Shown: positions 1 to 64,000 of the stretch, one piece after another
Numbering within the stretch: the first letter of the stretch is position 1
Layout of the letters: each line of letters starts with the position of its first letter
Assembly (NCBI GenBank): GCA_018003015.1
Contig: JAGNEZ010000002.1
Location: 62,001 to 126,000, forward strand
Direction of reading: 5' to 3'
Length of the DNA: 64,000 nucleotides
From: Phycisphaerae bacterium
GTDB lineage: Bacteria > Planctomycetota > Phycisphaerae > UBA1845 > PWPN01
Notes under the pieces: generated by a model
Database searches by the model: none
Told to the model about the DNA's origin: nothing
Seen by the model: the letters and a program-made list of their open reading frames with translations, nothing else
Translations under genes and position numbers: made by a program

Positions 1-241
1 CCCACAGTGCCGCAGCCAATCAAGCCAATTTTCAAAACATCCGTCATGAACGAGAACCTCCGGCCATCTTACCCATCTTCGCCCCTCCCCCCGACGCACC
101 CCTCGAGTCACGCCAAGCAAGGGCTTCAGCGGCCGCACCGTCCGCGCAGGGCACCAAATGTAGGGGGCCACGGCCCAGGATGCAAGATGAGTGCCGCCAG
201 ATACCGACCGGCCCAGCATCGTCATCGTCGCCGCAGGATCC

Positions 242-1060
242 TCAGCGGAGCGCGCCCCCGAGCAGCTCATCGACCCGCACCAGCTCGTAACCCCGCTTGG
301 CCAGTTCGTCGAGCAGAGGTGCAACGTAGCCGTGCATCTTGTCCGTCCGCCCCGGACCCGCCCCAAGGTGCAGCAGAAGCAGGAAACCGTTCAGACCATC
401 CGCGTGCCCGGCCTCGTACGCCAGGATGCTCTCGTACAGCTTCCTCGACGACACGAACCGCGGATCGCGGTCCGGCACGTAGTCGGCATTCGATCGCGTG
501 CCGGGCGTGAAGTTGAACAGCACGATACCCATCGCGGTAGCCCAGGTCGAAATGTCGCTGTTGTACCACTCGTACGGCGGAATGAAGAAACGCATCTGGC
601 CCCGACCGGGGCCATAACGAGCCAAATCCTCGAGGTTCTTGTCGAGATCCGCCCGGAAGAACGCCTCCGTCACCAGCGTCTTGCCCCGGTTCTCCCACGC
701 ACAGTACAGCGGATGCGAGTCTGAATGCGGCCCCAGGTAATGGCCCTCAGCCACCATCCGGCGCAGGATCGGCCGGTGAGCCTCGATACGTATGAAATCG
801 CCGGTAACGAAGAACGATGCCTTCCGTCCGCGATGCTTCAGGGCGTCCAGGATCGCCTCCGCGCCCTCACCATGCTGCCCGCCGGTGAATACCAGGGCCA
901 GCCGCTTGCGATCGGTCGGCCCACGGACAATCCCGCCATGCTCGTAGCTGAACGCCGGTTGCGATGCCGCTGTAATAGGTCCACGCCGCTCGACGCTCGT
1001 GAAGTCAACACAACCGCCGACCAGGATCAGACCGAGAATCGCTGCGACTCGGCAAGGCAA
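242..1060 (-). CDS. Lipoprotein polysaccharide deacetylase-like protein (NodB fold, altered motif 1)
   Basis: A 272-residue protein, TTG start, with GAGGGA about 7 bases upstream. Residues 1-17 form a lipoprotein signal ending LVGGC, so it is probably anchored to a membrane on the outer side. The rest resembles the NodB/polysaccharide deacetylase fold. The metal-binding HSDSH motif is visible around residue 117, a PPY element follows (FIPPYEWYN), and the late catalytic His is in LLLLHLG. The usual TFDDG of motif 1 reads FTGGQ, so the catalytic and metal-ligand Asp residues are missing or displaced. It may therefore be a variant subgroup with altered chemistry, or non-catalytic. It overlaps the 3' end of the upstream glycosyltransferase by 34 bases, suggesting an operon for cell-envelope polysaccharide modification. 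The family is fairly sure; the activity is not. Confidence 0.72.
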   Translation of the reverse strand: MPCRVAAILGLILVGGCVDFTSVERRGPITAASQPAFSYEHGGIVRGPTDRKRLALVFTGGQHGEGAEAILDALKHRGRKASFFVTGDFIRIEAHRPILRRMVAEGHYLGPHSDSHPLYCAWENRGKTLVTEAFFRADLDKNLEDLARYGPGRGQMRFFIPPYEWYNSDISTWATAMGIVLFNFTPGTRSNADYVPDRDPRFVSSRKLYESILAYEAGHADGLNGFLLLLHLGAGPGRTDKMHGYVAPLLDELAKRGYELVRVDELLGGALR

Positions 1061-2142
1061 GTCATATCCCTCGGTTGTATGAGCAGCTGTTCGTGGTCCT
1101 GAACATACCGACCCACGTCGAACAGCCGCTCCGCCAGCTTGCGAGCGGCCACGGCCCGACGACCGAGTTCATCACCCGACTCCATCGCCTCGCGAATCGC
1201 GATCGCCAGCCGATGAGGCAGCCCCGGTTCGCAGAGAAAACCGGTTTCCCCCTCGGTGATCAACTCGGTGACCGACGGAACCGCCGTGCCGATCACCGGA
1301 ATACCCGCCGCCATGGCCATCGCCAGCCAGCCGGTCGGCACGTCCCCCAGCGGCGTGAACAGCATGGCGTCACTGACGGCTAGTAGGGCCGCCGGCGAGT
1401 AACGGTCCCCGACCGGAATGAACACCTCCGGGCAGTAGATGTCATCGAACAACCGCCCCAGCCGACTGGCTTCGCGCGAAAGCCCAGGCACGATCAGGCG
1501 GACATCCGGGCGAATCTGGTGCACGATCGCCATCGCCCACGCCGCGTAGTATTGCCCACCCTCCCGCGAGGGCGGCGAGGCCGTCAGAAAAACCTCCGTT
1601 TCAGCGCCTAGCCCCAGATCGGAACGGGTAACGATCGGTTCGGGCGATCGCAGCCCGTCAGCATCAACCCCCGGCCGGACGACAACCGTCGCTTCACGCG
1701 GTAGCCCCGAGCTGATTAGCCGCTGCCGCACCCGTTCGCAGCTGCAGATGACACAGGGATTCCCCCCGGCTCGCCTCAGTGGCCACCATTTCTGGAGATT
1801 CGCGGCATCCGCCGGATCCGAGAGCGTGACCACGAGTCGCAGTCCGTCAGGGCACACCGACCGCACCGCGGCCGCCACTCGACCACCCCAGGCATGAACC
1901 ACCCCGGAGTACTGCTGCTCGAGCACCCGGCGGAGGTCCCGCGAGGGAATACCTAGGTTCACGTCCCAGCGGGCAACACGGGTTAGGTCCGCAGCGGCGG
2001 GCAACTCCACCGCCGGCCGCCCGATGGCGACAACCCGCTGCTCGATGCACGCCCCGGACAGCCGATGCACGAGCAGGGAAAGCCCCCGAAAGGCGTCCAT
2101 GCCGCTGTCCTCGTCGACCACGTGCGTGAGCTGCATCACCAT
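1027..2142 (-). CDS. Glycosyltransferase, GT4 (GT-B fold) family
   Basis: A 371-residue cytosolic or membrane-associated glycosyltransferase that would transfer a sugar from a nucleotide donor. The C-terminal half has the GT4 nucleotide-sugar site: SVTELITEGETGFLCEPG near residue 290, with the characteristic spaced acidic pair. Before it comes an MAMAAGIPVIGT stretch typical of GT-B donor domains. The N-terminal Rossmann half is divergent. There is no strong Shine-Dalgarno site before the ATG at 2142; an in-frame ATG six bases later is possible. It overlaps the deacetylase gene downstream, so the pair is probably co-transcribed. Acceptor and donor cannot be told from sequence. Confidence 0.8.
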   Translation of the reverse strand: MVMQLTHVVDEDSGMDAFRGLSLLVHRLSGACIEQRVVAIGRPAVELPAAADLTRVARWDVNLGIPSRDLRRVLEQQYSGVVHAWGGRVAAAVRSVCPDGLRLVVTLSDPADAANLQKWWPLRRAGGNPCVICSCERVRQRLISSGLPREATVVVRPGVDADGLRSPEPIVTRSDLGLGAETEVFLTASPPSREGGQYYAAWAMAIVHQIRPDVRLIVPGLSREASRLGRLFDDIYCPEVFIPVGDRYSPAALLAVSDAMLFTPLGDVPTGWLAMAMAAGIPVIGTAVPSVTELITEGETGFLCEPGLPHRLAIAIREAMESGDELGRRAVAARKLAERLFDVGRYVQDHEQLLIQPRDMTCLAESQRFSV

Positions 2143-2204
2143 GAGAACCGATCATGTTCGATACCGGCCATTTGTTCAAGCGCCCTCCATTCGCGAGTGC
2201 CCCG

Positions 2205-2232
2205 TTGTGATGTCCGCCGGATCCGATACACT
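2205..2232 (+). promoter_or_regulatory. Candidate sigma-70-type promoter
   Basis: TTGTGA at 2205-2210 and TACACT at 2227-2232 are separated by 16 bases. The predicted transcription start, about 2239, lies only some 8 bases before the ATG of the next gene, which has no good Shine-Dalgarno site. The mRNA may be nearly leaderless. Confidence 0.35.
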
Positions 2233-2246
2233 AGTGGCCGACACGA

Positions 2247-3536
2247 ATGACTGCACACGTGGCTTTCAAGGTGATCCTCCTGCTCGTGGAACTGGCCGCG
2301 TCCGCCTTCTTCAGCGCCGCGGAGACAGCCCTCTTCTCGTTGACCCCACGCGAACTCCACCGATTCCGCAACAATCGCCGGGCCTCGCATCGCTTGGTCG
2401 CTACCCTCATGCAGCGACCCCGCAAGCTGTTGCTCACCCTCATGGTCTGCAATGTGACGGTCAATATGGTGATCTTCGCCACCAGCCTGACACTCATCGA
2501 GAGCCTGATGGCACCCGGCAGTCATCTCGGCCCGGTGGTGGGGCTCATCGCCCCCATCGCGGTGACACTCTTCAGCGAAATCCTGCCCAAAGGTACGTCC
2601 ATTGTGATGCGGACAACCTTCGCGCTCCGGGCCGCACCTTTGGCTCGGGTATGCCAGGTGATCCTCGCTCCGGTGACCTGGGTCCTCAACTCACTCCTCG
2701 TGGAGCCGCTCACCCGCCTCCTCGTCGGCGGCCGACGCCCACGAAACGAGGTCACCGTCGAGGAACTGGCCGAACTGGTCGAAATGTCCCAACACCAGCG
2801 GATCATCGACGCCGACGAGAACACCATGCTCGACGGGGTAATACACCTCAATGAGACGAGAGTCAGGGATGTCATGGTCCCACGCGTCGATATCATCGCC
2901 TTCGACCTCCGCAACGACCCCCAAGGGCTCTACCACCTCATGCGCGAGTGCCATCTCCCCAAGATCCCCGTCTACGACGGTGACATCGACCGCTTCAAGG
3001 GCCTGATCTACGCCAAGGACCTCTTCCTCCATCATGACTGTCCGCCCCGACTGCTCGTTCGCCGAGCTCAGTTCGTGCCCGACGTGATCTCGCTGACCCA
3101 GCTGCTCGAGCATTTCCGTCGCTCCCGCAGCCAGCTGGCCATGGCCGTCGACGAGTTCGGCGGGATTACCGGCCTGGTCACCATCCAGGACGTCGCCGCC
3201 CAGATCGTCGGCGAACTCGCCCCGGCGGAAGAGGGCGAGAACGAGCCAACCTGGGAACGGCTCGACGATCGCCACTACCGCATCTCCGGACGGGTCAGCG
3301 TCCGCGATTGGGCCGAGCAGTTCGATATCCGCCGCTTCGACGACCGAGTCAGTACCCTCGGCGGTTTGATCCTCGCCAAGCTCGGACGCCTCCCCGCCGT
3401 CGGCGACCAACTGCGGCTCGGCAACGTCCTCATGACCGTCGAACTGCTCCGCGGCCGGCGAGTGGAGTGGATTCGTTTGGAGCTGGCGGCCGACGCCGCC
3501 ACCACCGTGGGCGACCCGCCCGGGAAGGGGGCCTGA
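2247..3536 (+). CDS. CNNM/CorC-type transporter-associated membrane protein (DUF21-CBS-CorC_HlyC)
   Basis: A 429-residue inner-membrane protein of the CNNM/CorC (HlyC/TlyC) family, which is linked to magnesium/cobalt homeostasis. Order of domains: DUF21 transmembrane region (about 1-180, with FFSAAETALFSL near the start and an EILPKG motif), a pair of CBS domains (about 205-325, including VMVPRVDIIAFDL and DEFGGITGLVTIQDV), and a C-terminal CorC_HlyC domain (about 345-420, GRVSVRDWAEQF...STLGGLIL). The length and full domain set are normal. It ends in TGATG, sharing bases with the start of a second paralogue, so the two are translationally coupled and may work as a pair. Confidence 0.9.
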   Translation: MTAHVAFKVILLLVELAASAFFSAAETALFSLTPRELHRFRNNRRASHRLVATLMQRPRKLLLTLMVCNVTVNMVIFATSLTLIESLMAPGSHLGPVVGLIAPIAVTLFSEILPKGTSIVMRTTFALRAAPLARVCQVILAPVTWVLNSLLVEPLTRLLVGGRRPRNEVTVEELAELVEMSQHQRIIDADENTMLDGVIHLNETRVRDVMVPRVDIIAFDLRNDPQGLYHLMRECHLPKIPVYDGDIDRFKGLIYAKDLFLHHDCPPRLLVRRAQFVPDVISLTQLLEHFRRSRSQLAMAVDEFGGITGLVTIQDVAAQIVGELAPAEEGENEPTWERLDDRHYRISGRVSVRDWAEQFDIRRFDDRVSTLGGLILAKLGRLPAVGDQLRLGNVLMTVELLRGRRVEWIRLELAADAATTVGDPPGKGA

Positions 3537-4522
3537 TGGCCATCCTCTGGCTGGTCCTGCTGGTGATGCTCCTGCTGGCCAGCGGCTTCTTCAGCGGCTC
3601 GGAAATGGGCCTCTATTGCGTCAACCGCCTTCGCGTCCGACTCCAGGCGGAACGCGGCCAGGACGCCCGGTCGCGACTCCTTTGGAGACTCGTGCAGCAA
3701 CCCCAACGCACGGTGATGACCGTCCTGCTCGGCAACAACCTGGTCGGCTACCTGTTGACCGTGGCCGGCATAGCCTTCCTGGACAAAGCCTTCGGGCTCT
3801 CCGGGGCCAAGGCCGACTTCTACGTGGCCCTCGCCCTCACCCCCCTGGTCTTCGTCTTCGGCGACGTCGTACCCAAGAACTGGTTCCGCATCGAGGCAGA
3901 CCGGCTGATGATCCTCGCCGCCCCGGCTTTGAGAGCCTGCGAGCTGCTCTCCCGCCTCACCGGCGTGCTCCCGTTCGTCCTCGGCATCTCACGCCTCAGC
4001 GCCCGGCTGGCCGGCTACGACGAGGAACAGGCCTGGCGAAACCCCCGAGGCGAGGTCATCGGCCTCCTTCGCGAGGGCGGAGCCGAGGGCACGCTCACCG
4101 AGGACCAGGCCCGCATCATCGAGCGGGTCATGAACCTCTCCAGCGTACGCGTCGGGGCGATGATGGTGCCGATCCAAAAGCTCACCACCGTCCCCATCGA
4201 CGCCACCCGTGACACCTTCGAGCAGCTCGTCGCCCGCTGCAAACACTCCCGCTTGCCCGTCGTCGGCCACGACCGGCAGACCATCGCCGGAATCGTGACC
4301 GTGCACAGCGTCCTGGCTGATCGCGCCGAAGGCTCAATCCAGCGACACATGCACCCGCCGGCCACCATCGCCGCCAGCGAGTCCGCCACCAAGGCCCTCG
4401 TCTTCCTCCAACAAAACCGCCAGCGCATGGCCGTCGTCACCGACCCCCGCCGCGGCTGGGTCGGAATCATCACCCTCCGCGACGTCGTCGAGGAAATCTT
4501 CGGCGAACTGGCGGAATGGTGA
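3536..4522 (+). CDS. Second CNNM/DUF21-CBS membrane protein, lacking the CorC domain
   Basis: A 328-residue paralogue of the preceding gene. The ATG at 3536 overlaps the previous stop codon (TGATG), which fixes the start; a longer upstream open frame is ignored. It has the DUF21 membrane region (FFSGSEMGLYCVNRLR near residue 18, then FGDVVPKNWFR) and a CBS pair (VGAMMVPIQKLTTVP and RRGWVGIITLRDVVEEIFGEL), and stops there. The CorC_HlyC C-terminal domain is absent. Tandem DUF21 genes of unequal length are common in bacteria, and a heteromeric complex is a reasonable inference. The ion specificity is unknown. Confidence 0.88.
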   Translation: MAILWLVLLVMLLLASGFFSGSEMGLYCVNRLRVRLQAERGQDARSRLLWRLVQQPQRTVMTVLLGNNLVGYLLTVAGIAFLDKAFGLSGAKADFYVALALTPLVFVFGDVVPKNWFRIEADRLMILAAPALRACELLSRLTGVLPFVLGISRLSARLAGYDEEQAWRNPRGEVIGLLREGGAEGTLTEDQARIIERVMNLSSVRVGAMMVPIQKLTTVPIDATRDTFEQLVARCKHSRLPVVGHDRQTIAGIVTVHSVLADRAEGSIQRHMHPPATIAASESATKALVFLQQNRQRMAVVTDPRRGWVGIITLRDVVEEIFGELAEW

Positions 4523-5010
4523 GCAAGGCAACAATCAGCATGCGGAAACCGCCGACCAGAACCTGACCTGTCACTTTCCCCAAACTCACCCCCCCTGCAA
4601 GGACGGAGAACACCTCTCTCCATTCTCCATCCCCAACCCCCGCTCGCCACCCCGTTCGAGGCTCCTCCATGGCCTGCGGCCACCAGACTCCCGAGCATCA
4701 ACGGTGTCCCGGTTGCCGACCATTCCGCGGACCACTCGTGGTGTTCTTCACCCGGAGGCGGTCCGGTGCTCACACCGAGAATCACGATCATCCGACGGCT
4801 TGAATCTTGCCAAATCACCCCCTTGTACCCAAGTTTGGCTTCGTTTGGCGCTGGCAATGCTCGGGCCGGCTCACCATCGCTTCTCAGGGGGCTCACCGAG
4901 CTCGTGCACGTCGCGTCAAGCCGTACCAACGCCCGGCATGACCTGAACGCAAGCCGGCTGGCCCAGCCCTGCAAACGGTATAGAAAAAGTCGAGGCCCAG
5001 GGAAATGGGA
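4523..5010. other. Intergenic region between convergent genes
   Basis: A 488-base stretch between the ends of two converging genes. No convincing coding frame or hairpin terminator with a T-tract was seen. It contains one copy, in reverse orientation, of a 15-base word also found after the gene ending at 37827 (see the repeat feature at 4616). Confidence 0.5.
4616..4630 (-). repeat. 15-base intergenic word shared with 37850-37864
   Basis: Read on the minus strand the sequence is ATGGAGAATGGAGAG. The identical 15-mer is at 37850-37864 on the plus strand. Both copies lie in intergenic DNA just past the 3' end of a gene. Confidence 0.5.
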
Positions 5011-6135
5011 TCAGTCGTCACGCGGCATCGAATCGTCTACGTCAACCTCATCGGCTTCCGCATGGCTCTCGGCCTCACTCGCAGAGCCAATGGCCGCAGC
5101 CTCGGGCCAAGCCTCGGCCTCCTCCACGTCCGACGACTTGGGACGGAAGACGCGGGCCATCTGTTCGGAGAATCGCTCAAGCCACGCCGGCTTCGCGTCG
5201 CCCTTCGCGGTACGCTCCGGCCGGACGACCTCCACAACCACCGGCTCCGCGGCCCGTCGTTCGTGGGAGATATCCTTGACCGCCGGTCGCTCGCGCGAGA
5301 GGTCCGCAATTGCCGGACGCGTCGTGGGCGTGGGATGAAGGGTGACGCCGTCGGCCGCAAGCTGGTTGCTGTGCGGGAGGGGCGATGCGCTGGCCTCGGT
5401 GTTCACCTCGGCCTGGGTGACAGTGTCCTTGGGCAGCGAATCAAGACGCTTCTGAGCGGCCAATAGCTTCGGGTTGGCCCGCAGAGCAGCCTTGAACGAC
5501 TTGGCCGCTTCAACATTCATCCGCTTGGACTGGTACATCAGCCCCATGTTGTAGTGGGCGTCCTCGAGCGGTAGAACTGATTGGAACTGATGAAATGCAT
5601 CCGGGAAGCGCCCTTGCTGGGCCACGGTGATCGCCAGGTTCACCCGAGCTCGAGCCATGGCCGGATCAATCTCGATGGCCTTGGTGAGGGCCACTTCGGC
5701 TTCACGCCAACGGGCCTGCAGGATGTAGCTGAATGCGATGTTGTTGTGCAGGTACGCCTGGTCTGGGGCCAGTCGAATGGCCTCGGTGAACGCCTCGTCG
5801 GCCTCCTTGAACCGGCCAAGCCGGTCAAGCACAATCCCGAGCCGGTTCCAGGCGTCAACCGAGCTGGGCTTGGCCGCGACCGCCAGGCGATACTGCTCCG
5901 CCGCCCGAACCAGCCGCCCCTGGGTCTCGTGCAGACGCCCGGCGGCCAGATGCGTTTCCGGCTGAATGCTCGGCGAGTCCGCCTCGCGCAGATCCTCGAT
6001 CTGGCCCTTCTGAAGGTCAGAGACAGGCTTCTGGTCGTTGTCCGATTTGAACTTGAGCAGATTCCCGCATCCGGCTGGCCACAGGAACAACCCCGCTATG
6101 CACAGGCCTGCCCACCATTGCTTTCGTCTTGCCAT
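5011..6135 (-). CDS. TPR-repeat lipoprotein, possibly TadD-like
   Basis: A 374-residue predicted lipoprotein (lipobox WPAGC, Cys 23). From about residue 55 to 250 it contains consecutive tetratricopeptide repeats, for example AWNRLGIVLDRLGRFKEADEAFTEAI-type units (see residues 95-130). The last 120 residues are low-complexity, Pro/Ala/Glu-rich and probably disordered. It follows a second lipoprotein gene by 35 bases on the same strand, and both diverge from the flp pilus genes. TPR lipoproteins (TadD) are standard parts of Tad secretion systems, where they assist secretin assembly. That role is inferred from position and architecture, not from a specific TadD signature. Confidence 0.75.
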   Translation of the reverse strand: MARRKQWWAGLCIAGLFLWPAGCGNLLKFKSDNDQKPVSDLQKGQIEDLREADSPSIQPETHLAAGRLHETQGRLVRAAEQYRLAVAAKPSSVDAWNRLGIVLDRLGRFKEADEAFTEAIRLAPDQAYLHNNIAFSYILQARWREAEVALTKAIEIDPAMARARVNLAITVAQQGRFPDAFHQFQSVLPLEDAHYNMGLMYQSKRMNVEAAKSFKAALRANPKLLAAQKRLDSLPKDTVTQAEVNTEASASPLPHSNQLAADGVTLHPTPTTRPAIADLSRERPAVKDISHERRAAEPVVVEVVRPERTAKGDAKPAWLERFSEQMARVFRPKSSDVEEAEAWPEAAAIGSASEAESHAEADEVDVDDSMPRDD

Positions 6136-6170
6136 TCGTCATGCTCCTTCATGTGCCCCCCAGCATCATG

Positions 6171-6722
6171 TCAGTTGACTTTGCTCGCCGCTTCGCCGAT
6201 CGCCGTCGTTTCCTGCTTCTCCGAGTCGGACGCCTTGGCGCTGCTCGATTCCCGGGCGACGATCGCTTCACCGGCCCTCATCCCCGGCCCGCCGGCCATG
6301 GCCTGCACGACCTTGATCTTGTCCGCCTCAACACCGTTGGAGGTCAACATGCCCTTGATCCGGTCCATACGCTGCTTGACCATCTCGTCAGAACCGTCGA
6401 GCTCGTCATATCGCAGCGTCCCACCGTAGATCTTCAGGATCTCCGCGTAGCGATTCAGACGCCGCACGCCCAGGGCATTGAGCTCCGCTGTGTGCGGCAC
6501 AAAGTGAGCACTCGACACCGACATATCCTCGAGCAGGGCGTTGTCGGTCATGTTCACGTACCCGTCCTGGAGGGCGCTCGGGTTCTCGCTAGTTCCTTGG
6601 GGCGGAGCATTGAGCCGCGAGACCGCGCCGCCACCACACCCCCACAGGCCAAGCAGGCCCGCGACTGCAAACGCCGAAAGGATCAGTGCTGCATACTCCG
6701 TTGCCGAATACTCTCGTTTCAT
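6171..6722 (-). CDS. Small lipoprotein of unknown function next to the Tad locus
   Basis: A 183-residue protein with ATG at 6722, preceded by AGAGGA. An in-frame TTG ten codons upstream has a near-identical upstream sequence because GGTCCAATCCTCTTC is directly repeated (6724-6738 and 6746-6760, plus strand). The signal ends GLWGC (Cys 29). Its hydrophobic N-terminus (SATEYAALILSAF) resembles the Flp pilin N-terminus (TATEYAVMLALII) encoded by the divergent gene, though it has no prepilin-type Gly before it. The mature part (residues 60-150) is a mixed alpha/beta segment with a run RYAEILKIYGGTLRYDELDG. I do not recognise the family. It is probably co-transcribed with the TPR lipoprotein downstream. 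Confidence 0.62.
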   Translation of the reverse strand: MKREYSATEYAALILSAFAVAGLLGLWGCGGGAVSRLNAPPQGTSENPSALQDGYVNMTDNALLEDMSVSSAHFVPHTAELNALGVRRLNRYAEILKIYGGTLRYDELDGSDEMVKQRMDRIKGMLTSNGVEADKIKVVQAMAGGPGMRAGEAIVARESSSAKASDSEKQETTAIGEAASKVN

Positions 6723-7772
6723 GGGTCCAATCCTCTTCTGGTTAAGGTCCAATCCTCTTCAGGAGCAACCGTGAATCCAGGCCGTTGCCTCTCCTGCGGC
6801 CCGGTGAGATTATCGGCCAAGCGAACGACGCGATTCTGTTGTTTTCGGACGAATTGCGGGCAACTTGACCCAGGAGAACATACGGCAATTCTCTGCGCGC
6901 AGAGTGACGTCTCTCCGTCCTGGTGGCTCGCCATCAGGGCCCACGCCCGCGTCCAATTCCGTGCGCTCTGCAACCATGCTCCTCCGGTCCCGCAGCCGTG
7001 TCCAGATCGCGGGTCCCGCATCCACGTCCAGATCGCAACACGGGTTCAATCTCGCCCTTACGCCGCTTCCGTTTCCGACCGCGATTCCGTCGACGGCCCT
7101 CAGGGCGGATCGCCCGCCGGTGGCTATTCTCCCTGCACCCGCTTCCCATGCGGCTTGCACGGCGAAGCCACACGGGTCACAGGGCGGCCGACTCCTGTCC
7201 GGCTCACCGGCGGTACCTGATTCGAATCCCCAGAACGCGAGCCGTGTTTTCAATACTGGTATGCCGTCGGTCTGATAAGCCGCAGCGGCCGGTTGAAACC
7301 CCCGCCCTCGGGGCGCCGTGGGGTGAATGTGGGATGTCAAGCTGGGCAGCCGGGTTGTGGGCCGCAGCCGATAAAACCGTCGGCGTTCCCGCTGGTAGCA
7401 CGCTTAATGGTGGTTGATGGAGGAATTGGCAACTTTTTTGATGAGCCGGTTTGCCCGGGGGATATTCGTTTCTTATGTTTCAACTGCGTTCGGACGATTC
7501 AGGGTGAAACGTGAGTCGCAGACGCACGCAACTTGCCTGAGCGGCGAAGGTTGAGCCTGCCGCGAGTGTGCCCCGCCGGACGAAGGGGGGCGAACGAGGC
7601 GGTTGTGACGGAAGCGGGACAAGTGAAGAACGGAATCTCGTAAGAAGGGATTCACCGAGTGTTATTCGGGCTTGTCGGCCCGGAGTCAGAGACGCCTCGC
7701 TGGTCAAGAGGGAAAAGACGCGGCAGGCACGTTTGGCCCCTGAAGGGGATAACCAATCGAAAGGAGAGATTC
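6723..7772. other. Long intergenic region upstream of the Tad operon
   Basis: About 1.05 kb between the divergent lipoprotein gene and flp. Open frames here on both strands lack Shine-Dalgarno sites, start late and look like GC-driven shadows. A short direct repeat (GGTCCAATCCTCTTC) sits at the left edge. A candidate promoter is listed at 7451, which would leave flp a 5' untranslated leader of almost 290 bases. A TTCGAATCC string near 7212 looks like a tRNA T-loop but lacks a matching stem. Confidence 0.45.
7451..7479 (+). promoter_or_regulatory. Candidate promoter for the Tad/Flp operon
   Basis: TTGCCC (7451-7456), 17-base spacer, TATGTT (7474-7479). Each hexamer matches four of six consensus bases. 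It is the best sigma-70-like match seen upstream of flp. Confidence 0.3.
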
Positions 7773-7955
7773 ATGCAGGCATTGGTAACGCGAGTCAAGA
7801 GTTTTGTTCGGAGCGAAGATGGCCCGACCGCGACTGAGTACGCGGTGATGCTGGCCCTGATCATCATTGTGGCCCTGGCGGGCATTACCCTCCTGGGCAC
7901 CAAGGTGAACGCGATCTTCACGAACGTCGAGGGAGCCCTGGCCACCGGTGCGTAA
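7773..7955 (+). CDS. flp: Flp-family type IVb pilin subunit
   Basis: A 60-residue prepilin. ATG at 7773 follows AAGGAG at 7761-7766, which fixes the start inside a longer open frame. It has a short basic leader, then DGPTATEYAVMLALIII: cleavage after Gly 17 would leave the Glu at position +5 that Flp pilins need for assembly, followed by one hydrophobic helix and a small C-terminal tail. It is the structural subunit of the Tad pilus made by the genes that follow. A strong hairpin lies directly downstream at 8011-8041, which could raise the ratio of pilin mRNA over the rest of the operon. Confidence 0.93.
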   Translation: MQALVTRVKSFVRSEDGPTATEYAVMLALIIIVALAGITLLGTKVNAIFTNVEGALATGA

Positions 7956-8010
7956 TGGTTGGGCGTACGCAGGCTTCGCGTAGGAAGGAAGCATTCAAGT
8001 AGGTCTTGGG

Positions 8011-8041
8011 GGGCGCCCGTTCGGAGGTCGGACGGGCGCCC
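8011..8041 (+). terminator. Strong intergenic hairpin after flp
   Basis: GGGCGCCCGT (8011-8020) pairs perfectly with ACGGGCGCCC (8032-8041) around an 11-base loop. There is no T-tract, so it is more likely an mRNA-stabilising or attenuating stem between flp and the prepilin peptidase gene than a full terminator. Confidence 0.5.
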
Positions 8042-8131
8042 ACCAGCCTGTCTGGGGCAAGAATGCCGCGGGCCTGAAAACAGGATGCAGTCGGTCGGAG
8101 CCGGGAAGGAAGCGAATACTGGAGTCGATCG

Positions 8132-8680
8132 ATGCACTCAGCTTTGTGGTTGACGACCTGTGCGATAATGGTCCCCGGGATTCTCTGGGCGTCGTGGATT
8201 GACTACAAGGAACGCCGGGTACCGAACTGGCTGAACGCAGCCATTGCGATGACGGGTTTCCTCGCCCAGGCTCACTTCTTCGGATGGCAGGGTCTTGCGG
8301 CCGGTGCCGCGGGCCTGGCCGTCGGTTTTGCCGTTCTCATTGTTCCATGGCTTATGCATGGCATGGGCGCAGGTGACGTCAAGTTGATGATGGCGATTGG
8401 CGTTTGGCTGGGGCCGTGGCTCACCTTCCTGTCATTCTGTGTGGGCGCGGTGGTCGGCGGAGTCATCGCGGTGGTTATGATTCTGTCCAGCGGGCGTTTG
8501 TGGCATGCCTATGCCAACCTGGCCACGATCGCAACCAAGGTGTCCAGCCGGTCGACCCTTTTCACCGAGTTCGGCTCGGCCAAGAGCTTCGGCAGTACTT
8601 CCCAGCTGTTGCCGTACGGTGTTCCTTTGACCATCGGCACGCTGATGGTGTTCTTCGGGCAGCAGTGGTTGATTGGGTGA
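8132..8680 (+). CDS. tadV: Prepilin peptidase, TadV/CpaA type (A24 family)
   Basis: A 182-residue multi-spanning membrane aspartyl protease that would remove the leader of Flp and the TadE-like pseudopilin. A GGAG lies about 7 bases before the ATG at 8132. The first catalytic Asp is in the WIDYKERRVPNWLN segment near residue 23, and the second in the GMGAGDVKLMMAIG motif (GxGD) near residue 77. It is the short form without the N-terminal methylase domain, as usual for Tad systems. The position between flp and tadE fits. Confidence 0.9.
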   Translation: MHSALWLTTCAIMVPGILWASWIDYKERRVPNWLNAAIAMTGFLAQAHFFGWQGLAAGAAGLAVGFAVLIVPWLMHGMGAGDVKLMMAIGVWLGPWLTFLSFCVGAVVGGVIAVVMILSSGRLWHAYANLATIATKVSSRSTLFTEFGSAKSFGSTSQLLPYGVPLTIGTLMVFFGQQWLIG

Positions 8681-8704
8681 CAAGATAGACAGAGGAGGCG
8701 CAAG

Positions 8705-9187
8705 ATGAAGACGAGGGGAAACCCAGGATTGAGGGGGCTCAGCTCCCGTCGGCCCGCGGCTCGACGTGGCGGAGCGGTCGTCGAGATGGCCGTTGTGACC
8801 CCGCTGTTGCTCCTGATGCTGTTTGGGATCATCGAGTTCGGCTACATCTTCATGATGGAGAACTCGCTGACCAACGCGACCCGCGAAGCGTGTCGCACGG
8901 CGACCCTGCCGGGCTCGACCGACACGGACATCCGGTCGAGGTTTCAGCAGGCGATTGCCTCCACAGGACTGACCGTGACGGACAGCATGATCATCATTGA
9001 ACCGGCGACGAGCGCCAACCCTGTCGTGACCGTCAAGGTGGCGGTGCCCTACAGCCAGGTCACGCTGCTGGGGATCCTGCCGTCCGGCCTGTTCAGCGGC
9101 ATGTTCGGCGGGAGCGGAGGGTGCATCGGCGACAAGACCATCGGGTCGGTCTGCTCGATGCGCAAGGAAGCGACAACCAGTAGCTGA
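8705..9187 (+). CDS. TadE-like pseudopilin
   Basis: A 160-residue protein with AGGAGG seven bases before its ATG. After a basic N-terminus comes RRGGAVVEMAVVTPLLLLMLFGIIEFG, the TadE/TadG consensus (N-terminal hydrophobic helix with a conserved Glu; here shown around residues 20-45). The rest is a small extracytoplasmic domain with an ATREACRTA segment typical of TadE. Minor pilins of this type are processed by TadV and help assemble the pilus. No separate tadF or tadG was seen in the window. Confidence 0.85.
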   Translation: MKTRGNPGLRGLSSRRPAARRGGAVVEMAVVTPLLLLMLFGIIEFGYIFMMENSLTNATREACRTATLPGSTDTDIRSRFQQAIASTGLTVTDSMIIIEPATSANPVVTVKVAVPYSQVTLLGILPSGLFSGMFGGSGGCIGDKTIGSVCSMRKEATTSS

Positions 9188-9332
9188 TCCGACCGCGCTG
9201 TTCGCGGTCTGTCCGGATGACGTTGGAAGGGAGCACGGGCGTGGCTCGCCCGGGCCTCCTGGGAGAGAGAAATGGTACTGCGGCCGGCCCTGTTGAGGAG
9301 CCGGCCCGGGTGTGGCGACGAAGGAGCTTGTC

Positions 9333-10460
9333 ATGAAAGGTCGAGCGATTATTCCGTTGGTGGTGGGACTGGCCGTTGGCATTCTGGCCATCAAACTCTT
9401 TGCCGATGTGCTCAAGAAGGCCAAGGGGTCCCAGGCAAGTGAAACCGTGAACGTGGTGTGCGCCAAGACAGACATTGGCTCCACCGTCGAGATCAAGGAC
9501 ACGATGCTCGAACTGAGGGCGGTGCCCAGATCCTTGGTGCCCAGTCAGTCGTTCTACGATACCAAGGAGGTCATCGGTCGGGTGGCGAGCGTGGTCATTC
9601 CCAAGGGCGGCCCCGTCGTGGCAAGCGGGCTTGCCCCCAAGGGAACACTGGCGGGCATGGAGGTCCGCATCCGCGATGGATATCGGGCAGTGGCCGTCAA
9701 GGTCGATGAATGGGCGGGCGTGGCCGGCTGGATCAAGCCGGGCAGCCGTGTCGACGTCGTGGCCGTCATGAACGGCGCCACCGGCAGCAGCCGCGACGAA
9801 ACCACCAGCAAGGTAATCCTGGAGAATGTCGAGGTCCTGGCCGTCGGGCAGGACCTGGGCAGCACCGGCGACGTGAACGCCACCTTGCCGAAATCCGTGA
9901 CGGTTCTGGTTCGCCCGGACGATGTGCCCAAGCTGCATTTGGCTTCAACCAAGGGGCAAGTTCGGCTGGCCATGCGCAATTCTCGTGACGGTAGCGGCGG
10001 TGCCGGGGGGCAAACGACCGATAAAGAGCTGGTTTCCTCGGCTTCAGCCAAGGGTGGAGCGGTCAAGACGTTTCTTAACGGAATGTTGAGCAACGTACCG
10101 AAGATCGAGCCCAACAAGACCGATAAAGAGGGCGGCGGTCTTCGGGCCGCCAAGCCGGTCGCCGAGCGGGCCGAGCCGGCGCCGGTAGCCAAGCCGACGC
10201 CGTGGCGAGTCGAGGTCATGGCCGGCGGCGAAGTTCAGGAGTTGTGGTTTGAGAACGGGACGAAAGACGCTCATCGAGTGGCGAACGAAGCAGATGGTAA
10301 GCGGAATGGGCGACAGGCACGTCCGACTCAGCCTGGAGTGCAGATGAGTCCGGCAAAGCCTGGACCACAAGCGGCGGAGGTGGCTCCGGCCCCGTACGCT
10401 GAACGCCCCGAGACATCGCGGTCCAAGGAGTCATTGAAACCGAGGGAGTTGCTGGAATGA
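9333..10460 (+). CDS. cpaB: Flp pilus assembly protein CpaB/RcpC (SAF domain)
   Basis: A 375-residue periplasmic/inner-membrane-anchored protein. ATG at 9333 has AAGGAG at 9321-9326, better than an upstream in-frame GTG at 9312. Residues 1-28 form a signal anchor. A SAF domain spans about 35-105 (VVCAKTDIGSTVEIKDTML, then SVVIPKGGPVV), followed by the CpaB core (GYRAVAVKVDEWAGVAGWIKPG near 115, RVDVVAVMNG after it). The final 130 residues are long, charged and Pro/Lys-rich, an extension not typical of shorter CpaB proteins. Its stop codon overlaps the secretin start (ATGA), so the two are coupled; CpaB proteins are thought to support the secretin. Confidence 0.87.
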   Translation: MKGRAIIPLVVGLAVGILAIKLFADVLKKAKGSQASETVNVVCAKTDIGSTVEIKDTMLELRAVPRSLVPSQSFYDTKEVIGRVASVVIPKGGPVVASGLAPKGTLAGMEVRIRDGYRAVAVKVDEWAGVAGWIKPGSRVDVVAVMNGATGSSRDETTSKVILENVEVLAVGQDLGSTGDVNATLPKSVTVLVRPDDVPKLHLASTKGQVRLAMRNSRDGSGGAGGQTTDKELVSSASAKGGAVKTFLNGMLSNVPKIEPNKTDKEGGGLRAAKPVAERAEPAPVAKPTPWRVEVMAGGEVQELWFENGTKDAHRVANEADGKRNGRQARPTQPGVQMSPAKPGPQAAEVAPAPYAERPETSRSKESLKPRELLE

Positions 10461-12199
10461 TCGCTCACAAGGATGGTCAACTCATCATGCGTTCAAGGAT
10501 GGACAGGGTTTCCCGCCAGGTGACCGCGCAAGCTCGTCACCTGGCCGGAGGCTTTTTGGCGATCGCCGCCGTTGTCGGATTGGCTTGCTTCAGCACCGCT
10601 TCGGCGGCCGATCCTCCGGCCGCTCAGCCATCTATTGAGCCCCCTCGGATCTCATCGGCCTCACCGACGACGAGCATGCTCGTGACCGTCCGCGAGGAGA
10701 AGAGCCGTCAGCAGGAGATCCTCCTGCTCGCCGGCCGCAGCGTGGTGATCGATCTGAGTGAGCCCATGGCTCGCTGCCAGATCGCCGACCCCGAGGTGGC
10801 CGCGGTGAACATCCTCTCGCCCCAGCAGATCGTGGTGACCAGCAAGCGGGCCGGGAGCACCCAGCTCATCGTCTGGGATGCGAAGGAAGGGCAGGTCACC
10901 ATGCCGGTGACGGTCCAGCTCGATCTTGCTGAACTGGAGGCGGCGATCAGGAAGCTCGCCCCCAAGGCCACAGTGCAGGTTCAGGCGCTTCGCGAGCGGG
11001 TCCTGCTGACCGGCATGGTGCCGGACAGCGACACCGCCGACGCCATCGATAAGCTGACCAAGGCGTTTGTCGGTGAGCTGGGCGGGCGGGACGCGCAGCG
11101 AAGCAACACGACCGGCCAGAGCACCCAGAGCTCCCGGGTGATGAACCATATGACCGTGGCCGGCGTTCATCAGGTATTGCTGCGCTGCACCGTGGCCGAG
11201 GTCAGCAAGTCCGCGATCCGCAAGCTGGGCGTGAACGGCTGGCTCGCCGGCGACAACGTCCGCGACGTTTTCATGGTCAACAATCTGGACGGGATCAACC
11301 CTTCGAACATCGGAGCGGTCTCGACCGGCAACATCCTCGGACCGCAGTTCACCACCGGGGCGCCGACCGAGTCGATGGTATTCGGAACCCCGGGCATTCC
11401 CACCTACCCGGCGCCGACCGGGCCGGAGTTCACGCTTGGTTTTCCTAGGATCCAGATGCAGCTGTTCTTCCGGGCCATGCGCGACAATCGTCTGCTCCGC
11501 GTGCTGGCCGAGCCCAATCTGATTGCCTTGAGCGGGCAGGAGGCCAATTTCCTGGCCGGTGGCGAGTTCCCCGTGCCCATCCCTCAGGGACTGGGCACCA
11601 CAACGATTGAATGGAAGAAGTTCGGCGTGCTCCTACGCTTCACGCCGACCGTGATCGGGCAGCAGAGGATCCGACTCAACGTTCGCCCGGAAGTGAGCGA
11701 AAGGGATTTCACCACCCAGGTGACGCTGACCGGTGGCACGACGGTGCCAGGCATCAAGGCCCGCAACGCGGAGACAACCGTTGAGTTGGTGAGCGGCAGC
11801 ACGATCGCGATTGCCGGCCTGCTGAACGAGGAAATCCAGGCGGCGGCGCGCAGAATCCCGGGCCTGGGTGATGTCCCGGTTCTCGGCGCCCTGTTCAGTT
11901 CGGTCGAGTACCAACGGAACCAGACTGAACTGGTCATCCTGGTGACCCCCGAACTGGTAGCGGCCATGAATCCGGACCAGGTTGGACCGGTGCCGGGCCA
12001 GTTCATGACCGATCCCAGCGACTATGAGCTGTTCGGACTGGGCATGCTCGAGGGTAAGCCGGTGGCGGAGGCCCCCGGCGAGGACGCGGCTCTGGAGACC
12101 AGCGCCGCACCCAAGTACAGGAAATTCCGCACGTCCCCGGAGCAACTGTCGCTTCACGGACCTTGGGGACAGGCGCAAGCATCGGAGACGATTCAATGA
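10457..12199 (+). CDS. cpaC: Tad secretin (RcpA/CpaC)
   Basis: A 580-residue outer-membrane secretin through which the Flp pilus exits. The ATG overlaps the cpaB stop; an in-frame ATG at 10487 would give a shorter signal peptide. Residues 1-50 are a basic plus hydrophobic export signal ending near AASA. The N-terminal domain (about 75-155) carries RSVVIDLSEPMARCQIADPE, the T2SS/T3SS pilus N-domain, followed by a BON-like region (about 160-215). The secretin core covers about 240-500, with VPVLGALFSSVEYQRNQTE and LVILVTPELV as the closing C-terminal motif. Normal in length and complete. Confidence 0.92.
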   Translation: MIAHKDGQLIMRSRMDRVSRQVTAQARHLAGGFLAIAAVVGLACFSTASAADPPAAQPSIEPPRISSASPTTSMLVTVREEKSRQQEILLLAGRSVVIDLSEPMARCQIADPEVAAVNILSPQQIVVTSKRAGSTQLIVWDAKEGQVTMPVTVQLDLAELEAAIRKLAPKATVQVQALRERVLLTGMVPDSDTADAIDKLTKAFVGELGGRDAQRSNTTGQSTQSSRVMNHMTVAGVHQVLLRCTVAEVSKSAIRKLGVNGWLAGDNVRDVFMVNNLDGINPSNIGAVSTGNILGPQFTTGAPTESMVFGTPGIPTYPAPTGPEFTLGFPRIQMQLFFRAMRDNRLLRVLAEPNLIALSGQEANFLAGGEFPVPIPQGLGTTTIEWKKFGVLLRFTPTVIGQQRIRLNVRPEVSERDFTTQVTLTGGTTVPGIKARNAETTVELVSGSTIAIAGLLNEEIQAAARRIPGLGDVPVLGALFSSVEYQRNQTELVILVTPELVAAMNPDQVGPVPGQFMTDPSDYELFGLGMLEGKPVAEAPGEDAALETSAAPKYRKFRTSPEQLSLHGPWGQAQASETIQ

Positions 12200-12208
12200 G
12201 CTGACACC

Positions 12209-12243
12209 AGGGGGCCTGGGCCGCCGCGCGGCGCCGGCCCCCT
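12209..12243 (+). terminator. GC-rich hairpin between secretin and tadZ
   Basis: AGGGGGCC (12209-12216) pairs with GGCCCCCT (12236-12243); the loop is itself GC-rich and can fold further. No T-tract follows, so an attenuator or mRNA-processing stem is more likely than a full stop. The 290-base gap to tadZ is the largest inside the operon. Confidence 0.45.
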
Positions 12244-12278
12244 TCAAATGGGTAACAAGGTGTGGAAAGGAGCGTTAG

Positions 12279-12356
12279 GTAACCACCTACCAGCAGGAGC
12301 TGCAGGACATCCTTCAGAACCTGGGTGGGAAACGGCCCGTCATTCTGATTCAGTAA
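12279..12356 (+). other. Short coding-like frame without a standard start codon
   Basis: Between a TAG at 12276-12278 and a TAA at 12354-12356 there are 25 sense codons reading VTTYQQELQDILQNLGGKRP and then VILIQ. Codon choice looks protein-like, but the first codon is GTA and no ATG, GTG or TTG is present. It could be a remnant of a deleted gene, or chance. A separate short frame (ATG 12459, upstream AGGAGA) overlaps the tadZ start and might act in translational coupling. Confidence 0.25.
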
Positions 12357-12488
12357 GGACCGAGGTTCGGCGTGCCGGTCGCCACCGTCCCGCGGCGGCC
12401 GACACGCCCGACCGACCGGCTGCGGCCGGCCGCGAGTAACAGGAGACGCTGAGAATCATGGCTGGGGAATGGAAGCATCTGGGAAGCC

Positions 12489-13685
12489 ATGAGACAGTCG
12501 GTTCGTGTTATCATTGCCAACGGTGACGAGGACTACTCGGTCACGATCCGATCTGAACTGCTCGGCCTGGACGGCGTCCAGATCGTTGCGGAGGTCGATG
12601 AGCTTGGCCTGGTCGAGCAGGCGGTGGGCCAGTTCCCGGCCGAGATTCTGCTTGTCCATCTCGACCCCGTACCCGACGCCACCTTGCCCATCGCCGCCAA
12701 GATCGCCGCCGCCAATCCCGAGCTGGCCGTCTTCGTTCTGTCCGAAAGCACCGACCCACAGCACATTCTGACGGCCATGCGCTCGGGCGTCCGCGAGTTT
12801 CTGACCAAGCCGATCGATCGAGAACTGGTCACTGCGGCGATCGGGAAGGTCGTGGCCCAATCCGGGAATGCGGTCGAGGTGGGCCGGCTCGTCTCCATCC
12901 TCGGTACCGTGGGAGGCGCTGGGGCCTCCATGCTGGCCACCAACCTCGCCGTCGAGCTCACCCAACTCGCGAAGAACAAGCCGGTGGTCCTGGTCGATCT
13001 CGATTTCCGCTTCGGACAGCTGGCGACCATGCTCGACGTGCAGGCGGACTACACCATCGCCGATCTGTGCTCCACGCCGGAGCAGCTGGATGGCTCGGTC
13101 ATCGACCGGGTCATGGTCAAGCACGACAGCGGCCTGCATCTTCTGGCCCGGCCCAACCAGTTCGCCCAGGCTGACCAGATCACCGCCGCCCACTGCGCCT
13201 CCGTGCTGAGTTCCCTGCAGCAGATCTACGAGTATGTCGTTGTCGACGGGCCCAACCGGTTCGATCCGGGCGGGCTGGCGGTGCTCGACCTGGCCGACGT
13301 CAATCTCTTCGTCATGCAGCTCCTGGTTACCAGCGTCCGCAACGTGCATCGCATGTTCAGCGAGCTTCAGGAGGGGGGCTACAACCTGGACCGTTTCAGG
13401 CTGGTGTGCAACCGCCTCGGTCAGGACTCCGGCCATCTGGGCATCGAGCAGGTGGAACAGACCCTGAACCGCAAGATCGCCTACCAGATTCCCGACGACT
13501 GGAAGGTCGTAAGCGGGGCCATCAATGTCGGTGCGGCCCTCATGGACGTCGCACCCAAGTCACGGGTGCGGGCGGCAATCCGGGAACTGGCGGAGAGCAT
13601 CGCCTCGCCGCATGACACCACAGCCAAGAAGAGCGAGAAGGGAAGCGGCCTGTTGGGTCGGATCTTCAGCGGGGCGTCGTCCTAA
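12489..13685 (+). CDS. tadZ: TadZ/CpaE-type pilus localisation ATPase-like protein
   Basis: A 398-residue protein with an N-terminal receiver-like domain (about 1-125; VIIANGDEDYSVTIRSEL start, no clear phospho-acceptor set) and a C-terminal MinD/ParA-like domain (about 135-375). In the latter, the deviant Walker A loop reads LGTVGGAGASML where ParA proteins have KGGVGKT: both the signature Lys and the P-loop Lys are absent. ATP binding may therefore be weak or lost, as reported for some TadZ proteins. DLDFRFGQLATMLD and VVVDGPNRFDPG follow in the expected places. TadZ proteins position the Tad machine at a cell pole. The start has no strong Shine-Dalgarno site. Confidence 0.85.
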   Translation: MRQSVRVIIANGDEDYSVTIRSELLGLDGVQIVAEVDELGLVEQAVGQFPAEILLVHLDPVPDATLPIAAKIAAANPELAVFVLSESTDPQHILTAMRSGVREFLTKPIDRELVTAAIGKVVAQSGNAVEVGRLVSILGTVGGAGASMLATNLAVELTQLAKNKPVVLVDLDFRFGQLATMLDVQADYTIADLCSTPEQLDGSVIDRVMVKHDSGLHLLARPNQFAQADQITAAHCASVLSSLQQIYEYVVVDGPNRFDPGGLAVLDLADVNLFVMQLLVTSVRNVHRMFSELQEGGYNLDRFRLVCNRLGQDSGHLGIEQVEQTLNRKIAYQIPDDWKVVSGAINVGAALMDVAPKSRVRAAIRELAESIASPHDTTAKKSEKGSGLLGRIFSGASS

Positions 13686-13700
13686 TGGAGTAAGGCAAGG

Positions 13701-15185
13701 ATGTTCGGCAAAGTCAAACCACCTGTGGCGTTGAAATCACCGCCGGCGCCGCCGCCCGGGGTCCCTGGCAAGTCCGTTCTCGGGCCCCGGCCGGCCGAAG
13801 ACCCGACCGGGCCGCCCAAGCCTGCCCCGACGAGAGCGACCGAGGTGGCCTCTAAGCCAACCGTGGACAAGTCACGGACCGGAAAGCCCATCGACGAGAA
13901 GCTGGAGAAGTACTACGCCCTCAAGACCCGCATCCATCGCAAGCTGGTCGAACAGCTCGATCTGACCGCGGTGGACAACAACGATCCGGGGATTCGCGAC
14001 AAGGTCGGTGAACTGGTGCTGGCCCTGTGCGAGAAGGAGGACGTCCTCCTCAACCACACCGAGCGTCAGCGGCTGGTCGGCGAGATTCTGGACGAGACGT
14101 TTGGCCTGGGGCCACTGGAAATCCTGCTCAAGGATCCTGCGATCAGCGATATTCTGATCAACGGCCCGCGGATGGTGTATGTGGAGCGCAAAGGTCGTCT
14201 GGAACTGACCGATGTTCAATTCCGTGACAACGCTCACCTCATCCACGTGATCGACAAGATCGTCAGCGCCGTCGGCCGGCGTTGCGATGAGGTCTGTCCG
14301 ATGGTCGATGCCCGCTTGAAGGACGGCTCCCGCGTCAATGCGGTCATTCCGCCTCTGGCCCTGGACGGGCCGAGCATGTCCATTCGTCGATTCGGTGCCG
14401 ACCCCATCACCTGGGAGGACTACGTCAACTTCAAATCGTGCGCCCCGCAGATGGTTGAGTTTTTCCGGGCCTGTGTCGTTGCCCATCTCAACATTCTGAT
14501 TATTGGCGGAACCGGTTCTGGCAAGACGACGCTGCTCAACAACATGTCGTCGTTCATTCCGCCTTCGGACCGCATCGTGACCATCGAGGACGCGGCCGAG
14601 CTTCGCCTCCGCCAGCCGCACGTGGTCCGGCTCGAGACCCGTCCGGCGAATATCGAGGGCAAGGGCCACATCTCGATTCGCGATCTGCTGATCAACAGTC
14701 TGCGTATGCGGCCCGACCGTATCGTGGTCGGCGAATGCCGCGGGGCCGAGACGCTGGACATGCTCCAGGCGATGAACACCGGCCATGACGGGTCGCTGAC
14801 CACGCTTCACGCCAACAGCACGCGTGATGCCGTTCAGCGTGTTGAGACCATGGTGATGATGTCCGGCTTCGAGCTGCCCGTCCGGGCCATTCGCCAGCAG
14901 TTCTCATCCGCGATCCAGCTCATTGTGCAGGCCCAGCGTCTGACTGGCGGTCCCAGGAAGATCACCAGCGTAACCGAGGTGACCGGCATGGAGGGGGATG
15001 TCGTGACCATGCAGGACATCTTCAAGTTCGAGCAGGTGGGCATTGACAGCGCCGGAAAGGCCTACGGCCGAATGATGGGCACAGGCATCCGGCCGACGTT
15101 CCTTGACCGGTTGAAGTACTCAGGATGCAACGTTGGGCCGGAGATGTTCGAGGCCCAGGTGTTGCTCAGTGACCATGAGGGCTAG
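13701..15185 (+). CDS. tadA: Tad pilus assembly ATPase TadA/CpaF
   Basis: A 494-residue type II/IV secretion ATPase that powers pilus assembly. The first 75 residues are a Pro-rich variable tail. The N-terminal domain follows, with [20 protein letters not shown] near 135. The motor domain has Walker [17 protein letters not shown] near 270, the Asp box [11 protein letters not shown], Walker [19 protein letters not shown] near 335, and the His box [13 protein letters not shown] near 360. All key residues are present. It lies 15 bases after tadZ with GGAG/AAGG before the ATG. Confidence 0.95.
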
Positions 15186-15255
15186 TTGACGGGACCGAGA
15201 GTCCCGCCTCCATCCGGGGCATGGTGCCCGGAGGAGGCTTGAGACGGGGTGTACC

Positions 15256-16233
15256 GTGCTTTCTCCTATCATTTTCATCGCACTGCCGGTGGTGGGCTCC
15301 ATGCTCCTGGTTTGGGGCGTGTTTCAGGTGCTCATGGACCTTCGCACGAGCAAGCAGCGCAAGGTCGTGGACCGGCTCACGGAGACGCGTTCCCGGGCGC
15401 GTGCCAACGAGGCCAAGGAGACGCTGCTGCTGCGGCGCGGAGGCGGCAAGCACGAAGGGCTGCTTGACTCGGTCCTCTCCAAACTGGCCGTCGTCAGCAA
15501 GGTTCAGCACATGCTGGATCAGGCCGATCTGGACTGGTCCGCGTCCAAGATGCTGACCAACGTGACAGCGGTCGCGCTTCTGGTCGGGGCTCTCCTCCTG
15601 TTCCTCCAGTTCAGTATTCTCACCGCCCTGGCGGCCGTCGTCGCCGTGATGGTCATGCCTTTGCTGTGGCTGGTTCGCAAGCGGAAGAAGCGCATCCGTG
15701 TGCTGGTTGAGCAGTTGCCGGATGTCTTCGATCTGCTGGGACAGGCCCTTCGCGCCGGCCACGCCCTGGCGGGGGCAATTCAACTGGTGAGTACCCAGAT
15801 GCCCAACCCCATCGCCAAGGAGTTCGGGCGAGTGTTTCAGGAACAGAACCTCGGCATCAAGGTCGAGGAAGCCCTGCTGAATATGGCCAACCGCGTCGAC
15901 CAGATGGACGTGCGCTTCTTCGTGACCGCGGTCCTGATTCAGCGTCAGACCGGCGGTGACCTGGCCGAGATCCTGGACAAGATCGGCAAGGTGATCCGCG
16001 ATCGCGTCCAGCTGCTGGGTACTGTTCAGGCCCTCACCGCGGAAGGCCGACTGTCCGGATGGGTACTGCTGCTCCTGCCGGTCATCGTGTTCATCGCCTG
16101 TCTGTTCGTGAACCCCGAGTACTCCAAGGTGCTGATCAACACGCCCACCGGTCGAATGCTCTTGGCCACGGCGGCGGCCATGGACCTGATGGGCATGGCC
16201 ATGATCAAGAAGATCGTGAATATCAAGGTGTGA
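15256..16233 (+). CDS. tadB: Tad inner-membrane platform protein TadB
   Basis: A 325-residue T2SS-F/GspF-type membrane protein with a GTG start at 15256. The 70-base leader contains two hairpins (CGGGAC/GTCCCG at 15190-15206 and a longer stem to about 15239 that includes GGAGG). It has N-terminal and central membrane segments (about 5-25 and 100-135), the F-domain with QLPDVFDLLGQALRAGHALAGAI near 155, and two C-terminal helices. It should form the assembly platform with TadC. Confidence 0.9.
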   Translation: MLSPIIFIALPVVGSMLLVWGVFQVLMDLRTSKQRKVVDRLTETRSRARANEAKETLLLRRGGGKHEGLLDSVLSKLAVVSKVQHMLDQADLDWSASKMLTNVTAVALLVGALLLFLQFSILTALAAVVAVMVMPLLWLVRKRKKRIRVLVEQLPDVFDLLGQALRAGHALAGAIQLVSTQMPNPIAKEFGRVFQEQNLGIKVEEALLNMANRVDQMDVRFFVTAVLIQRQTGGDLAEILDKIGKVIRDRVQLLGTVQALTAEGRLSGWVLLLLPVIVFIACLFVNPEYSKVLINTPTGRMLLATAAAMDLMGMAMIKKIVNIKV

Positions 16234-16237
16234 TGTC

Positions 16238-17191
16238 ATGACGCAACTCATTATCCTCATCGTCCTGGTCATGATCAGCGCGGGCCTGATCATCTACAGC
16301 CTCCTGCCCAAGCGGGGTGAGGAAAAGGACAAGGTGATGCGGCGCATGACCGGGCGCTCGTCGGGCAGCCCCCAGGCCGGCACCGACGCCGGCCGTCGTC
16401 CTTCCGCAGCCAAGCAGATGCTGGAGAAGGTCGCGCCCATCGCGATGAAGCCGGTCATGCCGAAGAACGCCGCGCAGATGTCGACCCTTCGCGAGAAACT
16501 GGCCCAGGCAGGCTACCGCCAGGAGGAAGCCAGCCGCTACTTCTTGGCGAGCAAGACGATCGTCGGCGTGCTGCTGGCGGTGGTGACCTTGTTTGTCGCC
16601 TGGGGTGGAGGCTACGAGGCCAAGCAACTCTTCGGCTTTGCCGCGACCGCCGCGGGTCTCGGGTTCCTTCTGCCCAACGCATGGCTCTTCCTGGCCCGCA
16701 GCCAGCGCGCCGAGAAGATCCGTAACGGCCTGCCCGACTCACTCGACCTGCTGGTGGTGTCGGTCGAGTCCGGTCTCGGCCTGGATGCCGGTCTGCTTCG
16801 GGTGGCCGAGGAGATGCGCAACGTTCACAAGGACCTCAGTGACGAGATGCAGATCGCGACGATGGAAACGCAAATGGGTGTGCCGCGGGCGGAGTCCCTC
16901 GAGAACATGGCCCGCCGCAGCGGCGTCAACGAGATGCGGGCCATGGTGGCGGTCATTACCCAGGCTGAGAAGCTGGGCACCAGCGTGGCCAAGGCTCTCC
17001 GTACCCAGGCGGACATGCTCCGCGTGAAACGACGCCTCAAGGCCGAGGAGCGTGCTCAGAAAACCACGGTCAAGCTGATGCTGCCGCTGATTCTGTTCAT
17101 CTTCCCGTCGATCTTCGTGGTGCTGGTCGGACCGGCCGCCCTCCAGCTGATCAAGACTCTGGGTAGCGGTGGAGCTCTCGCTCCGAAGTAG
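16238..17191 (+). CDS. tadC: Tad inner-membrane platform protein TadC
   Basis: A 317-residue GspF-fold partner of TadB, starting 4 bases after it. It has an N-terminal membrane helix (LIILIVLVMISAGLIIYSLL), a helical pair near 105-150, the T2SS-F domain with LPDSLDLLVVSVESGLGLDA near 170, and a C-terminal helical anchor. Normal length. It is the last recognised gene of the Tad operon; the next 270 bases contain no gene and no obvious terminator before the convergent xseA. Confidence 0.9.
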   Translation: MTQLIILIVLVMISAGLIIYSLLPKRGEEKDKVMRRMTGRSSGSPQAGTDAGRRPSAAKQMLEKVAPIAMKPVMPKNAAQMSTLREKLAQAGYRQEEASRYFLASKTIVGVLLAVVTLFVAWGGGYEAKQLFGFAATAAGLGFLLPNAWLFLARSQRAEKIRNGLPDSLDLLVVSVESGLGLDAGLLRVAEEMRNVHKDLSDEMQIATMETQMGVPRAESLENMARRSGVNEMRAMVAVITQAEKLGTSVAKALRTQADMLRVKRRLKAEERAQKTTVKLMLPLILFIFPSIFVVLVGPAALQLIKTLGSGGALAPK

Positions 17192-17461
17192 TCCGCTCAT
17201 CGGAACGCGGGATCGGGTTGTTGCCGGGCCACTGGAAGAAGTTCTAAGGTGTCCGAAAGCACCAGAAGGTTCTATCAGCGAAAACGGCCCGACGGACTGC
17301 GGCCACCGCAAAGCTGATCACCAGCCGAATCTACTGAACTCACCCTTCGTCTGCGTTGGCCAGCCCGCCGCCGGGCTTCCGCTCCCGTATGCTCCGGATG
17401 ACTTGGCCGTGTCTACGGCCCGCTCCTGCCGGTACGCCGCGCGAGCAGCTCAGGGGTTACC

Positions 17462-19129
17462 TTAGTCTGTGACCCGGCTCGCGAACTCCCCGTCTGCGGT
17501 TTCGGTGACCACTTCTTGGCCGGGCTGGACCTGGTCGGCGGCGGTGACGATGCGACCGTCTCTGCGGTCGCGGGTGATGGTGAAGCCGCGGGCCAGTGTC
17601 TTGTGATGACTGGTGGCCTCCAGGCGGCTGACCAGCGATTGCAGCGATTGCCATGCCGGTTTGAGGCGGTGAGCGAGCGATCGGGTGAGTTCAAGCTCGA
17701 GCTTGCGGAGCCGTTCGTTCTCGGTGGCGACCTGGCGGACGGGCGAGGTGGCTCGCAGGGCTCGCTCCTTCTCGTCGATCCGGTTCGCCAGTTGACGAGT
17801 GTGCAGACGTGCGGCGCGATCGAGGCGGCTGGCCGTTGTCGCCAGTCGGTCGTGAGCCTGCCGCAACATAGCCTGCGGTCGAACGCCCGCCAGTCTGACT
17901 TCCGTTGCATGGAGTCGGCGGTCATGAGCTAGGAGGGACTGTGACTGACTCCATTGCAGCCGCGACGCCAGGTGTTCGAGTTGCTGCAGCTGCCGATGGA
18001 GCACGGTCTGGGGACGGCCGGCGGCCAGATTGACCTCCAGCTGGTGCAGTCGACTTCGTTGGCGGTCAATGAGTCGTCCAATGGCCGCCTGGAGTCGCGA
18101 GGTGGCATCGTCCAGCCGCTGCTCGGCCTCCTGGATCAAGCTGCCCGGATCGCGCATCCAGGAGACCCGGCCAATGGCGTCCACCTTCGAGCGAGACAAC
18201 TCCAGCCGGTTTCGCATCGCCCGGTGGAGTCGTGCCTGGCACTCGTCCAGTCCTGCGAGCAGCTCGGACCGGACGGGTACAGCCAGCTCGGCGGCGGCGG
18301 TGGGCGTGGCGGCCCGCAGGTCGGCCACCAGATCGGCGATGGTGATGTCCACCTCGTGTCCCACGCCGCTGATGATCGGGATCCGGCTGGCATGGATGGC
18401 ACGGGCGACGGGTTCCTCGTTGAATGCCCAGAGCTCTTCGAGTGAACCGCCGCCGCGGGCCACGATGATCGTGTCGATACCGCCCAGCGACGCGGCCTCA
18501 CGGTTGAGCCGGGCGATCGCGTCGGCGATTTCCGCGGCGGCCCCCTCGCCCTGCACCTTCACCGGGTGGACGAGGACCTGCACGCAGGGGTACCGCCGCT
18601 GAAGGGTCCGCAGGATGTCGCGGACGGCCGCTCCGGTGGGGCTGGTGACGACGGCGATGTTCCGGGGATAGGGGGCGATCGGCTTCTTGTGCCGAGGGTC
18701 GAAAAGGCCCTCCTTCTCCAGTTGTTCGCGGAGCTGGCGGAAAGCGAGTTCCAGGGCGCCCGTGCCGCGCGGCTCGAGTCTGCGGATGATGAACTGGCAT
18801 TGACCGCGGTTCTCGTAGAAGTCCACGTAGCCGGTGGCGATGACTGCCATGCCGTCGGCCGGTTTGAACTTCAGGTCGGCGGCTCCGGATCGCCACATGA
18901 CCGCCCTGATCTCGCCGCCTTTGTCCTTCAAGGTCAGGTAGAGGTGGCCGCTGGTGTGGCGGGTGAAGTTGCTGATCTCGCCGATCAGGTGGATGGTGCC
19001 GGGCAGTCCGTCGGCGAGAGTCCGCTTGATGGCCGCGGTTAACTGGCTGACCGTGACCTGTCTCGGCAGGGGGGGAGCGGTCGGGGTCCGGATCCGGTCG
19101 GGATCGAACGCCGGGCGCTGGGCGGTCAT
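17462..19129 (-). CDS. xseA: Exodeoxyribonuclease VII large subunit
   Basis: A 555-residue nuclease subunit that, with XseB, degrades single-stranded DNA to oligonucleotides. It has the N-terminal OB-fold (about 25-120, IHLIGEISNFTRHTSGHLYLTL region) and the catalytic domain (about 140-330, with VVTSPTGAAVRDIL, VARGGGSLEELWAFN and SGVGHEVDITIADLVAD). A long coiled-coil region of Arg/Gln-rich helices follows, then a C-terminal segment ARGFTITRDRRDGRIV. It starts one base after the stop of the YmdB-type gene, so the pair is an operon. No xseB was found downstream. Confidence 0.95.
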   Translation of the reverse strand: MTAQRPAFDPDRIRTPTAPPLPRQVTVSQLTAAIKRTLADGLPGTIHLIGEISNFTRHTSGHLYLTLKDKGGEIRAVMWRSGAADLKFKPADGMAVIATGYVDFYENRGQCQFIIRRLEPRGTGALELAFRQLREQLEKEGLFDPRHKKPIAPYPRNIAVVTSPTGAAVRDILRTLQRRYPCVQVLVHPVKVQGEGAAAEIADAIARLNREAASLGGIDTIIVARGGGSLEELWAFNEEPVARAIHASRIPIISGVGHEVDITIADLVADLRAATPTAAAELAVPVRSELLAGLDECQARLHRAMRNRLELSRSKVDAIGRVSWMRDPGSLIQEAEQRLDDATSRLQAAIGRLIDRQRSRLHQLEVNLAAGRPQTVLHRQLQQLEHLASRLQWSQSQSLLAHDRRLHATEVRLAGVRPQAMLRQAHDRLATTASRLDRAARLHTRQLANRIDEKERALRATSPVRQVATENERLRKLELELTRSLAHRLKPAWQSLQSLVSRLEATSHHKTLARGFTITRDRRDGRIVTAADQVQPGQEVVTETADGEFASRVTD

Positions 19130-19130
19130 G

Positions 19131-19961
19131 TCAGTCCACCTCTCCGCCGGCCAGGTTGACGAACAGGGGGCTCGATTTGTCGATGCAGATTCGCTCCACG
19201 TGCTCGGCCTTGCCGGTGGTCGACTCCACGCCGACCAGGAGTCCGCACAGCCGCGGGTCGCCCTCGGCCACGTCGAACGCGTGGGGCAGGTTGGTCAGAA
19301 AGGTGCGAATGACCCGGTCCTTGAGCCGCCCGAGGACCGAGTCAAACGGCCCAGTCATGCCGAGGTCGGTGAGATAGGCCGTTCCGTTGGGTAGGATGCT
19401 CTCGTCGGCGGTCTGCACGTGAGTGTGCGTGCCGACCACGGCGCTGACCCGCCCATCGAGGTACCAGCCCATGGCAACCTTCTCGCTGGTGGCCTCGGCG
19501 TGCACGTCGACCACGACGATCTTGACGTCGGGCGGGAGCTGCTTGAGTACGCGGTCCACGGCGTGAAACGGGCAATCCACCATGGTCTTCATGAACAGTC
19601 GCCCGAGCAGTGAGATGATCGCCACTTTCGGGCCGAGCTTGGTCTGGCAGATCGCGACGTGCCTGCCGACCGCCTGGGGGGACATGTTTGCGGGGCGTAC
19701 GATCCGGTCCGAACTCTCCAGGACCGGAATGATCTCCTGGCGGCGGTAGATGTGGTCGCCCAGGGTGATGAGGTCGACCCCGTAGCGCCTAAACTTCTCA
19801 AAGAGTTGCGGGGTGAGGCCGGATCCGCCAGCAGCGTTCTCCGCATTGGCGATCACGCAGTGAATGTTGTATTCCCGGGCCAGATGGGGGAGGGTTTGGG
19901 AGATCGCATAGCGCCCCGGCCGGCCCACGACATCTCCGATACACAGGAGATTGACTCGCAT
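19131..19961 (-). CDS. YmdB-type metallophosphoesterase (TIGR00282 family)
   Basis: A 276-residue calcineurin-like phosphoesterase; the Bacillus family member YmdB hydrolyses cyclic nucleotides. Metal ligands are visible in order: LCIGDVVGRPGR (residue 10 region), ANAENAAGGSGL (Glu/Asn), TLGDHIYRR (in place of GNH), VVDVHAEATSEK and VVGTHTHVQTADE. Length is normal for the family. In many bacteria this gene neighbours rny; here it is directly upstream of xseA instead. The substrate in this organism is inferred only. Confidence 0.9.
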   Translation of the reverse strand: MRVNLLCIGDVVGRPGRYAISQTLPHLAREYNIHCVIANAENAAGGSGLTPQLFEKFRRYGVDLITLGDHIYRRQEIIPVLESSDRIVRPANMSPQAVGRHVAICQTKLGPKVAIISLLGRLFMKTMVDCPFHAVDRVLKQLPPDVKIVVVDVHAEATSEKVAMGWYLDGRVSAVVGTHTHVQTADESILPNGTAYLTDLGMTGPFDSVLGRLKDRVIRTFLTNLPHAFDVAEGDPRLCGLLVGVESTTGKAEHVERICIDKSSPLFVNLAGGEVD

Positions 19962-20147
19962 TTCAGGACTTTCTAGCCACGGTGGTGTCCGTATTCGCTC
20001 CGTGGATCCTCAAGGATAGCGTGTCCGGCTCGGCGGGGCAATGGTCCTCAGGACGGCCCGCTCCTCATCCCCTGCTTCACACCCGCTTGGCAGGATTGAC
20101 CGCCCAAGGCATCACGGAACCGAGGCCGCCGCCACCGGGAGGCGGGG

Positions 20148-20665
20148 TCATCGCCGGCCGCCAAACCAGCCGTGCACCGGTACGGTGGTGATCCGGGCGA
20201 GTCGCTGGCCGCACGCGGCAGCATGGACCGGCGAGCAGTTGGAGACGAATCGGCCGCCGTGGCTCTCGACGACCTGCCGTTCCCGAGCGAAGTCCGGGCG
20301 GTTGTTCTGCTCGTATTCCTTGCCTTTCACGTAGACGTCAGGACGCAGCTCGCCAGGAGGTCGGGGGAAGTCAAGTTGGGGTTGATGCAAACCAGATCGA
20401 CGACCTCGAGGGCGGCGAGGTTCTCGGCCCGCATTTCTTCAGGGATGTAGGGTCGCTGCAGGCCCTTGCCGACCTGGGAATCACCGGTCAGCGAGACGAC
20501 GAGCGGGTCTCCCTGCTGGCGGGCGAACTCGAGCTAGCGGACGTGCCCGGGGTGGACGATGTCGAAGCAGCCTTGGCAGTGGACGACGGTCTGGCCGGCC
20601 GCGCGGGCGACTGCGACCTGGTCCAGCAACTCCTCCTTGTTCACGATCTTGTCGGGTACGCTCAT
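20148..20665 (-). pseudogene. Broken heptose-1-phosphate adenylyltransferase-like gene (RfaE/HldE nucleotidyltransferase domain)
   Basis: Reading from ATG at 20665: the nucleotidyltransferase signature CFDIVHPGHVR is followed at once by an in-frame TAG (20536-20534) where the family has Tyr/Leu. The reading then continues as LEFARQQGDPLVVSLTGDS, then RPYIPEEMRAENLAALEVVD. Near 20358 the frame shifts by one to give LRPDVYVKGKEYE and ERQVVESHGGRF before stopping at 20148. The kinase (PfkB) half present in bifunctional homologues is absent, and the last 30 residues do not match the family. One nonsense and at least one frameshift make it non-functional unless these are sequencing errors. Confidence 0.82.
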
Positions 20666-20800
20666 ATATCGGTTAAGTTATCGGATCTCGTCCACGGGGG
20701 ATCGGCCGGTGGTATGGACCGCGGGTGGCTGCCGGCGGCCGCTCGAATCCTCGTTGTCCCATAGGCGAACAGCGGAACGGCATTCAGCAATTCACAGGGC

Positions 20801-20830
20801 TTGCTGATTCATAACATCTTTTCATATAAA
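20801..20830 (+). promoter_or_regulatory. Candidate promoter in an AT-rich patch
   Basis: TTGCTG (20801-20806), 18-base spacer, TATAAA (20825-20830). It lies in the most AT-rich stretch of this gap, with an imperfect inverted repeat AACAT...ATGTT around it. No gene begins immediately after; it may contribute to the RNA candidate at 20947 or be an operator site. Confidence 0.25.
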
Positions 20831-20910
20831 GAGATAATGTTGTTTCTTAGGCATACTTGCGCGGACAACTCGGTGTGACGCGGAGTTCTTGCTCGGATTC
20901 TGGGCCCGTG

Positions 20911-20940
20911 TTGCTTGAAATCAGGTCAGGGTTGTAGTAT
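20911..20940 (+). promoter_or_regulatory. Candidate promoter of a small RNA
   Basis: TTGCTT (20911-20916), 18-base spacer, TAGTAT (20935-20940). The predicted start at about 20947 is followed some 155 bases later by a strong intrinsic terminator, with no convincing coding frame between. Confidence 0.35.
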
Positions 20941-20946
20941 GTTACC

Positions 20947-21105
20947 ACGGGTGGATCGGACGGGGCGGTAGGGGAATCGTGTCACAAGAGGGTCCGTCGG
21001 ATTCGCGTTGGAAAGAGGATGTCCGCCTGTGGGCGGTTCGCCGTGGGGCTTTTCCCCTCCGGAAAACACCGGGCTGTCGTAAGGCACCTGGTGTTTTCTT
21101 TTTGG
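20947..21105 (+). ncRNA. Candidate small non-coding RNA
   Basis: About 158 bases bounded by a promoter-like sequence (20911-20940) and an intrinsic terminator (21062-21104). The interior can form short stems: CCGCC/GGCGG around TGTG near 21029-21042, CGGAC/GTCCG, and a GGGGAA/TTCCCC pairing. A 70-codon frame from a GTG at 20979 reads through the terminator stem and has no Shine-Dalgarno site, so I treat it as chance. It does not match by eye any riboswitch, 6S, SRP or tmRNA hallmark I know. It could be a free sRNA or a regulator of the downstream RRM-protein gene. Confidence 0.4.
21062..21104 (+). terminator. Rho-independent terminator
   Basis: A 12-base stem, GAAAACACCGGG (21062-21073) with CCTGGTGTTTTC (21087-21098), one G-T pair, 13-base loop, followed directly by TTTTT (21099-21103). 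This is the clearest intrinsic terminator in the window. Confidence 0.8.
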
Positions 21106-21208
21106 ACAATCGATTCCCCTTGGTCAGACGTGTGGTGCGGGGGTTGGGTCTCATCGTCCAGGGCAGGCGCTGGCGTGTGCTTCAGGATTGAAGGTCGGTT
21201 TGCTGAAG

Positions 21209-21236
21209 TTGCATTCGCGTGGTCAGCCGCTATACT
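21209..21236 (+). promoter_or_regulatory. Candidate promoter of the RRM-protein gene
   Basis: TTGCAT (21209-21214), 16-base spacer, TATACT (21231-21236). It would give the RRM-protein mRNA a 5' leader of about 165 bases. Confidence 0.45.
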
Positions 21237-21405
21237 TGTTGCAGTTGGTTTGACGAACGAGCAGGGTACGCGACCTCTGTCGTAGCATGTCCGGACCGTT
21301 CCCTCAATCGCCGCTCCAGCTTCTAGGCCGAGATGCCGGCCGCTTTCTGATCCGACCCGGAAAGTGAAACCTGGGTCGTTCTGCCCTATCACAGGAGAAG
21401 AATAG

Positions 21406-21741
21406 ATGGGCAAGAAACTGTATGTTGGGAACCTGACCTACGACGTGACCAGCTCTGATCTGGAGCAGCTCTTTGCCGCCCATGGGACTGTCGAGAGTGC
21501 TGAGGTCATTGCCGACCGCATGAGCGGCCGGAGCAAAGGATTCGGCTTCGTCGAGATGAGTTCGCCCCAGGAAGCCCAGGCTGCGATCGATGCTCTGAAC
21601 GGCAAGGATCACGGCGGGCGTGTACTGACCGTCAATGAGGCCAAGCCGCGGGAGAATCGCAGTGGTGGCGGCGGTGGCGGTGGACGAGGGGGGCGCGGCG
21701 GCTACGGTGGTGGCGGAGGTGGCGGCGGTCGCCGTTACTGA
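21406..21741 (+). CDS. Glycine-rich RRM RNA-binding protein
   Basis: A 111-residue protein with a strong AGGAGAAG Shine-Dalgarno site. A single RRM spans residues 3-82, with RNP2 LYVGNLTYDV and RNP1 SKGFGFVEM, both with the aromatic residues used for RNA stacking. The tail (about 87-111) is a run of Gly with Arg/Tyr ending in RRY, like cyanobacterial Rbp and cold-induced plant glycine-rich proteins. Such bacterial proteins bind single-stranded RNA and are often cold- or stress-regulated; the roughly 165-base leader hints at post-transcriptional control. It is flanked by its own promoter and terminator, so is probably monocistronic. Confidence 0.93.
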   Translation: MGKKLYVGNLTYDVTSSDLEQLFAAHGTVESAEVIADRMSGRSKGFGFVEMSSPQEAQAAIDALNGKDHGGRVLTVNEAKPRENRSGGGGGGGRGGRGGYGGGGGGGGRRY

Positions 21742-21774
21742 GCCGCTTCTCCCGGGTCGATCGACCTGTCGATC

Positions 21775-21808
21775 AAGAAGGCCACGCACGAGAGTGCGTG
21801 GCCTTCTT
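21775..21808 (+). terminator. Terminator after the RRM-protein gene
   Basis: A 15-base perfect stem: AAGAAGGCCACGCAC (21775-21789) and GTGCGTGGCCTTCTT (21794-21808), with loop GAGA. The T-rich side of the stem and TTCTT are followed by only a short T-run, but the A/T symmetry would let it work in both directions. Confidence 0.75.
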
Positions 21809-21945
21809 CTTGGGTGGGTTTCACAACAGGCTGACCGAGCCTGGCCGCCGGCGGTCGAGCGGGGGTGTCGGCTTCGGATTCAAGGGGGGGTGTTGGGCAT
21901 CCCGGTCTTCGAGTTCCGGTGCCGGAGGGCGGCGCTGTCATCGGG

Positions 21946-23427
21946 TCACAGGGCTGCCGCGATCCGTCGGAAGTGGTAGCCGGTGATGGCCAGGGTCATG
22001 GCCTCGGGGAACGCGCGGCGATGAAAGACCAGGATCTTGGTGAGGAACTTCCAGTACTCGCGCCGCCCGCGGGTCAGCACTCCCATGATCCACAGTGACT
22101 TGATGACCGCTCGGATGTCCGAGGCGGGGCGGGGTATCTGTGGACCGCGGGGGTGGTACTCGCGGAGGAAGGTCAGGATTCTGGCGTAATAGGCCTTTGG
22201 CGTGTAGAGCCGTTTGACCAGTGAGCGGTATCCCTCGATCAGCATTTCGCGGTCGAGCTTGGGGATGAAATTCAGGACGGCGTCGAGGTTGTTGCCCGTC
22301 GTTTGGCTGATGATACGTCCCTCTTCCTTCAGCCGGTTCCAGAGCCGGGTACCTGGCAGGGCGGTCAGGAGGCCGACCATCGCCGTGGCGATACCCGCTT
22401 CCTGGATGAACTTGATCTGCCGTTCGAAGATGTTCGGTTTGTCATTGTCAAAGCCGACGATGAAGCCGCCCATGACCTCGATCCCGGCTTTCTGGATGGT
22501 TCTGACGGCCGCGATCAGGTCGCGCTGGGTATTCTGGACCTTGGCGCATTCCGTCAGGCTGGCCTCCTCGGGTGTCTCGATGCCGACGAACACCTTCTTG
22601 AAGCCAGCCCGGGCCATGAGGTCGAGCAACTCGGGGTCGTCGGCCAGGTTGAGGGAGGCCTCGGTGGTGAAGGCGATGGCCGGATCGCGTCGCTCTCGCC
22701 AGGCGATCAACTCGCGGAGGAAGGCTTTCACCTTGGCCTTGTTGCCGATGAAGTTGTCGTCCACGATGAAGATCGAATCGTCCCAGCCGGCGTCGACCAG
22801 CGAGTCGAGCTCGCGGATCATCTGTTTGGTGCTCTTGACCCGGGGCACGCGCCCATTCATGACGATGATGTCGCAGAATTCGCAGTTGAACGGGCATCCG
22901 CGAGAGGATTGCAGGGGCATGAGGGCGTACTGACTCATGTTAATGAGGTCCCACCTGGGCACCGGCGTCAGGCTCAGGTCTGGCCGCTGCTCATGGCGGT
23001 AGTAGTGCTTCACTTGTCCGGCGACCATGTCCGCGATCAGGTTGGGCATGATGTTCTCGGCCTCGCCGAGCACGAAGTGCTGGACCTCGGGGAACTGGTC
23101 GTGTCCGGTCATGAAAAGCGGGCCGCCGGCGACCAGGGGCTTGCCCAAGGAGTTGGCCCGGGCGATGACCTGCCGGGCGGAATCCGCCTGCACGATCATG
23201 GCGGAGACGAAGACGTAGTCGGCCCAGGCCAGATCGGCATCCGTCAGCCGGGTGACGTTGAGGTCGATCAGCTTGAGGTTCCATTCGCGAGGCAGCATGG
23301 CGGCCACGGTCAGGAGCCCGAGCGGCGGGAAGGCCGCTTTCTTGGCGACGAACGGCAGAACGTGCTTGAAGCTCCAGAACGTATCCGGTGTGGCTGCGGA
23401 AACAAGTAGTATTTTCATCGTTTCCAT
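21946..23427 (-). CDS. B12-binding-domain radical SAM protein (DUF4070-type C-terminus)
   Basis: A 493-residue protein. The ATG at 23427 is chosen because METMKILLVSAATP begins the B12-binding fold; a longer frame upstream is Pro/Arg-rich and not protein-like. Residues 1-150 form a cobalamin-binding Rossmann domain with PPLGLLTVAAMLP. The radical SAM cysteines lie in SSRGCPFNCEFCDIIV near 182 (CxxxCxxC), followed by a TIM-barrel core with VFVGIETPEEASL. The C-terminal region has the LYTPKAYYARILTFL segment seen with DUF4070. Relatives include hopanoid and bacteriochlorophyll modifying enzymes; the substrate here cannot be assigned. Confidence 0.85.
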   Translation of the reverse strand: METMKILLVSAATPDTFWSFKHVLPFVAKKAAFPPLGLLTVAAMLPREWNLKLIDLNVTRLTDADLAWADYVFVSAMIVQADSARQVIARANSLGKPLVAGGPLFMTGHDQFPEVQHFVLGEAENIMPNLIADMVAGQVKHYYRHEQRPDLSLTPVPRWDLINMSQYALMPLQSSRGCPFNCEFCDIIVMNGRVPRVKSTKQMIRELDSLVDAGWDDSIFIVDDNFIGNKAKVKAFLRELIAWRERRDPAIAFTTEASLNLADDPELLDLMARAGFKKVFVGIETPEEASLTECAKVQNTQRDLIAAVRTIQKAGIEVMGGFIVGFDNDKPNIFERQIKFIQEAGIATAMVGLLTALPGTRLWNRLKEEGRIISQTTGNNLDAVLNFIPKLDREMLIEGYRSLVKRLYTPKAYYARILTFLREYHPRGPQIPRPASDIRAVIKSLWIMGVLTRGRREYWKFLTKILVFHRRAFPEAMTLAITGYHFRRIAAAL

Positions 23428-23588
23428 ACCCTGTCCCCCCTCGCTCGTCGGTTCCTGGTGCATCACTATAGGCTTCCCTGGGGCCTGATGCAATCTCCTG
23501 CCGGGCGACGGTGAGGGCGGACCGCTTTGGCGAGGTCTGGCGCCTTGGGCTGCGGCGAGCTCGGGGGGGGGCGGCGCTGCCGACCGGC

Positions 23589-25532
23589 TCACCCGCAAGC
23601 GAGCACGAACTGGTCGTGCAGATGGGCGTACTTGCCGTCCTGCTCCAGGAGTTCGGCGTGTGAACCCCGTTCGATAATCCGCCCGTTGTCGATGACCAGG
23701 ATGCAGTCGGCTCGCTGGATGGTGCTCAGCCGGTGGGCGACGACAAAGGTGGTCCGGCCGCGCATCAGCTGTTCGAGCGAGTTCTGGATTTGCCGCTCGG
23801 TCGTGGTATCCACCGAACTGGTGGCTTCGTCGAGCATGAAGATCCGCGGGTTGGCCAGGAACGCCCGGGTGAAGCAGATGAGTTGCCGCTGGCCGATCGA
23901 CATGTTGGCTCCGCGTTCGCCGACCTCGGTGGCGAAACCATCGAGGAGGCTCATGATCGCGTCGTAGGTGCCCAGTTTCCGGGCGGCCTCGAGGACGTCG
24001 GTGTCGGTGGCCGCCGGTCGGGCGTAGCGGATGTTGTCCATGACCGTGCCGGTGAACAGGTAGTTGGTCTGAAGGACCAGTCCCATCTGGCGATGCAGCG
24101 ATTCGCTGGTGACCTGGCGGATGTCCTGTCGGTCCACCAGGATGGCTCCTTTCTGCGGGAGGTAGAACCTGGCGATCAAGGAGATGATGCTGCTCTTACC
24201 GCTGCCGGTTGCGCCCACCAAGGCGATCATCTGCCCCGGCTCCGCGATGAAGCTGATGTCATGCAGTACGGGCTTGTCCGGTCTGTAGCCGAAGGTGACG
24301 TCGTGGAATTCGACCTGTCCCTGGATCGGCGGCATGGGCCGAGCCCCGGTCAGATCGGTTACCTCGGGCTTGGTGTCCAGCAGGGTGAACACGCGTTCGC
24401 CGCCGGCCATGGCCATCATCAGCTGGTTGTAGAAGTTGCCGAAGTTGATGATTGGGGCCATGAACCAGTCCCAGTAGAGGAACGCTGTGACCACGCTGCC
24501 TACGCCGAAGCGCCTGTCGATGCGGTTGGTGGCCACGAGATAGCCGCCGTAGACCAGGATGATCATCCGGCCGATGAAACCGACGAAGCCGAGCAGCGGC
24601 TGGTAGACGCCGTTGACGCGGGAGGCTCTTACATTGTTCAGGGTGTTCGCGTCCTGGAGACGATCGAAGACGCCGAGGTTGAATGATTGCCGGTTGAATG
24701 CAGTCACGACCCGTACGCCGGTGATGTTCTCGGCCAAGTTGGTGGAGACGCGGGTGAAGCCTTCGCGGGCGATCTGGTACATGATCGCAGCCTTGCGGCG
24801 GTAGGCCCGGTTGAGAATGAACAGGACCGGGGCGAGCCACGCCACGGCCAGGAAGAGGCGCGGTTCGGTGGCGAGCAGCATGGTCGTGGCCACGCACATC
24901 ATGATCGAGTTCTTCGCCACGCTGTCGATGCCCCAGACGTTCATCTCGCGCAGGCTGTTGATGTCGGTGGTGCTGCGGCTGATGAGCCGGCCGAGCTTGG
25001 TCCTGTCGTAGAAGCTCATCGAGAGCTCCTGCAGGTGGGCGAAGAGCCGTCGGCGGAGATCGAACTGCACCTTCTCGCCCGCGTGGGTCATGATCAGGAT
25101 GGTCCAGCGGTGCAGCAACATGGCGACGGCCAGGACCGCGGCCCAGAGAAGGACGATCGCTCCGAGGTGGCGGATCGCAGCCGCCTCGGTGGGCATAGGG
25201 TTGAGCTGCCCGTTCGCGTAGTTGGTGGTCCAGTTGATGATCGCCCCGATGAAACGCGGCGACTGCATTTCGAGCAAGATCATGACCATGCCGAGGGTGA
25301 TGCCCTTGACGTAGTGACGGCGGTAGGGCTTCATGCAGGATAGTAGCCGGCTGATCATCTGCCGATCGATAGGGCGATAGCGCGGCTCACCCTCCTCGTT
25401 GAGGACCTCGAGCTGCTCGGCCGTGGTGCGCCGCCGGAGCCTGCGGCGGACTGCGGCGGCGGCGGACCGAGCGGCCAACAGCATTTGCCGGAGGGGTTTG
25501 GCGCGCCGGGTTGTCTCCTCGAGGTCAGGCAT
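23589..25532 (-). CDS. ABC exporter half-transporter, catalytic partner
   Basis: A 647-residue fused membrane-ATPase half-transporter (MsbA/multidrug type). The ATG at 25532 overlaps the stop of the partner gene by 8 bases, deciding the start. Six membrane helices lie at about 70-350 after a charged 60-residue N-terminal extension. The ATPase domain has Walker A VGATGSGKSSIIS near 435, an atypical signature MSIGQRQL in place of LSGGQ near 535, and Walker B IFMLDEATSSVD with the catalytic Glu. Together with the next gene it should form a heterodimer. The substrate (lipid, drug or peptide) is unknown. Confidence 0.9.
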   Translation of the reverse strand: MPDLEETTRRAKPLRQMLLAARSAAAAVRRRLRRRTTAEQLEVLNEEGEPRYRPIDRQMISRLLSCMKPYRRHYVKGITLGMVMILLEMQSPRFIGAIINWTTNYANGQLNPMPTEAAAIRHLGAIVLLWAAVLAVAMLLHRWTILIMTHAGEKVQFDLRRRLFAHLQELSMSFYDRTKLGRLISRSTTDINSLREMNVWGIDSVAKNSIMMCVATTMLLATEPRLFLAVAWLAPVLFILNRAYRRKAAIMYQIAREGFTRVSTNLAENITGVRVVTAFNRQSFNLGVFDRLQDANTLNNVRASRVNGVYQPLLGFVGFIGRMIILVYGGYLVATNRIDRRFGVGSVVTAFLYWDWFMAPIINFGNFYNQLMMAMAGGERVFTLLDTKPEVTDLTGARPMPPIQGQVEFHDVTFGYRPDKPVLHDISFIAEPGQMIALVGATGSGKSSIISLIARFYLPQKGAILVDRQDIRQVTSESLHRQMGLVLQTNYLFTGTVMDNIRYARPAATDTDVLEAARKLGTYDAIMSLLDGFATEVGERGANMSIGQRQLICFTRAFLANPRIFMLDEATSSVDTTTERQIQNSLEQLMRGRTTFVVAHRLSTIQRADCILVIDNGRIIERGSHAELLEQDGKYAHLHDQFVLACG

Positions 25533-27531
25533 CGGGTTCTCCCGCGATTTCCTCTTCCTGTCTGAGGCCTTTGCCGCGTCGCCGATCGAAGTCACGCATC
25601 CGTTTCATGTGGGACAGTGACACCTCATCGGAGTCGATGTCCACGTCACCGTGGAGCTGCAGGTTGACCACCTGTCGGTAGTGGCCTTCCTGGGCGAGCA
25701 GTTGCTCGTGGGTGCCCATCTGGGTGATGCGCCCTTCCTCGAGGATGATGACCAGATCGGCGTTTTTGACCGTACTGATCCGGTGAGCGATGACGAACGT
25801 GGTTTGGTGGGCGGGCCCCTTGCGCATCGCCTTGCGGATGCTCTCCTCGGTTTCGGGGTCGACCGCCGAGGTTGCGTCGTCGAGGATCAGGACGCGGGGG
25901 GTGGATAGAATGGCCCGGGCGATGGCCAGCCTCTGCCGCTGCCCGCCGGAGAGCGTGCCGCCGCGCTCGGTCAGCCGGGTCGCATAGCTCAGCGGGAGCG
26001 TCTCGATGAACTCGTGAGCTTGAGCGATCCGGGCCGCCTCGGTGATCATCTCGCCGCGGATCTCCGGACGGCCGTAGGCGATGTTGGCCTCGACGGTATC
26101 GCTGAACAGGAACGTCTCCTGAAACACGTAGCTGACCTGTGTTCGCAGGCTGTCGAGCGAGACCTCGCGGATGTCGGTCCCGTCGATCAGGATTCGGCCC
26201 TGCTGTGGGTCGTAGAACCTCGCGACGAGGCTGACCAACGTGGTCTTGCCCGCTCCGGTTGGTCCGACGATGGCCGCGACTTTGCCACCTGGAACCTCTA
26301 AAGTGATGTCGCGCAGGGCGGGCTTGGCCGGATCGTATCCGAAGGTCACGCTCTCGAACCGGACGGCACCCGGTCCGTCAGGCAGTGGCGGGGCGTCCCG
26401 GCGCTGCTTCACGGACGGCGCTGCGACCAGGACTTCGAAGAGCCGCCGGGCGGACACGATGGCGTTCTGGTACTGGTCATTGATCACCGCTACCTGCTGC
26501 AGCCGGCCCAGGATCGCGCCCATGGCGGCTCCGAGCATGAGCACGTCGCCGGCGGTCAGCCGGGCCTTGATGATGAGCACGCCGACCGCCAGAAAGAGCG
26601 TGAGATGCGAAGCGGTCGCGATACTCCGCATGACCGGTGCGAAGTTGGCGAAAAGGCGGATGCGATACATCACCTTGGCGAAGAAGCTGTCACAGCTCGC
26701 CCTGTACTTATCGACTTCCTGCTGCTGGGTAGCGAACGCCTTGACCACGTGGACGCCGGCGATGTTCTCGGTGATGATCGAGATGTTCCTGTCGCCTTCC
26801 TTCATGGTGGCCTTCAGTGCTGGCTGAGCGCGCTTGCTGAATTGCAGGATGTACCAGGTCCACAGCGGCAGGGGCACGAGTGACAGGGCCGCGACCCATG
26901 GAGAGCGGGATAGCAGCAGGATGAGGTATCCGCCCACGATGAGCACGATCTCGAGTGTGACCAGCACGGCGGAATTGACGAACGCCCGGACGTTCTGGAG
27001 ATCGCTCAGTGCCCGGTTGATGAGTTCGCCGGTCGAGATCGCGTCGTGGAAGCCGAATCCCGCCCGCTGCAGCTTGTCGTACACCGCCTCCCGGATGTAG
27101 AAGACCATGTTCATGCTCAGCTTGGCGTTGGTGACCTCCTTGAGGTAGGCGAAGACGCCGAGGCCGAGGGTTGTCGCGGCGAGCAGCAACACGATGTGTC
27201 GCAGGGCGGTCGCCTCCTGAGTACCGCCCGTGATCCAGGCCACGACGCCGGTGTCGGCGTGAAGCTGACTGAAGTGGACTTCCTTGATCGAGTTGACCGC
27301 CCCGGCGGTGATCCGCACGGCGGTAACCTCCGCGGCCGTCCACAGCGACAGGTAAAGGCAGGCCAGAACCACGGTGGTTTTCACCGGCGACAAGAAGCCG
27401 AACATCCACCGCATCAGCTGGCGGTTGGTGATACCTTCGATGTCAGGGCACACTGAGCGGCTCGGGTGCAGGGTCGCGGGCCGACTCCGGCGACGGTCTC
27501 CTGCCCGTCTCTCGGTCGGCAGATTCCCCAT
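25525..27531 (-). CDS. ABC exporter half-transporter, degenerate-site partner
   Basis: A 668-residue partner of the preceding gene. ATG 27531 is preferred over a GTG at 27585, because the latter lies inside a promoter-like sequence. There is a membrane domain (about 50-340), then the ATPase with Walker A VGPTGAGKTTLVSL, canonical LSGGQRQRLAIARA, and Walker B VLILDDATSAVD. Here Asp replaces the catalytic Glu. The Asp here and the changed signature in the partner fall in the same composite ATP site, which is the pattern of heterodimeric exporters with one degenerate site. First gene of the two-gene operon. Confidence 0.9.
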   Translation of the reverse strand: MGNLPTERRAGDRRRSRPATLHPSRSVCPDIEGITNRQLMRWMFGFLSPVKTTVVLACLYLSLWTAAEVTAVRITAGAVNSIKEVHFSQLHADTGVVAWITGGTQEATALRHIVLLLAATTLGLGVFAYLKEVTNAKLSMNMVFYIREAVYDKLQRAGFGFHDAISTGELINRALSDLQNVRAFVNSAVLVTLEIVLIVGGYLILLLSRSPWVAALSLVPLPLWTWYILQFSKRAQPALKATMKEGDRNISIITENIAGVHVVKAFATQQQEVDKYRASCDSFFAKVMYRIRLFANFAPVMRSIATASHLTLFLAVGVLIIKARLTAGDVLMLGAAMGAILGRLQQVAVINDQYQNAIVSARRLFEVLVAAPSVKQRRDAPPLPDGPGAVRFESVTFGYDPAKPALRDITLEVPGGKVAAIVGPTGAGKTTLVSLVARFYDPQQGRILIDGTDIREVSLDSLRTQVSYVFQETFLFSDTVEANIAYGRPEIRGEMITEAARIAQAHEFIETLPLSYATRLTERGGTLSGGQRQRLAIARAILSTPRVLILDDATSAVDPETEESIRKAMRKGPAHQTTFVIAHRISTVKNADLVIILEEGRITQMGTHEQLLAQEGHYRQVVNLQLHGDVDIDSDEVSLSHMKRMRDFDRRRGKGLRQEEEIAGEPDA

Positions 27532-27555
27532 AGGTTGAGTTACCTGTCCGTGGGC

Positions 27556-27584
27556 ACTATAGCCCAAGACGGGCGGTTTTTCCA
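27556..27584 (-). promoter_or_regulatory. Candidate promoter of the ABC exporter operon
   Basis: On the minus strand: TGGAAA (27584-27579), 17-base spacer, TATAGT (27561-27556). The predicted transcript start at about 27549 is 18 bases before the chosen ATG at 27531. Confidence 0.4.
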
Positions 27585-27624
27585 CCCTCAGCCCTGGTGC
27601 CGGCCGACGAGGACACCCCTGACT

Positions 27625-29124
27625 TCAATCGATGATTCGTCCGTTGTGTTGCCCGACCAGGATCTGGCGGGTTTCCGATTCGATCTGCCTGAGTCGCTGA
27701 GGGTCGGCGGCCGAGAAGCACGAGCGTATCACGCCTTTTTCGTTTGTTGCGGCCCGCAGGTAGCCGCTGAACCAGCCGTTCTTCAGCTGAGTGCCTTCGC
27801 CGTTCGTGTGGACGCCATGATTGAGGACAATACCCTCGAGGTCGATGCCCTCGGCGGTGGTCGTGGCGCTGGCCGCTCCCTGTCCGGTGAAGTGGCGGAT
27901 GACAGCGTTCAACGCTCGATCGCGGGTTTCGTCGCCCGTGAACTGGCAGTTGAACTCCCCGGTGGTCTGGACTTTCTCCTGCAGGGTCCAGAGCTTGTCG
28001 AGCAGGCTTGGATCCTGCCTGACCTGGCCGAGGAACAGCAGCGCGGTGAGGGCCGAGTTCTCGACCGCGACGACGTGCGGACCCATCGTGAGGTTGTGGT
28101 AGTAGTGCCCCGGTTCCTCGACGGCGATCATCGCCCCGTTCGCTCGCATGTAGTCTTTGATCTGCGAGTGCCCGTTGCGGTACAGGACCGGACGCACGTC
28201 AAGCTTGCCCCATTCCGCGAGGGCTAGCGGGTTGATCCTGGGATCGTGGAGCACGGCCGGTCGACCGAGCAATTCGCCGTCGAAGCCGCAGGCTCGAAGG
28301 ATGGGGATGGCGACGAATCCAGCGCTCAGGATTCCCCGGTGATCGCCGAAGACAAGACGATCACCGTCGCCATCCGTTCCAATGACGACCTGGCAGCCCT
28401 TCTGCCCGGCCACCCGCACCGCCTGGTCCATCTTGCCCTGGCTGGTCGGGTTGGGCGAACCGGCCGGGAGACTGCCGTCCACCTCCAGGCGCAACGGCTC
28501 GATCTTGGCCCCCGCGAGCGTGATGGCCTCGGCCAGTTCCGGCCCAGCCGATCCGTGGAGGCCATCGAGGACGACGCAGAGGCCGGCGAGCTGACCAGCG
28601 TGCAGGTTCGCCTGCTTGATCGAGTAGTCGATGTAGTCGGGCGTGAGGTCGATGTCGGTGCGGCTGCCGCCCGGCGCGGCGGAGGCGTTCTGCTGGCTGT
28701 GATAGATCTCCCGGACGCGGCTAAGGCCACCCTTGGGACCACAGCCCAGTCCGATGGCCCGGACGACCGGCGCGGTGAACTTCACCCCGACGTACTCCTT
28801 GGGGTCGTGCGAGGCGGTGACGGTGACGCCCATGGTGTTGGGGTACTGCTGCGATACCTTGAGTGTCGTGAAGTAGCTGCACGGTGTGCTGATGGGATGC
28901 GGGCAGGAGAAGACCCTCAGGCCCATCCGTACCGCCGCCTCGATCGCCAGATCCTGGACGTGGGTGGCGGCCAGCCGTCCGTCGTGGGTGACGGTGACGG
29001 TGTCAACAGCCAGCTCACGGGCGAAGAGAAACGCGGCTTCGAAGAGTCGCCTGACGGCCGGGTCGCTGAACTCCTGGACCTGCCAGCGGGCGTCATCGAC
29101 CTTGATTGGATCGGGTGGGGCCAA
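27625..29124 (-). CDS. Phosphohexomutase (phosphomannomutase/phosphoglucomutase family)
   Basis: A 499-residue alpha-D-phosphohexomutase that interconverts 1- and 6-phosphosugars. A TTG at 29124 is chosen as start because a perfect AGGAGG (29131-29136) sits 6 bases upstream; an in-frame GTG at 29181 has no such site. The phosphoserine loop is VTVTASHDPKEYVG (about residue 105), the metal loop GTDGDGDRLVF (about 250), the sugar-binding loop VEEPGHYYHN (about 335), and the phosphate-binding C-terminal domain carries NEKGVIRSCFS. All catalytic elements are present. Likely role is supply of mannose-1-phosphate or glucose-1-phosphate for envelope glycans. Specificity is not readable. Confidence 0.9.
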   Translation of the reverse strand: MAPPDPIKVDDARWQVQEFSDPAVRRLFEAAFLFARELAVDTVTVTHDGRLAATHVQDLAIEAAVRMGLRVFSCPHPISTPCSYFTTLKVSQQYPNTMGVTVTASHDPKEYVGVKFTAPVVRAIGLGCGPKGGLSRVREIYHSQQNASAAPGGSRTDIDLTPDYIDYSIKQANLHAGQLAGLCVVLDGLHGSAGPELAEAITLAGAKIEPLRLEVDGSLPAGSPNPTSQGKMDQAVRVAGQKGCQVVIGTDGDGDRLVFGDHRGILSAGFVAIPILRACGFDGELLGRPAVLHDPRINPLALAEWGKLDVRPVLYRNGHSQIKDYMRANGAMIAVEEPGHYYHNLTMGPHVVAVENSALTALLFLGQVRQDPSLLDKLWTLQEKVQTTGEFNCQFTGDETRDRALNAVIRHFTGQGAASATTTAEGIDLEGIVLNHGVHTNGEGTQLKNGWFSGYLRAATNEKGVIRSCFSAADPQRLRQIESETRQILVGQHNGRIID

Positions 29125-29331
29125 TGCGTAACCTCCTGTCAACGCGGATAAAGCGGCATATCGTAGCGGGTTTCGCCTCACGATGCAAAGGGGGCGAGTC
29201 TCTGGCCAACCGGCCCCGAATCGTGGGGGGCGCTGCGTTTCCGGACATTTCCGTGCACCGCCGCCGTAGCGTCTCTCCTGGGACGGGTGTACGAGGCCCG
29301 AAGGAACCCGCTTCGATGAGCGAAAGGGGCC

Positions 29332-31863
29332 TCAAGGTGCTCGCACTCCATGGCCGGTCTGCTTGATGAGCCCTCTCGCGCAGTGATCGAGCAGCTCACG
29401 GGTCTGCGGGGCTGACTCGGACAGCAGTTCGATCCGCCCATACCTGGCGCCCGACCGTGTGGGGTCCTCGAGCAGGCCGGTCGCGGGGTAGACCGGCCCG
29501 CTGAAGACCGTGTTTCGTCCCTGCTCATCGGGCAGCACTGGATGTTCGACGCCCGCCCGGTCCCGCAGCGCGAGATGGTGTCGTCGGCAAGGTGCGGCAC
29601 ACGGGGTGCAGTCGTTTCCGCCGTTCAGTCGAGCCGCGAGCAGGCAATGAGCGGTGTGGAAGAGTGGCAGGTGGGTATAGAAGATCATCTCGAAGGGAAC
29701 ACCTGGTGAAGCCTTGATCAGCTGTGCGCGCCGAGTTTCATCCAGGTCACAGCTGGGTGTCAGGCGGGTCAGCCCGCTGCCCATCAGCGCGGACGCACTC
29801 AGCTCGTTGGTCACGTTCAGCCCGTAGTCGCCGACCAAAGGGATTTCTGGAGCGTGTTTCCGCAGCCAGCTCAGGGCCGCGAGGTTGCGGGTGAGAATGA
29901 CGTTGGGCCGCTGCTGGGCGATCCGGGCAAGGGCGACTTCGTCACCGGGCTTGCAGATGACCGGCGTGGGGAGTCCGATCAGTGGGCGGGGTTGTTCAGC
30001 CCGAGCAGAGGTATCATGAAAGTGAGGAGCTTCCGGTCCGCGTGAGCCCTCGCAATAGATGACCGCGATGATGGACGGATGTTTCCTGGCCCACGCGAGC
30101 ACGGCATCCATCTGTTCCTGCGTGCGAACGAGGACGCAGAGCTGAAGATCGTTCTCACTCCGGGGCCAGACGGATGGAGCGATCCGTTCCTCCCGCAGTA
30201 TCGCCAGGGCATTCGGCTCCTCCACCCTATGGCGGCGCGCCGCCGACCGATTCTCCAGCATTGCCTGCACCGCTCGCCGTCGCAGGTCGTTCAACACACT
30301 CTTGGGGGCCAGGAACGGGAGCGAGTCTGTCGGCCCGGCGGCGTCCAGGAGCACCAGCTCGGCCAGTTCAAAGGGGGTATCGCCCAACCGGGCGAACTGG
30401 CCGTGCAGCAGGGCGGTCGTCATCGGGTGTCGCTGGGCGGCTTGTAGTGGCTGCGGGGTGACCGCCTCGGCCTCATGGCCGGCATTGTCGCGCATAAGAA
30501 CCCGGAGCCAGTTGTCCGGCTCGATCCGGGCGGTGACGGTCAGGGGGATGCGTCGAGTCGGATAGTCGCGGCGGTAGCTGCTCTCCAGCCGCCGGCGAGT
30601 TCCCGGGTCGTCTGTTTTCCATACCGTGCTTCCAATGGCTACGGCCGCCGTGTTGACGTCATCCCGGCTGAAGCTGATCTCGACACGTCGAGCGCCGGCG
30701 GTGATGTGCGTGCCCCGGGTGGTGCCTTTCCGAGCCTGCACTGGTTGTACGGCGTATACCCGCCCACCTTGCTCGTCACGTTCAGGGTGGCCGTCGTCGA
30801 ACACCACGCCATCGCCGGGTTTGAGTCGCTCCTCCGTCGCGGAAGCGCTTGCGTCGTATTCGACCAGCACGGCCCGTGGCGTCCTCCCGACGACCGTTCC
30901 GACGACCAGTCCCCGGTTCTTGGGCGATCGCCCATCGACCAGCTCTCGATGGCGGTTGCCGTCCAGGAAGCCGGGGGTGAATCCTCTCGAGAAGCTCTGG
31001 GCGAGGTCGGTCATCTGCTGTTCGCCGGGAACGAACGGGATTCCTTGTACCGCGGCATCGATGGCCTGGCGATACAGCCGGGTAGCGGCGGCCACGTACG
31101 GAGCGCTCTTGAGTCGTCCCTCGATCTTGAATGCGATGGCTCCGGCCTCGATCAGTCTGGGAATGTGATCGCACGCGCAAAGGTCCTTGGGGCTGAGTAC
31201 GTAGGCTGGTTCGGCCGGGTCGGTGAGCTGGCCATCGACGACCAACTGGTAGGGCAGGCGGCACGCCTGAGCGCACACCCCGCGGTTCGCGCTCCGCCCG
31301 AAGAGCGATTTGCTGGCCAGGCACTGCCCGCTGAAGGAGATGCACAACGCCCCGTGGACGAAGACCTCGAGCTCGACCTGCGTCTCGCGGTGGATCTGCC
31401 CGATGTCCTCGACGGAAAGCTCGCGGGCGAGGATCACCCGATTCACGCCCATGGCCCGGAGGAACTCGATGCCGGCCGCGTGGGTCTGGGTGGCTTGGGT
31501 TGACGCGTGGATGGCCAGTGACGGGCACATTCTTCGAATCAACCGAATGATGCCGATATCCTGGACGATCACGGCATCCGTTCCGGCCTCGGCGATGCCC
31601 GCGATGAATGCGGCCGCCCGCTCCAGTTCTTCCGAGAAGATCAGCGTGTTAAAGGTGACGTATCCTCTCACGTTGCGGCGGTGGAGGAACGACATGGTTT
31701 CCGGCAGGTCGGCCAGGGTGAAGTTCTTCGCCCGGCGTCGGGCGTTGAAGTCCTCCAGGCCGAAGTAGACTGCGTCCGCACCGTTGGCCACGGCGGCGCG
31801 CAGGGACTCCGTGTTTCCGGCCGGAGCCAGCAGTTCGACTCGCGCTGTTCCATTCGGTGCCAT
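29332..31863 (-). CDS. Peptidase U32 family protein with DUF3656 domain (RlhA/YhbU-like)
   Basis: An 843-residue cytosolic protein beginning ARVELLAPAGNTESLRAAV, the U32 family start. The core (about 1-290) contains IHASTQATQTHAAGIEFLR, RVILARELSVEDI, the FVHGALCISFSGQC Cys motif and the NRGVCAQACRLPY Cys pair. A long C-terminal region (about 330-690) matches DUF3656-like extensions. E. coli RlhA, in this family, hydroxylates C2501 of 23S rRNA with prephenate as cofactor; other members act in ubiquinone synthesis or collagen degradation. An rRNA/tRNA hydroxylation role is the best guess from architecture. No partner genes adjoin it. Confidence 0.85.
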   Translation of the reverse strand: MAPNGTARVELLAPAGNTESLRAAVANGADAVYFGLEDFNARRRAKNFTLADLPETMSFLHRRNVRGYVTFNTLIFSEELERAAAFIAGIAEAGTDAVIVQDIGIIRLIRRMCPSLAIHASTQATQTHAAGIEFLRAMGVNRVILARELSVEDIGQIHRETQVELEVFVHGALCISFSGQCLASKSLFGRSANRGVCAQACRLPYQLVVDGQLTDPAEPAYVLSPKDLCACDHIPRLIEAGAIAFKIEGRLKSAPYVAAATRLYRQAIDAAVQGIPFVPGEQQMTDLAQSFSRGFTPGFLDGNRHRELVDGRSPKNRGLVVGTVVGRTPRAVLVEYDASASATEERLKPGDGVVFDDGHPERDEQGGRVYAVQPVQARKGTTRGTHITAGARRVEISFSRDDVNTAAVAIGSTVWKTDDPGTRRRLESSYRRDYPTRRIPLTVTARIEPDNWLRVLMRDNAGHEAEAVTPQPLQAAQRHPMTTALLHGQFARLGDTPFELAELVLLDAAGPTDSLPFLAPKSVLNDLRRRAVQAMLENRSAARRHRVEEPNALAILREERIAPSVWPRSENDLQLCVLVRTQEQMDAVLAWARKHPSIIAVIYCEGSRGPEAPHFHDTSARAEQPRPLIGLPTPVICKPGDEVALARIAQQRPNVILTRNLAALSWLRKHAPEIPLVGDYGLNVTNELSASALMGSGLTRLTPSCDLDETRRAQLIKASPGVPFEMIFYTHLPLFHTAHCLLAARLNGGNDCTPCAAPCRRHHLALRDRAGVEHPVLPDEQGRNTVFSGPVYPATGLLEDPTRSGARYGRIELLSESAPQTRELLDHCARGLIKQTGHGVRAP

Positions 31864-32075
31864 TCGGCCGTCCTCGCGGGCATTCGCACAACCTGCATTA
31901 TGTCTCTTTTCGATCGTGGCTCAACCCCAGGGTGATGAGGGTACACGGAGATTGTGTTGGCGTCGGGGCGGCTTGGTTGGCGCGGTGCGAAGGGTATACC
32001 TCGCGCTTGTCAGCCGCCACGCGGGTGATTGCACCGGCCGATCGTCGCCTTCGGTTTCACCTCTCACTTGCATCA

Positions 32076-32103
32076 TTGCACTCTTGCCTGGTGATGCTAA
32101 CAT
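32076..32103 (+). promoter_or_regulatory. Candidate promoter of the BMC shell gene
   Basis: TTGCAC (32076-32081), 16-base spacer, TAACAT (32098-32103). A start at about 32110 leaves a 12-base leader carrying TTGAGG just before the ATG at 32122. Confidence 0.3.
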
Positions 32104-32121
32104 ATTGGCCTTGAGGTGAAG

Positions 32122-32790
32122 ATGTCGGCAGATGTTGAGCAGCAGGACTCGGCGATCGCCAGCGTCGGTCTGGTCGAGGTCATGGGCTTGTCGGCCAGTC
32201 TGGTCGTGGCCGACGTCATGGTCAAGGCGGCCAACGTCCGCCTTGCTGGCATCGAGGTCAACCACGCCGGCGGGATGGGTGTCAAGGTCACCGGGAGGGC
32301 CGCCGATGTACGGGCCTCGGTTCAGGCCGGCCGCGAGATTGCCGAGCAGATGCACGCGCTCCTCGGCGGTCGCGACTGGGCCAGCTACGCGGCGGGCGCC
32401 GACTTCCTGGTTCACTCCGCTCAGGAGTATAATACCCTCCTGGGGTTCTACGAGCACATGCTGCCGGGCGGGGCGGGGGCCTCTCCGGCGGCTGATTCAC
32501 AAGGAGCTGCCATGGCTGCTCAAGATGCCATCGGATTCATCGAGACCCAGGGTCTAGTCGGTCTGCTCGAGGCGGCTGACACCATGTGCAAAGCCGCGGA
32601 CGTCAAGATCATCGGCAAGGAGAAGATCGGTGCGGCGTACGTGACGGTCATGGTGACCGGCGACGTGGCGGCGGTGAAGGCAGCCGTTCAAGCCGGTGCT
32701 GCGGCGGTCGAACGCGTCGGCGGCAAGCTCATCCTCGGGCACGTTATCGCTCGTCCCCACGACGAGCTGGCGGCGCTGCTGCCGAAGTGA
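32122..32790 (+). CDS. Tandem-domain bacterial microcompartment shell protein
   Basis: A 222-residue shell protein with two BMC domains. Domain 1 spans about residues 11-105 (SVGLVEVMGLSASLVVADVM, pore-region NHAGG, divergent C-terminal helix). An Ala/Gly/Ser/Pro linker follows (about 113-130). Domain 2 spans 131-222 (AIGFIETQGLVGLLEAADTM, pore loop KIGAA, then GHVIARPHDELAALLPK). Domain 2 resembles hexamer-forming BMC-H proteins such as PduA or EutM end to end. Fused pairs (BMC-T) form pseudohexameric tiles, but the long linker here is unusual. A Shine-Dalgarno site and ATG inside the linker could express domain 2 alone. No other shell gene or pentamer gene is in the window. It faces an aldolase gene with an encapsulation-like tail. 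Confidence 0.93.
   Translation: MSADVEQQDSAIASVGLVEVMGLSASLVVADVMVKAANVRLAGIEVNHAGGMGVKVTGRAADVRASVQAGREIAEQMHALLGGRDWASYAAGADFLVHSAQEYNTLLGFYEHMLPGGAGASPAADSQGAAMAAQDAIGFIETQGLVGLLEAADTMCKAADVKIIGKEKIGAAYVTVMVTGDVAAVKAAVQAGAAAVERVGGKLILGHVIARPHDELAALLPK
32501..32514 (+). promoter_or_regulatory. Internal ribosome-binding site and start inside the BMC gene
   Basis: AAGGAG at 32501-32506 followed 5 bases later by an in-frame ATG at 32512. Translation from here gives a 92-residue protein consisting exactly of the second BMC domain, the length of a canonical BMC-H subunit. The site is better than the one at the gene's own start. Confidence 0.6.
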
Positions 32791-33056
32791 CCGGGGAAGC
32801 GGTCAGCGGTCAAATCAGCTGGCAGGCGGACCCACCGGATGCGGCGGAACCGGGTGACCAACCTGTCTGTTGGCTTCCTTGGGCGCCGAGCTTGAACCTA
32901 TCAAAAAGCTGGGCTCACGGCCGCTGACCGCCGATCGGGATAGCCGCGGATCGTTCTGCGACTGCACGCAGGGCAGCAGGGGTGGTGTTGCGGTCGCGAG
33001 GAGGGCTGCGGTCCACCAGCTCACGGCATCAAGCCTGCGACCGGCGAAGCTGGCAC

Positions 33057-34064
33057 TCAGCCCTGCAATCGCCGAACCACTTCCTTGACGATCTGTTCCA
33101 CCGCGGTGGAGGTGATTGGGCTGCGATTGGGGTCGCAACCGCCGGGAGGAGCGTCGGTGAAGCCGAAGCTGTTCAGAATGCACTGGATGGTGCGGGCCAG
33201 GGCGTTCAGGTCGAGTTGCTGGGCGGCGGAGAGCGGGTGGCGGCCCTGGCCCATGTGGAAGCCGCGCAGGCCGACGGCCTGGCGAACGCCCTCGGGGAAG
33301 TCGGCGCCGAAGACGATCAGCCGGATCAGGTCGAGGAGTTGGTACTGGATGGCCCGGGCTTCCTCGATCTTGTGCTGCGTGGCCAGGTGGTAGAGCTTCA
33401 TGACCACTTCGGGCACCACGCCGCTGGTGGCGATGGTTCCTCCGTCGGCGCCCATGATCAGGGCGGGCAGGAGCATCTCCTCGCATCCGGTCAGGAAGAC
33501 GAAGTCCGACCGGATTGGGCGGATGTCGTGCATCATGTTCAGGAAGCGGGGCAGGTCGCGGCTTGAGTCCTTGATACCCACAATCTGCGGGCACTCGCCG
33601 GCCAGACGCTGGATCGTCGGGTTGGCGATGTCGTTGGCGAACTGGGGAATGTTGTACAGGGTCAGCGGGATGGGGCTCTCGTGGGCGATCTCGGCGAAGT
33701 AGGCGTAGACCGCGTCCTGGCTGAGCTTGTAGTAGAACGGGGCGACGATGGCCACGGCGTCGCAACCGAGTTGGTGGTAGTAGGCGGCCGCCTCGAGGGT
33801 CATCTTCAGGTTGGCCTCGGCGGCACCGGCCAGGATCGCGGCCCGGCCGGCGGTCTGCTCGGCCACGATGCGGACAATAGTCTTACGTTCCTCGAAGCTG
33901 AACCGAGTGAACTCACCCGTGCTGCCGTTGGGGTACAGGCCGCTGATACCCTTGGCGATCAGCCAGTCGACCAGCCGGCGGAGTTCGGACTCGTTGATTC
34001 GGCCCTGGTCGTCCAAGGGGACCATGTGGGGGGTGAAGATGCCGCTCAACCTCTTCTGGGCCAT
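33057..34064 (-). CDS. DHDPS/N-acetylneuraminate-lyase-family aldolase with a putative microcompartment encapsulation helix
   Basis: A 335-residue class I aldolase. ATG 34064 with GAGG upstream is chosen over an in-frame codon 17 residues earlier. The TIM barrel (about 5-298) has YPNGSTGEFTRF (GxTGE carboxylate-binding loop), the Tyr in LYNIPQFAN and the Schiff-base Lys in IVGIKDSSRDL. Family members end near 295-300 residues. Here a Pro/Gly-rich linker (about 302-316) is followed by STAVEQIVKEVVRRLQG, an amphipathic helix of the type that docks cargo in microcompartment shells. GSTGE suits sialate or 2-keto-3-deoxysugar-acid lyases (products pyruvate plus an aldehyde) more than true DapA. 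It converges on the shell gene and follows the secreted beta-helix/propeller gene by 116 bases. Confidence 0.9.
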   Translation of the reverse strand: MAQKRLSGIFTPHMVPLDDQGRINESELRRLVDWLIAKGISGLYPNGSTGEFTRFSFEERKTIVRIVAEQTAGRAAILAGAAEANLKMTLEAAAYYHQLGCDAVAIVAPFYYKLSQDAVYAYFAEIAHESPIPLTLYNIPQFANDIANPTIQRLAGECPQIVGIKDSSRDLPRFLNMMHDIRPIRSDFVFLTGCEEMLLPALIMGADGGTIATSGVVPEVVMKLYHLATQHKIEEARAIQYQLLDLIRLIVFGADFPEGVRQAVGLRGFHMGQGRHPLSAAQQLDLNALARTIQCILNSFGFTDAPPGGCDPNRSPITSTAVEQIVKEVVRRLQG

Positions 34065-34180
34065 GACTGCCTCGCTGTCGGTTATTCGTCCGTCATCGGT
34101 GGACGGTGGCGTCATTATCCTTGCCCGGGGTGGCTACCGCAATGGCGGTGGATGGAGAAGGGGTGGCGGGGCCTCCGGCG

Positions 34181-36262
34181 TTATCCCGGCGGACGCTGTG
34201 GGTGCTGGAATCGGCTCTTGAAGAAAGCACCCATGGAGTCCGGGAAGATCGCCCGCTTGGCCTTGGCCCAGGTCTTCTGGTCGCCGATGCTGTAGTACAG
34301 GTAGGTCTTCCCCTGGAACTCGACGATATCCGGGTCCGACGTATTGATGTCCTCGCCCGCCTCTGGCGTGATCAGCGGGTTGGTCGGGCTCATCTCCCAG
34401 TCCTTGAGGTCCTTCGAGCGTGCCAGGCAGGTCTCGAAGAACCATCTTGGCGTCCTGTGCTCCAGGTACATGAGGTAGAAGTACCCATCGACGAGCCGGA
34501 GGCACGGGCATGCGGCGTAGCGGTCCTTGCCGAACACGACCTCGGGTACCTTGGTCCAATCGCGCAGGTTCTTGGATCGCGCAAACTTGATGCTGAACGG
34601 TGTGAAACGCGAGTCATCCGTCTCATACGCCATCACGAAGCCGTTGTCCACCCGGCACACCGAGGAGTTGAACAGGTGCTCGTTCTCCTGCTGGATGGCG
34701 GCGTTCTGCTCCCATTTCTTCAGATCGCTCGACCAGAAGTGGGTGACGTCGTTCCATGACCCGTCCGTGCCGCGCCGGGCGGCGAAGACATGCACTACCC
34801 GGTCATGGACGATGACCGACGCCAGGCTGTAGCCCACGGCGAAGTGGGCCAGCCGCTCGCCGGTCTCGACGTCCTTGAGGGCCAGGGCGTGCTCCTCGGG
34901 TGCGCCGGTAGCAGGGCGGAGGCATTCCAGGAGCACCGACCGATCCTGCCAGATGATGGGCGCCACCTCGCATAGCTCGCCGAATGTTCTCTCGTCCTTG
35001 ATTAGGGTGGGGTCGCCCAGCGGCCTCTCCGGCGGGGCGATCGACCGGAAGGTCTCGGTCGGCCAGAGCCCCAGCCGCTCGATGTTCGCCGGGAGCTTCT
35101 GCTGGAACTGCACGTAGGCCTTCGTGTTCTTGGCGGTGTAGGAGATCTCGCCCTTACCCGCCCCGAACGCCTTGTAGCCCATGAGCGTGCAGCCGTCGAG
35201 ATCGACGTGGAGTTGTTTGCCGTCCAGCGGCGTATGGATGACGCCGGTCCCGGGCGTGCCTACCGGTTGGGAGTAGTTGAGCACGATCATCCGGCAGTTG
35301 GTGAACTTGACCCGCGTGTAGCGGTCAAAGCCGGGGTAGCCGCACTCCAATGCGTTGTCCGGCGAGACCAGCGTGCAATCCTCGAAGACCGCGTCAGGGC
35401 ACTCGGGCATCTTCGTGTGCCCGGCCCGCACGTAGGCCGCCCCGGCGTCACCCCACCAGTCCATGCAGCAAAAGTACGACCGGCGGAAGAGTACGGGTTC
35501 GTTCGGCCGGCCGACGTGGGCCATCACGCACGCCCCGGAGAACCGCCCGATGCCCACGCAGTCGTCGACCATGGCGCTGAACTCGGTATTCGCCTGGCAG
35601 GTCATGTCCCAGCCGATGCCGCCTTCCGAGCCGGTGGCGTACAGGTGGCGGAACTCCCAGCGGTCCCAGATCACCCCGGAGAAGCTCGGATCGCACTTCC
35701 ACGGTCCCCACCAGTCGATGCTCTTGAGTCCCTTCTCCGGCGGTCCACTCGGCAGGATGATGAAGCTCGGGTTGCCGGTCGCGCCCTTGGGGTCGGTACG
35801 GACCACGACGTCCGGACAGCCTGAATCGATCACCACCCAGCCGGTCGCCCCCGAGCCGAGCTTGCCGTCACAGTCGCCCACCAGCACGTTGTACGCCCCG
35901 GCCGCCCCCTTGTGGGCCGGGTACAGATTGGCTTCGACGTAGGTATCCGGCCGGACGATCACCTTGTGCCCGCCCTTGTCGTCGGGTACGGCTTGCAGCC
36001 CGGCCTGGATCGTTTGGAACGCCTTGGCCCAACTCGATCCGTCGGAGTTGTCGCCCAGCTTGGAGACGTGGATCGTCTTCGCGCCCCCGGCTGGTCGCGA
36101 AGCGGCCGTAGCCTTCGCCGACGGTGTTTCCGCCGCCGACGTCGGCCCGGCCAGGACAACCGACAGGGCAATCGGCAGGACGGCTGTCAGGAGCCACGTC
36201 ATCCTGCGGCAGTCAGTTGGAAGTGATCGTTGATGGATCTTGTCTGAACACAGTCGAGCCAT
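34181..36262 (-). CDS. Secreted two-domain protein: beta-helix-like N-half, GH43-type five-bladed propeller C-half
   Basis: A 693-residue protein; ATG 36262 has AGGAGG six bases upstream. The N-terminus is a 20-residue basic stretch plus a hydrophobic export signal ending near PTSAAE (residue 45). Residues 60-400 read like a right-handed beta-helix, opening with IHVSKLGDNSDGSSWAKAFQ, a DUF1565/pectate-lyase-like beginning (repeated FEDCTLVSPDN, FTNCRMIVLN, LDGCTLMGY rungs). Residues 430-680 resemble a GH43/GH32-type beta-propeller (THFWSSDLKKWEQ, FARSKNLRDWTKVPE, LARSKDLKDWEMSP, each one blade). It likely binds or cleaves a polysaccharide outside the cytosol. Substrate unknown. It is directly upstream of, and probably co-transcribed with, the aldolase. 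Confidence 0.75.
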   Translation of the reverse strand: MARLCSDKIHQRSLPTDCRRMTWLLTAVLPIALSVVLAGPTSAAETPSAKATAASRPAGGAKTIHVSKLGDNSDGSSWAKAFQTIQAGLQAVPDDKGGHKVIVRPDTYVEANLYPAHKGAAGAYNVLVGDCDGKLGSGATGWVVIDSGCPDVVVRTDPKGATGNPSFIILPSGPPEKGLKSIDWWGPWKCDPSFSGVIWDRWEFRHLYATGSEGGIGWDMTCQANTEFSAMVDDCVGIGRFSGACVMAHVGRPNEPVLFRRSYFCCMDWWGDAGAAYVRAGHTKMPECPDAVFEDCTLVSPDNALECGYPGFDRYTRVKFTNCRMIVLNYSQPVGTPGTGVIHTPLDGKQLHVDLDGCTLMGYKAFGAGKGEISYTAKNTKAYVQFQQKLPANIERLGLWPTETFRSIAPPERPLGDPTLIKDERTFGELCEVAPIIWQDRSVLLECLRPATGAPEEHALALKDVETGERLAHFAVGYSLASVIVHDRVVHVFAARRGTDGSWNDVTHFWSSDLKKWEQNAAIQQENEHLFNSSVCRVDNGFVMAYETDDSRFTPFSIKFARSKNLRDWTKVPEVVFGKDRYAACPCLRLVDGYFYLMYLEHRTPRWFFETCLARSKDLKDWEMSPTNPLITPEAGEDINTSDPDIVEFQGKTYLYYSIGDQKTWAKAKRAIFPDSMGAFFKSRFQHPQRPPG

Positions 36263-36473
36263 GGGTTCCTCCTATTTGTGGTCAATCCAGAGACGCCGAC
36301 GACAGGTCACATCCGGGTGCTGTGCCGGGCGTTCGTTTCTTCTTCCGGCCCCACCGGCCATTTCCACTCCGATGCCTCCGCCGAATCGCCGGAACGTTCC
36401 TTCCTATGGCAGGATGGTTCGCGGCGTTCTGCCCGCGGAACGACTTGGATTCGTAGGGCTGTCCGATTGTCCC

Positions 36474-37229
36474 CTATCTTGTTCGCGATGGCCGGAATGG
36501 ACCGACGACCAGAATCGCTATGCCGACCACGATGCCCACGATCATTGCTTGAATGGGAGGCTTCGCCCTGGTCTGATTGTCGAGGAGGATGAATCCGCCT
36601 ACCAACATTGCGATCGGAGCTACGATAACCACGACCAGAGATAGGAGAACCAGTTCCACGTGCCGTCGCATGCGTCTGTCGCGAGGGGAATCGTCTTTGT
36701 AGAAGTAGGCGCTGATTTGTAGGCGTTTCTTCCGGCGGTGTAGACTGCCGCGGATGTAGAGTCCGAAAGACAGGACGGCAAGCGTCGTCATGAGGGCGAG
36801 TGGACTGCTTGTCAGAGCACGATGCCACGTTCCAGACATGAGCCAGCGAAGTAGGGACATCGCCCAGGGCTTCGTCCCGGATTGAGTACAGGAGATGAGG
36901 TACTCCATCCCATACAGCCATCCGAGCAGAAGCACGCCGCTGAGGAGCAAAAACCGCTTCGGCCACTTATTGATCTGCGGCCATTGCCGCCTGCCCTTGT
37001 CCTCCACGTACTGCACCACCAGCAATCGCCCCGGATCGAAGTGCTTGCCACACTCCGGGCATCGGTCGTCGGGCAGGCCGCGTAGCAGGTAGTTGCACCA
37101 CGGGCAGTAGACGGGGAACTCGTCCTCTGGAAACAGACCGGGATCCACCCGGGCATCTTGGGGGAGATACATGGAACGGATCGCTCGGTTGAGGTCCACC
37201 CGCCAACCTGTTGGGCTCGTTCTTGGCAT
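36474..37229 (-). CDS. Zinc-ribbon membrane protein of unknown function
   Basis: A 251-residue protein. Near residue 42 is YCPWCNYLLRGLPDDRCPEC, a CPxC-x(13)-CPxC zinc ribbon that I associate with many planctomycete proteins of unknown role. Four or so hydrophobic helices follow (about 93-112, 142-162, 195-215, 228-245), with an Arg/Lys-rich loop between the second and third. It is not a recognised enzyme; a membrane-associated sensor or scaffold is possible. It stands alone, with no close neighbour on its strand. Confidence 0.72.
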   Translation of the reverse strand: MPRTSPTGWRVDLNRAIRSMYLPQDARVDPGLFPEDEFPVYCPWCNYLLRGLPDDRCPECGKHFDPGRLLVVQYVEDKGRRQWPQINKWPKRFLLLSGVLLLGWLYGMEYLISCTQSGTKPWAMSLLRWLMSGTWHRALTSSPLALMTTLAVLSFGLYIRGSLHRRKKRLQISAYFYKDDSPRDRRMRRHVELVLLSLVVVIVAPIAMLVGGFILLDNQTRAKPPIQAMIVGIVVGIAILVVGPFRPSRTR

Positions 37230-37386
37230 CGCTAGTGAGTCTATTATCGGTCTCTGGCTACTTCAAAGTTCAGTCTTGAAAAAGCCGAGTCACCTGCGGC
37301 TCATTTGACACATGGCCGATCACAACCTAGGGTGTCGCGGCGGGCAAGGCGTAAAGCCCCGCTGACAAGAAAGGAAGCCGCCAGGA

Positions 37387-37827
37387 ATGGCCAGTATCTT
37401 CAATTACGATTGGTTCCACGGTGCCGCATTTGCCCAGCAGAAGCGGCAGGCCCGCGAGCGGGTCATGCTCAAGAAGTTTCCCCAGGTTGGTCCCGAGGCG
37501 GCCGGCAGCCATGCCGAGTATCAGAAGTTCCTCTCTGAGCTCGAAGCCCGGACGCTCATCTACCTCCGCGACGGTTTCAGTTATGAGCTGAAGGAGATAG
37601 TCGACGTCGGGGTGCACAACAATCTGCTGACCTTCGAGTGCGAGCCGGTCGACGAGCAATACAAGGTCGGGTCGTTCATCGTGACCATGCCGTTTGACGA
37701 GATCGTCCGGGTCGAAGTCTACGCCGTGCATCCTTCGGAGAAGCCCGAAAACGTGCCGCTGATCACCGGCTTCCGCACGAGCCCGGCCGACGCCATGCAG
37801 CCGCAGCGCGATGAGCCGAGGGACTGA
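37387..37827 (+). CDS. Conserved-looking hypothetical protein
   Basis: A 146-residue acidic, soluble protein without signal peptide or membrane segment; AGGA precedes the ATG. The first 55 residues are helical and charged (QQKRQARERVMLKKFP), followed by a beta-rich segment (RTLIYLRDGFSYELKEIVD, then VGSFIVTMPFDEIVRVEVYAV) that could be a small barrel or sandwich. Codon use is like its neighbours and the frame is well bounded, so it is a real gene. I do not recognise the family. A perfect palindrome and an inverted repeat follow its stop. Confidence 0.65.
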   Translation: MASIFNYDWFHGAAFAQQKRQARERVMLKKFPQVGPEAAGSHAEYQKFLSELEARTLIYLRDGFSYELKEIVDVGVHNNLLTFECEPVDEQYKVGSFIVTMPFDEIVRVEVYAVHPSEKPENVPLITGFRTSPADAMQPQRDEPRD

Positions 37828-37830
37828 GGG

Positions 37831-37932
37831 CGACGCCGCGGCGTCGCGAATGGAGAATGGAGAGTGGAGAATGGAGAAGGCCGGGGTCTCGTACCGGCGA
37901 TGAGGTCGAGCCTTTCCCAGTTCTCCATTCTC
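37831..37932. repeat. Palindrome plus GGAGAATGG-type repeats and an inverted repeat between convergent genes
   Basis: CGACGCCGCGGCGTCG (37831-37846) is a perfect 16-base palindrome right after a stop codon. It is followed by two units of TGGAGAATGGAGA-like sequence (37851-37880). GAGAATGGAGAA (37867-37878) is perfectly inverted at 37921-37932. The block sits between two converging genes and could terminate both; the 15-mer at 37850-37864 recurs at 4616-4630. Confidence 0.6.
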
Positions 37933-37966
37933 AGTTCACCATTGCGCAGCGTCACAGCGCTGGTCT

Positions 37967-40900
37967 CTATTGTTCATATCCGAAAACTGCCAACTCCCCG
38001 AGCTGGAAGAAATGCAGCCCTTCGACGGCTCGCAGCCTCGTGGCCTGGACCTTGACGTACCGGGCGAAGGCTCCGTTGAGAGGGAACACTTGCGGCGTGG
38101 CGTCCTCGGGCGCAGGGTAGCCCTTCTTCTCAATCACGGTCTGCCAGGTCTTGCCGTCTTCGCTAACCTGGATAGTGAAGTCCTCTGGGAAACCTTGTCC
38201 GGTGTAGGGGACGTCGTCCCGCGGGTGCAGAACCACCCGGTCGATAGCTGCCCGACGCCGCAGCTTGACGGCTGCGTATTCGGGTTCCTCGCTGTGATCG
38301 GCGAACGCGGCTCCCCGCTGCGAACTCCAGCCGCTCCTGCACTCTCCGTCGACCAACCTGCTTTGCGTCCAGTTCCCGGCTTCGATTGAAGATGACACGG
38401 TCGTCGGCCGCCCGCACGCCAGGCTGTACTCGGCATCCGCCAGATTGCCCTCCATATGTACGGTCACCGGTCCGAGCAGCCCGGACGGCATCAGCGGGTG
38501 CTCCGCCGGGTGTGACACGTTGGTTTTGCAGAACCGTTTTTCCGCCGGCAATCGGGCGTCTCCCACCATCCGATTGACCCACGTATTGACCACATCGATC
38601 TCCAAGGCGTTTCCTTTCGCCTTCACCACGTCGGTGATCTCCACTCGCCAAGGAGCCGTCCACACCACGCCGAGGTCCTTGCCATTGAGCCGCACGCGAG
38701 CCAGATAGTTGACCGTGCCCAGATCGAGGAACCGCCGGGTCTTGCCCTGGTCAGCCGCCTGCGGCAGGTCAAATGTCTTCCGGTATGTGGCCGTTCCGCT
38801 GTAATACTTGATGCCCTCTTCCGGCCGCTGCGTCCAGTCCTCGAGCTTCTCGAAAACCGTCTTCTCCGGTCCGCCCCACGCCGGATCGAACCCGACCGTC
38901 CACGACCCGGCAAGCTCTCTCTCGCGCTCCGTTGAAACGAAGCTGTGTTCCACGACGTCGTGGGAAGCTCGCGGTAGCGGCTTCCGGAAGACGACGAAGA
39001 AGCTCTGGTACGGCTCGAATCGCAGGCTCAGCCGCGTGCGGTCATCGTCGGTCTGGATCTGTTGGGGCAGGTCCCCCAGGCGACCCGCGACCGGATCCCA
39101 CAATTCAGGTTGACGCCCATGCACGCGAAAGCGGCACTCCACTTTCTGCGGCGCGTTGATTTGGCTGGACACGAAATAGATGTCCGCGTCGCCAATCACC
39201 CGATGGATGAACTCAAAGCTCTCATTGTCACCGGCGATCTCGAAATCCTGAAGGGCGCCGATATTCGCCAGCACGTCGGCCAGAGTCTCGCCCCATACCA
39301 GTCGTCCCTTGCCGATCTGGTGGCGGCCGCGATCGCCCGGCGCCGTTCCCCACATTTCATCGGCCAGGGTTTTCAGCTCCTGGTCACACTTCGGCCAATC
39401 GCTCAATCCGGGGGCGTGCGCGGGCCTGTCTCCCAATACCGTAGCCCCTGACTCGATCAGCTCCCGGATTTTGCGAAGCACGCCCGGCGACAGGGTGCGT
39501 TGTGTGGGCAGCACCAGCAACCGGTAGCTGACGCCGTCCGGCAGAGCCAACCGTCCATCCGCGACCTTCATTCGGTTCAACAGCACGTCGGCATTGACGC
39601 AGTCGTAGTTATACCCGTCCGGCAAAGCGGGCTTGAGGTACTTCTTGCCCGGCACGTACTTGGCCGCCCCTTCCCCGTAGAAGTACGCAACGTCCGCGTG
39701 AAATCGTCCGCTCTGGAGCAGGTGCTGGCAACGGGTCAGGTAGTTCAGCCAGGGGGCGGCCATCTCCCACCAGGTCACGTGCCGGTCGATGTGGGTTCCC
39801 GCGCCGTACTGGTACCCCGGTCGGTCTTCGTTGGGCTGATGGGTGTACTGATGAAATACCATCCGGTTGAGCCCGTCGCAGAATGCCCGGTCGCCCAGGG
39901 GTTTGAGGGTGGCCGGATACTCCGGGAAATGCTGCCAGGATGTGAACGACTCGGCTTGCACGATTCGGCGGCCATACACGTGGGCCGGCGAGGCGACCGA
40001 GCGGATCACGTTACAGAACGGCTCGAACTGCGACATGATGTCGGTTCCCCACCAGAACTCCCCCATGGTCACGTCGCACTGGGCGGCTACCCGAAGGCCT
40101 TCGAACTGAGGGTGCGGGTACGTTCCATAGCCGGTCTCGCACTGAATGCCAACCCCCCGGGCATGGGCCAACTCCGCGAATCGACCGAAGAACCGTTCGG
40201 CCATCAAGTCGGCGATGGTCATACGCACGTCCCAGAGGAATCGATTGGTCTTCTCACGTCCGTCGACGATTCGCCGAGCCAGGGCCGGCAGAAACGGGGT
40301 GAGGTCGTATCCCCGCCGGGTGCGGAATTCCTCGCGGAATGAAGCCGACCAGGTCGGCTGTTGCCCGCGGACGTCCGCGCCCAGCTCGTAGCTGTCGATG
40401 TGTAGTCTCTTCAGCGTCTTGCCTGCTTGATCGCCCGCGGCTTCCAGCAGGGGGGTCGCGCAGTGCTTGAAATGGGTCTCGATGCCCTTGGCGTCGAGCA
40501 TGTCGGCTTCGTAGCCGATGACGGTCGATGAACAGCGGGTACGCTGGCCTTCAAGCGTGTATCCGAAGCGCAGGATCGACCAGCGGCCCTTGGGGACCTC
40601 CCACTGCAGGTGGCCGTCCTGGCCCAGGCTGGAAGTCAGATCGACGACCTCACTGCTGAGACAATCGCGGGTGCCGTCGTCGGTGTATTCCTCCTCGATT
40701 ACGGCCGGCCCTTCCCTGGGCCAGTCCCAGAAGCTCCGGTTGCCCGACTTGAACCACCACCACTTGATTCCCCGTCCCAGGCTCGGCTCGTCGCCTTGAC
40801 GCAACAGCCACATCTCCGCAACGCGAAGGTCCCTGGTGTGCGACGATTTCACCAGCAAGCGAAAGACCTTCGACTCTGTCTCGGTGAGCTCGAACTGCTG

Positions 40901-41731
40901 AGAGAACCCTGCTCTCTGCTCAAACGACAGGACCGTCGTGTAAGCTTTTCCGTCTTCTGAAATCTGCAACTCGCATTCGCGAGGTCCGTCACTCCTGTCG
41001 CCGGCGACGAAAACGGCCGAGGCCAGGAGCGGTTCCGAGTAAGTGTATTCAATCCAGGCTGGCCTGCCGGGCGCAGGAGCCGCCGCCGCCTGCCACCACG
41101 TGTTCCGGTCGCCGTCGGCCGCATCCTCCGGGGGCCAATTCCACTCGTCGCAGTAGCCGGCGGCCGAAGAGCTGGCCCGGATCGACGCCGGCTGCACCGG
41201 CCGGGTCGTCCGCTCCCGGATGGCGACGACCGCCACTTCGCGGTAGAAGCCATCCACAGTAGCCGGGTGGGGCAGGGACAGCGGCGCCCCTCGCGGCCCG
41301 TCTACCTGGTACTCTGACCACACCAGCTTCTTGTTGGCCGCCTCGGGCGGTATCCACGGTCCGCCGGCATCCCAGCCGTCGCAGAGGTTGACGCTGACCT
41401 CCATGCTTAGTCGCGAAGCTTCCTGCAGCGTGAATCTGTACAGCTCCAGCCATTCCGGGCCGAGAAACCTGGGGCCGCGCGGTGTTGCCCCTTCGCCCGC
41501 GTTGAAGATGAGAACACCTTGGATGCCCTGGCGTTTCATTGCTTCGAGATCGCGGGTGATTCCCTCTCGACTGACGTTGCTGTTGAGCCACCACCAGAAG
41601 ACCCAGGGCCGGGCGGCGGCCGGGGGGGAGCGGAAGGCCTGTTCGAGGTCGGTTTCGGCAGCGGAGGCGGCCATGACCGCGAGGCCCGATGTCAGCGAAC
41701 AGATCGCCAGGAACCTCTGGAGAGTCATCAT
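37967..41731 (-). CDS. Secreted GH106-type glycoside hydrolase (alpha-L-rhamnosidase family)
   Basis: A 1254-residue secreted enzyme. ATG 41731 precedes the signal peptide TLQRFLAICSLTSGLAVMAASA; a longer frame upstream is ignored. The mature start PWVFWWWLNSNVSREGITRD and the nearby KRQGIQGVLIFNAGEG are typical of GH106 catalytic barrels. Carbohydrate-binding, F5/8 (discoidin)-like insertions appear at about 165-290 (CELQISEDGKAYTTVLSF) and near the C-terminus (about 1130-1250, FTIQVSEDGKTWQTV). A DUF/galactose-binding-like region (about 900-1090) has KDLGVVWTAPWRVEITD. It probably removes rhamnose or a related deoxysugar from plant or algal polysaccharides. The family call is confident; the linkage cleaved is not. 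Confidence 0.86.
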   Translation of the reverse strand: MMTLQRFLAICSLTSGLAVMAASAAETDLEQAFRSPPAAARPWVFWWWLNSNVSREGITRDLEAMKRQGIQGVLIFNAGEGATPRGPRFLGPEWLELYRFTLQEASRLSMEVSVNLCDGWDAGGPWIPPEAANKKLVWSEYQVDGPRGAPLSLPHPATVDGFYREVAVVAIRERTTRPVQPASIRASSSAAGYCDEWNWPPEDAADGDRNTWWQAAAAPAPGRPAWIEYTYSEPLLASAVFVAGDRSDGPRECELQISEDGKAYTTVLSFEQRAGFSQQFELTETESKVFRLLVKSSHTRDLRVAEMWLLRQGDEPSLGRGIKWWWFKSGNRSFWDWPREGPAVIEEEYTDDGTRDCLSSEVVDLTSSLGQDGHLQWEVPKGRWSILRFGYTLEGQRTRCSSTVIGYEADMLDAKGIETHFKHCATPLLEAAGDQAGKTLKRLHIDSYELGADVRGQQPTWSASFREEFRTRRGYDLTPFLPALARRIVDGREKTNRFLWDVRMTIADLMAERFFGRFAELAHARGVGIQCETGYGTYPHPQFEGLRVAAQCDVTMGEFWWGTDIMSQFEPFCNVIRSVASPAHVYGRRIVQAESFTSWQHFPEYPATLKPLGDRAFCDGLNRMVFHQYTHQPNEDRPGYQYGAGTHIDRHVTWWEMAAPWLNYLTRCQHLLQSGRFHADVAYFYGEGAAKYVPGKKYLKPALPDGYNYDCVNADVLLNRMKVADGRLALPDGVSYRLLVLPTQRTLSPGVLRKIRELIESGATVLGDRPAHAPGLSDWPKCDQELKTLADEMWGTAPGDRGRHQIGKGRLVWGETLADVLANIGALQDFEIAGDNESFEFIHRVIGDADIYFVSSQINAPQKVECRFRVHGRQPELWDPVAGRLGDLPQQIQTDDDRTRLSLRFEPYQSFFVVFRKPLPRASHDVVEHSFVSTERERELAGSWTVGFDPAWGGPEKTVFEKLEDWTQRPEEGIKYYSGTATYRKTFDLPQAADQGKTRRFLDLGTVNYLARVRLNGKDLGVVWTAPWRVEITDVVKAKGNALEIDVVNTWVNRMVGDARLPAEKRFCKTNVSHPAEHPLMPSGLLGPVTVHMEGNLADAEYSLACGRPTTVSSSIEAGNWTQSRLVDGECRSGWSSQRGAAFADHSEEPEYAAVKLRRRAAIDRVVLHPRDDVPYTGQGFPEDFTIQVSEDGKTWQTVIEKKGYPAPEDATPQVFPLNGAFARYVKVQATRLRAVEGLHFFQLGELAVFGYEQ

Positions 41732-41824
41732 CGTTTCACCTTGGGTTGGAGTCTGCCGTCGGGCGCCCGGACGCACGCTTCGTATCGCCACCGTACGAAA
41801 GTGCTCCATCGGGCGTCAAGCGTC

Positions 41825-44800
41825 CTATCGCGCCCTGGCGGGATCCGCATTCCATGCGGTGACATGCGGTACACCGATGGCCGGAGTGTGGCCGTCGACG
41901 TTGGCCATCAGCTCGGCGCCGATGATCCGGGTCTCGCCGGGATTCAGCCAAAGGTGTCCGTCGGAAACGCGAAGCGAATCGGAGGCTTCGGGGGCGATTG
42001 CCTGGACGCCGACGGCCGGAGTCTGGCCGGTGTTGGTCATGGTCACTCGGCCGCGCTGGTGTTCCGCCCTGAGTGTTGTTCGGGGCAGCTGAAACAGGCA
42101 CCCGGGCCTGCAACGGAAGTTGAACCAGTACCAAGTTCGGTCGAGCAGTTTGCCCTCGCGTCGCAGATCCAGGACCAGCAGGAGCGGTGCGGCATCCCTA
42201 TCCGGAATCGGCAGGGCGAGTTCACCGAGATCCTGGACCCGCTCGGGTTTGCCCCTGGGCAGCAGCTGATGCGCGGCCACTTCCTTGAGCAGCCCGTTGA
42301 ACAATCGCACGGTGATCTCCGAGTTTGCCGCTAATTGCTCGGTGTCGTCCAGGAGCATCGCCCGGATCTTCAACGGCTTGCCCGGCTCGGCGTCCAGGCT
42401 CTCGAACAGCGCGCAGACGTGCAGCGGGGCGAAGGCATTTCGCACGAAATCGTGGGCGATCTTGGGTACGCCGTAGTAGTCAACGGTGGCCCACGAGCAG
42501 CCGGGGTACACGTCGGTCAGTTTGTAGAAGATCATGGCCGTCGCCTGCGGCCAGTTGCAGCGCATCCGTTCGAGGACCAGGCGAAGTCCCAGGGCCTGGG
42601 CGAGTTGAGCGCCGCGGGTGAAGCCGGCCAGATCGGCGCAGGGGTCGAGTTCTTTGGCGTGCCGGTTGAGAAAGTCCATGTTCTCGCGGGTAAAGGTCGG
42701 GGTGTGATGAATGAAGGTGCCGTTGTCCGGCGGCGGCCAGACCTGGCGTTCCGGTTCGGGCAGGAACCGCAGCGTGCTCTCGACGGCACAGGGCGAGGCC
42801 AGACCGGTCTCGCCGATGGCGATGGGGCCGTTCTTGTAGGGTACGAGGGTAAGATAGTGCTCGAACGGCTGGCGGCCCCAGTAGACGCCGTAGTCGTGAA
42901 GGCTCCCCCCGTAGGGATCGGTGCGGTGGTACGGGCGCGTGCCATCCAGTTCGAGGCAACGCCGACCGAGCAGTTCGATGAGCGGGCCCTGGCCCTGGTG
43001 CTCATTGCCTCCGCACCACATGGCCAGCGATGGGTGATTACGGATCCGCACGATGTTGCGGTGCGCGATCTCGTCGCTGACTGACAAGCGGAGATTGTCG
43101 AAGACCTGCCAGGTGAGCGGGAACTCCTGCATGACCATGATGCCCATTTCATCGCAGAGGTTGTAGAAGGTATCGGTCTCGAGCAGTCCGCCGCCCCAGC
43201 TTCGCATGATCTGGATATGCTCGTCCTTGGCCAAGGTCAGGAACCGGCGGTATCGATCCGGGGTGAGTCGTAGAAATGCATCGAGCGTGCACCAGTTGCA
43301 GCCCTTCATGAAGGTCGGACGGCCGTTGATGACGAACGTCCAGTTGTATTGGTGGGGGGCGGGCCCGCCGGGCGTGGGGGCCATGCGGATGGTACGGACG
43401 CCGAATCGGGTCCCCGTACCGTCGATCACTCGCTCGCCATCGCGAATGACCAGGTCGAGCCGATACAGGTTTGGCTCGCCGAGGTCTACCGGCCACCACA
43501 GGCGCGGCTCGGGCAGGGTCAATCGCCAGTGACGCACGGCGTGCGGGGCGCGCGATTCGATTGGCACCTTGAACCGGTACGCCTTGCCCTGGAAGTTGGC
43601 CGGACGAATGAGACCCTCCATCGAGACCCTGAAACCACTTTCGGGGCCATCGAGTTCGGTAGCCAGATTGATGAGGCCCTTCTGGGCATCAGCAGCGGCC
43701 ACGAACAGATCGTGGATCTTGATCTCCGGCTCGAGTTCCAGCCGCACCGATTGCCAGATGCCGATCGGTGGGCAGGCCACGTAGTGCCAGCCGTAGACGC
43801 AGTTGGTCTTGAAGACCTGTTTCCAGTCCGGCGGCAGAGGATCGAGTCGGACGACCAGGACGTTGTGCTCGCGGAGCAGGCTGGTGACGTCGTACTCCGG
43901 CCCGCCGAACGGCCCCTCGTGCTCGCCAAGCCGGTGCCCGTTGAGCCAGAACGTGGCACTGTAGTCCACGCCGTCGAAGATCAGCCGCACCTGGCCGGTG
44001 CCCGGCCGATCGAAGCCCTTGCGGAACCACCATTCCTTGGCTGCAACCTCCTGTCGGGCGATCTGGTCGTTGAAGCCGACGGCGGGGTCGGGGATCTTGC
44101 CTGCGGTGAAGAGCCCGGTCTGGACGCTGCAAGGGATGTTTATGCCGATGGCCGCATGCCAGCCTCGGCCCTGCTCTACCTGCACCATCGAACGCGGGTC
44201 GGCCGCACCCGTGGGCACGCCCATCATCTCCCAGGTGCCGTCCAGCGAGATCGTCTTTCGGACGAAGGGCTGGGCGGGGGCGGGCGGATCGTCGAGCGAC
44301 AGCGTGATCTCGATCGGCCTCGATTCAAAGGGAGAACGACCGGGGGCGAAGCTCCGCCGATCGAGGTCGTCCAACGACTTGCCGGCGAGCCCTTCGGCGG
44401 CCATCAGGCCGCGCATGTCCGTCGCCTTGAGTCTGCCGCCTTTGGCCGCCCGAAGGGTTGAAACGGCGGCCGACATCAGGTAGTCGCGCACGCCTTGGGC
44501 CATGGTGCCTTCCGGGCCGCCGAGCCAGTTGAGCAGCCACCCCTTGCCGAACGGAATCGCACTCAGGCAGGGCAAATAGTCGGCACTCCAGACCAGCACC
44601 GCTTGTTCCTTGCAGTCGATCGACCGGACCGGCCTGGCGTCCAGACCGGCCGGATCGGGCAGGCTGATCGCTTGCCCTTGACGGGTCAAGGCGAGCGGAC
44701 CGCGCCCGGCGGCCGCCGAACCGCGAAGGTCAAAGAAGTCGTTCCAGTGGCCGGATTCGAGTCTGCCCGTCTCGAGGTCCTTGCTTGACCAGTGCGGGAT

Positions 44801-45139
44801 GCCGATGGGCATGACATACACCCCGCCGCCGCGAACGTACTCGACCAGGGCCTTGGCCACCGGCCCGCCCCACGCTCCGCGTTCGGGGTAGGTGTGATCG
44901 GTACTGATCAGGATTGCATCGAACCGGGAGAAGCCTTCGAGAGTCAGATCCTCGCTTCTCAAGAGCGTGGGCCTGGCACCCCGGTCCTCCAGGAGAGGGA
45001 GCACCTGGCTACCGCGCCACAAGTCCTTGTGCTGACTGACCCACTGCGAGTAGTCGACGAGATCGTCAGCGATCACCCCAATGGTGGGATGGACGTCGTT
45101 GCCGGCCGCCAGGCACAGGGCGAGCATGAGGGTAAGCAT
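41825..45139 (-). CDS. Secreted GH2 glycosidase (beta-mannosidase-like) with N-terminal GATase/ThuA-like domain
   Basis: A 1104-residue protein. ATG 45139 with GGAG upstream gives a short signal (LTLMLALCLAAG); the longer open frame before it is Arg-rich noise. Residues 15-240 form a class I glutamine-amidotransferase/ThuA-like fold (FDAILISTDHTY, VEYVRGGGVYVMPIG). The GH2 part follows: jelly roll (about 325-500; VDYSATFWLNGHRLGEHEG), Ig-like domain, and TIM barrel with MRSWGGGLLETD, MWCGGNEHQGQG (acid/base Glu near 710) and IAIGETGLASP (nucleophile Glu near 776). The fusion of a GATase-like module to GH2 is unusual. It follows the large propeller protein on the same strand and precedes GH106 by 93 bases. 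Confidence 0.86.
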   Translation of the reverse strand: MLTLMLALCLAAGNDVHPTIGVIADDLVDYSQWVSQHKDLWRGSQVLPLLEDRGARPTLLRSEDLTLEGFSRFDAILISTDHTYPERGAWGGPVAKALVEYVRGGGVYVMPIGIPHWSSKDLETGRLESGHWNDFFDLRGSAAAGRGPLALTRQGQAISLPDPAGLDARPVRSIDCKEQAVLVWSADYLPCLSAIPFGKGWLLNWLGGPEGTMAQGVRDYLMSAAVSTLRAAKGGRLKATDMRGLMAAEGLAGKSLDDLDRRSFAPGRSPFESRPIEITLSLDDPPAPAQPFVRKTISLDGTWEMMGVPTGAADPRSMVQVEQGRGWHAAIGINIPCSVQTGLFTAGKIPDPAVGFNDQIARQEVAAKEWWFRKGFDRPGTGQVRLIFDGVDYSATFWLNGHRLGEHEGPFGGPEYDVTSLLREHNVLVVRLDPLPPDWKQVFKTNCVYGWHYVACPPIGIWQSVRLELEPEIKIHDLFVAAADAQKGLINLATELDGPESGFRVSMEGLIRPANFQGKAYRFKVPIESRAPHAVRHWRLTLPEPRLWWPVDLGEPNLYRLDLVIRDGERVIDGTGTRFGVRTIRMAPTPGGPAPHQYNWTFVINGRPTFMKGCNWCTLDAFLRLTPDRYRRFLTLAKDEHIQIMRSWGGGLLETDTFYNLCDEMGIMVMQEFPLTWQVFDNLRLSVSDEIAHRNIVRIRNHPSLAMWCGGNEHQGQGPLIELLGRRCLELDGTRPYHRTDPYGGSLHDYGVYWGRQPFEHYLTLVPYKNGPIAIGETGLASPCAVESTLRFLPEPERQVWPPPDNGTFIHHTPTFTRENMDFLNRHAKELDPCADLAGFTRGAQLAQALGLRLVLERMRCNWPQATAMIFYKLTDVYPGCSWATVDYYGVPKIAHDFVRNAFAPLHVCALFESLDAEPGKPLKIRAMLLDDTEQLAANSEITVRLFNGLLKEVAAHQLLPRGKPERVQDLGELALPIPDRDAAPLLLVLDLRREGKLLDRTWYWFNFRCRPGCLFQLPRTTLRAEHQRGRVTMTNTGQTPAVGVQAIAPEASDSLRVSDGHLWLNPGETRIIGAELMANVDGHTPAIGVPHVTAWNADPARAR

Positions 45140-45258
45140 GTCGATCAACTCCACACGAAAGCAGCAGTGACTAGGCGAAGAAGTGTTCGCCGACAGGATT
45201 GTAGGGGCAGTCATTGCCCTGCGAAAGTGGCCGAACCGCTTGATGGCCCAGCCCGCAT

Positions 45259-48200
45259 TCAGTCTGCGCAGTGGGGATCGGCGGCGATTCCCGGTCCGCT
45301 GAGACACCGCTGGAAGAGTCCGAAGTCGGACTGATCGACATCTCGATCGCCGTCGAGGTCGGCTTCCTGGCAGGCCGGATCGGTCTGGGCGATGGTCGGT
45401 CCGAGGCGGCAGTCGATCAGCGGGGCCAGGTCGTCGCGGTCCACGCTGCAATCGTGGTTGAAGTCGGTCGAAGTGTGCCCGGGCACGTCGAGACTCACGC
45501 CGTCGAACCACAGGGTGAAACCGCCGCCCCAGGTATCCGCGTGGATCTCCAGGTACTGGATTCGGCTCAGATCGGGTGTGCCGACCACGGTTCGCCGCCA
45601 GCCGTCGCCTTCCGTGTCCGTGGGGTCGAGGGGGATCTCCCAATACTGCCAGCGGTTGTAGGCCTCATTGAGAAGATCGGTGCAGCCGTACCAGCGATAG
45701 TAGCGGTATTCGAAGTAGTTGTTGTCCGCGTCCTTGAGCCGGATCCACGGGCTGCACTCCTGGAAAGAGAAGTTCGGGTTCTCGGCGTAGACGTGCATCC
45801 GCAACGTATGAGCGCAGGAGAGATCCCACATCGCGGTGACTGATCGCGGGTAGCGGAGATAGGTGTCGTACCCGCCGTCGGTCACGAACTTGACCGAGCC
45901 GGCTCCGACCACGCGGCGGACGGTGTCGTCCTCCACGTAAGTGTTGACACTGTCCGACCCCTGAGCCCATGCCGCCCAGTCGGTGGCGTTCAGCTCGGTC
46001 ATGTCCGCCGGGGCGACGGTCTGTCGTTTGCCGCCGAGGCCGAGTCTCCGCTCGAAGACGGCCGTCTGGGACTGGCCCTCCCAATAGGCGATGTTGACCT
46101 CCGGGGTGTCGAGCCAGGCGTAGTCCACACCGCCTTCGTACTCTACGCGGAAGTGGAGGAGGGCGTTTTCGGCCACGACTGACAAGTAACCGAAGGGGTT
46201 GTCGTGCAGTGTGTCACCGTTGTAGGCCGGCGGGACGAGATTGGGATCGATGGGCACGTTGGGCAGTATCCATTCGCCGTTGGCATCGGTGACGCCCTGG
46301 GCTTTGATCTGCTTGGTGATGTATTGGCCGACATCGGTGCGGTTGACCTTCTGGTACATCTTGACTGTCGCGCCGGGCAACGGCCGGCCGTCGAAACCGA
46401 GGACTCGGAGCCGGATTTCGCCCGGCATGTCGTACATGTACTGCCCGTAGTAGCCGTGGGCCTTGTCCAGCCAGTGGGTCATGGCCATGGCGCTGTGCTT
46501 GCTGAGGAAGGGCGAGCAGCCGTGCATCAGGCCGGCGACCGCACTGTAGCCTTGGCCGGATACCTGGTTCCGCTCCGGGGGAAGATCGATCTGGTACAGA
46601 TCGACCAGGCCGAGCTGGTGGCCCATCTCATGCAGCAGGCCGTAGTCAATGTCGACGGCGGGGTGGTAGTAACCCGATCCGCGCGGATGACTGTCGGTGA
46701 CGTAGTATCGGAACGGGAAGATGGCAAAGAAGATTCGGCGGTCGTCCGGGTCGAGATCGGAGTCATTGAGCATCTCGAGCACGTCGTAATGAACGCGCTT
46801 CGGGCAGCCCGCTTCGGCGAACATCTCGTTGAACCGCTCCATGTGCCGGTTGAGCCAATCGAAGAGATCATCGGTGGCCGCCTGAGGGTAGTCGGCCGTG
46901 TCTTCGCGGAACTGCTCGACGAAATCGACGTCAGCGTAGGTCAGGAACGCGACCGACTTGCTGCCGATGGTGAGGCTGTCGTTGGCCGGCCGGGCGTCGG
47001 ACACGTGGATGGCGAACCGGATGTCGTGCGCCTGGCCGTCCCATGGGCGAGTGATTGCGAAGGTGGTCAGATCGGCGTGTCTGAGGGTGATGTTCCTGGA
47101 GGGTGCATCGACCGAAACGCCGTCAACGAGCCACTGACCCGTCAGTGTGCCGCTCCATTGATTGGTGCCGCGGTTGCGAATGGTAGCGGTATAGGTGACC
47201 GGATCGCCGATCTCGGGCCAGCGCTGCGTGTCCGCGGTCTGGCCATCCTTGAGTCGATCGGCGGCCCCTGACCAGTACGGGCCGAAACCGCTGGGCTCGG
47301 TCACGGGCCAGTTGGTGTAGCCCGGCCAGTATCTCGGGTACTGCGGTGTCCGGGTGATGGTTACGACTTGCAGGTCGGTTTCGTCGCGAGGCGTGCGCGG
47401 ACCCGTGGCCTTGACGTCGTTGAACTCGCCGCCGGCGGTGGTCACCGAGGTCACCGCGTAGTAGTAGCCCGTGCCATTGAGCGCGGTCATGTCGGTGTGG
47501 CTGCTGGTGGTGCGGCCGTCTACCGTGGTGATCGGCGTCCGGCCCTCGATCGATGTGAACGGGGCGGTATCGCGATAGATAGCGTAGTGGTCGAAGTAAC
47601 CGTTGGGATCGTCGACCGGTTTCCAGGACAGCGCCACCGCGTGGTTCAGAGCGACAACCTGCTGGCCGGCGGGTGGGGGCAGCTTTGGTGCGGGCGGGTT
47701 GCCGGTGACGTCGAGGGCCGCGTAGAGGTTCTCGATCTGCTGATTGGGGATTTCACCGTCGCCGTTGCTGGCCGTCCAGATCGTCCGCATCGGCAGGTAG
47801 AGTTTGCCGTCTGGCGATGCGGTGGCGCTGGCTCGGGCGTTGCCGTCATCGGCCACGGTCAGCGTGTCCAGGAGTGTTCCCTGCGTGCCCTCGTCGAGGA
47901 TGGCGTAGTAGGATCTGCCGTAGTTGTTGCCGACGATGACCACGCCGTTCTGGGTCACAATGGGGCAGGACGAGTGGTCTTCCCAGCCCGTGGCCTGTGT
48001 GGGATAGGACCACTTCAATGAGCCGGTTGCTGTGTGGATCGCGTAGAGCCGGCCGTCGCCCTGGTTGCTGTTGGTCTGGAAGTAGAAAGTATGGCCGTCG
48101 TGGCTGAGGCAGCCGGCGGAGGCCGCTCGCTGAGGGTTGTTCTCCGAGTCGATGTACTGGTAGACCTGACTGACCGGCAGCCCCCACAAGGGGCTACCGT

Positions 48201-49086
48201 TCTTGTCCAGGCCGGCGACCGAGACGCTGCTGTCGCCGCAGGCGACGTAGATGTTGCCGTTGGCCGGGTCGATAGTCACGGGGGCATCGACCGTTCGGCC
48301 CGTGGAGGTGGCCCACAGGTCTGCGCCGCTGGTGCCGTCGTAGGCCTTGATCTGCCCGTATCGAGCGCCGATGACCACCCACAGCTGGTTACCGTCGTCG
48401 TAGAGCGACGGGTCGCTCAAGCCGCAGTCGGCCCAGCTGGCTGCCGACCAGACGGTGCTGATGGCCGAGCCGTCGTCATGCCCGGCGTAGGGGCGATCGA
48501 CCCAGGAGTGCAAGAAGATCCGGCCGTCGGGGGCGATAGTGGGGGAGAGCATGCTGAGCTGTCCCGGATGGGGATCGTGGCCGTTGTGCCAGTAGCCGGC
48601 CGCCGGTCCTGCGATGGGAGAGAAGGCCATGAGCGGGTGGCCTTGAGGGAAGTCGCCACCATCGGTGGCGTCGTTGACCACGTAGATGGTCCCGCCGTCG
48701 TTGGAGAAGGCGGGCGTGATGACCCCGATAGTCTCGCCGCCGGAGGGATTGGCCGCCCAGAAGAACTGGCCGGTGTGCCGGTCCATGCCCTGCACGCCTT
48801 TGGGCCAATGGTAGCCGGCGACGACGATGTCCGCCCCCTTCGGGCCCGCTCCATCGAAGAAGGACATAGAGGTGGAGCTGAGCGGTCCATGGGCGCGGGT
48901 CTGCCAGAGGATGGCATCGAAGAAAGTGCTGTTCAGCCGTTCGGTGGGCACGGTGTAGTCCGCCCGGCCGGTGTGCTGCATGTCGCGCTGCTTCATCTGC
49001 CAGGTTGAGCTCAAGGCCGTCGATGGCCAGAGGACGGTGAGGCTGAGAACGGCGGCGACGGATCCGGAATGTCCTCTTTCGAGCAT
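45259..49086 (-). CDS. Large secreted PQQ-type propeller / zinc metallopeptidase / dockerin-like protein
   Basis: A 1275-residue exported protein. ATG 49086 has GGGAGAGAAG upstream and opens a signal peptide (SVAAVLSLTVLWPSTALSS). Residues 25-430 are a PQQ-like beta-propeller (WQMKQRDMQHTGRADY, then blade motifs such as GSLKWSYP and VTIDPANGNIYVACG). About 440-540 is fibronectin-III-like. A second region (about 540-850) includes LLHEMGHQLGLVDLYQID, an HExxHxxGxxD zincin active site near residue 820. A jelly-roll-like region follows, then a dockerin-like pair DFNHDCSVDRDDLAPLID and DLDGDRDVDQSDFGLF with calcium-loop spacing at the C-terminus. The combination suggests a cell-surface, polymer-bound protease. 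No cohesin gene was seen. Confidence 0.8.
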   Translation of the reverse strand: MLERGHSGSVAAVLSLTVLWPSTALSSTWQMKQRDMQHTGRADYTVPTERLNSTFFDAILWQTRAHGPLSSTSMSFFDGAGPKGADIVVAGYHWPKGVQGMDRHTGQFFWAANPSGGETIGVITPAFSNDGGTIYVVNDATDGGDFPQGHPLMAFSPIAGPAAGYWHNGHDPHPGQLSMLSPTIAPDGRIFLHSWVDRPYAGHDDGSAISTVWSAASWADCGLSDPSLYDDGNQLWVVIGARYGQIKAYDGTSGADLWATSTGRTVDAPVTIDPANGNIYVACGDSSVSVAGLDKNGSPLWGLPVSQVYQYIDSENNPQRAASAGCLSHDGHTFYFQTNSNQGDGRLYAIHTATGSLKWSYPTQATGWEDHSSCPIVTQNGVVIVGNNYGRSYYAILDEGTQGTLLDTLTVADDGNARASATASPDGKLYLPMRTIWTASNGDGEIPNQQIENLYAALDVTGNPPAPKLPPPAGQQVVALNHAVALSWKPVDDPNGYFDHYAIYRDTAPFTSIEGRTPITTVDGRTTSSHTDMTALNGTGYYYAVTSVTTAGGEFNDVKATGPRTPRDETDLQVVTITRTPQYPRYWPGYTNWPVTEPSGFGPYWSGAADRLKDGQTADTQRWPEIGDPVTYTATIRNRGTNQWSGTLTGQWLVDGVSVDAPSRNITLRHADLTTFAITRPWDGQAHDIRFAIHVSDARPANDSLTIGSKSVAFLTYADVDFVEQFREDTADYPQAATDDLFDWLNRHMERFNEMFAEAGCPKRVHYDVLEMLNDSDLDPDDRRIFFAIFPFRYYVTDSHPRGSGYYHPAVDIDYGLLHEMGHQLGLVDLYQIDLPPERNQVSGQGYSAVAGLMHGCSPFLSKHSAMAMTHWLDKAHGYYGQYMYDMPGEIRLRVLGFDGRPLPGATVKMYQKVNRTDVGQYITKQIKAQGVTDANGEWILPNVPIDPNLVPPAYNGDTLHDNPFGYLSVVAENALLHFRVEYEGGVDYAWLDTPEVNIAYWEGQSQTAVFERRLGLGGKRQTVAPADMTELNATDWAAWAQGSDSVNTYVEDDTVRRVVGAGSVKFVTDGGYDTYLRYPRSVTAMWDLSCAHTLRMHVYAENPNFSFQECSPWIRLKDADNNYFEYRYYRWYGCTDLLNEAYNRWQYWEIPLDPTDTEGDGWRRTVVGTPDLSRIQYLEIHADTWGGGFTLWFDGVSLDVPGHTSTDFNHDCSVDRDDLAPLIDCRLGPTIAQTDPACQEADLDGDRDVDQSDFGLFQRCLSGPGIAADPHCAD

Positions 49087-49264
49087 GCGCTTCTCTCCCA
49101 CCATACTGCCAGGGGCAGAGTCATCCTTCGTGAAGCCTTGGCGTTGTTTGAGCCTGTCTCCGCAGACCCTGTCAAGCAGGTATCCCACTTGAACCATCAC
49201 CGGCGAGGCGACGGCGCAACTCCTTCCGAGACAGTTCCAGTATATCCGAGTTGGCCGGTGGTTT

Positions 49265-50626
49265 CTATCCCACGGCCAGGCCCCCGGTGGCCGTCTCTCG
49301 GTACTTGTCCTGCAGGTCCATGCCGGTCTGCTTCATGACCCGCAGGGCCCGGTCGAGACTGACGACATGGGTGCCGTCGGAGGCCAGAGCCATGGCCGCG
49401 GCGTTGAGGGCCTTGATCGCTCCCATAGCGTTACGTTCGATGCAGGGAATCTGGACCAGGCCGCGGACCGGGTCACAGGTCAGGCCGAGGTGGTGTTCGA
49501 TGGCGATCTCCGCGGCGTCCTCCATCTGGCGAACGTGCCCGCCGAGCATGCCCGTCGCAGCGGCGGCGGCCATGGCCGCGCTCACCCCGATCTCGCCCTG
49601 GCAGCCGACCTCCGCCCCGCTGATTGACGCTCCGCATTTGACGATCGCGGCCATCACGCCGGCGATGAGCAGACCATTTTGGATCTCGGTGATGCCCAGA
49701 TCGCGCTCGTAACAGACCTCGCGGAGTACCGCGGGCAGCACGCCGGCTGATCCGTTGGTCGGCGCGGTGACCACCCGCCCCCCGCATGCGTTCTGCTCCG
49801 CGACGGCCATGGCAAAAGCGCTGGTTCGGAGATCGGCGTGCCTTTCGAGGGGCAACCGGTCGGAACGGCTTTGCCGGTACAGCCGCGGTGCTCGCCGCTC
49901 GACGTCGAGCCCGCCGGGCAGCACGCCCTCGGTGGTGAGTCCCTCATCCATCGACACGTTCATGATTTCCCAGATTCTCGTGAGACGAGCGCGGATCTGC
50001 TCTTCGTTAAGGCCCCGGGCGGATTCGTTGGCCAGGGCCACTCTGACCGGATTGATCCCGTGGATCGCGCACACCCCAACCAACTCGGTCGCGCTGTCGA
50101 AAGGGTAGGGCACGGTCTCTGCCGTTGGAAGGCTCGGCGTCTCCACGTCGTCATACTCGACAAAGCCGCCGCCGACCGATCGGGCGGTCACGACCAGCCG
50201 GGGGATTCCGTTCTGATCGGCCGTGAAGCACAGCGTGTTGGGGTGGGCCAGCCGTCTTTCGCTCGGCGGAGACTTGCTCCAGAGGATGTCCCGGCCGGGA
50301 TCGAAGCCAACCCGGAGACCCTCGATGTCGAATCCGCCCTGCTCGTGGATCCCGGCTGCGGCCCGCCAGATCTGCTCCGTCGGCGACTCCGCCGAGTCAA
50401 GCCCCAGCAGGCCCGCGCAGATCGCGTCGTTCGTGCGGTGTCCCCTGCCCGTGGCCGCCAGACTGCCGAACAACTCGACCCGCAGATGGCACTCGCCCGA
50501 TGGGATCGCGGCGGCCAGCGATCGGCGGAATCGCCGGGCCGCGACCATCGGTCCCACGGTGTGAGAACTGGACGGACCGATGCCGATCTTGAAGATGTCG
50601 AACACGCTGATCAACGAGGCCTGCAT
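49265..50626 (-). CDS. sdaA: L-serine ammonia-lyase (iron-sulfur type, single chain)
   Basis: A 453-residue enzyme converting L-serine to pyruvate and ammonia using a [4Fe-4S] cluster. It begins SVFDIFKIGIGPSSSHTVGPM, the family N-terminal signature. The cluster cysteines are in CGASISGAEVGCQGEIG near 342 and LTCDPVRGLVQIPCIERN near 395. GGRVVTAPTNGSAGVLPAVL marks the alpha domain. Both alpha and beta domains are present in one chain, as in E. coli SdaA. The upstream DNA methylase gene overlaps its start by 16 bases, so the two are co-transcribed, though I see no functional link. Confidence 0.95.
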   Translation of the reverse strand: MQASLISVFDIFKIGIGPSSSHTVGPMVAARRFRRSLAAAIPSGECHLRVELFGSLAATGRGHRTNDAICAGLLGLDSAESPTEQIWRAAAGIHEQGGFDIEGLRVGFDPGRDILWSKSPPSERRLAHPNTLCFTADQNGIPRLVVTARSVGGGFVEYDDVETPSLPTAETVPYPFDSATELVGVCAIHGINPVRVALANESARGLNEEQIRARLTRIWEIMNVSMDEGLTTEGVLPGGLDVERRAPRLYRQSRSDRLPLERHADLRTSAFAMAVAEQNACGGRVVTAPTNGSAGVLPAVLREVCYERDLGITEIQNGLLIAGVMAAIVKCGASISGAEVGCQGEIGVSAAMAAAAATGMLGGHVRQMEDAAEIAIEHHLGLTCDPVRGLVQIPCIERNAMGAIKALNAAAMALASDGTHVVSLDRALRVMKQTGMDLQDKYRETATGGLAVG

Positions 50627-51891
50627 GAGTGCTCCTGCCTGCGAATCCCGGCGGCGATAGCGTCAACCGCTCCCCGCGAAGAACGCCCTCGTGTGTTCAC
50701 GACCACCACAAACTCCACATTGTGCGATCTCTTCGACATCCGCGGCGTGCTGACCCGGTACCGTTTGTACGTCTCGGCGAAGACCTGCAGCGTGCCTCGC
50801 TCCGCCAGGGCGGTCAGCATCTCCTCCAGCGGCATGTTACCATCCGTGCTGTAGCTGACCAGCAGCCAAAGTGCGTCCAGGTCTGCCACCAATTGCCGAA
50901 AAGCGGGCAAGGCCTCGTTGGCCGAGTTGTAGGCCGAGCGGCGCTGATCGCGCCAGTCCCTGCGAATCGCGGACTTGTTGCGTATCCGTCCACCGTCCAG
51001 GATCCCCGGTTTGAGCCGCGGCTTGTCCCACAGGGCGACTGTGGTCAGCACGTGGTAGTTGCTGCCGTAGGGATGTTGATTGTACGGCGGGTCGATATAG
51101 GCGATGTCCGGCCGCCGTCCAATGACCTCGGCGAGCCGGCCGGCCAGTGTCTGGGCGTTTTCGCGGAGGGCGAGGTTCTCCTGCCCGTTGTCGAATAGCA
51201 CCGGAGGTTCAATTGCCAGTGTGCCGCGGATTCGATACAGGGCGGTAGCCGTCTTGCCGCCCCAGCCGTGGTGAAAGCCCTTGAAGACGCCGCTGGTATT
51301 GCTCGCGTAGCTGACCGCGTAGATGAGCGCCGCCAGGACGTAGGCTCGCTCATCCGGCGTGATGAGCCCCTCCGCTTCCCAGGTCGCGACCTGTTCGCGA
51401 ATGGCGTCGATCCGCTCGCCGTTGGCCCGGGTGAAGAACATGCGTTCCCGGAGCGGATCGGGCTTGTCGTCGTCCCGGGGGCAGAGGTGGGTGGCAACGT
51501 AGTCGTGCAGCGGCGGCAGAGCGTTGAGGTCCGCAAATACCCGTTCTGGCCCGCCAAGGCGGCGGAAACGGGGGGGGCGGTTGAGCGCCACCGTCCCGCG
51601 GGCGATCTCGTAGGCATAGGGTTCCCAGTCGTTGGCCACGACGCGGAAACCCGCTTTCTTGGCGAACCGCGAGACCACCGTACTTCCGGCGAACAGGTCG
51701 ACGAAGGTCCCGCCGCGGCAGCCGGCGGCCTCGATCCCCCGCTGGATCAGGTGCAGGAGTTTTCGCTTATTGCCGATGTAAGGGATGAGCTGAGCGAACA
51801 CGTACTCGCGAGTTCGCACCGCGGAATGGCGGCGCGGATGATGGATGCGCGAAGAAGATCTCAGGTCACTGCCAGCCGCGCCGGACCGCAT
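50611..51891 (-). CDS. D12-class N6-adenine DNA methyltransferase, solitary
   Basis: A 426-residue Dam/D12-type methylase. The motif start QLIPYIGNKRKLLHLIQRGI is the family X motif; FVDLFAGSTVVSRFAKKAG is the AdoMet-binding motif I (near residue 64); AYIDPPYNQHPYGSNYH holds the catalytic DPPY (near 262). The protein is larger than E. coli Dam (278 residues) owing to inserts and a basic C-terminal tail. The true start is unsure: ATG 51891 gives an Arg-rich 25-residue lead, while GTG codons at 51819 or 51801 lie closer to the motif. No restriction endonuclease is adjacent, so an epigenetic or phage-derived orphan methylase is likely. Recognition sequence unknown. Confidence 0.88.
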   Translation of the reverse strand: MRSGAAGSDLRSSSRIHHPRRHSAVRTREYVFAQLIPYIGNKRKLLHLIQRGIEAAGCRGGTFVDLFAGSTVVSRFAKKAGFRVVANDWEPYAYEIARGTVALNRPPRFRRLGGPERVFADLNALPPLHDYVATHLCPRDDDKPDPLRERMFFTRANGERIDAIREQVATWEAEGLITPDERAYVLAALIYAVSYASNTSGVFKGFHHGWGGKTATALYRIRGTLAIEPPVLFDNGQENLALRENAQTLAGRLAEVIGRRPDIAYIDPPYNQHPYGSNYHVLTTVALWDKPRLKPGILDGGRIRNKSAIRRDWRDQRRSAYNSANEALPAFRQLVADLDALWLLVSYSTDGNMPLEEMLTALAERGTLQVFAETYKRYRVSTPRMSKRSHNVEFVVVVNTRGRSSRGAVDAIAAGIRRQEHSCRPR

Positions 51892-51960
51892 CGAGGCGAC
51901 CTCCCACGAGTTACTCCGCTCAACATGATGACAGGAACCTCGGATGCAAGCAACGTCAAC

Positions 51961-51988
51961 TTGTCCAAGCCGTCGTCCGGGCTATACT
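51961..51988 (+). promoter_or_regulatory. Strong candidate promoter of phoH-like gene
   Basis: TTGTCC (51961-51966), 16-base spacer, TATACT (51983-51988). The expected start at about 51995 is only 3 bases before the ATG at 51998, so the mRNA would be effectively leaderless, in keeping with the lack of a Shine-Dalgarno sequence. Confidence 0.55.
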
Positions 51989-51997
51989 AGGCAGCCT

Positions 51998-53302
51998 ATG
52001 CGGAAGAACTACATCCTCGATGCCAATATCCTCATTCACGATCCCAAGGCGATCTTCTCCTTCGCGGACAACACGGTCATCATCCCCATCTCGGTGATCA
52101 GCGAAATCGACCGGTTCAAGAAGGAAATGACCGACCGTGGCTACAACGCCCGGGCGGTGGGGCGGCTGCTGGACTCGCTCCGTTCGAACCGGAGCCTGGC
52201 CGAAGGGGTCGCTCTTGAGAACGGCGGCTTCCTCAAGGTCTACTGCGAGCCGAGCCGCATCTTCGCCGACGACAAGGTCCACGGCGATACCGAGGTTCTC
52301 CGCGTGGCCCAGCAGGTCCGCCAGGACGAGCCCGATGTGCCGGTCATCATTGTCACCAAGGACATCAACCTGCGCATCCGGGCAGATGCCGCGGGACTGC
52401 GGGCCGAGGACTACGAGTCGGATCAGGTTCAGCTCTCCGACCTGTACAGCGGGTACCGCGAGTTCAATATCACCCCCGAGCAAATGACCGAGTTCACCGA
52501 CTCCCGCGTGCTCGTCCTGCCTGGCATGGAGGCTCTCGCCCCTAACGAGTACGCCCTGCTCCGCTCGGAGAACGGCAGCCGGCGCAGCGCTCTTGCCCGG
52601 GTCGATATCGAGGCCAAGCGCCTCGTCGCCTTGCACGAGACCAAGGACGGCGTCTGGGGCGTCAAGGCCCGCAACAAGGAGCAGTACTTCGCCCTCGATG
52701 CGCTGCTCGATGACCATATTCAGCTCGTTACCCTGATGGGCAAGGCCGGAACGGGCAAGACCCTGCTGGCCCTCGCGGCGGCCATGCACACCGTCATTCA
52801 CCAGAAGCGCTACCGGGCCATCCTCGTCGCCCGGCCCATCTTCCCCATGGGTCGCGATATCGGCTTCCTCCCCGGTGACGTCGGCCAGAAGCTCGATCCA
52901 TGGATGAAGCCGGTGATCGACAACATCGAGCTGCTCCTCGACGCCGGCGGGCCGGCCAAGGGCTACACCGAATCCATCGGCCTGGTGAACTCCGGCATGG
53001 TCGAGATTCAGCCGCTGACCTACATCCGCGGGCGGAGCATCTCCAACCGCTACGTGGTCATCGACGAGGCCCAGAACCTCACCCCGCTGGAGGTCAAGAC
53101 CGTCATCACACGCATCGGCCAGGACTCCAAGATTGTCCTCACCGGTGATCCCTACCAGATCGACAATCCCTACGTGGATGGCAACAGCAACGGCTTCACC
53201 TACGTGGTCAACCGCTTCAAGGGCCAGCCCATCGCCGCCCACGTCGAGTTGCACAAGGGAGAGCGCAGCGCCTTGGCCGAACTGGCCGCCAATCTGCTGT
53301 AG
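51998..53302 (+). CDS. phoH: PIN-domain PhoH-family ATPase
   Basis: A 434-residue protein that joins an N-terminal PIN ribonuclease domain (about 3-150; NYILDANILIHDP, conserved acidic residues, VTKDINLRIRADAAG) to a C-terminal PhoH helicase-like ATPase (about 230-434). The latter has Walker A LMGKAGTGKTLLALA, GYTESIGLVNSGMVE-type loop, Walker B YVVIDEAQNL and the sensor region IVLTGDPYQID. Such PhoH2-like proteins unwind and cleave RNA. ATG 51998 is chosen at the PIN-domain start; an earlier in-frame codon overlaps the promoter. Monocistronic, divergent from the methylase gene. Confidence 0.92.
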   Translation: MRKNYILDANILIHDPKAIFSFADNTVIIPISVISEIDRFKKEMTDRGYNARAVGRLLDSLRSNRSLAEGVALENGGFLKVYCEPSRIFADDKVHGDTEVLRVAQQVRQDEPDVPVIIVTKDINLRIRADAAGLRAEDYESDQVQLSDLYSGYREFNITPEQMTEFTDSRVLVLPGMEALAPNEYALLRSENGSRRSALARVDIEAKRLVALHETKDGVWGVKARNKEQYFALDALLDDHIQLVTLMGKAGTGKTLLALAAAMHTVIHQKRYRAILVARPIFPMGRDIGFLPGDVGQKLDPWMKPVIDNIELLLDAGGPAKGYTESIGLVNSGMVEIQPLTYIRGRSISNRYVVIDEAQNLTPLEVKTVITRIGQDSKIVLTGDPYQIDNPYVDGNSNGFTYVVNRFKGQPIAAHVELHKGERSALAELAANLL

Positions 53303-53420
53303 CGGTCGTTCGAGTTCGCGGCACGCCCGGCGCAGGTACCTCGCTCGGGATCACGATCGGCGAGCCCTGTCGTCGCCGTGCCCCCGACAGTGGCGGAACA
53401 AGGATCCTGCATCCCGACGG

Positions 53421-54374
53421 TCACTTGCCCGGTGTGGCCGTGCTGGTGAATTGCCGGTACAGGGCCATGGCCGTTTCCGGCGAGATTCCTCTTCCCGCAA
53501 CCAGCCGGGCGACAGCCTTCGCCTCCTCTCCCGCCTTCAGGTCCTGCCCAAAGAGCGACAGGTAGGTTGAGTAATGGCCGGCGACGCCGTCGGGAGGGTC
53601 CATGTTGTACGAGGTCTCGATGGCAAAGCAGTCCTGGGGGCGGGCCATGAACAGGAGGGTCTGTCCGCTCTTGGGGTCCTGTCGCATGGCCAGTGGGGCG
53701 GCCAGGTAGCGGGTGATCGACCACTGCACCGGATTCTGGCCCTGTTCCCATCGGCCGTCGCAGACCAGCTGGGCGGCATGCAGATTGCGGGGGAACGACA
53801 GATACGTGCCCACGGTCAGAGGAGTCGCATCGCCGGGCACAAAAGCGGCTTTACCAGAGCCGTGCCGGGCAGTTCCGAGGTACACCAGGCTGCGCATGCC
53901 CGCCTTGACGTAGGACGACAGGAACACCTCGAACTTGGGCAGATCCTGCCGCGGGGTGACGGCGATCTCCATGTCCAGTGTGTCCGGTGCCTTCCATTGA
54001 AGCGCCGCCGCCAGGTCGAACGGCCTGTCGTCCGCCGCAGCCCAGTCGATTCGAACGGAGCCGTTTGCCATAAGTCTGCACTTCTTGGGAAGGGTCCAGC
54101 CTGCGTCACCCCATCGTTTGTTGGAGGCCAGCAGGCGATAGACGTTGAAGAGGCCGTAGTCCTTGATGCCCTTGGCCAGTTCCTCCCCGGTCTTCACATC
54201 GACCAGGGACAGGATGCCCTGATGCGTGTCATCGACCTGGAGCAGTCCCCTGTAGGCCCCGGTGTCAAAAACAAACTGCCCCGCTTCCGTTGACCTGAAG
54301 GCGAGGTTCTGGCCCTGGGCGCCGACTGTCGCGGCGAGGAGCCCCGCAATCATGGCGGGCTGATGGGCACGCAT
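53421..54374 (-). CDS. Secreted protein of unknown function
   Basis: A 317-residue exported protein. ATG 54374 is preceded by AGGAG and starts a signal peptide (HQPAMIAGLLAATVGAQG). The mature part is beta-rich, with repeated sandwich-like strands: GAYRGLLQVDDTHQGILSLVD, DTLDMEIAVTPRQDLPKFEVF and YLAAPLAMRQDPKSGQTLLF regions. No catalytic motif is evident. It resembles galactose-mutarotase-like or carbohydrate-recognising sandwiches only in general character. Last gene of a minus-strand cluster with the propeller-like 473-residue protein, GT9 and methyltransferase genes; 28 bases separate it from the gene upstream. Confidence 0.68.
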   Translation of the reverse strand: MRAHQPAMIAGLLAATVGAQGQNLAFRSTEAGQFVFDTGAYRGLLQVDDTHQGILSLVDVKTGEELAKGIKDYGLFNVYRLLASNKRWGDAGWTLPKKCRLMANGSVRIDWAAADDRPFDLAAALQWKAPDTLDMEIAVTPRQDLPKFEVFLSSYVKAGMRSLVYLGTARHGSGKAAFVPGDATPLTVGTYLSFPRNLHAAQLVCDGRWEQGQNPVQWSITRYLAAPLAMRQDPKSGQTLLFMARPQDCFAIETSYNMDPPDGVAGHYSTYLSLFGQDLKAGEEAKAVARLVAGRGISPETAMALYRQFTSTATPGK

Positions 54375-54402
54375 GGTTGTTCTCCTGTCCTGGGGAGATT
54401 CC

Positions 54403-55824
54403 TCACTTCGTCGGGGTGGCCGGCACCTCGACACGAGCGTGTTCCAGCTGTTCCGGCTTCCCCCAGCCGGGGGGGACATGCAGCATCGCCTGGTTCAGCA
54501 TGGGATGGATCACTAGAGCCGCTCCGGGCGCCTGACCACCTGGCGACCCCTTGGAGGATTCCTGAGCCACGGGACGCCAGCGCACCATCTGCCCCCGGAT
54601 GAGTACGGATGAGGCGTCAGTATCCAGGATCGCGGTCCGCGCCTGGGTGTCAACCTCTCTGACGGCTCCAATCGCCTGCCAGCGGGGAACAGGTTGCCCT
54701 ATCCGCTCGGCGAAATCCCAGATCGCGAGTTTGCCCTCCCCGTCACCGAGGGGCTTTACGTCCGCCCCGCAATGCTCGACCTTGACGGTCTTGACGGTCA
54801 ATTCGGCAATCTCCAGGAGCCGGCTCGGAGCCTTCGGATCCGGGCGCCGGACGATGAACTTGTCACCAACCGCGACGCCGTCGCTCTCGCCGGCCGCCAC
54901 CAGGCAGTACTGATCGGGCGCAACCCGGAACACGGCGGCCAGGAGCGGCTTGAGCGGGGGCGCAGGGCTGGGGCGGACGATGGCCGTGTCTCCGACCTCC
55001 GGGGCTTGCCGGCTGGCGGATTCGATCATCTGCACCACGCTGAGTGGTTCGCTGATTGCCGTGACGACGGCCACCCCGACATACTCGCCTCCGCGGTACA
55101 GGTCGACGAGCCGGCCGACAACCAACCCATCCTCGGCTGTGCCCGCCAGCGTGACCAGTGCACCTTCCCGATGGGCCTGGACCGCCAGAACGGCAGTGTT
55201 GAGCTGGCCGTTGCGTCGAAGAGCGGGTGCGGGCCAGAGCTCGAGGCCATCGCCGGGTTGAGGCAGGGCGTTGCCGACCAGAGGCTGCAGCGTGGTCAGA
55301 GCGATATCGTCCTCCAGCAGGGCGATGCGTCCGCGGGCGATCGGGATTCCCTCGCGGCGGACGAGCAAGGGGTCTTCTTCACGCAAGCCGCTTGTCCGAC
55401 CGAGGTTGAGCCATCCCGTCCGCCGGCCGGGCGGAAGGCGAGTCAATTGCCCCCGGAGCGTTGCGGGCTCGGGCAGCTGATCACGGAGGGCCGCCAACCC
55501 GCCCCTACGGACGATCAGGGCCGTTCGGGCCTCGGGAGCTTCGACCGGATCGCTCGCCAGCCGACCCACGCAGGCCGTGTCTGTGATCAGGAAGATCGAG
55601 CCCCGGCCGTAGACGCGTGAGTCGCTCACGATCCAGAAGGGATCTCCCACGCTGACCCCCGCTTCGCGCCCCAGCCCGATCGCGGCCGTTCGCCGCTGCG
55701 GATCCTGAGCGGTGATACCCGCCTTCAGCACGACGCCATGACCTGCCGACGTGGATGTGGGTGGGACCGCCGGTGCGACCGGGGCCAGGATCGTCATCGT
55801 CAGGATGAGCAGGACGGTGTCCAC
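54403..55824 (-). CDS. Secreted repeat protein of unknown function
   Basis: A 473-residue predicted exported protein (TVLLILTMTILAPVAPAVP signal). At least four repeats of a small beta unit are visible: GVSVGDPFWIVSDSRVYGRG, GLREEDPLLVRREGIPIARG, GLVVGRLVDLYRGGEYVGVA and GVAVGDKFIVRRPDPKAPSR. Each has the pattern V.VGD.F.V.R.G...G, like the beta-barrels of MreC-type or stalk proteins. The C-terminus is Pro/Gly-rich. I do not know the family. It begins 3 bases after the GT9 stop, so the genes are co-transcribed. A structural envelope role is possible. Confidence 0.68.
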   Translation of the reverse strand: MDTVLLILTMTILAPVAPAVPPTSTSAGHGVVLKAGITAQDPQRRTAAIGLGREAGVSVGDPFWIVSDSRVYGRGSIFLITDTACVGRLASDPVEAPEARTALIVRRGGLAALRDQLPEPATLRGQLTRLPPGRRTGWLNLGRTSGLREEDPLLVRREGIPIARGRIALLEDDIALTTLQPLVGNALPQPGDGLELWPAPALRRNGQLNTAVLAVQAHREGALVTLAGTAEDGLVVGRLVDLYRGGEYVGVAVVTAISEPLSVVQMIESASRQAPEVGDTAIVRPSPAPPLKPLLAAVFRVAPDQYCLVAAGESDGVAVGDKFIVRRPDPKAPSRLLEIAELTVKTVKVEHCGADVKPLGDGEGKLAIWDFAERIGQPVPRWQAIGAVREVDTQARTAILDTDASSVLIRGQMVRWRPVAQESSKGSPGGQAPGAALVIHPMLNQAMLHVPPGWGKPEQLEHARVEVPATPTK

Positions 55825-55827
55825 GTC

Positions 55828-56910
55828 TTAGCCGCGTCCTCGCAAGGCCTGTGATACTCGTCGGCAGACCGTCTCAGGGCCCAACTCCTTCAGGCACTTG
55901 TGCCCGTGGGGGCAGTCCTTCAGACGCTTGAGGTAACATGGCGAGCACTCCAAGTCCAGTCGGGCGACGCTCTCCGGCCGGCGATAGGGTCCCGTTCGGA
56001 CGGCGTTGGTGGGGCCGTAGACGGCCACCAGCGGTCTACCCAGGGCCACGGCCAGATGCATCGGGCCGGTATCGTTCATGATCGCCACCGCCGCCCTGTC
56101 AACCAGGGCGACCATCTGCTGCAGCGAGGTTCGCCCAGCCAGGTTGGCCACCGGCTCGCCGGCGAGTTCCTGGACCCGGTCGGCAATGCCCAGTTCATCG
56201 GGTGCCCCGGCCAAAACGACCGGCAGGCTGTGGTTCAAGCGAACGTACCGGGCGACCGCGGCGAAATACTCGACCGGCCAGACCTTTGTTTCCCACCGCG
56301 TGCCCGGGGCGATGAGGGCGTAGCCCTGGCCGCTCCGAATGCCATGTGGGTCAAGCATGGCTGCGACCGCCGCACGGGCCTCTTCCTGGACCGGCAGAGT
56401 GAAGCGGACCGGCTCCTCCGCAAGGCCCAGCCGCCGGGCGAAGAGAAGATTGCGCTCCACGGCGTGCAAGTCGCGGGGCGGGACGTACACGCGGTGGGTG
56501 TGGAAGATCCAGCCGAACTCGCGCGTGGAGGTGAAGCCCATCCGCAAGCCGGCGCCGCTGATCCAGGCGAAGAAGCCGCTGCGGAACAGACCCTGCAGAT
56601 CGAGTACCAGATCGAACCGCCGGGCACGCAGATCCAGGGCGAAACGGGCGAACTCCCGGGTTGCCTTCCAGCTTCGACCCACCTTGCCGTACCGCCGACG
56701 GTCGAACGGGATGAGCTCGTCCAGCTCCGGATGGCCCTCGATGAGACCCATGCAGGAGGTTGATACCAGCCAGCTGATCCTCGCCTCGGGAAACCGCCTC
56801 CTCAGTCCGCTGAGCACGGGCAGCGCATGGATCACATCGCCGAGCGAGCTCGGTTTGATGATCAGGATGCGTCGAAAGTGGTGGTGATCCAGGTTCCTCA
56901 AGGCGGTCAT
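55828..56910 (-). CDS. Glycosyltransferase family 9 (heptosyltransferase-like)
   Basis: A 360-residue GT-B enzyme of the LPS inner-core heptosyltransferase group. It opens RRILIIKPSSLGDVIHALPV, the GT9 N-terminal motif with the catalytic Asp. The donor-binding half has ALIAPGTRWETKVWPVEYFA and VAIMNDTGPMHLAVALGRPLVAVYGPT, both hallmark motifs. A Cys-rich segment (SPCYLKRLKDCPHGHKCL) closes the protein. Start uncertain: ATG 56910, ATG 56934 and GTG 56985 are all possible and none has a strong Shine-Dalgarno. It implies a heptose- or similar sugar-containing outer-membrane glycolipid, notable because the heptose adenylyltransferase-like gene at 20 kb is broken. Confidence 0.88.
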   Translation of the reverse strand: MTALRNLDHHHFRRILIIKPSSLGDVIHALPVLSGLRRRFPEARISWLVSTSCMGLIEGHPELDELIPFDRRRYGKVGRSWKATREFARFALDLRARRFDLVLDLQGLFRSGFFAWISGAGLRMGFTSTREFGWIFHTHRVYVPPRDLHAVERNLLFARRLGLAEEPVRFTLPVQEEARAAVAAMLDPHGIRSGQGYALIAPGTRWETKVWPVEYFAAVARYVRLNHSLPVVLAGAPDELGIADRVQELAGEPVANLAGRTSLQQMVALVDRAAVAIMNDTGPMHLAVALGRPLVAVYGPTNAVRTGPYRRPESVARLDLECSPCYLKRLKDCPHGHKCLKELGPETVCRRVSQALRGRG

Positions 56911-56969
56911 TGTACCGCTCAAGAATGGGGGCATCCAGGCTTGCACGACCGGCCCACCGACCCTGTGGA

Positions 56970-57773
56970 TCACGCTCTGCGGCACCGGACGATCAAGGTG
57001 TAGGCGATGACCCGCGAGTCGGCCAGACCCGGCTGGCGGGCGAGGGCTTCATCGCTGGCGCAAGGCTCGGCCAGTCGCTCAATGGCGAAGCCAGCGTCCA
57101 GCAGCAGATTCAACCAGGCGCTCAGCGTGCGGGTGAAACGCGGGATGCGAAACTCGGGCAGCTCGGCCTTGAGCTCCTCGGGTGTGTTCGAGAAGATCCA
57201 TTGCTCCATCTCACCGTGTAGTTCCTGGAAGTAGTCGCCGCATTCCATGGCGATCCTGTTCCCCTCCTCATCGAGGATCCACTTCCATCGGGGCGTGGCA
57301 AAGCACGGATGACTGATCGAGAACTGCAGAAAGCCGCCCGGTTTCAGGACCCGGTGCACCTCGGGCATTACCCGTTCGTGTTCGGGCATGTCCATGAAAC
57401 TCATGGTTGCCATTGCGAAGTCGAAACTCTCCGCCGCGAAGGGCAGTTCGACCGCGCTGGCCCGAAGGTAGGAGATGTAGAGGGGCAGGTCCCGCTCGTA
57501 AGCGTGAGCCTGCTGAACGAAGATCCGCGAGATGTCGAACGCCGTCATCCGCGCGCCCTTGCCGGCCACGAGGCGCGTGTTGTAGCCTTCGCCGCAACCG
57601 ATGTCCAGCCCGTGCAGACCGGCCACCTCCGGAAGCACCTCCAGGAAAGCCGGCGTATTGACGTAGTCCCGCAGCAGGTCGCAACCCATCCGCGTGAGCC
57701 GCGTCCAGGCGGCGGCGTTTTCGTCCCAGATGCGCCCAACGTCACCGTGATTCACGTGCGCTCTCCTTGCCAT
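56970..57773 (-). CDS. SAM-dependent methyltransferase (class I)
   Basis: A 267-residue Rossmann-fold methyltransferase. ATG 57773 has AGGAAG 7 bases upstream; a longer frame upstream runs through an AT-rich operator-like region and is ignored. Motif I GLHGLDIGCGEGYNTRLVAG (near residue 55), acidic residue in TAFDISRIF (motif II), and ASAVELPFAAESFDFAMATM (motifs III/IV) are as in the Methyltransf_11 family. The C-terminal region ELPEFRIPRFTRTLSAWLN could bind a hydrophobic substrate. Substrate unknown. First gene of the minus-strand cluster. Confidence 0.85.
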   Translation of the reverse strand: MARRAHVNHGDVGRIWDENAAAWTRLTRMGCDLLRDYVNTPAFLEVLPEVAGLHGLDIGCGEGYNTRLVAGKGARMTAFDISRIFVQQAHAYERDLPLYISYLRASAVELPFAAESFDFAMATMSFMDMPEHERVMPEVHRVLKPGGFLQFSISHPCFATPRWKWILDEEGNRIAMECGDYFQELHGEMEQWIFSNTPEELKAELPEFRIPRFTRTLSAWLNLLLDAGFAIERLAEPCASDEALARQPGLADSRVIAYTLIVRCRRA

Positions 57774-57851
57774 CTTTAGCTTCCTGGAGGTTGGATCCAG
57801 GTCTTCCTTCTTCCCACGGTTTCCTGTCTTCCGGCCTTCATGGCTGGCCAA

Positions 57852-57888
57852 TAACATATAACCTATTGTAACATAATTGGTTATGTTA
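57852..57888. promoter_or_regulatory. AT-rich palindromic operator-like site
   Basis: TAACATAA (57869-57876), TTGG, TTATGTTA (57881-57888) is a perfect 8-base-arm palindrome, with a further half-site TAACATA at 57852-57858. It is strikingly AT-rich in GC-rich surroundings and lies between the methyltransferase gene and the rtcB remnant, which are divergent. Spacing and repeat number suggest a dimeric regulator binding site, perhaps a relic of rtc control. Confidence 0.5.
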
Positions 57889-57970
57889 ATACAGGTCATG
57901 GCTGGCCGGTCCAAGCATGCTCGGGGCCAATCCGGGTCATTGTCCCGTTGTTGTGACGTTGCACGAATGA

Positions 57971-58333
57971 ACAGAGCTTGGGCAGATGCCTTGTGTGACC
58001 GACGTGGTCCTCAATCCCGATACTTACTGCGGCTTCGGGCACCGATCGGCTGTGTGCTGGTTTCACCCACGCACATCTATCCCGGCCCGGTTGGCGTGGA
58101 CATCATGTGCTCGATGAGTTTGCCACAGTTGGATCAGAAGGCGATTGCGGGGTCTTTTTGATGAAGAAGACATCTTGACCAACTGCCGGCGGTACCCTAA
58201 GGACGAGGCCCCGGCAGTGTACAAGGATTTCGACGAGGTGCTGCGCTCCGTGACCGCCGCAGGCTTGGCGATGGACGTGGCACGGCTGAAGGCCAGGTTC
58301 GTGGTCAAGGACGCGGACAAGGTGGATGATTGA
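57971..58333 (+). pseudogene. rtcB: rtcB remnant: frameshifted and internally deleted RNA ligase gene
   Basis: Frame 1 (from 57971) reads ELGQMPCVTDVVLNPDTYCG, then FGH, as in the RtcB N-terminal region. A one-base loss near 58040-58045 shifts to APIGCVLVSPTHIYPGPVGV, then DIMCSMSLPQLD, which ends in TGA at 58161. A third piece, in another frame to 58333, reads DEAPAVYKDFDEVLRSVTAA, then ARFVVKDADK, matching the RtcB C-terminus. Some 300 or more central residues, including metal ligands and the guanylated His, are missing. Its stop overlaps the rtcA ATG (TGATG), preserving the classic rtcBA order. Confidence 0.85.
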
Positions 58334-59349
58334 TGCTTACCGTTGATGGTTCGGCTGGTGAAGGCGGCGGCCAGATTCTGCGGTCGTCGCTGGCGTTGTC
58401 GATGCTGACCGGCACGCCGTTCAGGATCGAGAGGATCCGGGCGGGCCGGTCGAAGCCCGGCTTGATGCGCCAGCACTTGACGGCCGTTCAGGCGGCTGGG
58501 CAGATTTCGGGGGCAGAACTTAGCGGCGCGGCCATCGGGTCGAGCCAGGTCACGTTTCGGCCCGGCCGGGTCGAGCCGGGTGAATACACGTTTTCGGTGG
58601 GAACGGCTGGGAGTGCCACCCTCGTGCTGCAGACCGTTTTGCCGGCGTTGCTGACGGCATCGGGTCCGTCGACGCTGACCTTCGAGGGCGGGACGCACAA
58701 CCCGTTCGCGCCGCCGTTCGATTTCCTGGCCAAGGCGTTCCTGCCGATCGTCAACCGGATGGGGCCGAAGGTGACTGCTACCCTGGAGCGGTTCGGGTTC
58801 TATCCGGCTGGTGGGGGGCGGTTCACGGTTGCCGTGGAACCGGCCGCCAGACTGAAGGGGATCGAGCTGCTCGAACGGGGTGTGATTCGAAGCCATCGGG
58901 CCAGAGCCCTGATCGCCCACTTGCCGCAGACGATCGCCGAGCGGGAGATCGACCTGTTGCGGCGGCGGACCGGCTGGGCGGCCTCGGACTACGCCATCGA
59001 GGGCGCGGGTAAGGCTCAGGGACCCGGGAACGTCGTCCTGATCGAGGTGGAGTGCGAGCATGTGAGCGAAGTTTTCACCGGCTTCGGGGAGGTGCGGCGC
59101 AGGGCGGAGGCGGTCGCAACGCAAGCTCTGCAGGCGTACCAGCGCTACCTGAAGGCGGAGGCGCCGGTCGGCCCATACTTGGCCGATCAGGTGATGCTGC
59201 CCTTGGCCATTGCCGGCCGGGGGGCGTTCATGACCATGCCCCTGACGCTGCATTCGACCACCCACGTCGCGTTGATCAGGCAGTTCCTCGGGATCGAGAT
59301 GCAGGTGGAAAACGTGGACGGCGATCGATGGCAGGTCGGCGTGGGCTGA
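58333..59349 (+). CDS. rtcA: RNA 3'-terminal phosphate cyclase
   Basis: A 338-residue enzyme that converts RNA 3'-phosphate ends to 2',3'-cyclic phosphates through an adenylated His intermediate. It starts MLTVDGSAGEGGGQILRSSL, the family opening, followed by IRAGRSKPGLMRQHLTAVQA. The C-terminus carries LHSTTHVALIRQFLG, which contains the catalytic His region. Complete and of normal length. ATG 58333 overlaps the stop of the rtcB remnant. With rtcB broken, the cyclase no longer has its usual ligase partner here unless another copy exists elsewhere. Confidence 0.93.
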   Translation: MLTVDGSAGEGGGQILRSSLALSMLTGTPFRIERIRAGRSKPGLMRQHLTAVQAAGQISGAELSGAAIGSSQVTFRPGRVEPGEYTFSVGTAGSATLVLQTVLPALLTASGPSTLTFEGGTHNPFAPPFDFLAKAFLPIVNRMGPKVTATLERFGFYPAGGGRFTVAVEPAARLKGIELLERGVIRSHRARALIAHLPQTIAEREIDLLRRRTGWAASDYAIEGAGKAQGPGNVVLIEVECEHVSEVFTGFGEVRRRAEAVATQALQAYQRYLKAEAPVGPYLADQVMLPLAIAGRGAFMTMPLTLHSTTHVALIRQFLGIEMQVENVDGDRWQVGVG

Positions 59350-59379
59350 TCCGGTAGTAGGCAGGTTCGATTCCGGTAG

Positions 59380-59385
59380 TATAAT
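59380..59385 (+). promoter_or_regulatory. Consensus -10 element upstream of the Tat-exported protein gene
   Basis: A perfect TATAAT with no good -35 at 17 bases. TCCGGTAGTA is directly repeated just before it (59350-59359 and 59372-59381), and a GGTTCGATTCC string between them mimics a tRNA T-loop. It would give an 80-base leader to the gene at 59472. Confidence 0.3.
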
Positions 59386-59471
59386 CTCAGTCCAAGCGAC
59401 GGAGTGGGTGCGGGGTCCGGATGCGAACGCCGGGCGGTCGCTCTTCTCTTGCCTGCGAAGGAGTCTCTGCG

Positions 59472-61316
59472 TTGAACCGACGCGAATTCATGGCCCTAGG
59501 TGGTGCGGCGATCCTCAGCGCAACGATGAGATCGAAGAGACTCCCGGGTCAGGAGGTAGAGGCCGGCGGAGGATCCGGGATCGCGTGGCGCCGGCATGAG
59601 AGCTCGAAGTTGTTCGACGGGGTCGCGGTGGACGGGCAACCCCTGGTGAATCCTGAGGAGAAGGTCGGCCTTTTCGATGCTTTCTGCCGGTCGATCGAGG
59701 ACGGCAAGCCCGGCCCGGAGGTGAAATTCGGGTGCGGAGCGTCGAGGGGCGCTTGCGGCCCGGTGCAGGTTGTGCTGGCTCATCAGCTACACCGGGCGAC
59801 CGGCGGTTGCCGGGAGGACCTGCTCGAGGCGACGCTGACGCTGCGGAACGGCTCGGATCAGCCTTGCGAGGTGTTCGCGGGATTCGTGACCGGCGCACGT
59901 CCCTGTCGAAACCCGGCCGATCAGAAGGTGTACGTGCCGCTGTCGGCGGCAAGTCTGGGCGATCCCGACGACGGGACGCACCATCGGCTGAAAGACTGTC
60001 AGCAGCCAATTGGCTCCGAGGGCTTCGCCTGTCACTATCTGGAAGTGCAAGCCAGCGATCCGATGCGGACCCGTACGCGGGCGACGCTGTTAGCGCCGGT
60101 GGTCGACATCCTCGCGGAGAAGGGTGCTTGCCATGTCGCGTTGTTCGGCACATCCACCGAGCCGCTCATGTGGCAGGCCTTGCAGGGGGTTTCGTCACGG
60201 GCCTGGCGATTGGGTCGGCGGGTGCGGCTGGCGGCCGGGCAATCCCAGACGGTCAGGGCCTTCCTGCTGGTCCACTCCGGCGACGCCGGGGAGGCCTGGC
60301 GGGTGTTCCATGAGTTCGCCCACAGGGATGAGTTCCCGGCCATCGCCTGGCCACGCGACGTTCGTGTTCACTACTACGATTTCCTGTCCGGGGTCAAGGC
60401 GGAAGGACCGCGCGGGGACGGCTACGATCTCGACCTCCCGCATTTCGGCGAGTTTCACGTCGGCATGGCCACACAGCACGGCTACTACTTGTCCTACGGC
60501 GACTTCATCCATCCCGACCGGAAGGAATGGAAGGCCATGCCCGGTGACGCGGCCGGGCCGGTGACCATGAGTCTCGAGAAGATCAGGGCCCGGGTTGATG
60601 CGACCCGAAAGGCGGGTGTTCGGCCGGCCATCTACATGCACTACGCGATTCTGGACGAGGGCTCGCCTCTGTTCGAGAGAATGAGGGACTCGATCCTGGT
60701 CGATGCGGCGGGCAAGCCCACGCCGTTCGGTTGGGTGGGCCCGGATACGATCAAGAAGTCGTGGCGGATGTCACACAGCTCAAAGCAGTGGCGCGATCAC
60801 CTGGTGCAGCAGGCGGCCTGGATCATGGAACTGCTGAATCCCGATGCGATCGTGCTTGACGAGACGTTCGCCGCCTGGGGCTGGGAGCATCACAAGGATC
60901 GCAGCGGCCCGCTGTCACCCGGCGGTATCGAACTGATGCGGCAACTCCGGAAGACGGTGCGGTCGTTCGGACCGGAGAAGGCTCTCTTCGCCAGCGACTG
61001 CTCGATGTCCAACTTCTGCCTGTGGGGCGACGGCGAGGGCGGCGATCACTGCTATGATCGACTGCTCGGGCACGAGCTCTACCGCAAACCGCCGATCCGG
61101 TATATGGCCGCACTAGGCCAGAAAGCCTGGCTGCCCTGTGCCTGGCTATACAAGTCGCTGTGGCCGGCCCAGATGGATCTGGCCCGCAAGGTCGGCGCCG
61201 CGGTGAGTGTGACCAACGGCTGGGGAGATGGATTTGGATTGACGCGATTGCCCAACGACGTGAAAGAGCAGATGCTGCGAGATATTGGCGCGCTCGCGAA
61301 AGGACGGGGTGGGTGA
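59472..61316 (+). CDS. Tat-exported glycoside-hydrolase-like protein of unknown specificity
   Basis: A 614-residue protein with a TTG start; AAGGAG (8 bases upstream) and the Tat signal NRREFMALGGAAILSA fix it. A beta-rich N-terminal domain (about 50-290) is followed by a TIM-barrel-like C-terminal region (about 300-600), with HYYDFLSGVKAEGP, YYLSYGDFIHPD, AGVRPAIYMHYAIL and NPDAIVLDETFAAWGWEHH. The Asp/Glu pair in AIVLDETF is in a position typical for clan GH-D/GH31-like nucleophile regions, but I cannot assign a family. Its stop is one base from the ATG of the GH127-like gene, so they share an operon and probably a substrate pathway. Confidence 0.72.
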   Translation: MNRREFMALGGAAILSATMRSKRLPGQEVEAGGGSGIAWRRHESSKLFDGVAVDGQPLVNPEEKVGLFDAFCRSIEDGKPGPEVKFGCGASRGACGPVQVVLAHQLHRATGGCREDLLEATLTLRNGSDQPCEVFAGFVTGARPCRNPADQKVYVPLSAASLGDPDDGTHHRLKDCQQPIGSEGFACHYLEVQASDPMRTRTRATLLAPVVDILAEKGACHVALFGTSTEPLMWQALQGVSSRAWRLGRRVRLAAGQSQTVRAFLLVHSGDAGEAWRVFHEFAHRDEFPAIAWPRDVRVHYYDFLSGVKAEGPRGDGYDLDLPHFGEFHVGMATQHGYYLSYGDFIHPDRKEWKAMPGDAAGPVTMSLEKIRARVDATRKAGVRPAIYMHYAILDEGSPLFERMRDSILVDAAGKPTPFGWVGPDTIKKSWRMSHSSKQWRDHLVQQAAWIMELLNPDAIVLDETFAAWGWEHHKDRSGPLSPGGIELMRQLRKTVRSFGPEKALFASDCSMSNFCLWGDGEGGDHCYDRLLGHELYRKPPIRYMAALGQKAWLPCAWLYKSLWPAQMDLARKVGAAVSVTNGWGDGFGLTRLPNDVKEQMLRDIGALAKGRGG

Positions 61317-61317
61317 G

Positions 61318-63042
61318 ATGAATCGAGCCGTGCTGGCGAGCATCTGGGGTTGCTGTCTGACGGCCGTCGGCTGCGCTCCTGCAATGGCGGATGATCTTCC
61401 CGAGAGTCCGCAGCAGGCAGGCGGATCGAAGCCGATGCCATTCGCCGCTGTTCGGTTGTCCGGTGAATTAGGCACTCGGTACGTGGCAGCCACGTGCAAT
61501 CTGTTGACCCGGACAGACCGGTACCCTCTGTCGAGTTTCGCGGCCAGTGCGGCCGGCAAGCCGGGGGCGTTGTGGTGGGACTGGCCGGGGGACCAGGTCG
61601 GTCGGTGGCTCTCGGTACTGAATGTGGCCGAGGGCTACGGCTGGTCGCAGGCGGCGTGGCATCGCAAGGCGGTTGCGGACGCGATTCTGCCGCTGCAGAC
61701 CAGGGAGGGCCATTTCGGGCCGCCGGGCTCCGCCGGTTCGGATGATGCGCGGATTCCCTCGGGTAACGCGTTCGCCCTTCGTGGTCTGATGGATGCGTTC
61801 GCGGACACGCAGGATCCACGTTACCTGGAGGCGGCTCGGAGGCTGGCACGCTACTTCGAAGCGATCGCGCCAAAATGGGAGGCCCGCTCCGGTGGCAAGC
61901 TCCACGAGTTCTACGGCCACTGTCTGGATGGCCTCGTGGCTCTGGCGGAACAGGGGGGCGACAAGTGGGCCATCGAGTTCGCCGAACGCCTGGCCCAGCG
62001 CGCCGGCCGGACCAAGCACACCCATCATTCGCTCTCCCTGTGTCGCGGGCTGATCGATCTGGCTCGGGTCACCGGGAAGAAGGAGTACCTGGCCAAGGTC
62101 GAGGACTATCTCGCCTGGTGCCGGGAGTCCCGCACGGTTGATGGCGGTCTGCCCGAAGAGATGCCGGGCTCACCCCAGGACGAGGGATGTGCGTTGGCAG
62201 ATTGGATCGTCGTCAACTTGATGATGTACACCCTCACCGGCGAGGAGCGCTATCTCGATGACGCCGAGCACACTCTGGTGAACCACTTCTTCACCAACCA
62301 GTTTCACACCGGGGGGTTCGGACATCGCACCTTTGCTCAGGACATCGTCGGTGGGAAGAACTGGCAAGGTTGGGATGGGCGGTTCGGCAGCGAGAATCCC
62401 GGCTGCTGCTCGCTGTGGGGGCAGTGGGCTTTGGGGCAGGTGGGGCGGTTCATTGCCACCGTCGCAGACGGAACGCTGAACGTCAACCTCTATCCCGCGG
62501 CCGAAATCAGAATCGCCGAATGGGGCATGTGTCTGGAAATCAGCAGCGACTTTCCGCGTATGGAACGGGTGCGGATTCGGGTGACGTGTGAAAAGCCTCG
62601 ATCGTGCGTTCTGTCTCTGCGGGTGCCCCTTTGGGCGCGATCAGCGAAGGTGACATGCGACGGGTTGCCGATGGGAAGTACCGGCCCGGGTCGGCGGGTG
62701 GTGATATCGCGTGACTGGCGGGCGTCGGCCGTCGTGGACGTCGCACTCGGAACGGAAGTGTACGGTATTCCGTGGCCCGCCGAGGATCCGAAGGCAATGG
62801 CCGTTTTTGAAGGCCCGTTGTGCCTGGGGCTCTCGAGCGCGGAGGCCAATGTGGACGTGCCATGGACCGTTCGTGTGGACGGCGCCGGCCGACCGGTCTT
62901 GGATGCCGCCGGGCGGGTGTGGGTGGTCGACCCTTCGGATCGCGTGAGAGTGCTGGACGTTGTCTCGGCCGGGTGGCTGACGCCCGACGTGAAGGAGCCC
63001 GCGCGGAAGCGCATCTTGTTCCAGACCAGGAAAGCTGAGTGA
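61318..63042 (+). CDS. GH127-like (DUF1680-type) glycoside hydrolase, secreted
   Basis: A 574-residue protein with signal peptide (VLASIWGCCLTAVGCAPAMA). An alpha/alpha barrel (about 50-380) contains LPLQTREGHFGPPGSAG, KLHEFYGHCLDGLVALAEQ, the HTHHSLSLCRGLIDLA segment, and ENPGCCSLWGQWALG, the Cys pair that, in GH127 beta-L-arabinofuranosidases, coordinates zinc with a catalytic Cys. A C-terminal beta domain (about 400-570) follows. The enzyme probably acts on a hexose or pentose in plant or algal glycans; the exact linkage is not readable. Co-transcribed with the Tat protein upstream and the protease downstream. Confidence 0.82.
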   Translation: MNRAVLASIWGCCLTAVGCAPAMADDLPESPQQAGGSKPMPFAAVRLSGELGTRYVAATCNLLTRTDRYPLSSFAASAAGKPGALWWDWPGDQVGRWLSVLNVAEGYGWSQAAWHRKAVADAILPLQTREGHFGPPGSAGSDDARIPSGNAFALRGLMDAFADTQDPRYLEAARRLARYFEAIAPKWEARSGGKLHEFYGHCLDGLVALAEQGGDKWAIEFAERLAQRAGRTKHTHHSLSLCRGLIDLARVTGKKEYLAKVEDYLAWCRESRTVDGGLPEEMPGSPQDEGCALADWIVVNLMMYTLTGEERYLDDAEHTLVNHFFTNQFHTGGFGHRTFAQDIVGGKNWQGWDGRFGSENPGCCSLWGQWALGQVGRFIATVADGTLNVNLYPAAEIRIAEWGMCLEISSDFPRMERVRIRVTCEKPRSCVLSLRVPLWARSAKVTCDGLPMGSTGPGRRVVISRDWRASAVVDVALGTEVYGIPWPAEDPKAMAVFEGPLCLGLSSAEANVDVPWTVRVDGAGRPVLDAAGRVWVVDPSDRVRVLDVVSAGWLTPDVKEPARKRILFQTRKAE

Positions 63043-63050
63043 GGGCGGAC

Positions 63051-63941
63051 ATGAGAACAATGGCTGTGGCCCTGTGTGGGATGCTGGTGTGGGTGGCGGG
63101 TTGTTCACCCGTTGGGGCTCCGGAAGGCGCGATCATCCGCGAGTATCACGGGACCGATCCCGAGTGGATCGAGCAGGCGAAGAGACTGAAGGAAGCCGGT
63201 CGGCTTCTGGAAACGAAGGAGGTCAAGGCTCAGCTCCGCAAGTCCTCATGCCAGCTGTCGCTTGCCCCGGTCAGGATCCGACCGCTGAGCGGGGGTGAAC
63301 TCTGGAATCTGGCTCGCAGCGCCCACGTACGAGTGGGCTACTACTTCCTGTGCAGCAAGTGCAGCAAATGGCACTTCAATGTCGCCGGCGGCTATGCGAT
63401 TACCGGCGACGGCGCCGTGGCAACCTGTTTCCACGTGGTCGATCCCAAGGACATGAGAGAGGGCTACCTGCTGGCCGTGACCGATGCTGGGGACGTCGTG
63501 CCGGTGACGGAGATCCTCGCCGGCAGCCGGTTCACCGATTCCTGCATCGTCAAGATCGCGTCGGACAAGCCGCTGCGGCCGCTGCCGCTCAGCGGCCGGA
63601 TCGCCCCGGGCGACGACGTCTGGTGTTACAGCGATCCAGCCAATCGCCCCGGGTTCTTCAGTCGGGGCATGGTGAACCGCATCTACCAGCACCTGCATCC
63701 AGCCAATTCGAAGGAGCGATACCCGGTGCGGATCAACGTCTCGGTGGAGGGCGCACCCGGCTCCAGCGGTGCCGCCGTCCTGGATCGGTTCGGGAATGCC
63801 GTCGCCCACTTCTCGGCCGTATCGGTCCACGGTGAGAGACTGCGCTCCGCGGGTACCGACCAGGCCCACGGCAGCGAGACGGTGATGGTGTTCCACGATA
63901 CCGTCCGCGCCGCCGACGTTCTCGCTCTCATCAAGCCCTGA
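63051..63941 (+). CDS. Trypsin-like serine protease lipoprotein
   Basis: A 296-residue lipoprotein (lipobox VWVAGCSP, Cys 18) starting at ATG 63051, 8 bases after the preceding stop with GTGAGG upstream. A chymotrypsin-fold domain covers about 85-290: His in ATCFHVVDP, Asp in TDSCIVKIAS, and Ser in EGAPGSSGAAVLD. A short CxxC pair (FLCSKCSKWHF) just before the protease core could bind zinc or form a disulfide. It could process or regulate the secreted enzymes of its operon. The remaining 59 bases of the window hold no visible feature. Confidence 0.85.
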   Translation: MRTMAVALCGMLVWVAGCSPVGAPEGAIIREYHGTDPEWIEQAKRLKEAGRLLETKEVKAQLRKSSCQLSLAPVRIRPLSGGELWNLARSAHVRVGYYFLCSKCSKWHFNVAGGYAITGDGAVATCFHVVDPKDMREGYLLAVTDAGDVVPVTEILAGSRFTDSCIVKIASDKPLRPLPLSGRIAPGDDVWCYSDPANRPGFFSRGMVNRIYQHLHPANSKERYPVRINVSVEGAPGSSGAAVLDRFGNAVAHFSAVSVHGERLRSAGTDQAHGSETVMVFHDTVRAADVLALIKP

Positions 63942-64000
63942 GCAGTGGCGGCAGTCAGTGAACCGGCGGCTATCCTGCGCGGCGTATGCTACTGTGGGGC

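Follow-up and report, generated by a model that had tools for sequence, protein, structure and literature searches.

Decay of the operon ligase gene rtcB beside an intact RNA cyclase gene, rtcA, in a Phycisphaerae bacterium

What becomes of an enzyme that modifies RNA ends when the ligase encoded beside it decays? The physiological reason for the RtcA cyclase is, to our knowledge, still unsettled, and one locus in the window analysed here, a stretch of DNA of 64,000 nucleotides, poses the question directly: an intact rtcA follows a wrecked rtcB (57956-58333) of the kind found in rtcBA operons of Planctomycetota. A preliminary description of this DNA took the locus for an operon caught after loss of its ligase, and argued that the remaining cyclase would make ends without resealing them and has an independent role. 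PMC8131947 describes RtcA as turning 3'- or 2'-phosphate RNA ends into 2',3'-cyclic phosphates, 2'-phosphate ends as not joinable by RtcB, and E. coli RtcA as able to adenylylate 5'-phosphate ends of both RNA and DNA. The features of the locus, in window coordinates, are as follows.

56970-57914, minus strand: SAM-dependent methyltransferase (Methyltransf_11, by Pfam), the divergent upstream neighbour, collinear in the sister species
57821-57955, no strand: non-coding stretch 5' of the remnant, no counterpart in the sister species by sequence comparison
57956-58039, plus strand: rtcB remnant, first piece, residues 48-75 with one internal stop (tblastn, 43%, linked E 2e-14)
58039-58134, plus strand: rtcB remnant, middle piece, residues 76-107 in another frame (tblastn, local comparison)
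58129-58158, plus strand: rtcB remnant, residues 436-445 in the frame of residues 76-107, the deletion junction (70% over 10 residues)
58157-58333, plus strand: rtcB remnant, C-terminal piece, residues 445-502 and stop (tblastn, Pfam)
58333-59349, plus strand: rtcA, 338 aa, intact frame, active-site His at residue 307

The cyclase gene bears no sign of damage. Its product matches the Pfam RTC domain (PF01137) at full length, with 265 bits over residues 9-325, and the insert domain (PF05189) with 49 bits. His307, whose position we take to be that of the AMP-carrying nucleophile, lines up with the corresponding His in E. coli RtcA (1qmh), and all 15 aligned RtcAs have it; cyclase function is predicted for this protein. 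The other RtcAs of the same family (f1) share 65-91% identity with it and keep the invariant residues. As the preliminary description had it, rtcA is intact and overlaps the stop of the remnant: the TGA (58331-58333) ends on the first base of the ATG (58333-58335), and in two relatives (L101, L128) rtcA is likewise overlapped by an intact rtcB of the operon type.

The remnant was traced by tblastn with the intact operon-type RtcB of a relative from the same order (L047, G029). The middle piece matches over residues 76-112 (58039-58149, 78%, E 2e-14) and the C-terminal piece over 58157-58330 (81%, E 1e-23); by Pfam the latter reaches 30.2 bits, over the RtcB cut-off of 27, and the former 19.7 bits, under it. 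Residues 48-107 are fused in frame to residues 436-445, a match that has E 6 alone but is collinear. Since the middle frame continues into these residues, the deletion is an internal one that kept the frame; it took ~330 codons (~990 nt), and Leu-Asp is common to both sides of the junction. The joining of the pieces by a deletion, proposed earlier, is thus confirmed, running from residue 107 to residue 436. The pieces themselves were also correctly recognised, by tblastn and Pfam alike, but they lie in two frames, not three: the first and last share one and the middle piece has another, so that the reading frame is broken both before and after the in-frame junction. Likewise, a remnant is present where the earlier account placed it, but homology starts near 57956 and not at 57971. 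Upstream of 57956 nothing can be recognised of residues 1-47 or of the start codon. With those residues and residues ~108-435 absent, no full-length RtcB (PF01139) frame is left, and the alignment places the metal- and GMP-binding motifs GGGNHF, SHCGSRG, ISHN and NHGAGR in the deleted region. Of the rtcBA operon, rtcA alone is intact here. The remnant's last codons contain AAGGTGG, which, judged by eye, is likely the ribosome-binding site of rtcA; a site of this kind inside the stub might account for the survival of the rtcB 3' end.

Upstream, a 12-nt direct repeat, TCATGGCTGGCC, occurs in two copies (57838-57907) that bound a 46-nt AT-rich segment (57850-57895), itself carrying the 8-bp inverted repeat TAACATAA-TTGG-TTATGTTA. 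The inverted-repeat pattern is found at this one place in the genome (G000) and nowhere in the sister species; the repeats were considered as a possible footprint of a mobile element. No rtcR-like regulator occurs among the neighbour genes examined.

The sister species (G001), which belongs to the same genus, provides the closest comparison. Its flanks are collinear with the window, for 2821 nt (94%) towards the methyltransferase and for 3167 nt (90%) from the rtcA ATG onward, and between them 105 unrelated nt stand in place of 512 window nt that include the whole remnant. A comparison with close relatives, which the preliminary description had suggested, therefore finds no remnant at this place and an intact rtcA, 90.8% identical to the one described here. 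Substitution patterns suggest that the sister species lost its own rtcB separately and completely; comparison of the two loci shows that two congeneric species are without the operon ligase, each in its own way, and that both keep the cyclase. Between them, rtcA has a dN/dS of 0.16 (NG86) or 0.10 (YN00), lower by both methods than four neighbouring genes (0.18-0.35 and 0.13-0.28, respectively).

An assembly collapse or sequencing error that masks an intact rtcB would, in principle, give the same picture, and the genome is known from a single assembly of 144 contigs, a 6.86-Mb draft that is 98.7% complete. We regard this as extremely improbable: the remnant combines several separate lesions with missense changes at invariant residues, rtcB is missing from the same site in the sister species, and the four RtcB matches in the assembly include no operon-type RtcB elsewhere.

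How old is the decay? Over 65 positions that are invariant in 16 intact operon-type RtcBs (16 of 22 candidates, six having been missed by a string filter), the remnant is changed at eight, whereas each intact protein has 0.56 private changes on average. The changes fall at 5 of 13 positions in the first piece, 2 of 22 in the middle piece and 1 of 30 in the C-terminal piece, although the first ten aligned positions of the first piece are weak and two of its five changes may reflect misalignment. The mean dN between remnant and intact genes is 0.179 for the C-terminal piece, with 4 of 19 intact genes higher, and 0.116 for the middle piece, with 4 of 18 higher (19 and 18 of 21 intact genes being used); for both pieces it is still inside the intact-gene range. 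With an rtcA dS of 0.29-0.40 between the two species, drift of the remnant lies below the neutral expectation, which suggests that the decay is probably younger than their split. The scant decay of the C-terminal piece may reflect this youth, or constraint on the stub. Should the loss be that recent, the dN/dS signal of rtcA may largely predate it, and this species by itself would not prove purifying selection after the loss.

A search of the rest of the genome for a second rtcB, also suggested at the outset, recovered an intact gene on contig C16 (~C16:11015-12433; L007:5016-6434). It encodes 472 aa and lies directly 3' of a gene that we take from its sequence to be queA, on the same strand and unlinked to rtcA. 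The product is a full-length RtcB (Pfam, 274 bits), and alignment with P. horikoshii RtcB (1uc2) places in it the motifs DxxC, GNHF, H(S/T)GSRG, HN and HGAGR, presumably with their catalytic roles. Its dN/dS between the two congeneric species, 0.06-0.10, indicates strong constraint, and RtcBs of the same type, at 53-62% identity, adjoin rtcA in five of 80 named loci from other lineages (L072, L086, L089, L091, L133). Motifs, constraint and adjacency together make this protein plausibly the ligase of RtcA. A cyclase left without any ligase is in any case ruled out in this genome by the intact 472-aa RtcB, and the expectation of ends that are made and never resealed is left unsupported. Elsewhere in the assembly, contig C134, on which a 734-aa serine recombinase and a transposase-like ORF are also encoded, breaks off within a second RtcB gene of this type; its C-terminal end is present (L006, 4815-4998, minus strand), with 81% DNA identity to the C16 copy.

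The same disjunction of ligase and cyclase is seen more widely. Among 61 genomes (this one and 60 relatives), RtcA is found in 22 and some RtcB in 56. Operon-type RtcB is assigned to 13, by sequence check in seven and by Pfam score alone in the other six; rtcA accompanies it in seven of the 13, on the same contig in six of these, and is missing from the remaining six, again by Pfam score (G018, G022, G032, G041, G043, G052). Conversely, 15 genomes, this one included, have rtcA without an intact operon-type rtcB, and 14 of them have another RtcB. The exception without any RtcB, G002, is 84% complete in ~1010 contigs. In the 80 named RtcA loci, drawn from the GTDB species set, the RtcB near rtcA is of the operon type in 15, of the 472-aa type in five and another RtcB in 29; one locus has a C-terminal stub, eight have too little upstream sequence, and 22 have none, meaning no RtcB within ~6 kb on the same strand where 3 kb or more of upstream sequence was available. 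The stub (L066, -1072 to -959) comprises just ~40 C-terminal RtcB residues 5' of an intact rtcA, and a similar stub of 43 residues precedes an intact rtcA in G053 (L044, oriented -754 to -626).

These labels were placed on a finished tree of 36 rows, hand-picked around the planctomycete part of a 96-row tree made by a quick method; L060, L068 and L097, which apparently duplicate contigs of G050, G030 and G056, respectively, enter each tree once. On the starred branches of the 36-row tree, the "none" label must have changed at least 11 times and the "operon" label at least eight times, and the RtcB labels are clustered no more than shuffled ones. At least 11 forced changes mean that the pair separates repeatedly: to judge from these sequences, rtcB has been lost from beside rtcA, or parted from it, on several occasions rather than in one old event; transfer of rtcA may contribute alongside loss. 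In the same tree the five full-length f1 RtcAs (this one and those of G001, G002, G006 and G010) form one clade with support of 100/97, and none of these five genomes has an intact operon-type rtcB.

Several of these loci show variation of another kind. Of 22 loci with an operon or a stub, eight (L047, L055, L139, L068, L065, L057, L044, L066) have at least 597 nt between rtcB and rtcA, with differing ORFs inside: DUF5677 in L047 and L055; in L044 and L139, a similar protein pair that contains an R-N-F-L-A-H stretch; and, for the remaining ORFs, no Pfam match. The gap is a variable gene slot within an RNA-repair operon. A HEPN-like identity of its genes was considered and is unconfirmed, Pfam giving DUF5677 for two of seven and nothing above cut-off for the other five. 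In G035 (L053, G035:C39, ~2372-2506), a displaced C-terminal piece of main-type RtcB lies ~0.9 kb 3' of a full-length rtcB and may be the scar left by an insertion at that gene's 3' end. An apparently frameshifted rtcA in G057 was considered as a mirror case and rejected, the split being a run of N.

We think it probable that the locus records a young and ordinary loss of an operon ligase, after which RtcA was retained and probably works with the second RtcB. In outline, the ligase of an rtcBA operon decayed in place, through the in-frame deletion, loss of any recognisable 5' end and two frame changes; rtcA would now be read from the ribosome-binding site within the surviving rtcB 3' end, and selection would keep RtcA for the conversion of 3'- or 2'-phosphate RNA ends into 2',3'-cyclic phosphates. 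Sealing would occur in trans by the 472-aa RtcB beside queA, which is our conjecture, and the loss would probably postdate the split from the sister species, whose own rtcB seems to have gone separately.

Two other accounts of the persistence of rtcA deserve to be weighed against this. RtcA might do a job that needs no RtcB, its cyclic or adenylylated ends being used, for instance, as signals, caps or marks for processing, and rtcB would then be dispensable. The 22 loci without a nearby RtcB, the conservation of the f1 RtcAs and the adenylylation of 5'-phosphate RNA and DNA ends by E. coli RtcA (PMC8131947) all speak for such a job, but another RtcB accompanies rtcA in 14 of the 15 genomes, so that these offer no clean case of RtcA without RtcB, the one genome with none (G002) being incomplete; we consider this account unlikely. 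Still less likely, in our judgement, is that rtcA is itself on the way out and has merely not yet acquired a lesion. That six of the 13 genomes with operon-type RtcB lack rtcA would fit, as would the youth of the rtcB decay and the state of G003, also of family f1, where rtcA is represented by residues 190-335 alone (L045, G003:C179, 1647-2084) despite more than 1.6 kb of contig upstream; this is a possible case of rtcA decay, and one from which it follows that rtcA too can be lost within the family. Against it stand a dN/dS of 0.10-0.16 between two species that both lack the operon rtcB, and the five full-length rtcA genes that group in one supported clade and have no such rtcB.

Loss of the operon ligase with RtcA kept and a second RtcB at hand thus remains our preferred reading. 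The original view of an operon caught after ligase loss with its cyclase intact is upheld by the remnant, the intact rtcA and the recurrence in relatives. Its corollary, an independent role for RtcA, holds so far for independence from the operon partner but not for independence from ligation; a ligase-independent role is possible. More broadly, though we would put this forward only as a doubtful suggestion, RtcA of Planctomycetota could be an autonomous RNA-end enzyme, kept through repeated rtcB losses and acting alone or by feeding any RtcB paralogue. Taken singly, the locus is an ordinary pseudogene, an instance of gene decay in an operon, and its value lies in the recurrent pattern. Lineages in which the operon ligase is repeatedly absent and the cyclase intact are natural test cases for RtcA: if it still matters there, it works with another ligase or alone. 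A literature search found no title or abstract that matches rtcB decay beside an intact rtcA, and the recurrent separation of the two genes merits a systematic survey.

Set beside known systems, the locus retains the plan of the rtcBA operons of E. coli and others, with RtcB followed by RtcA on one strand at tight spacing (here a one-base overlap), but its rtcB is wrecked. Its cyclase matches E. coli RtcA (1qmh) over the full length, with 314 bits and the active-site His aligned, and differs in being encoded without an intact operon ligase. The queA-side paralogue, for its part, belongs to the RtcB family and has the catalytic motifs of 1uc2, yet shares only ~27-31% identity with the operon type over long matches.
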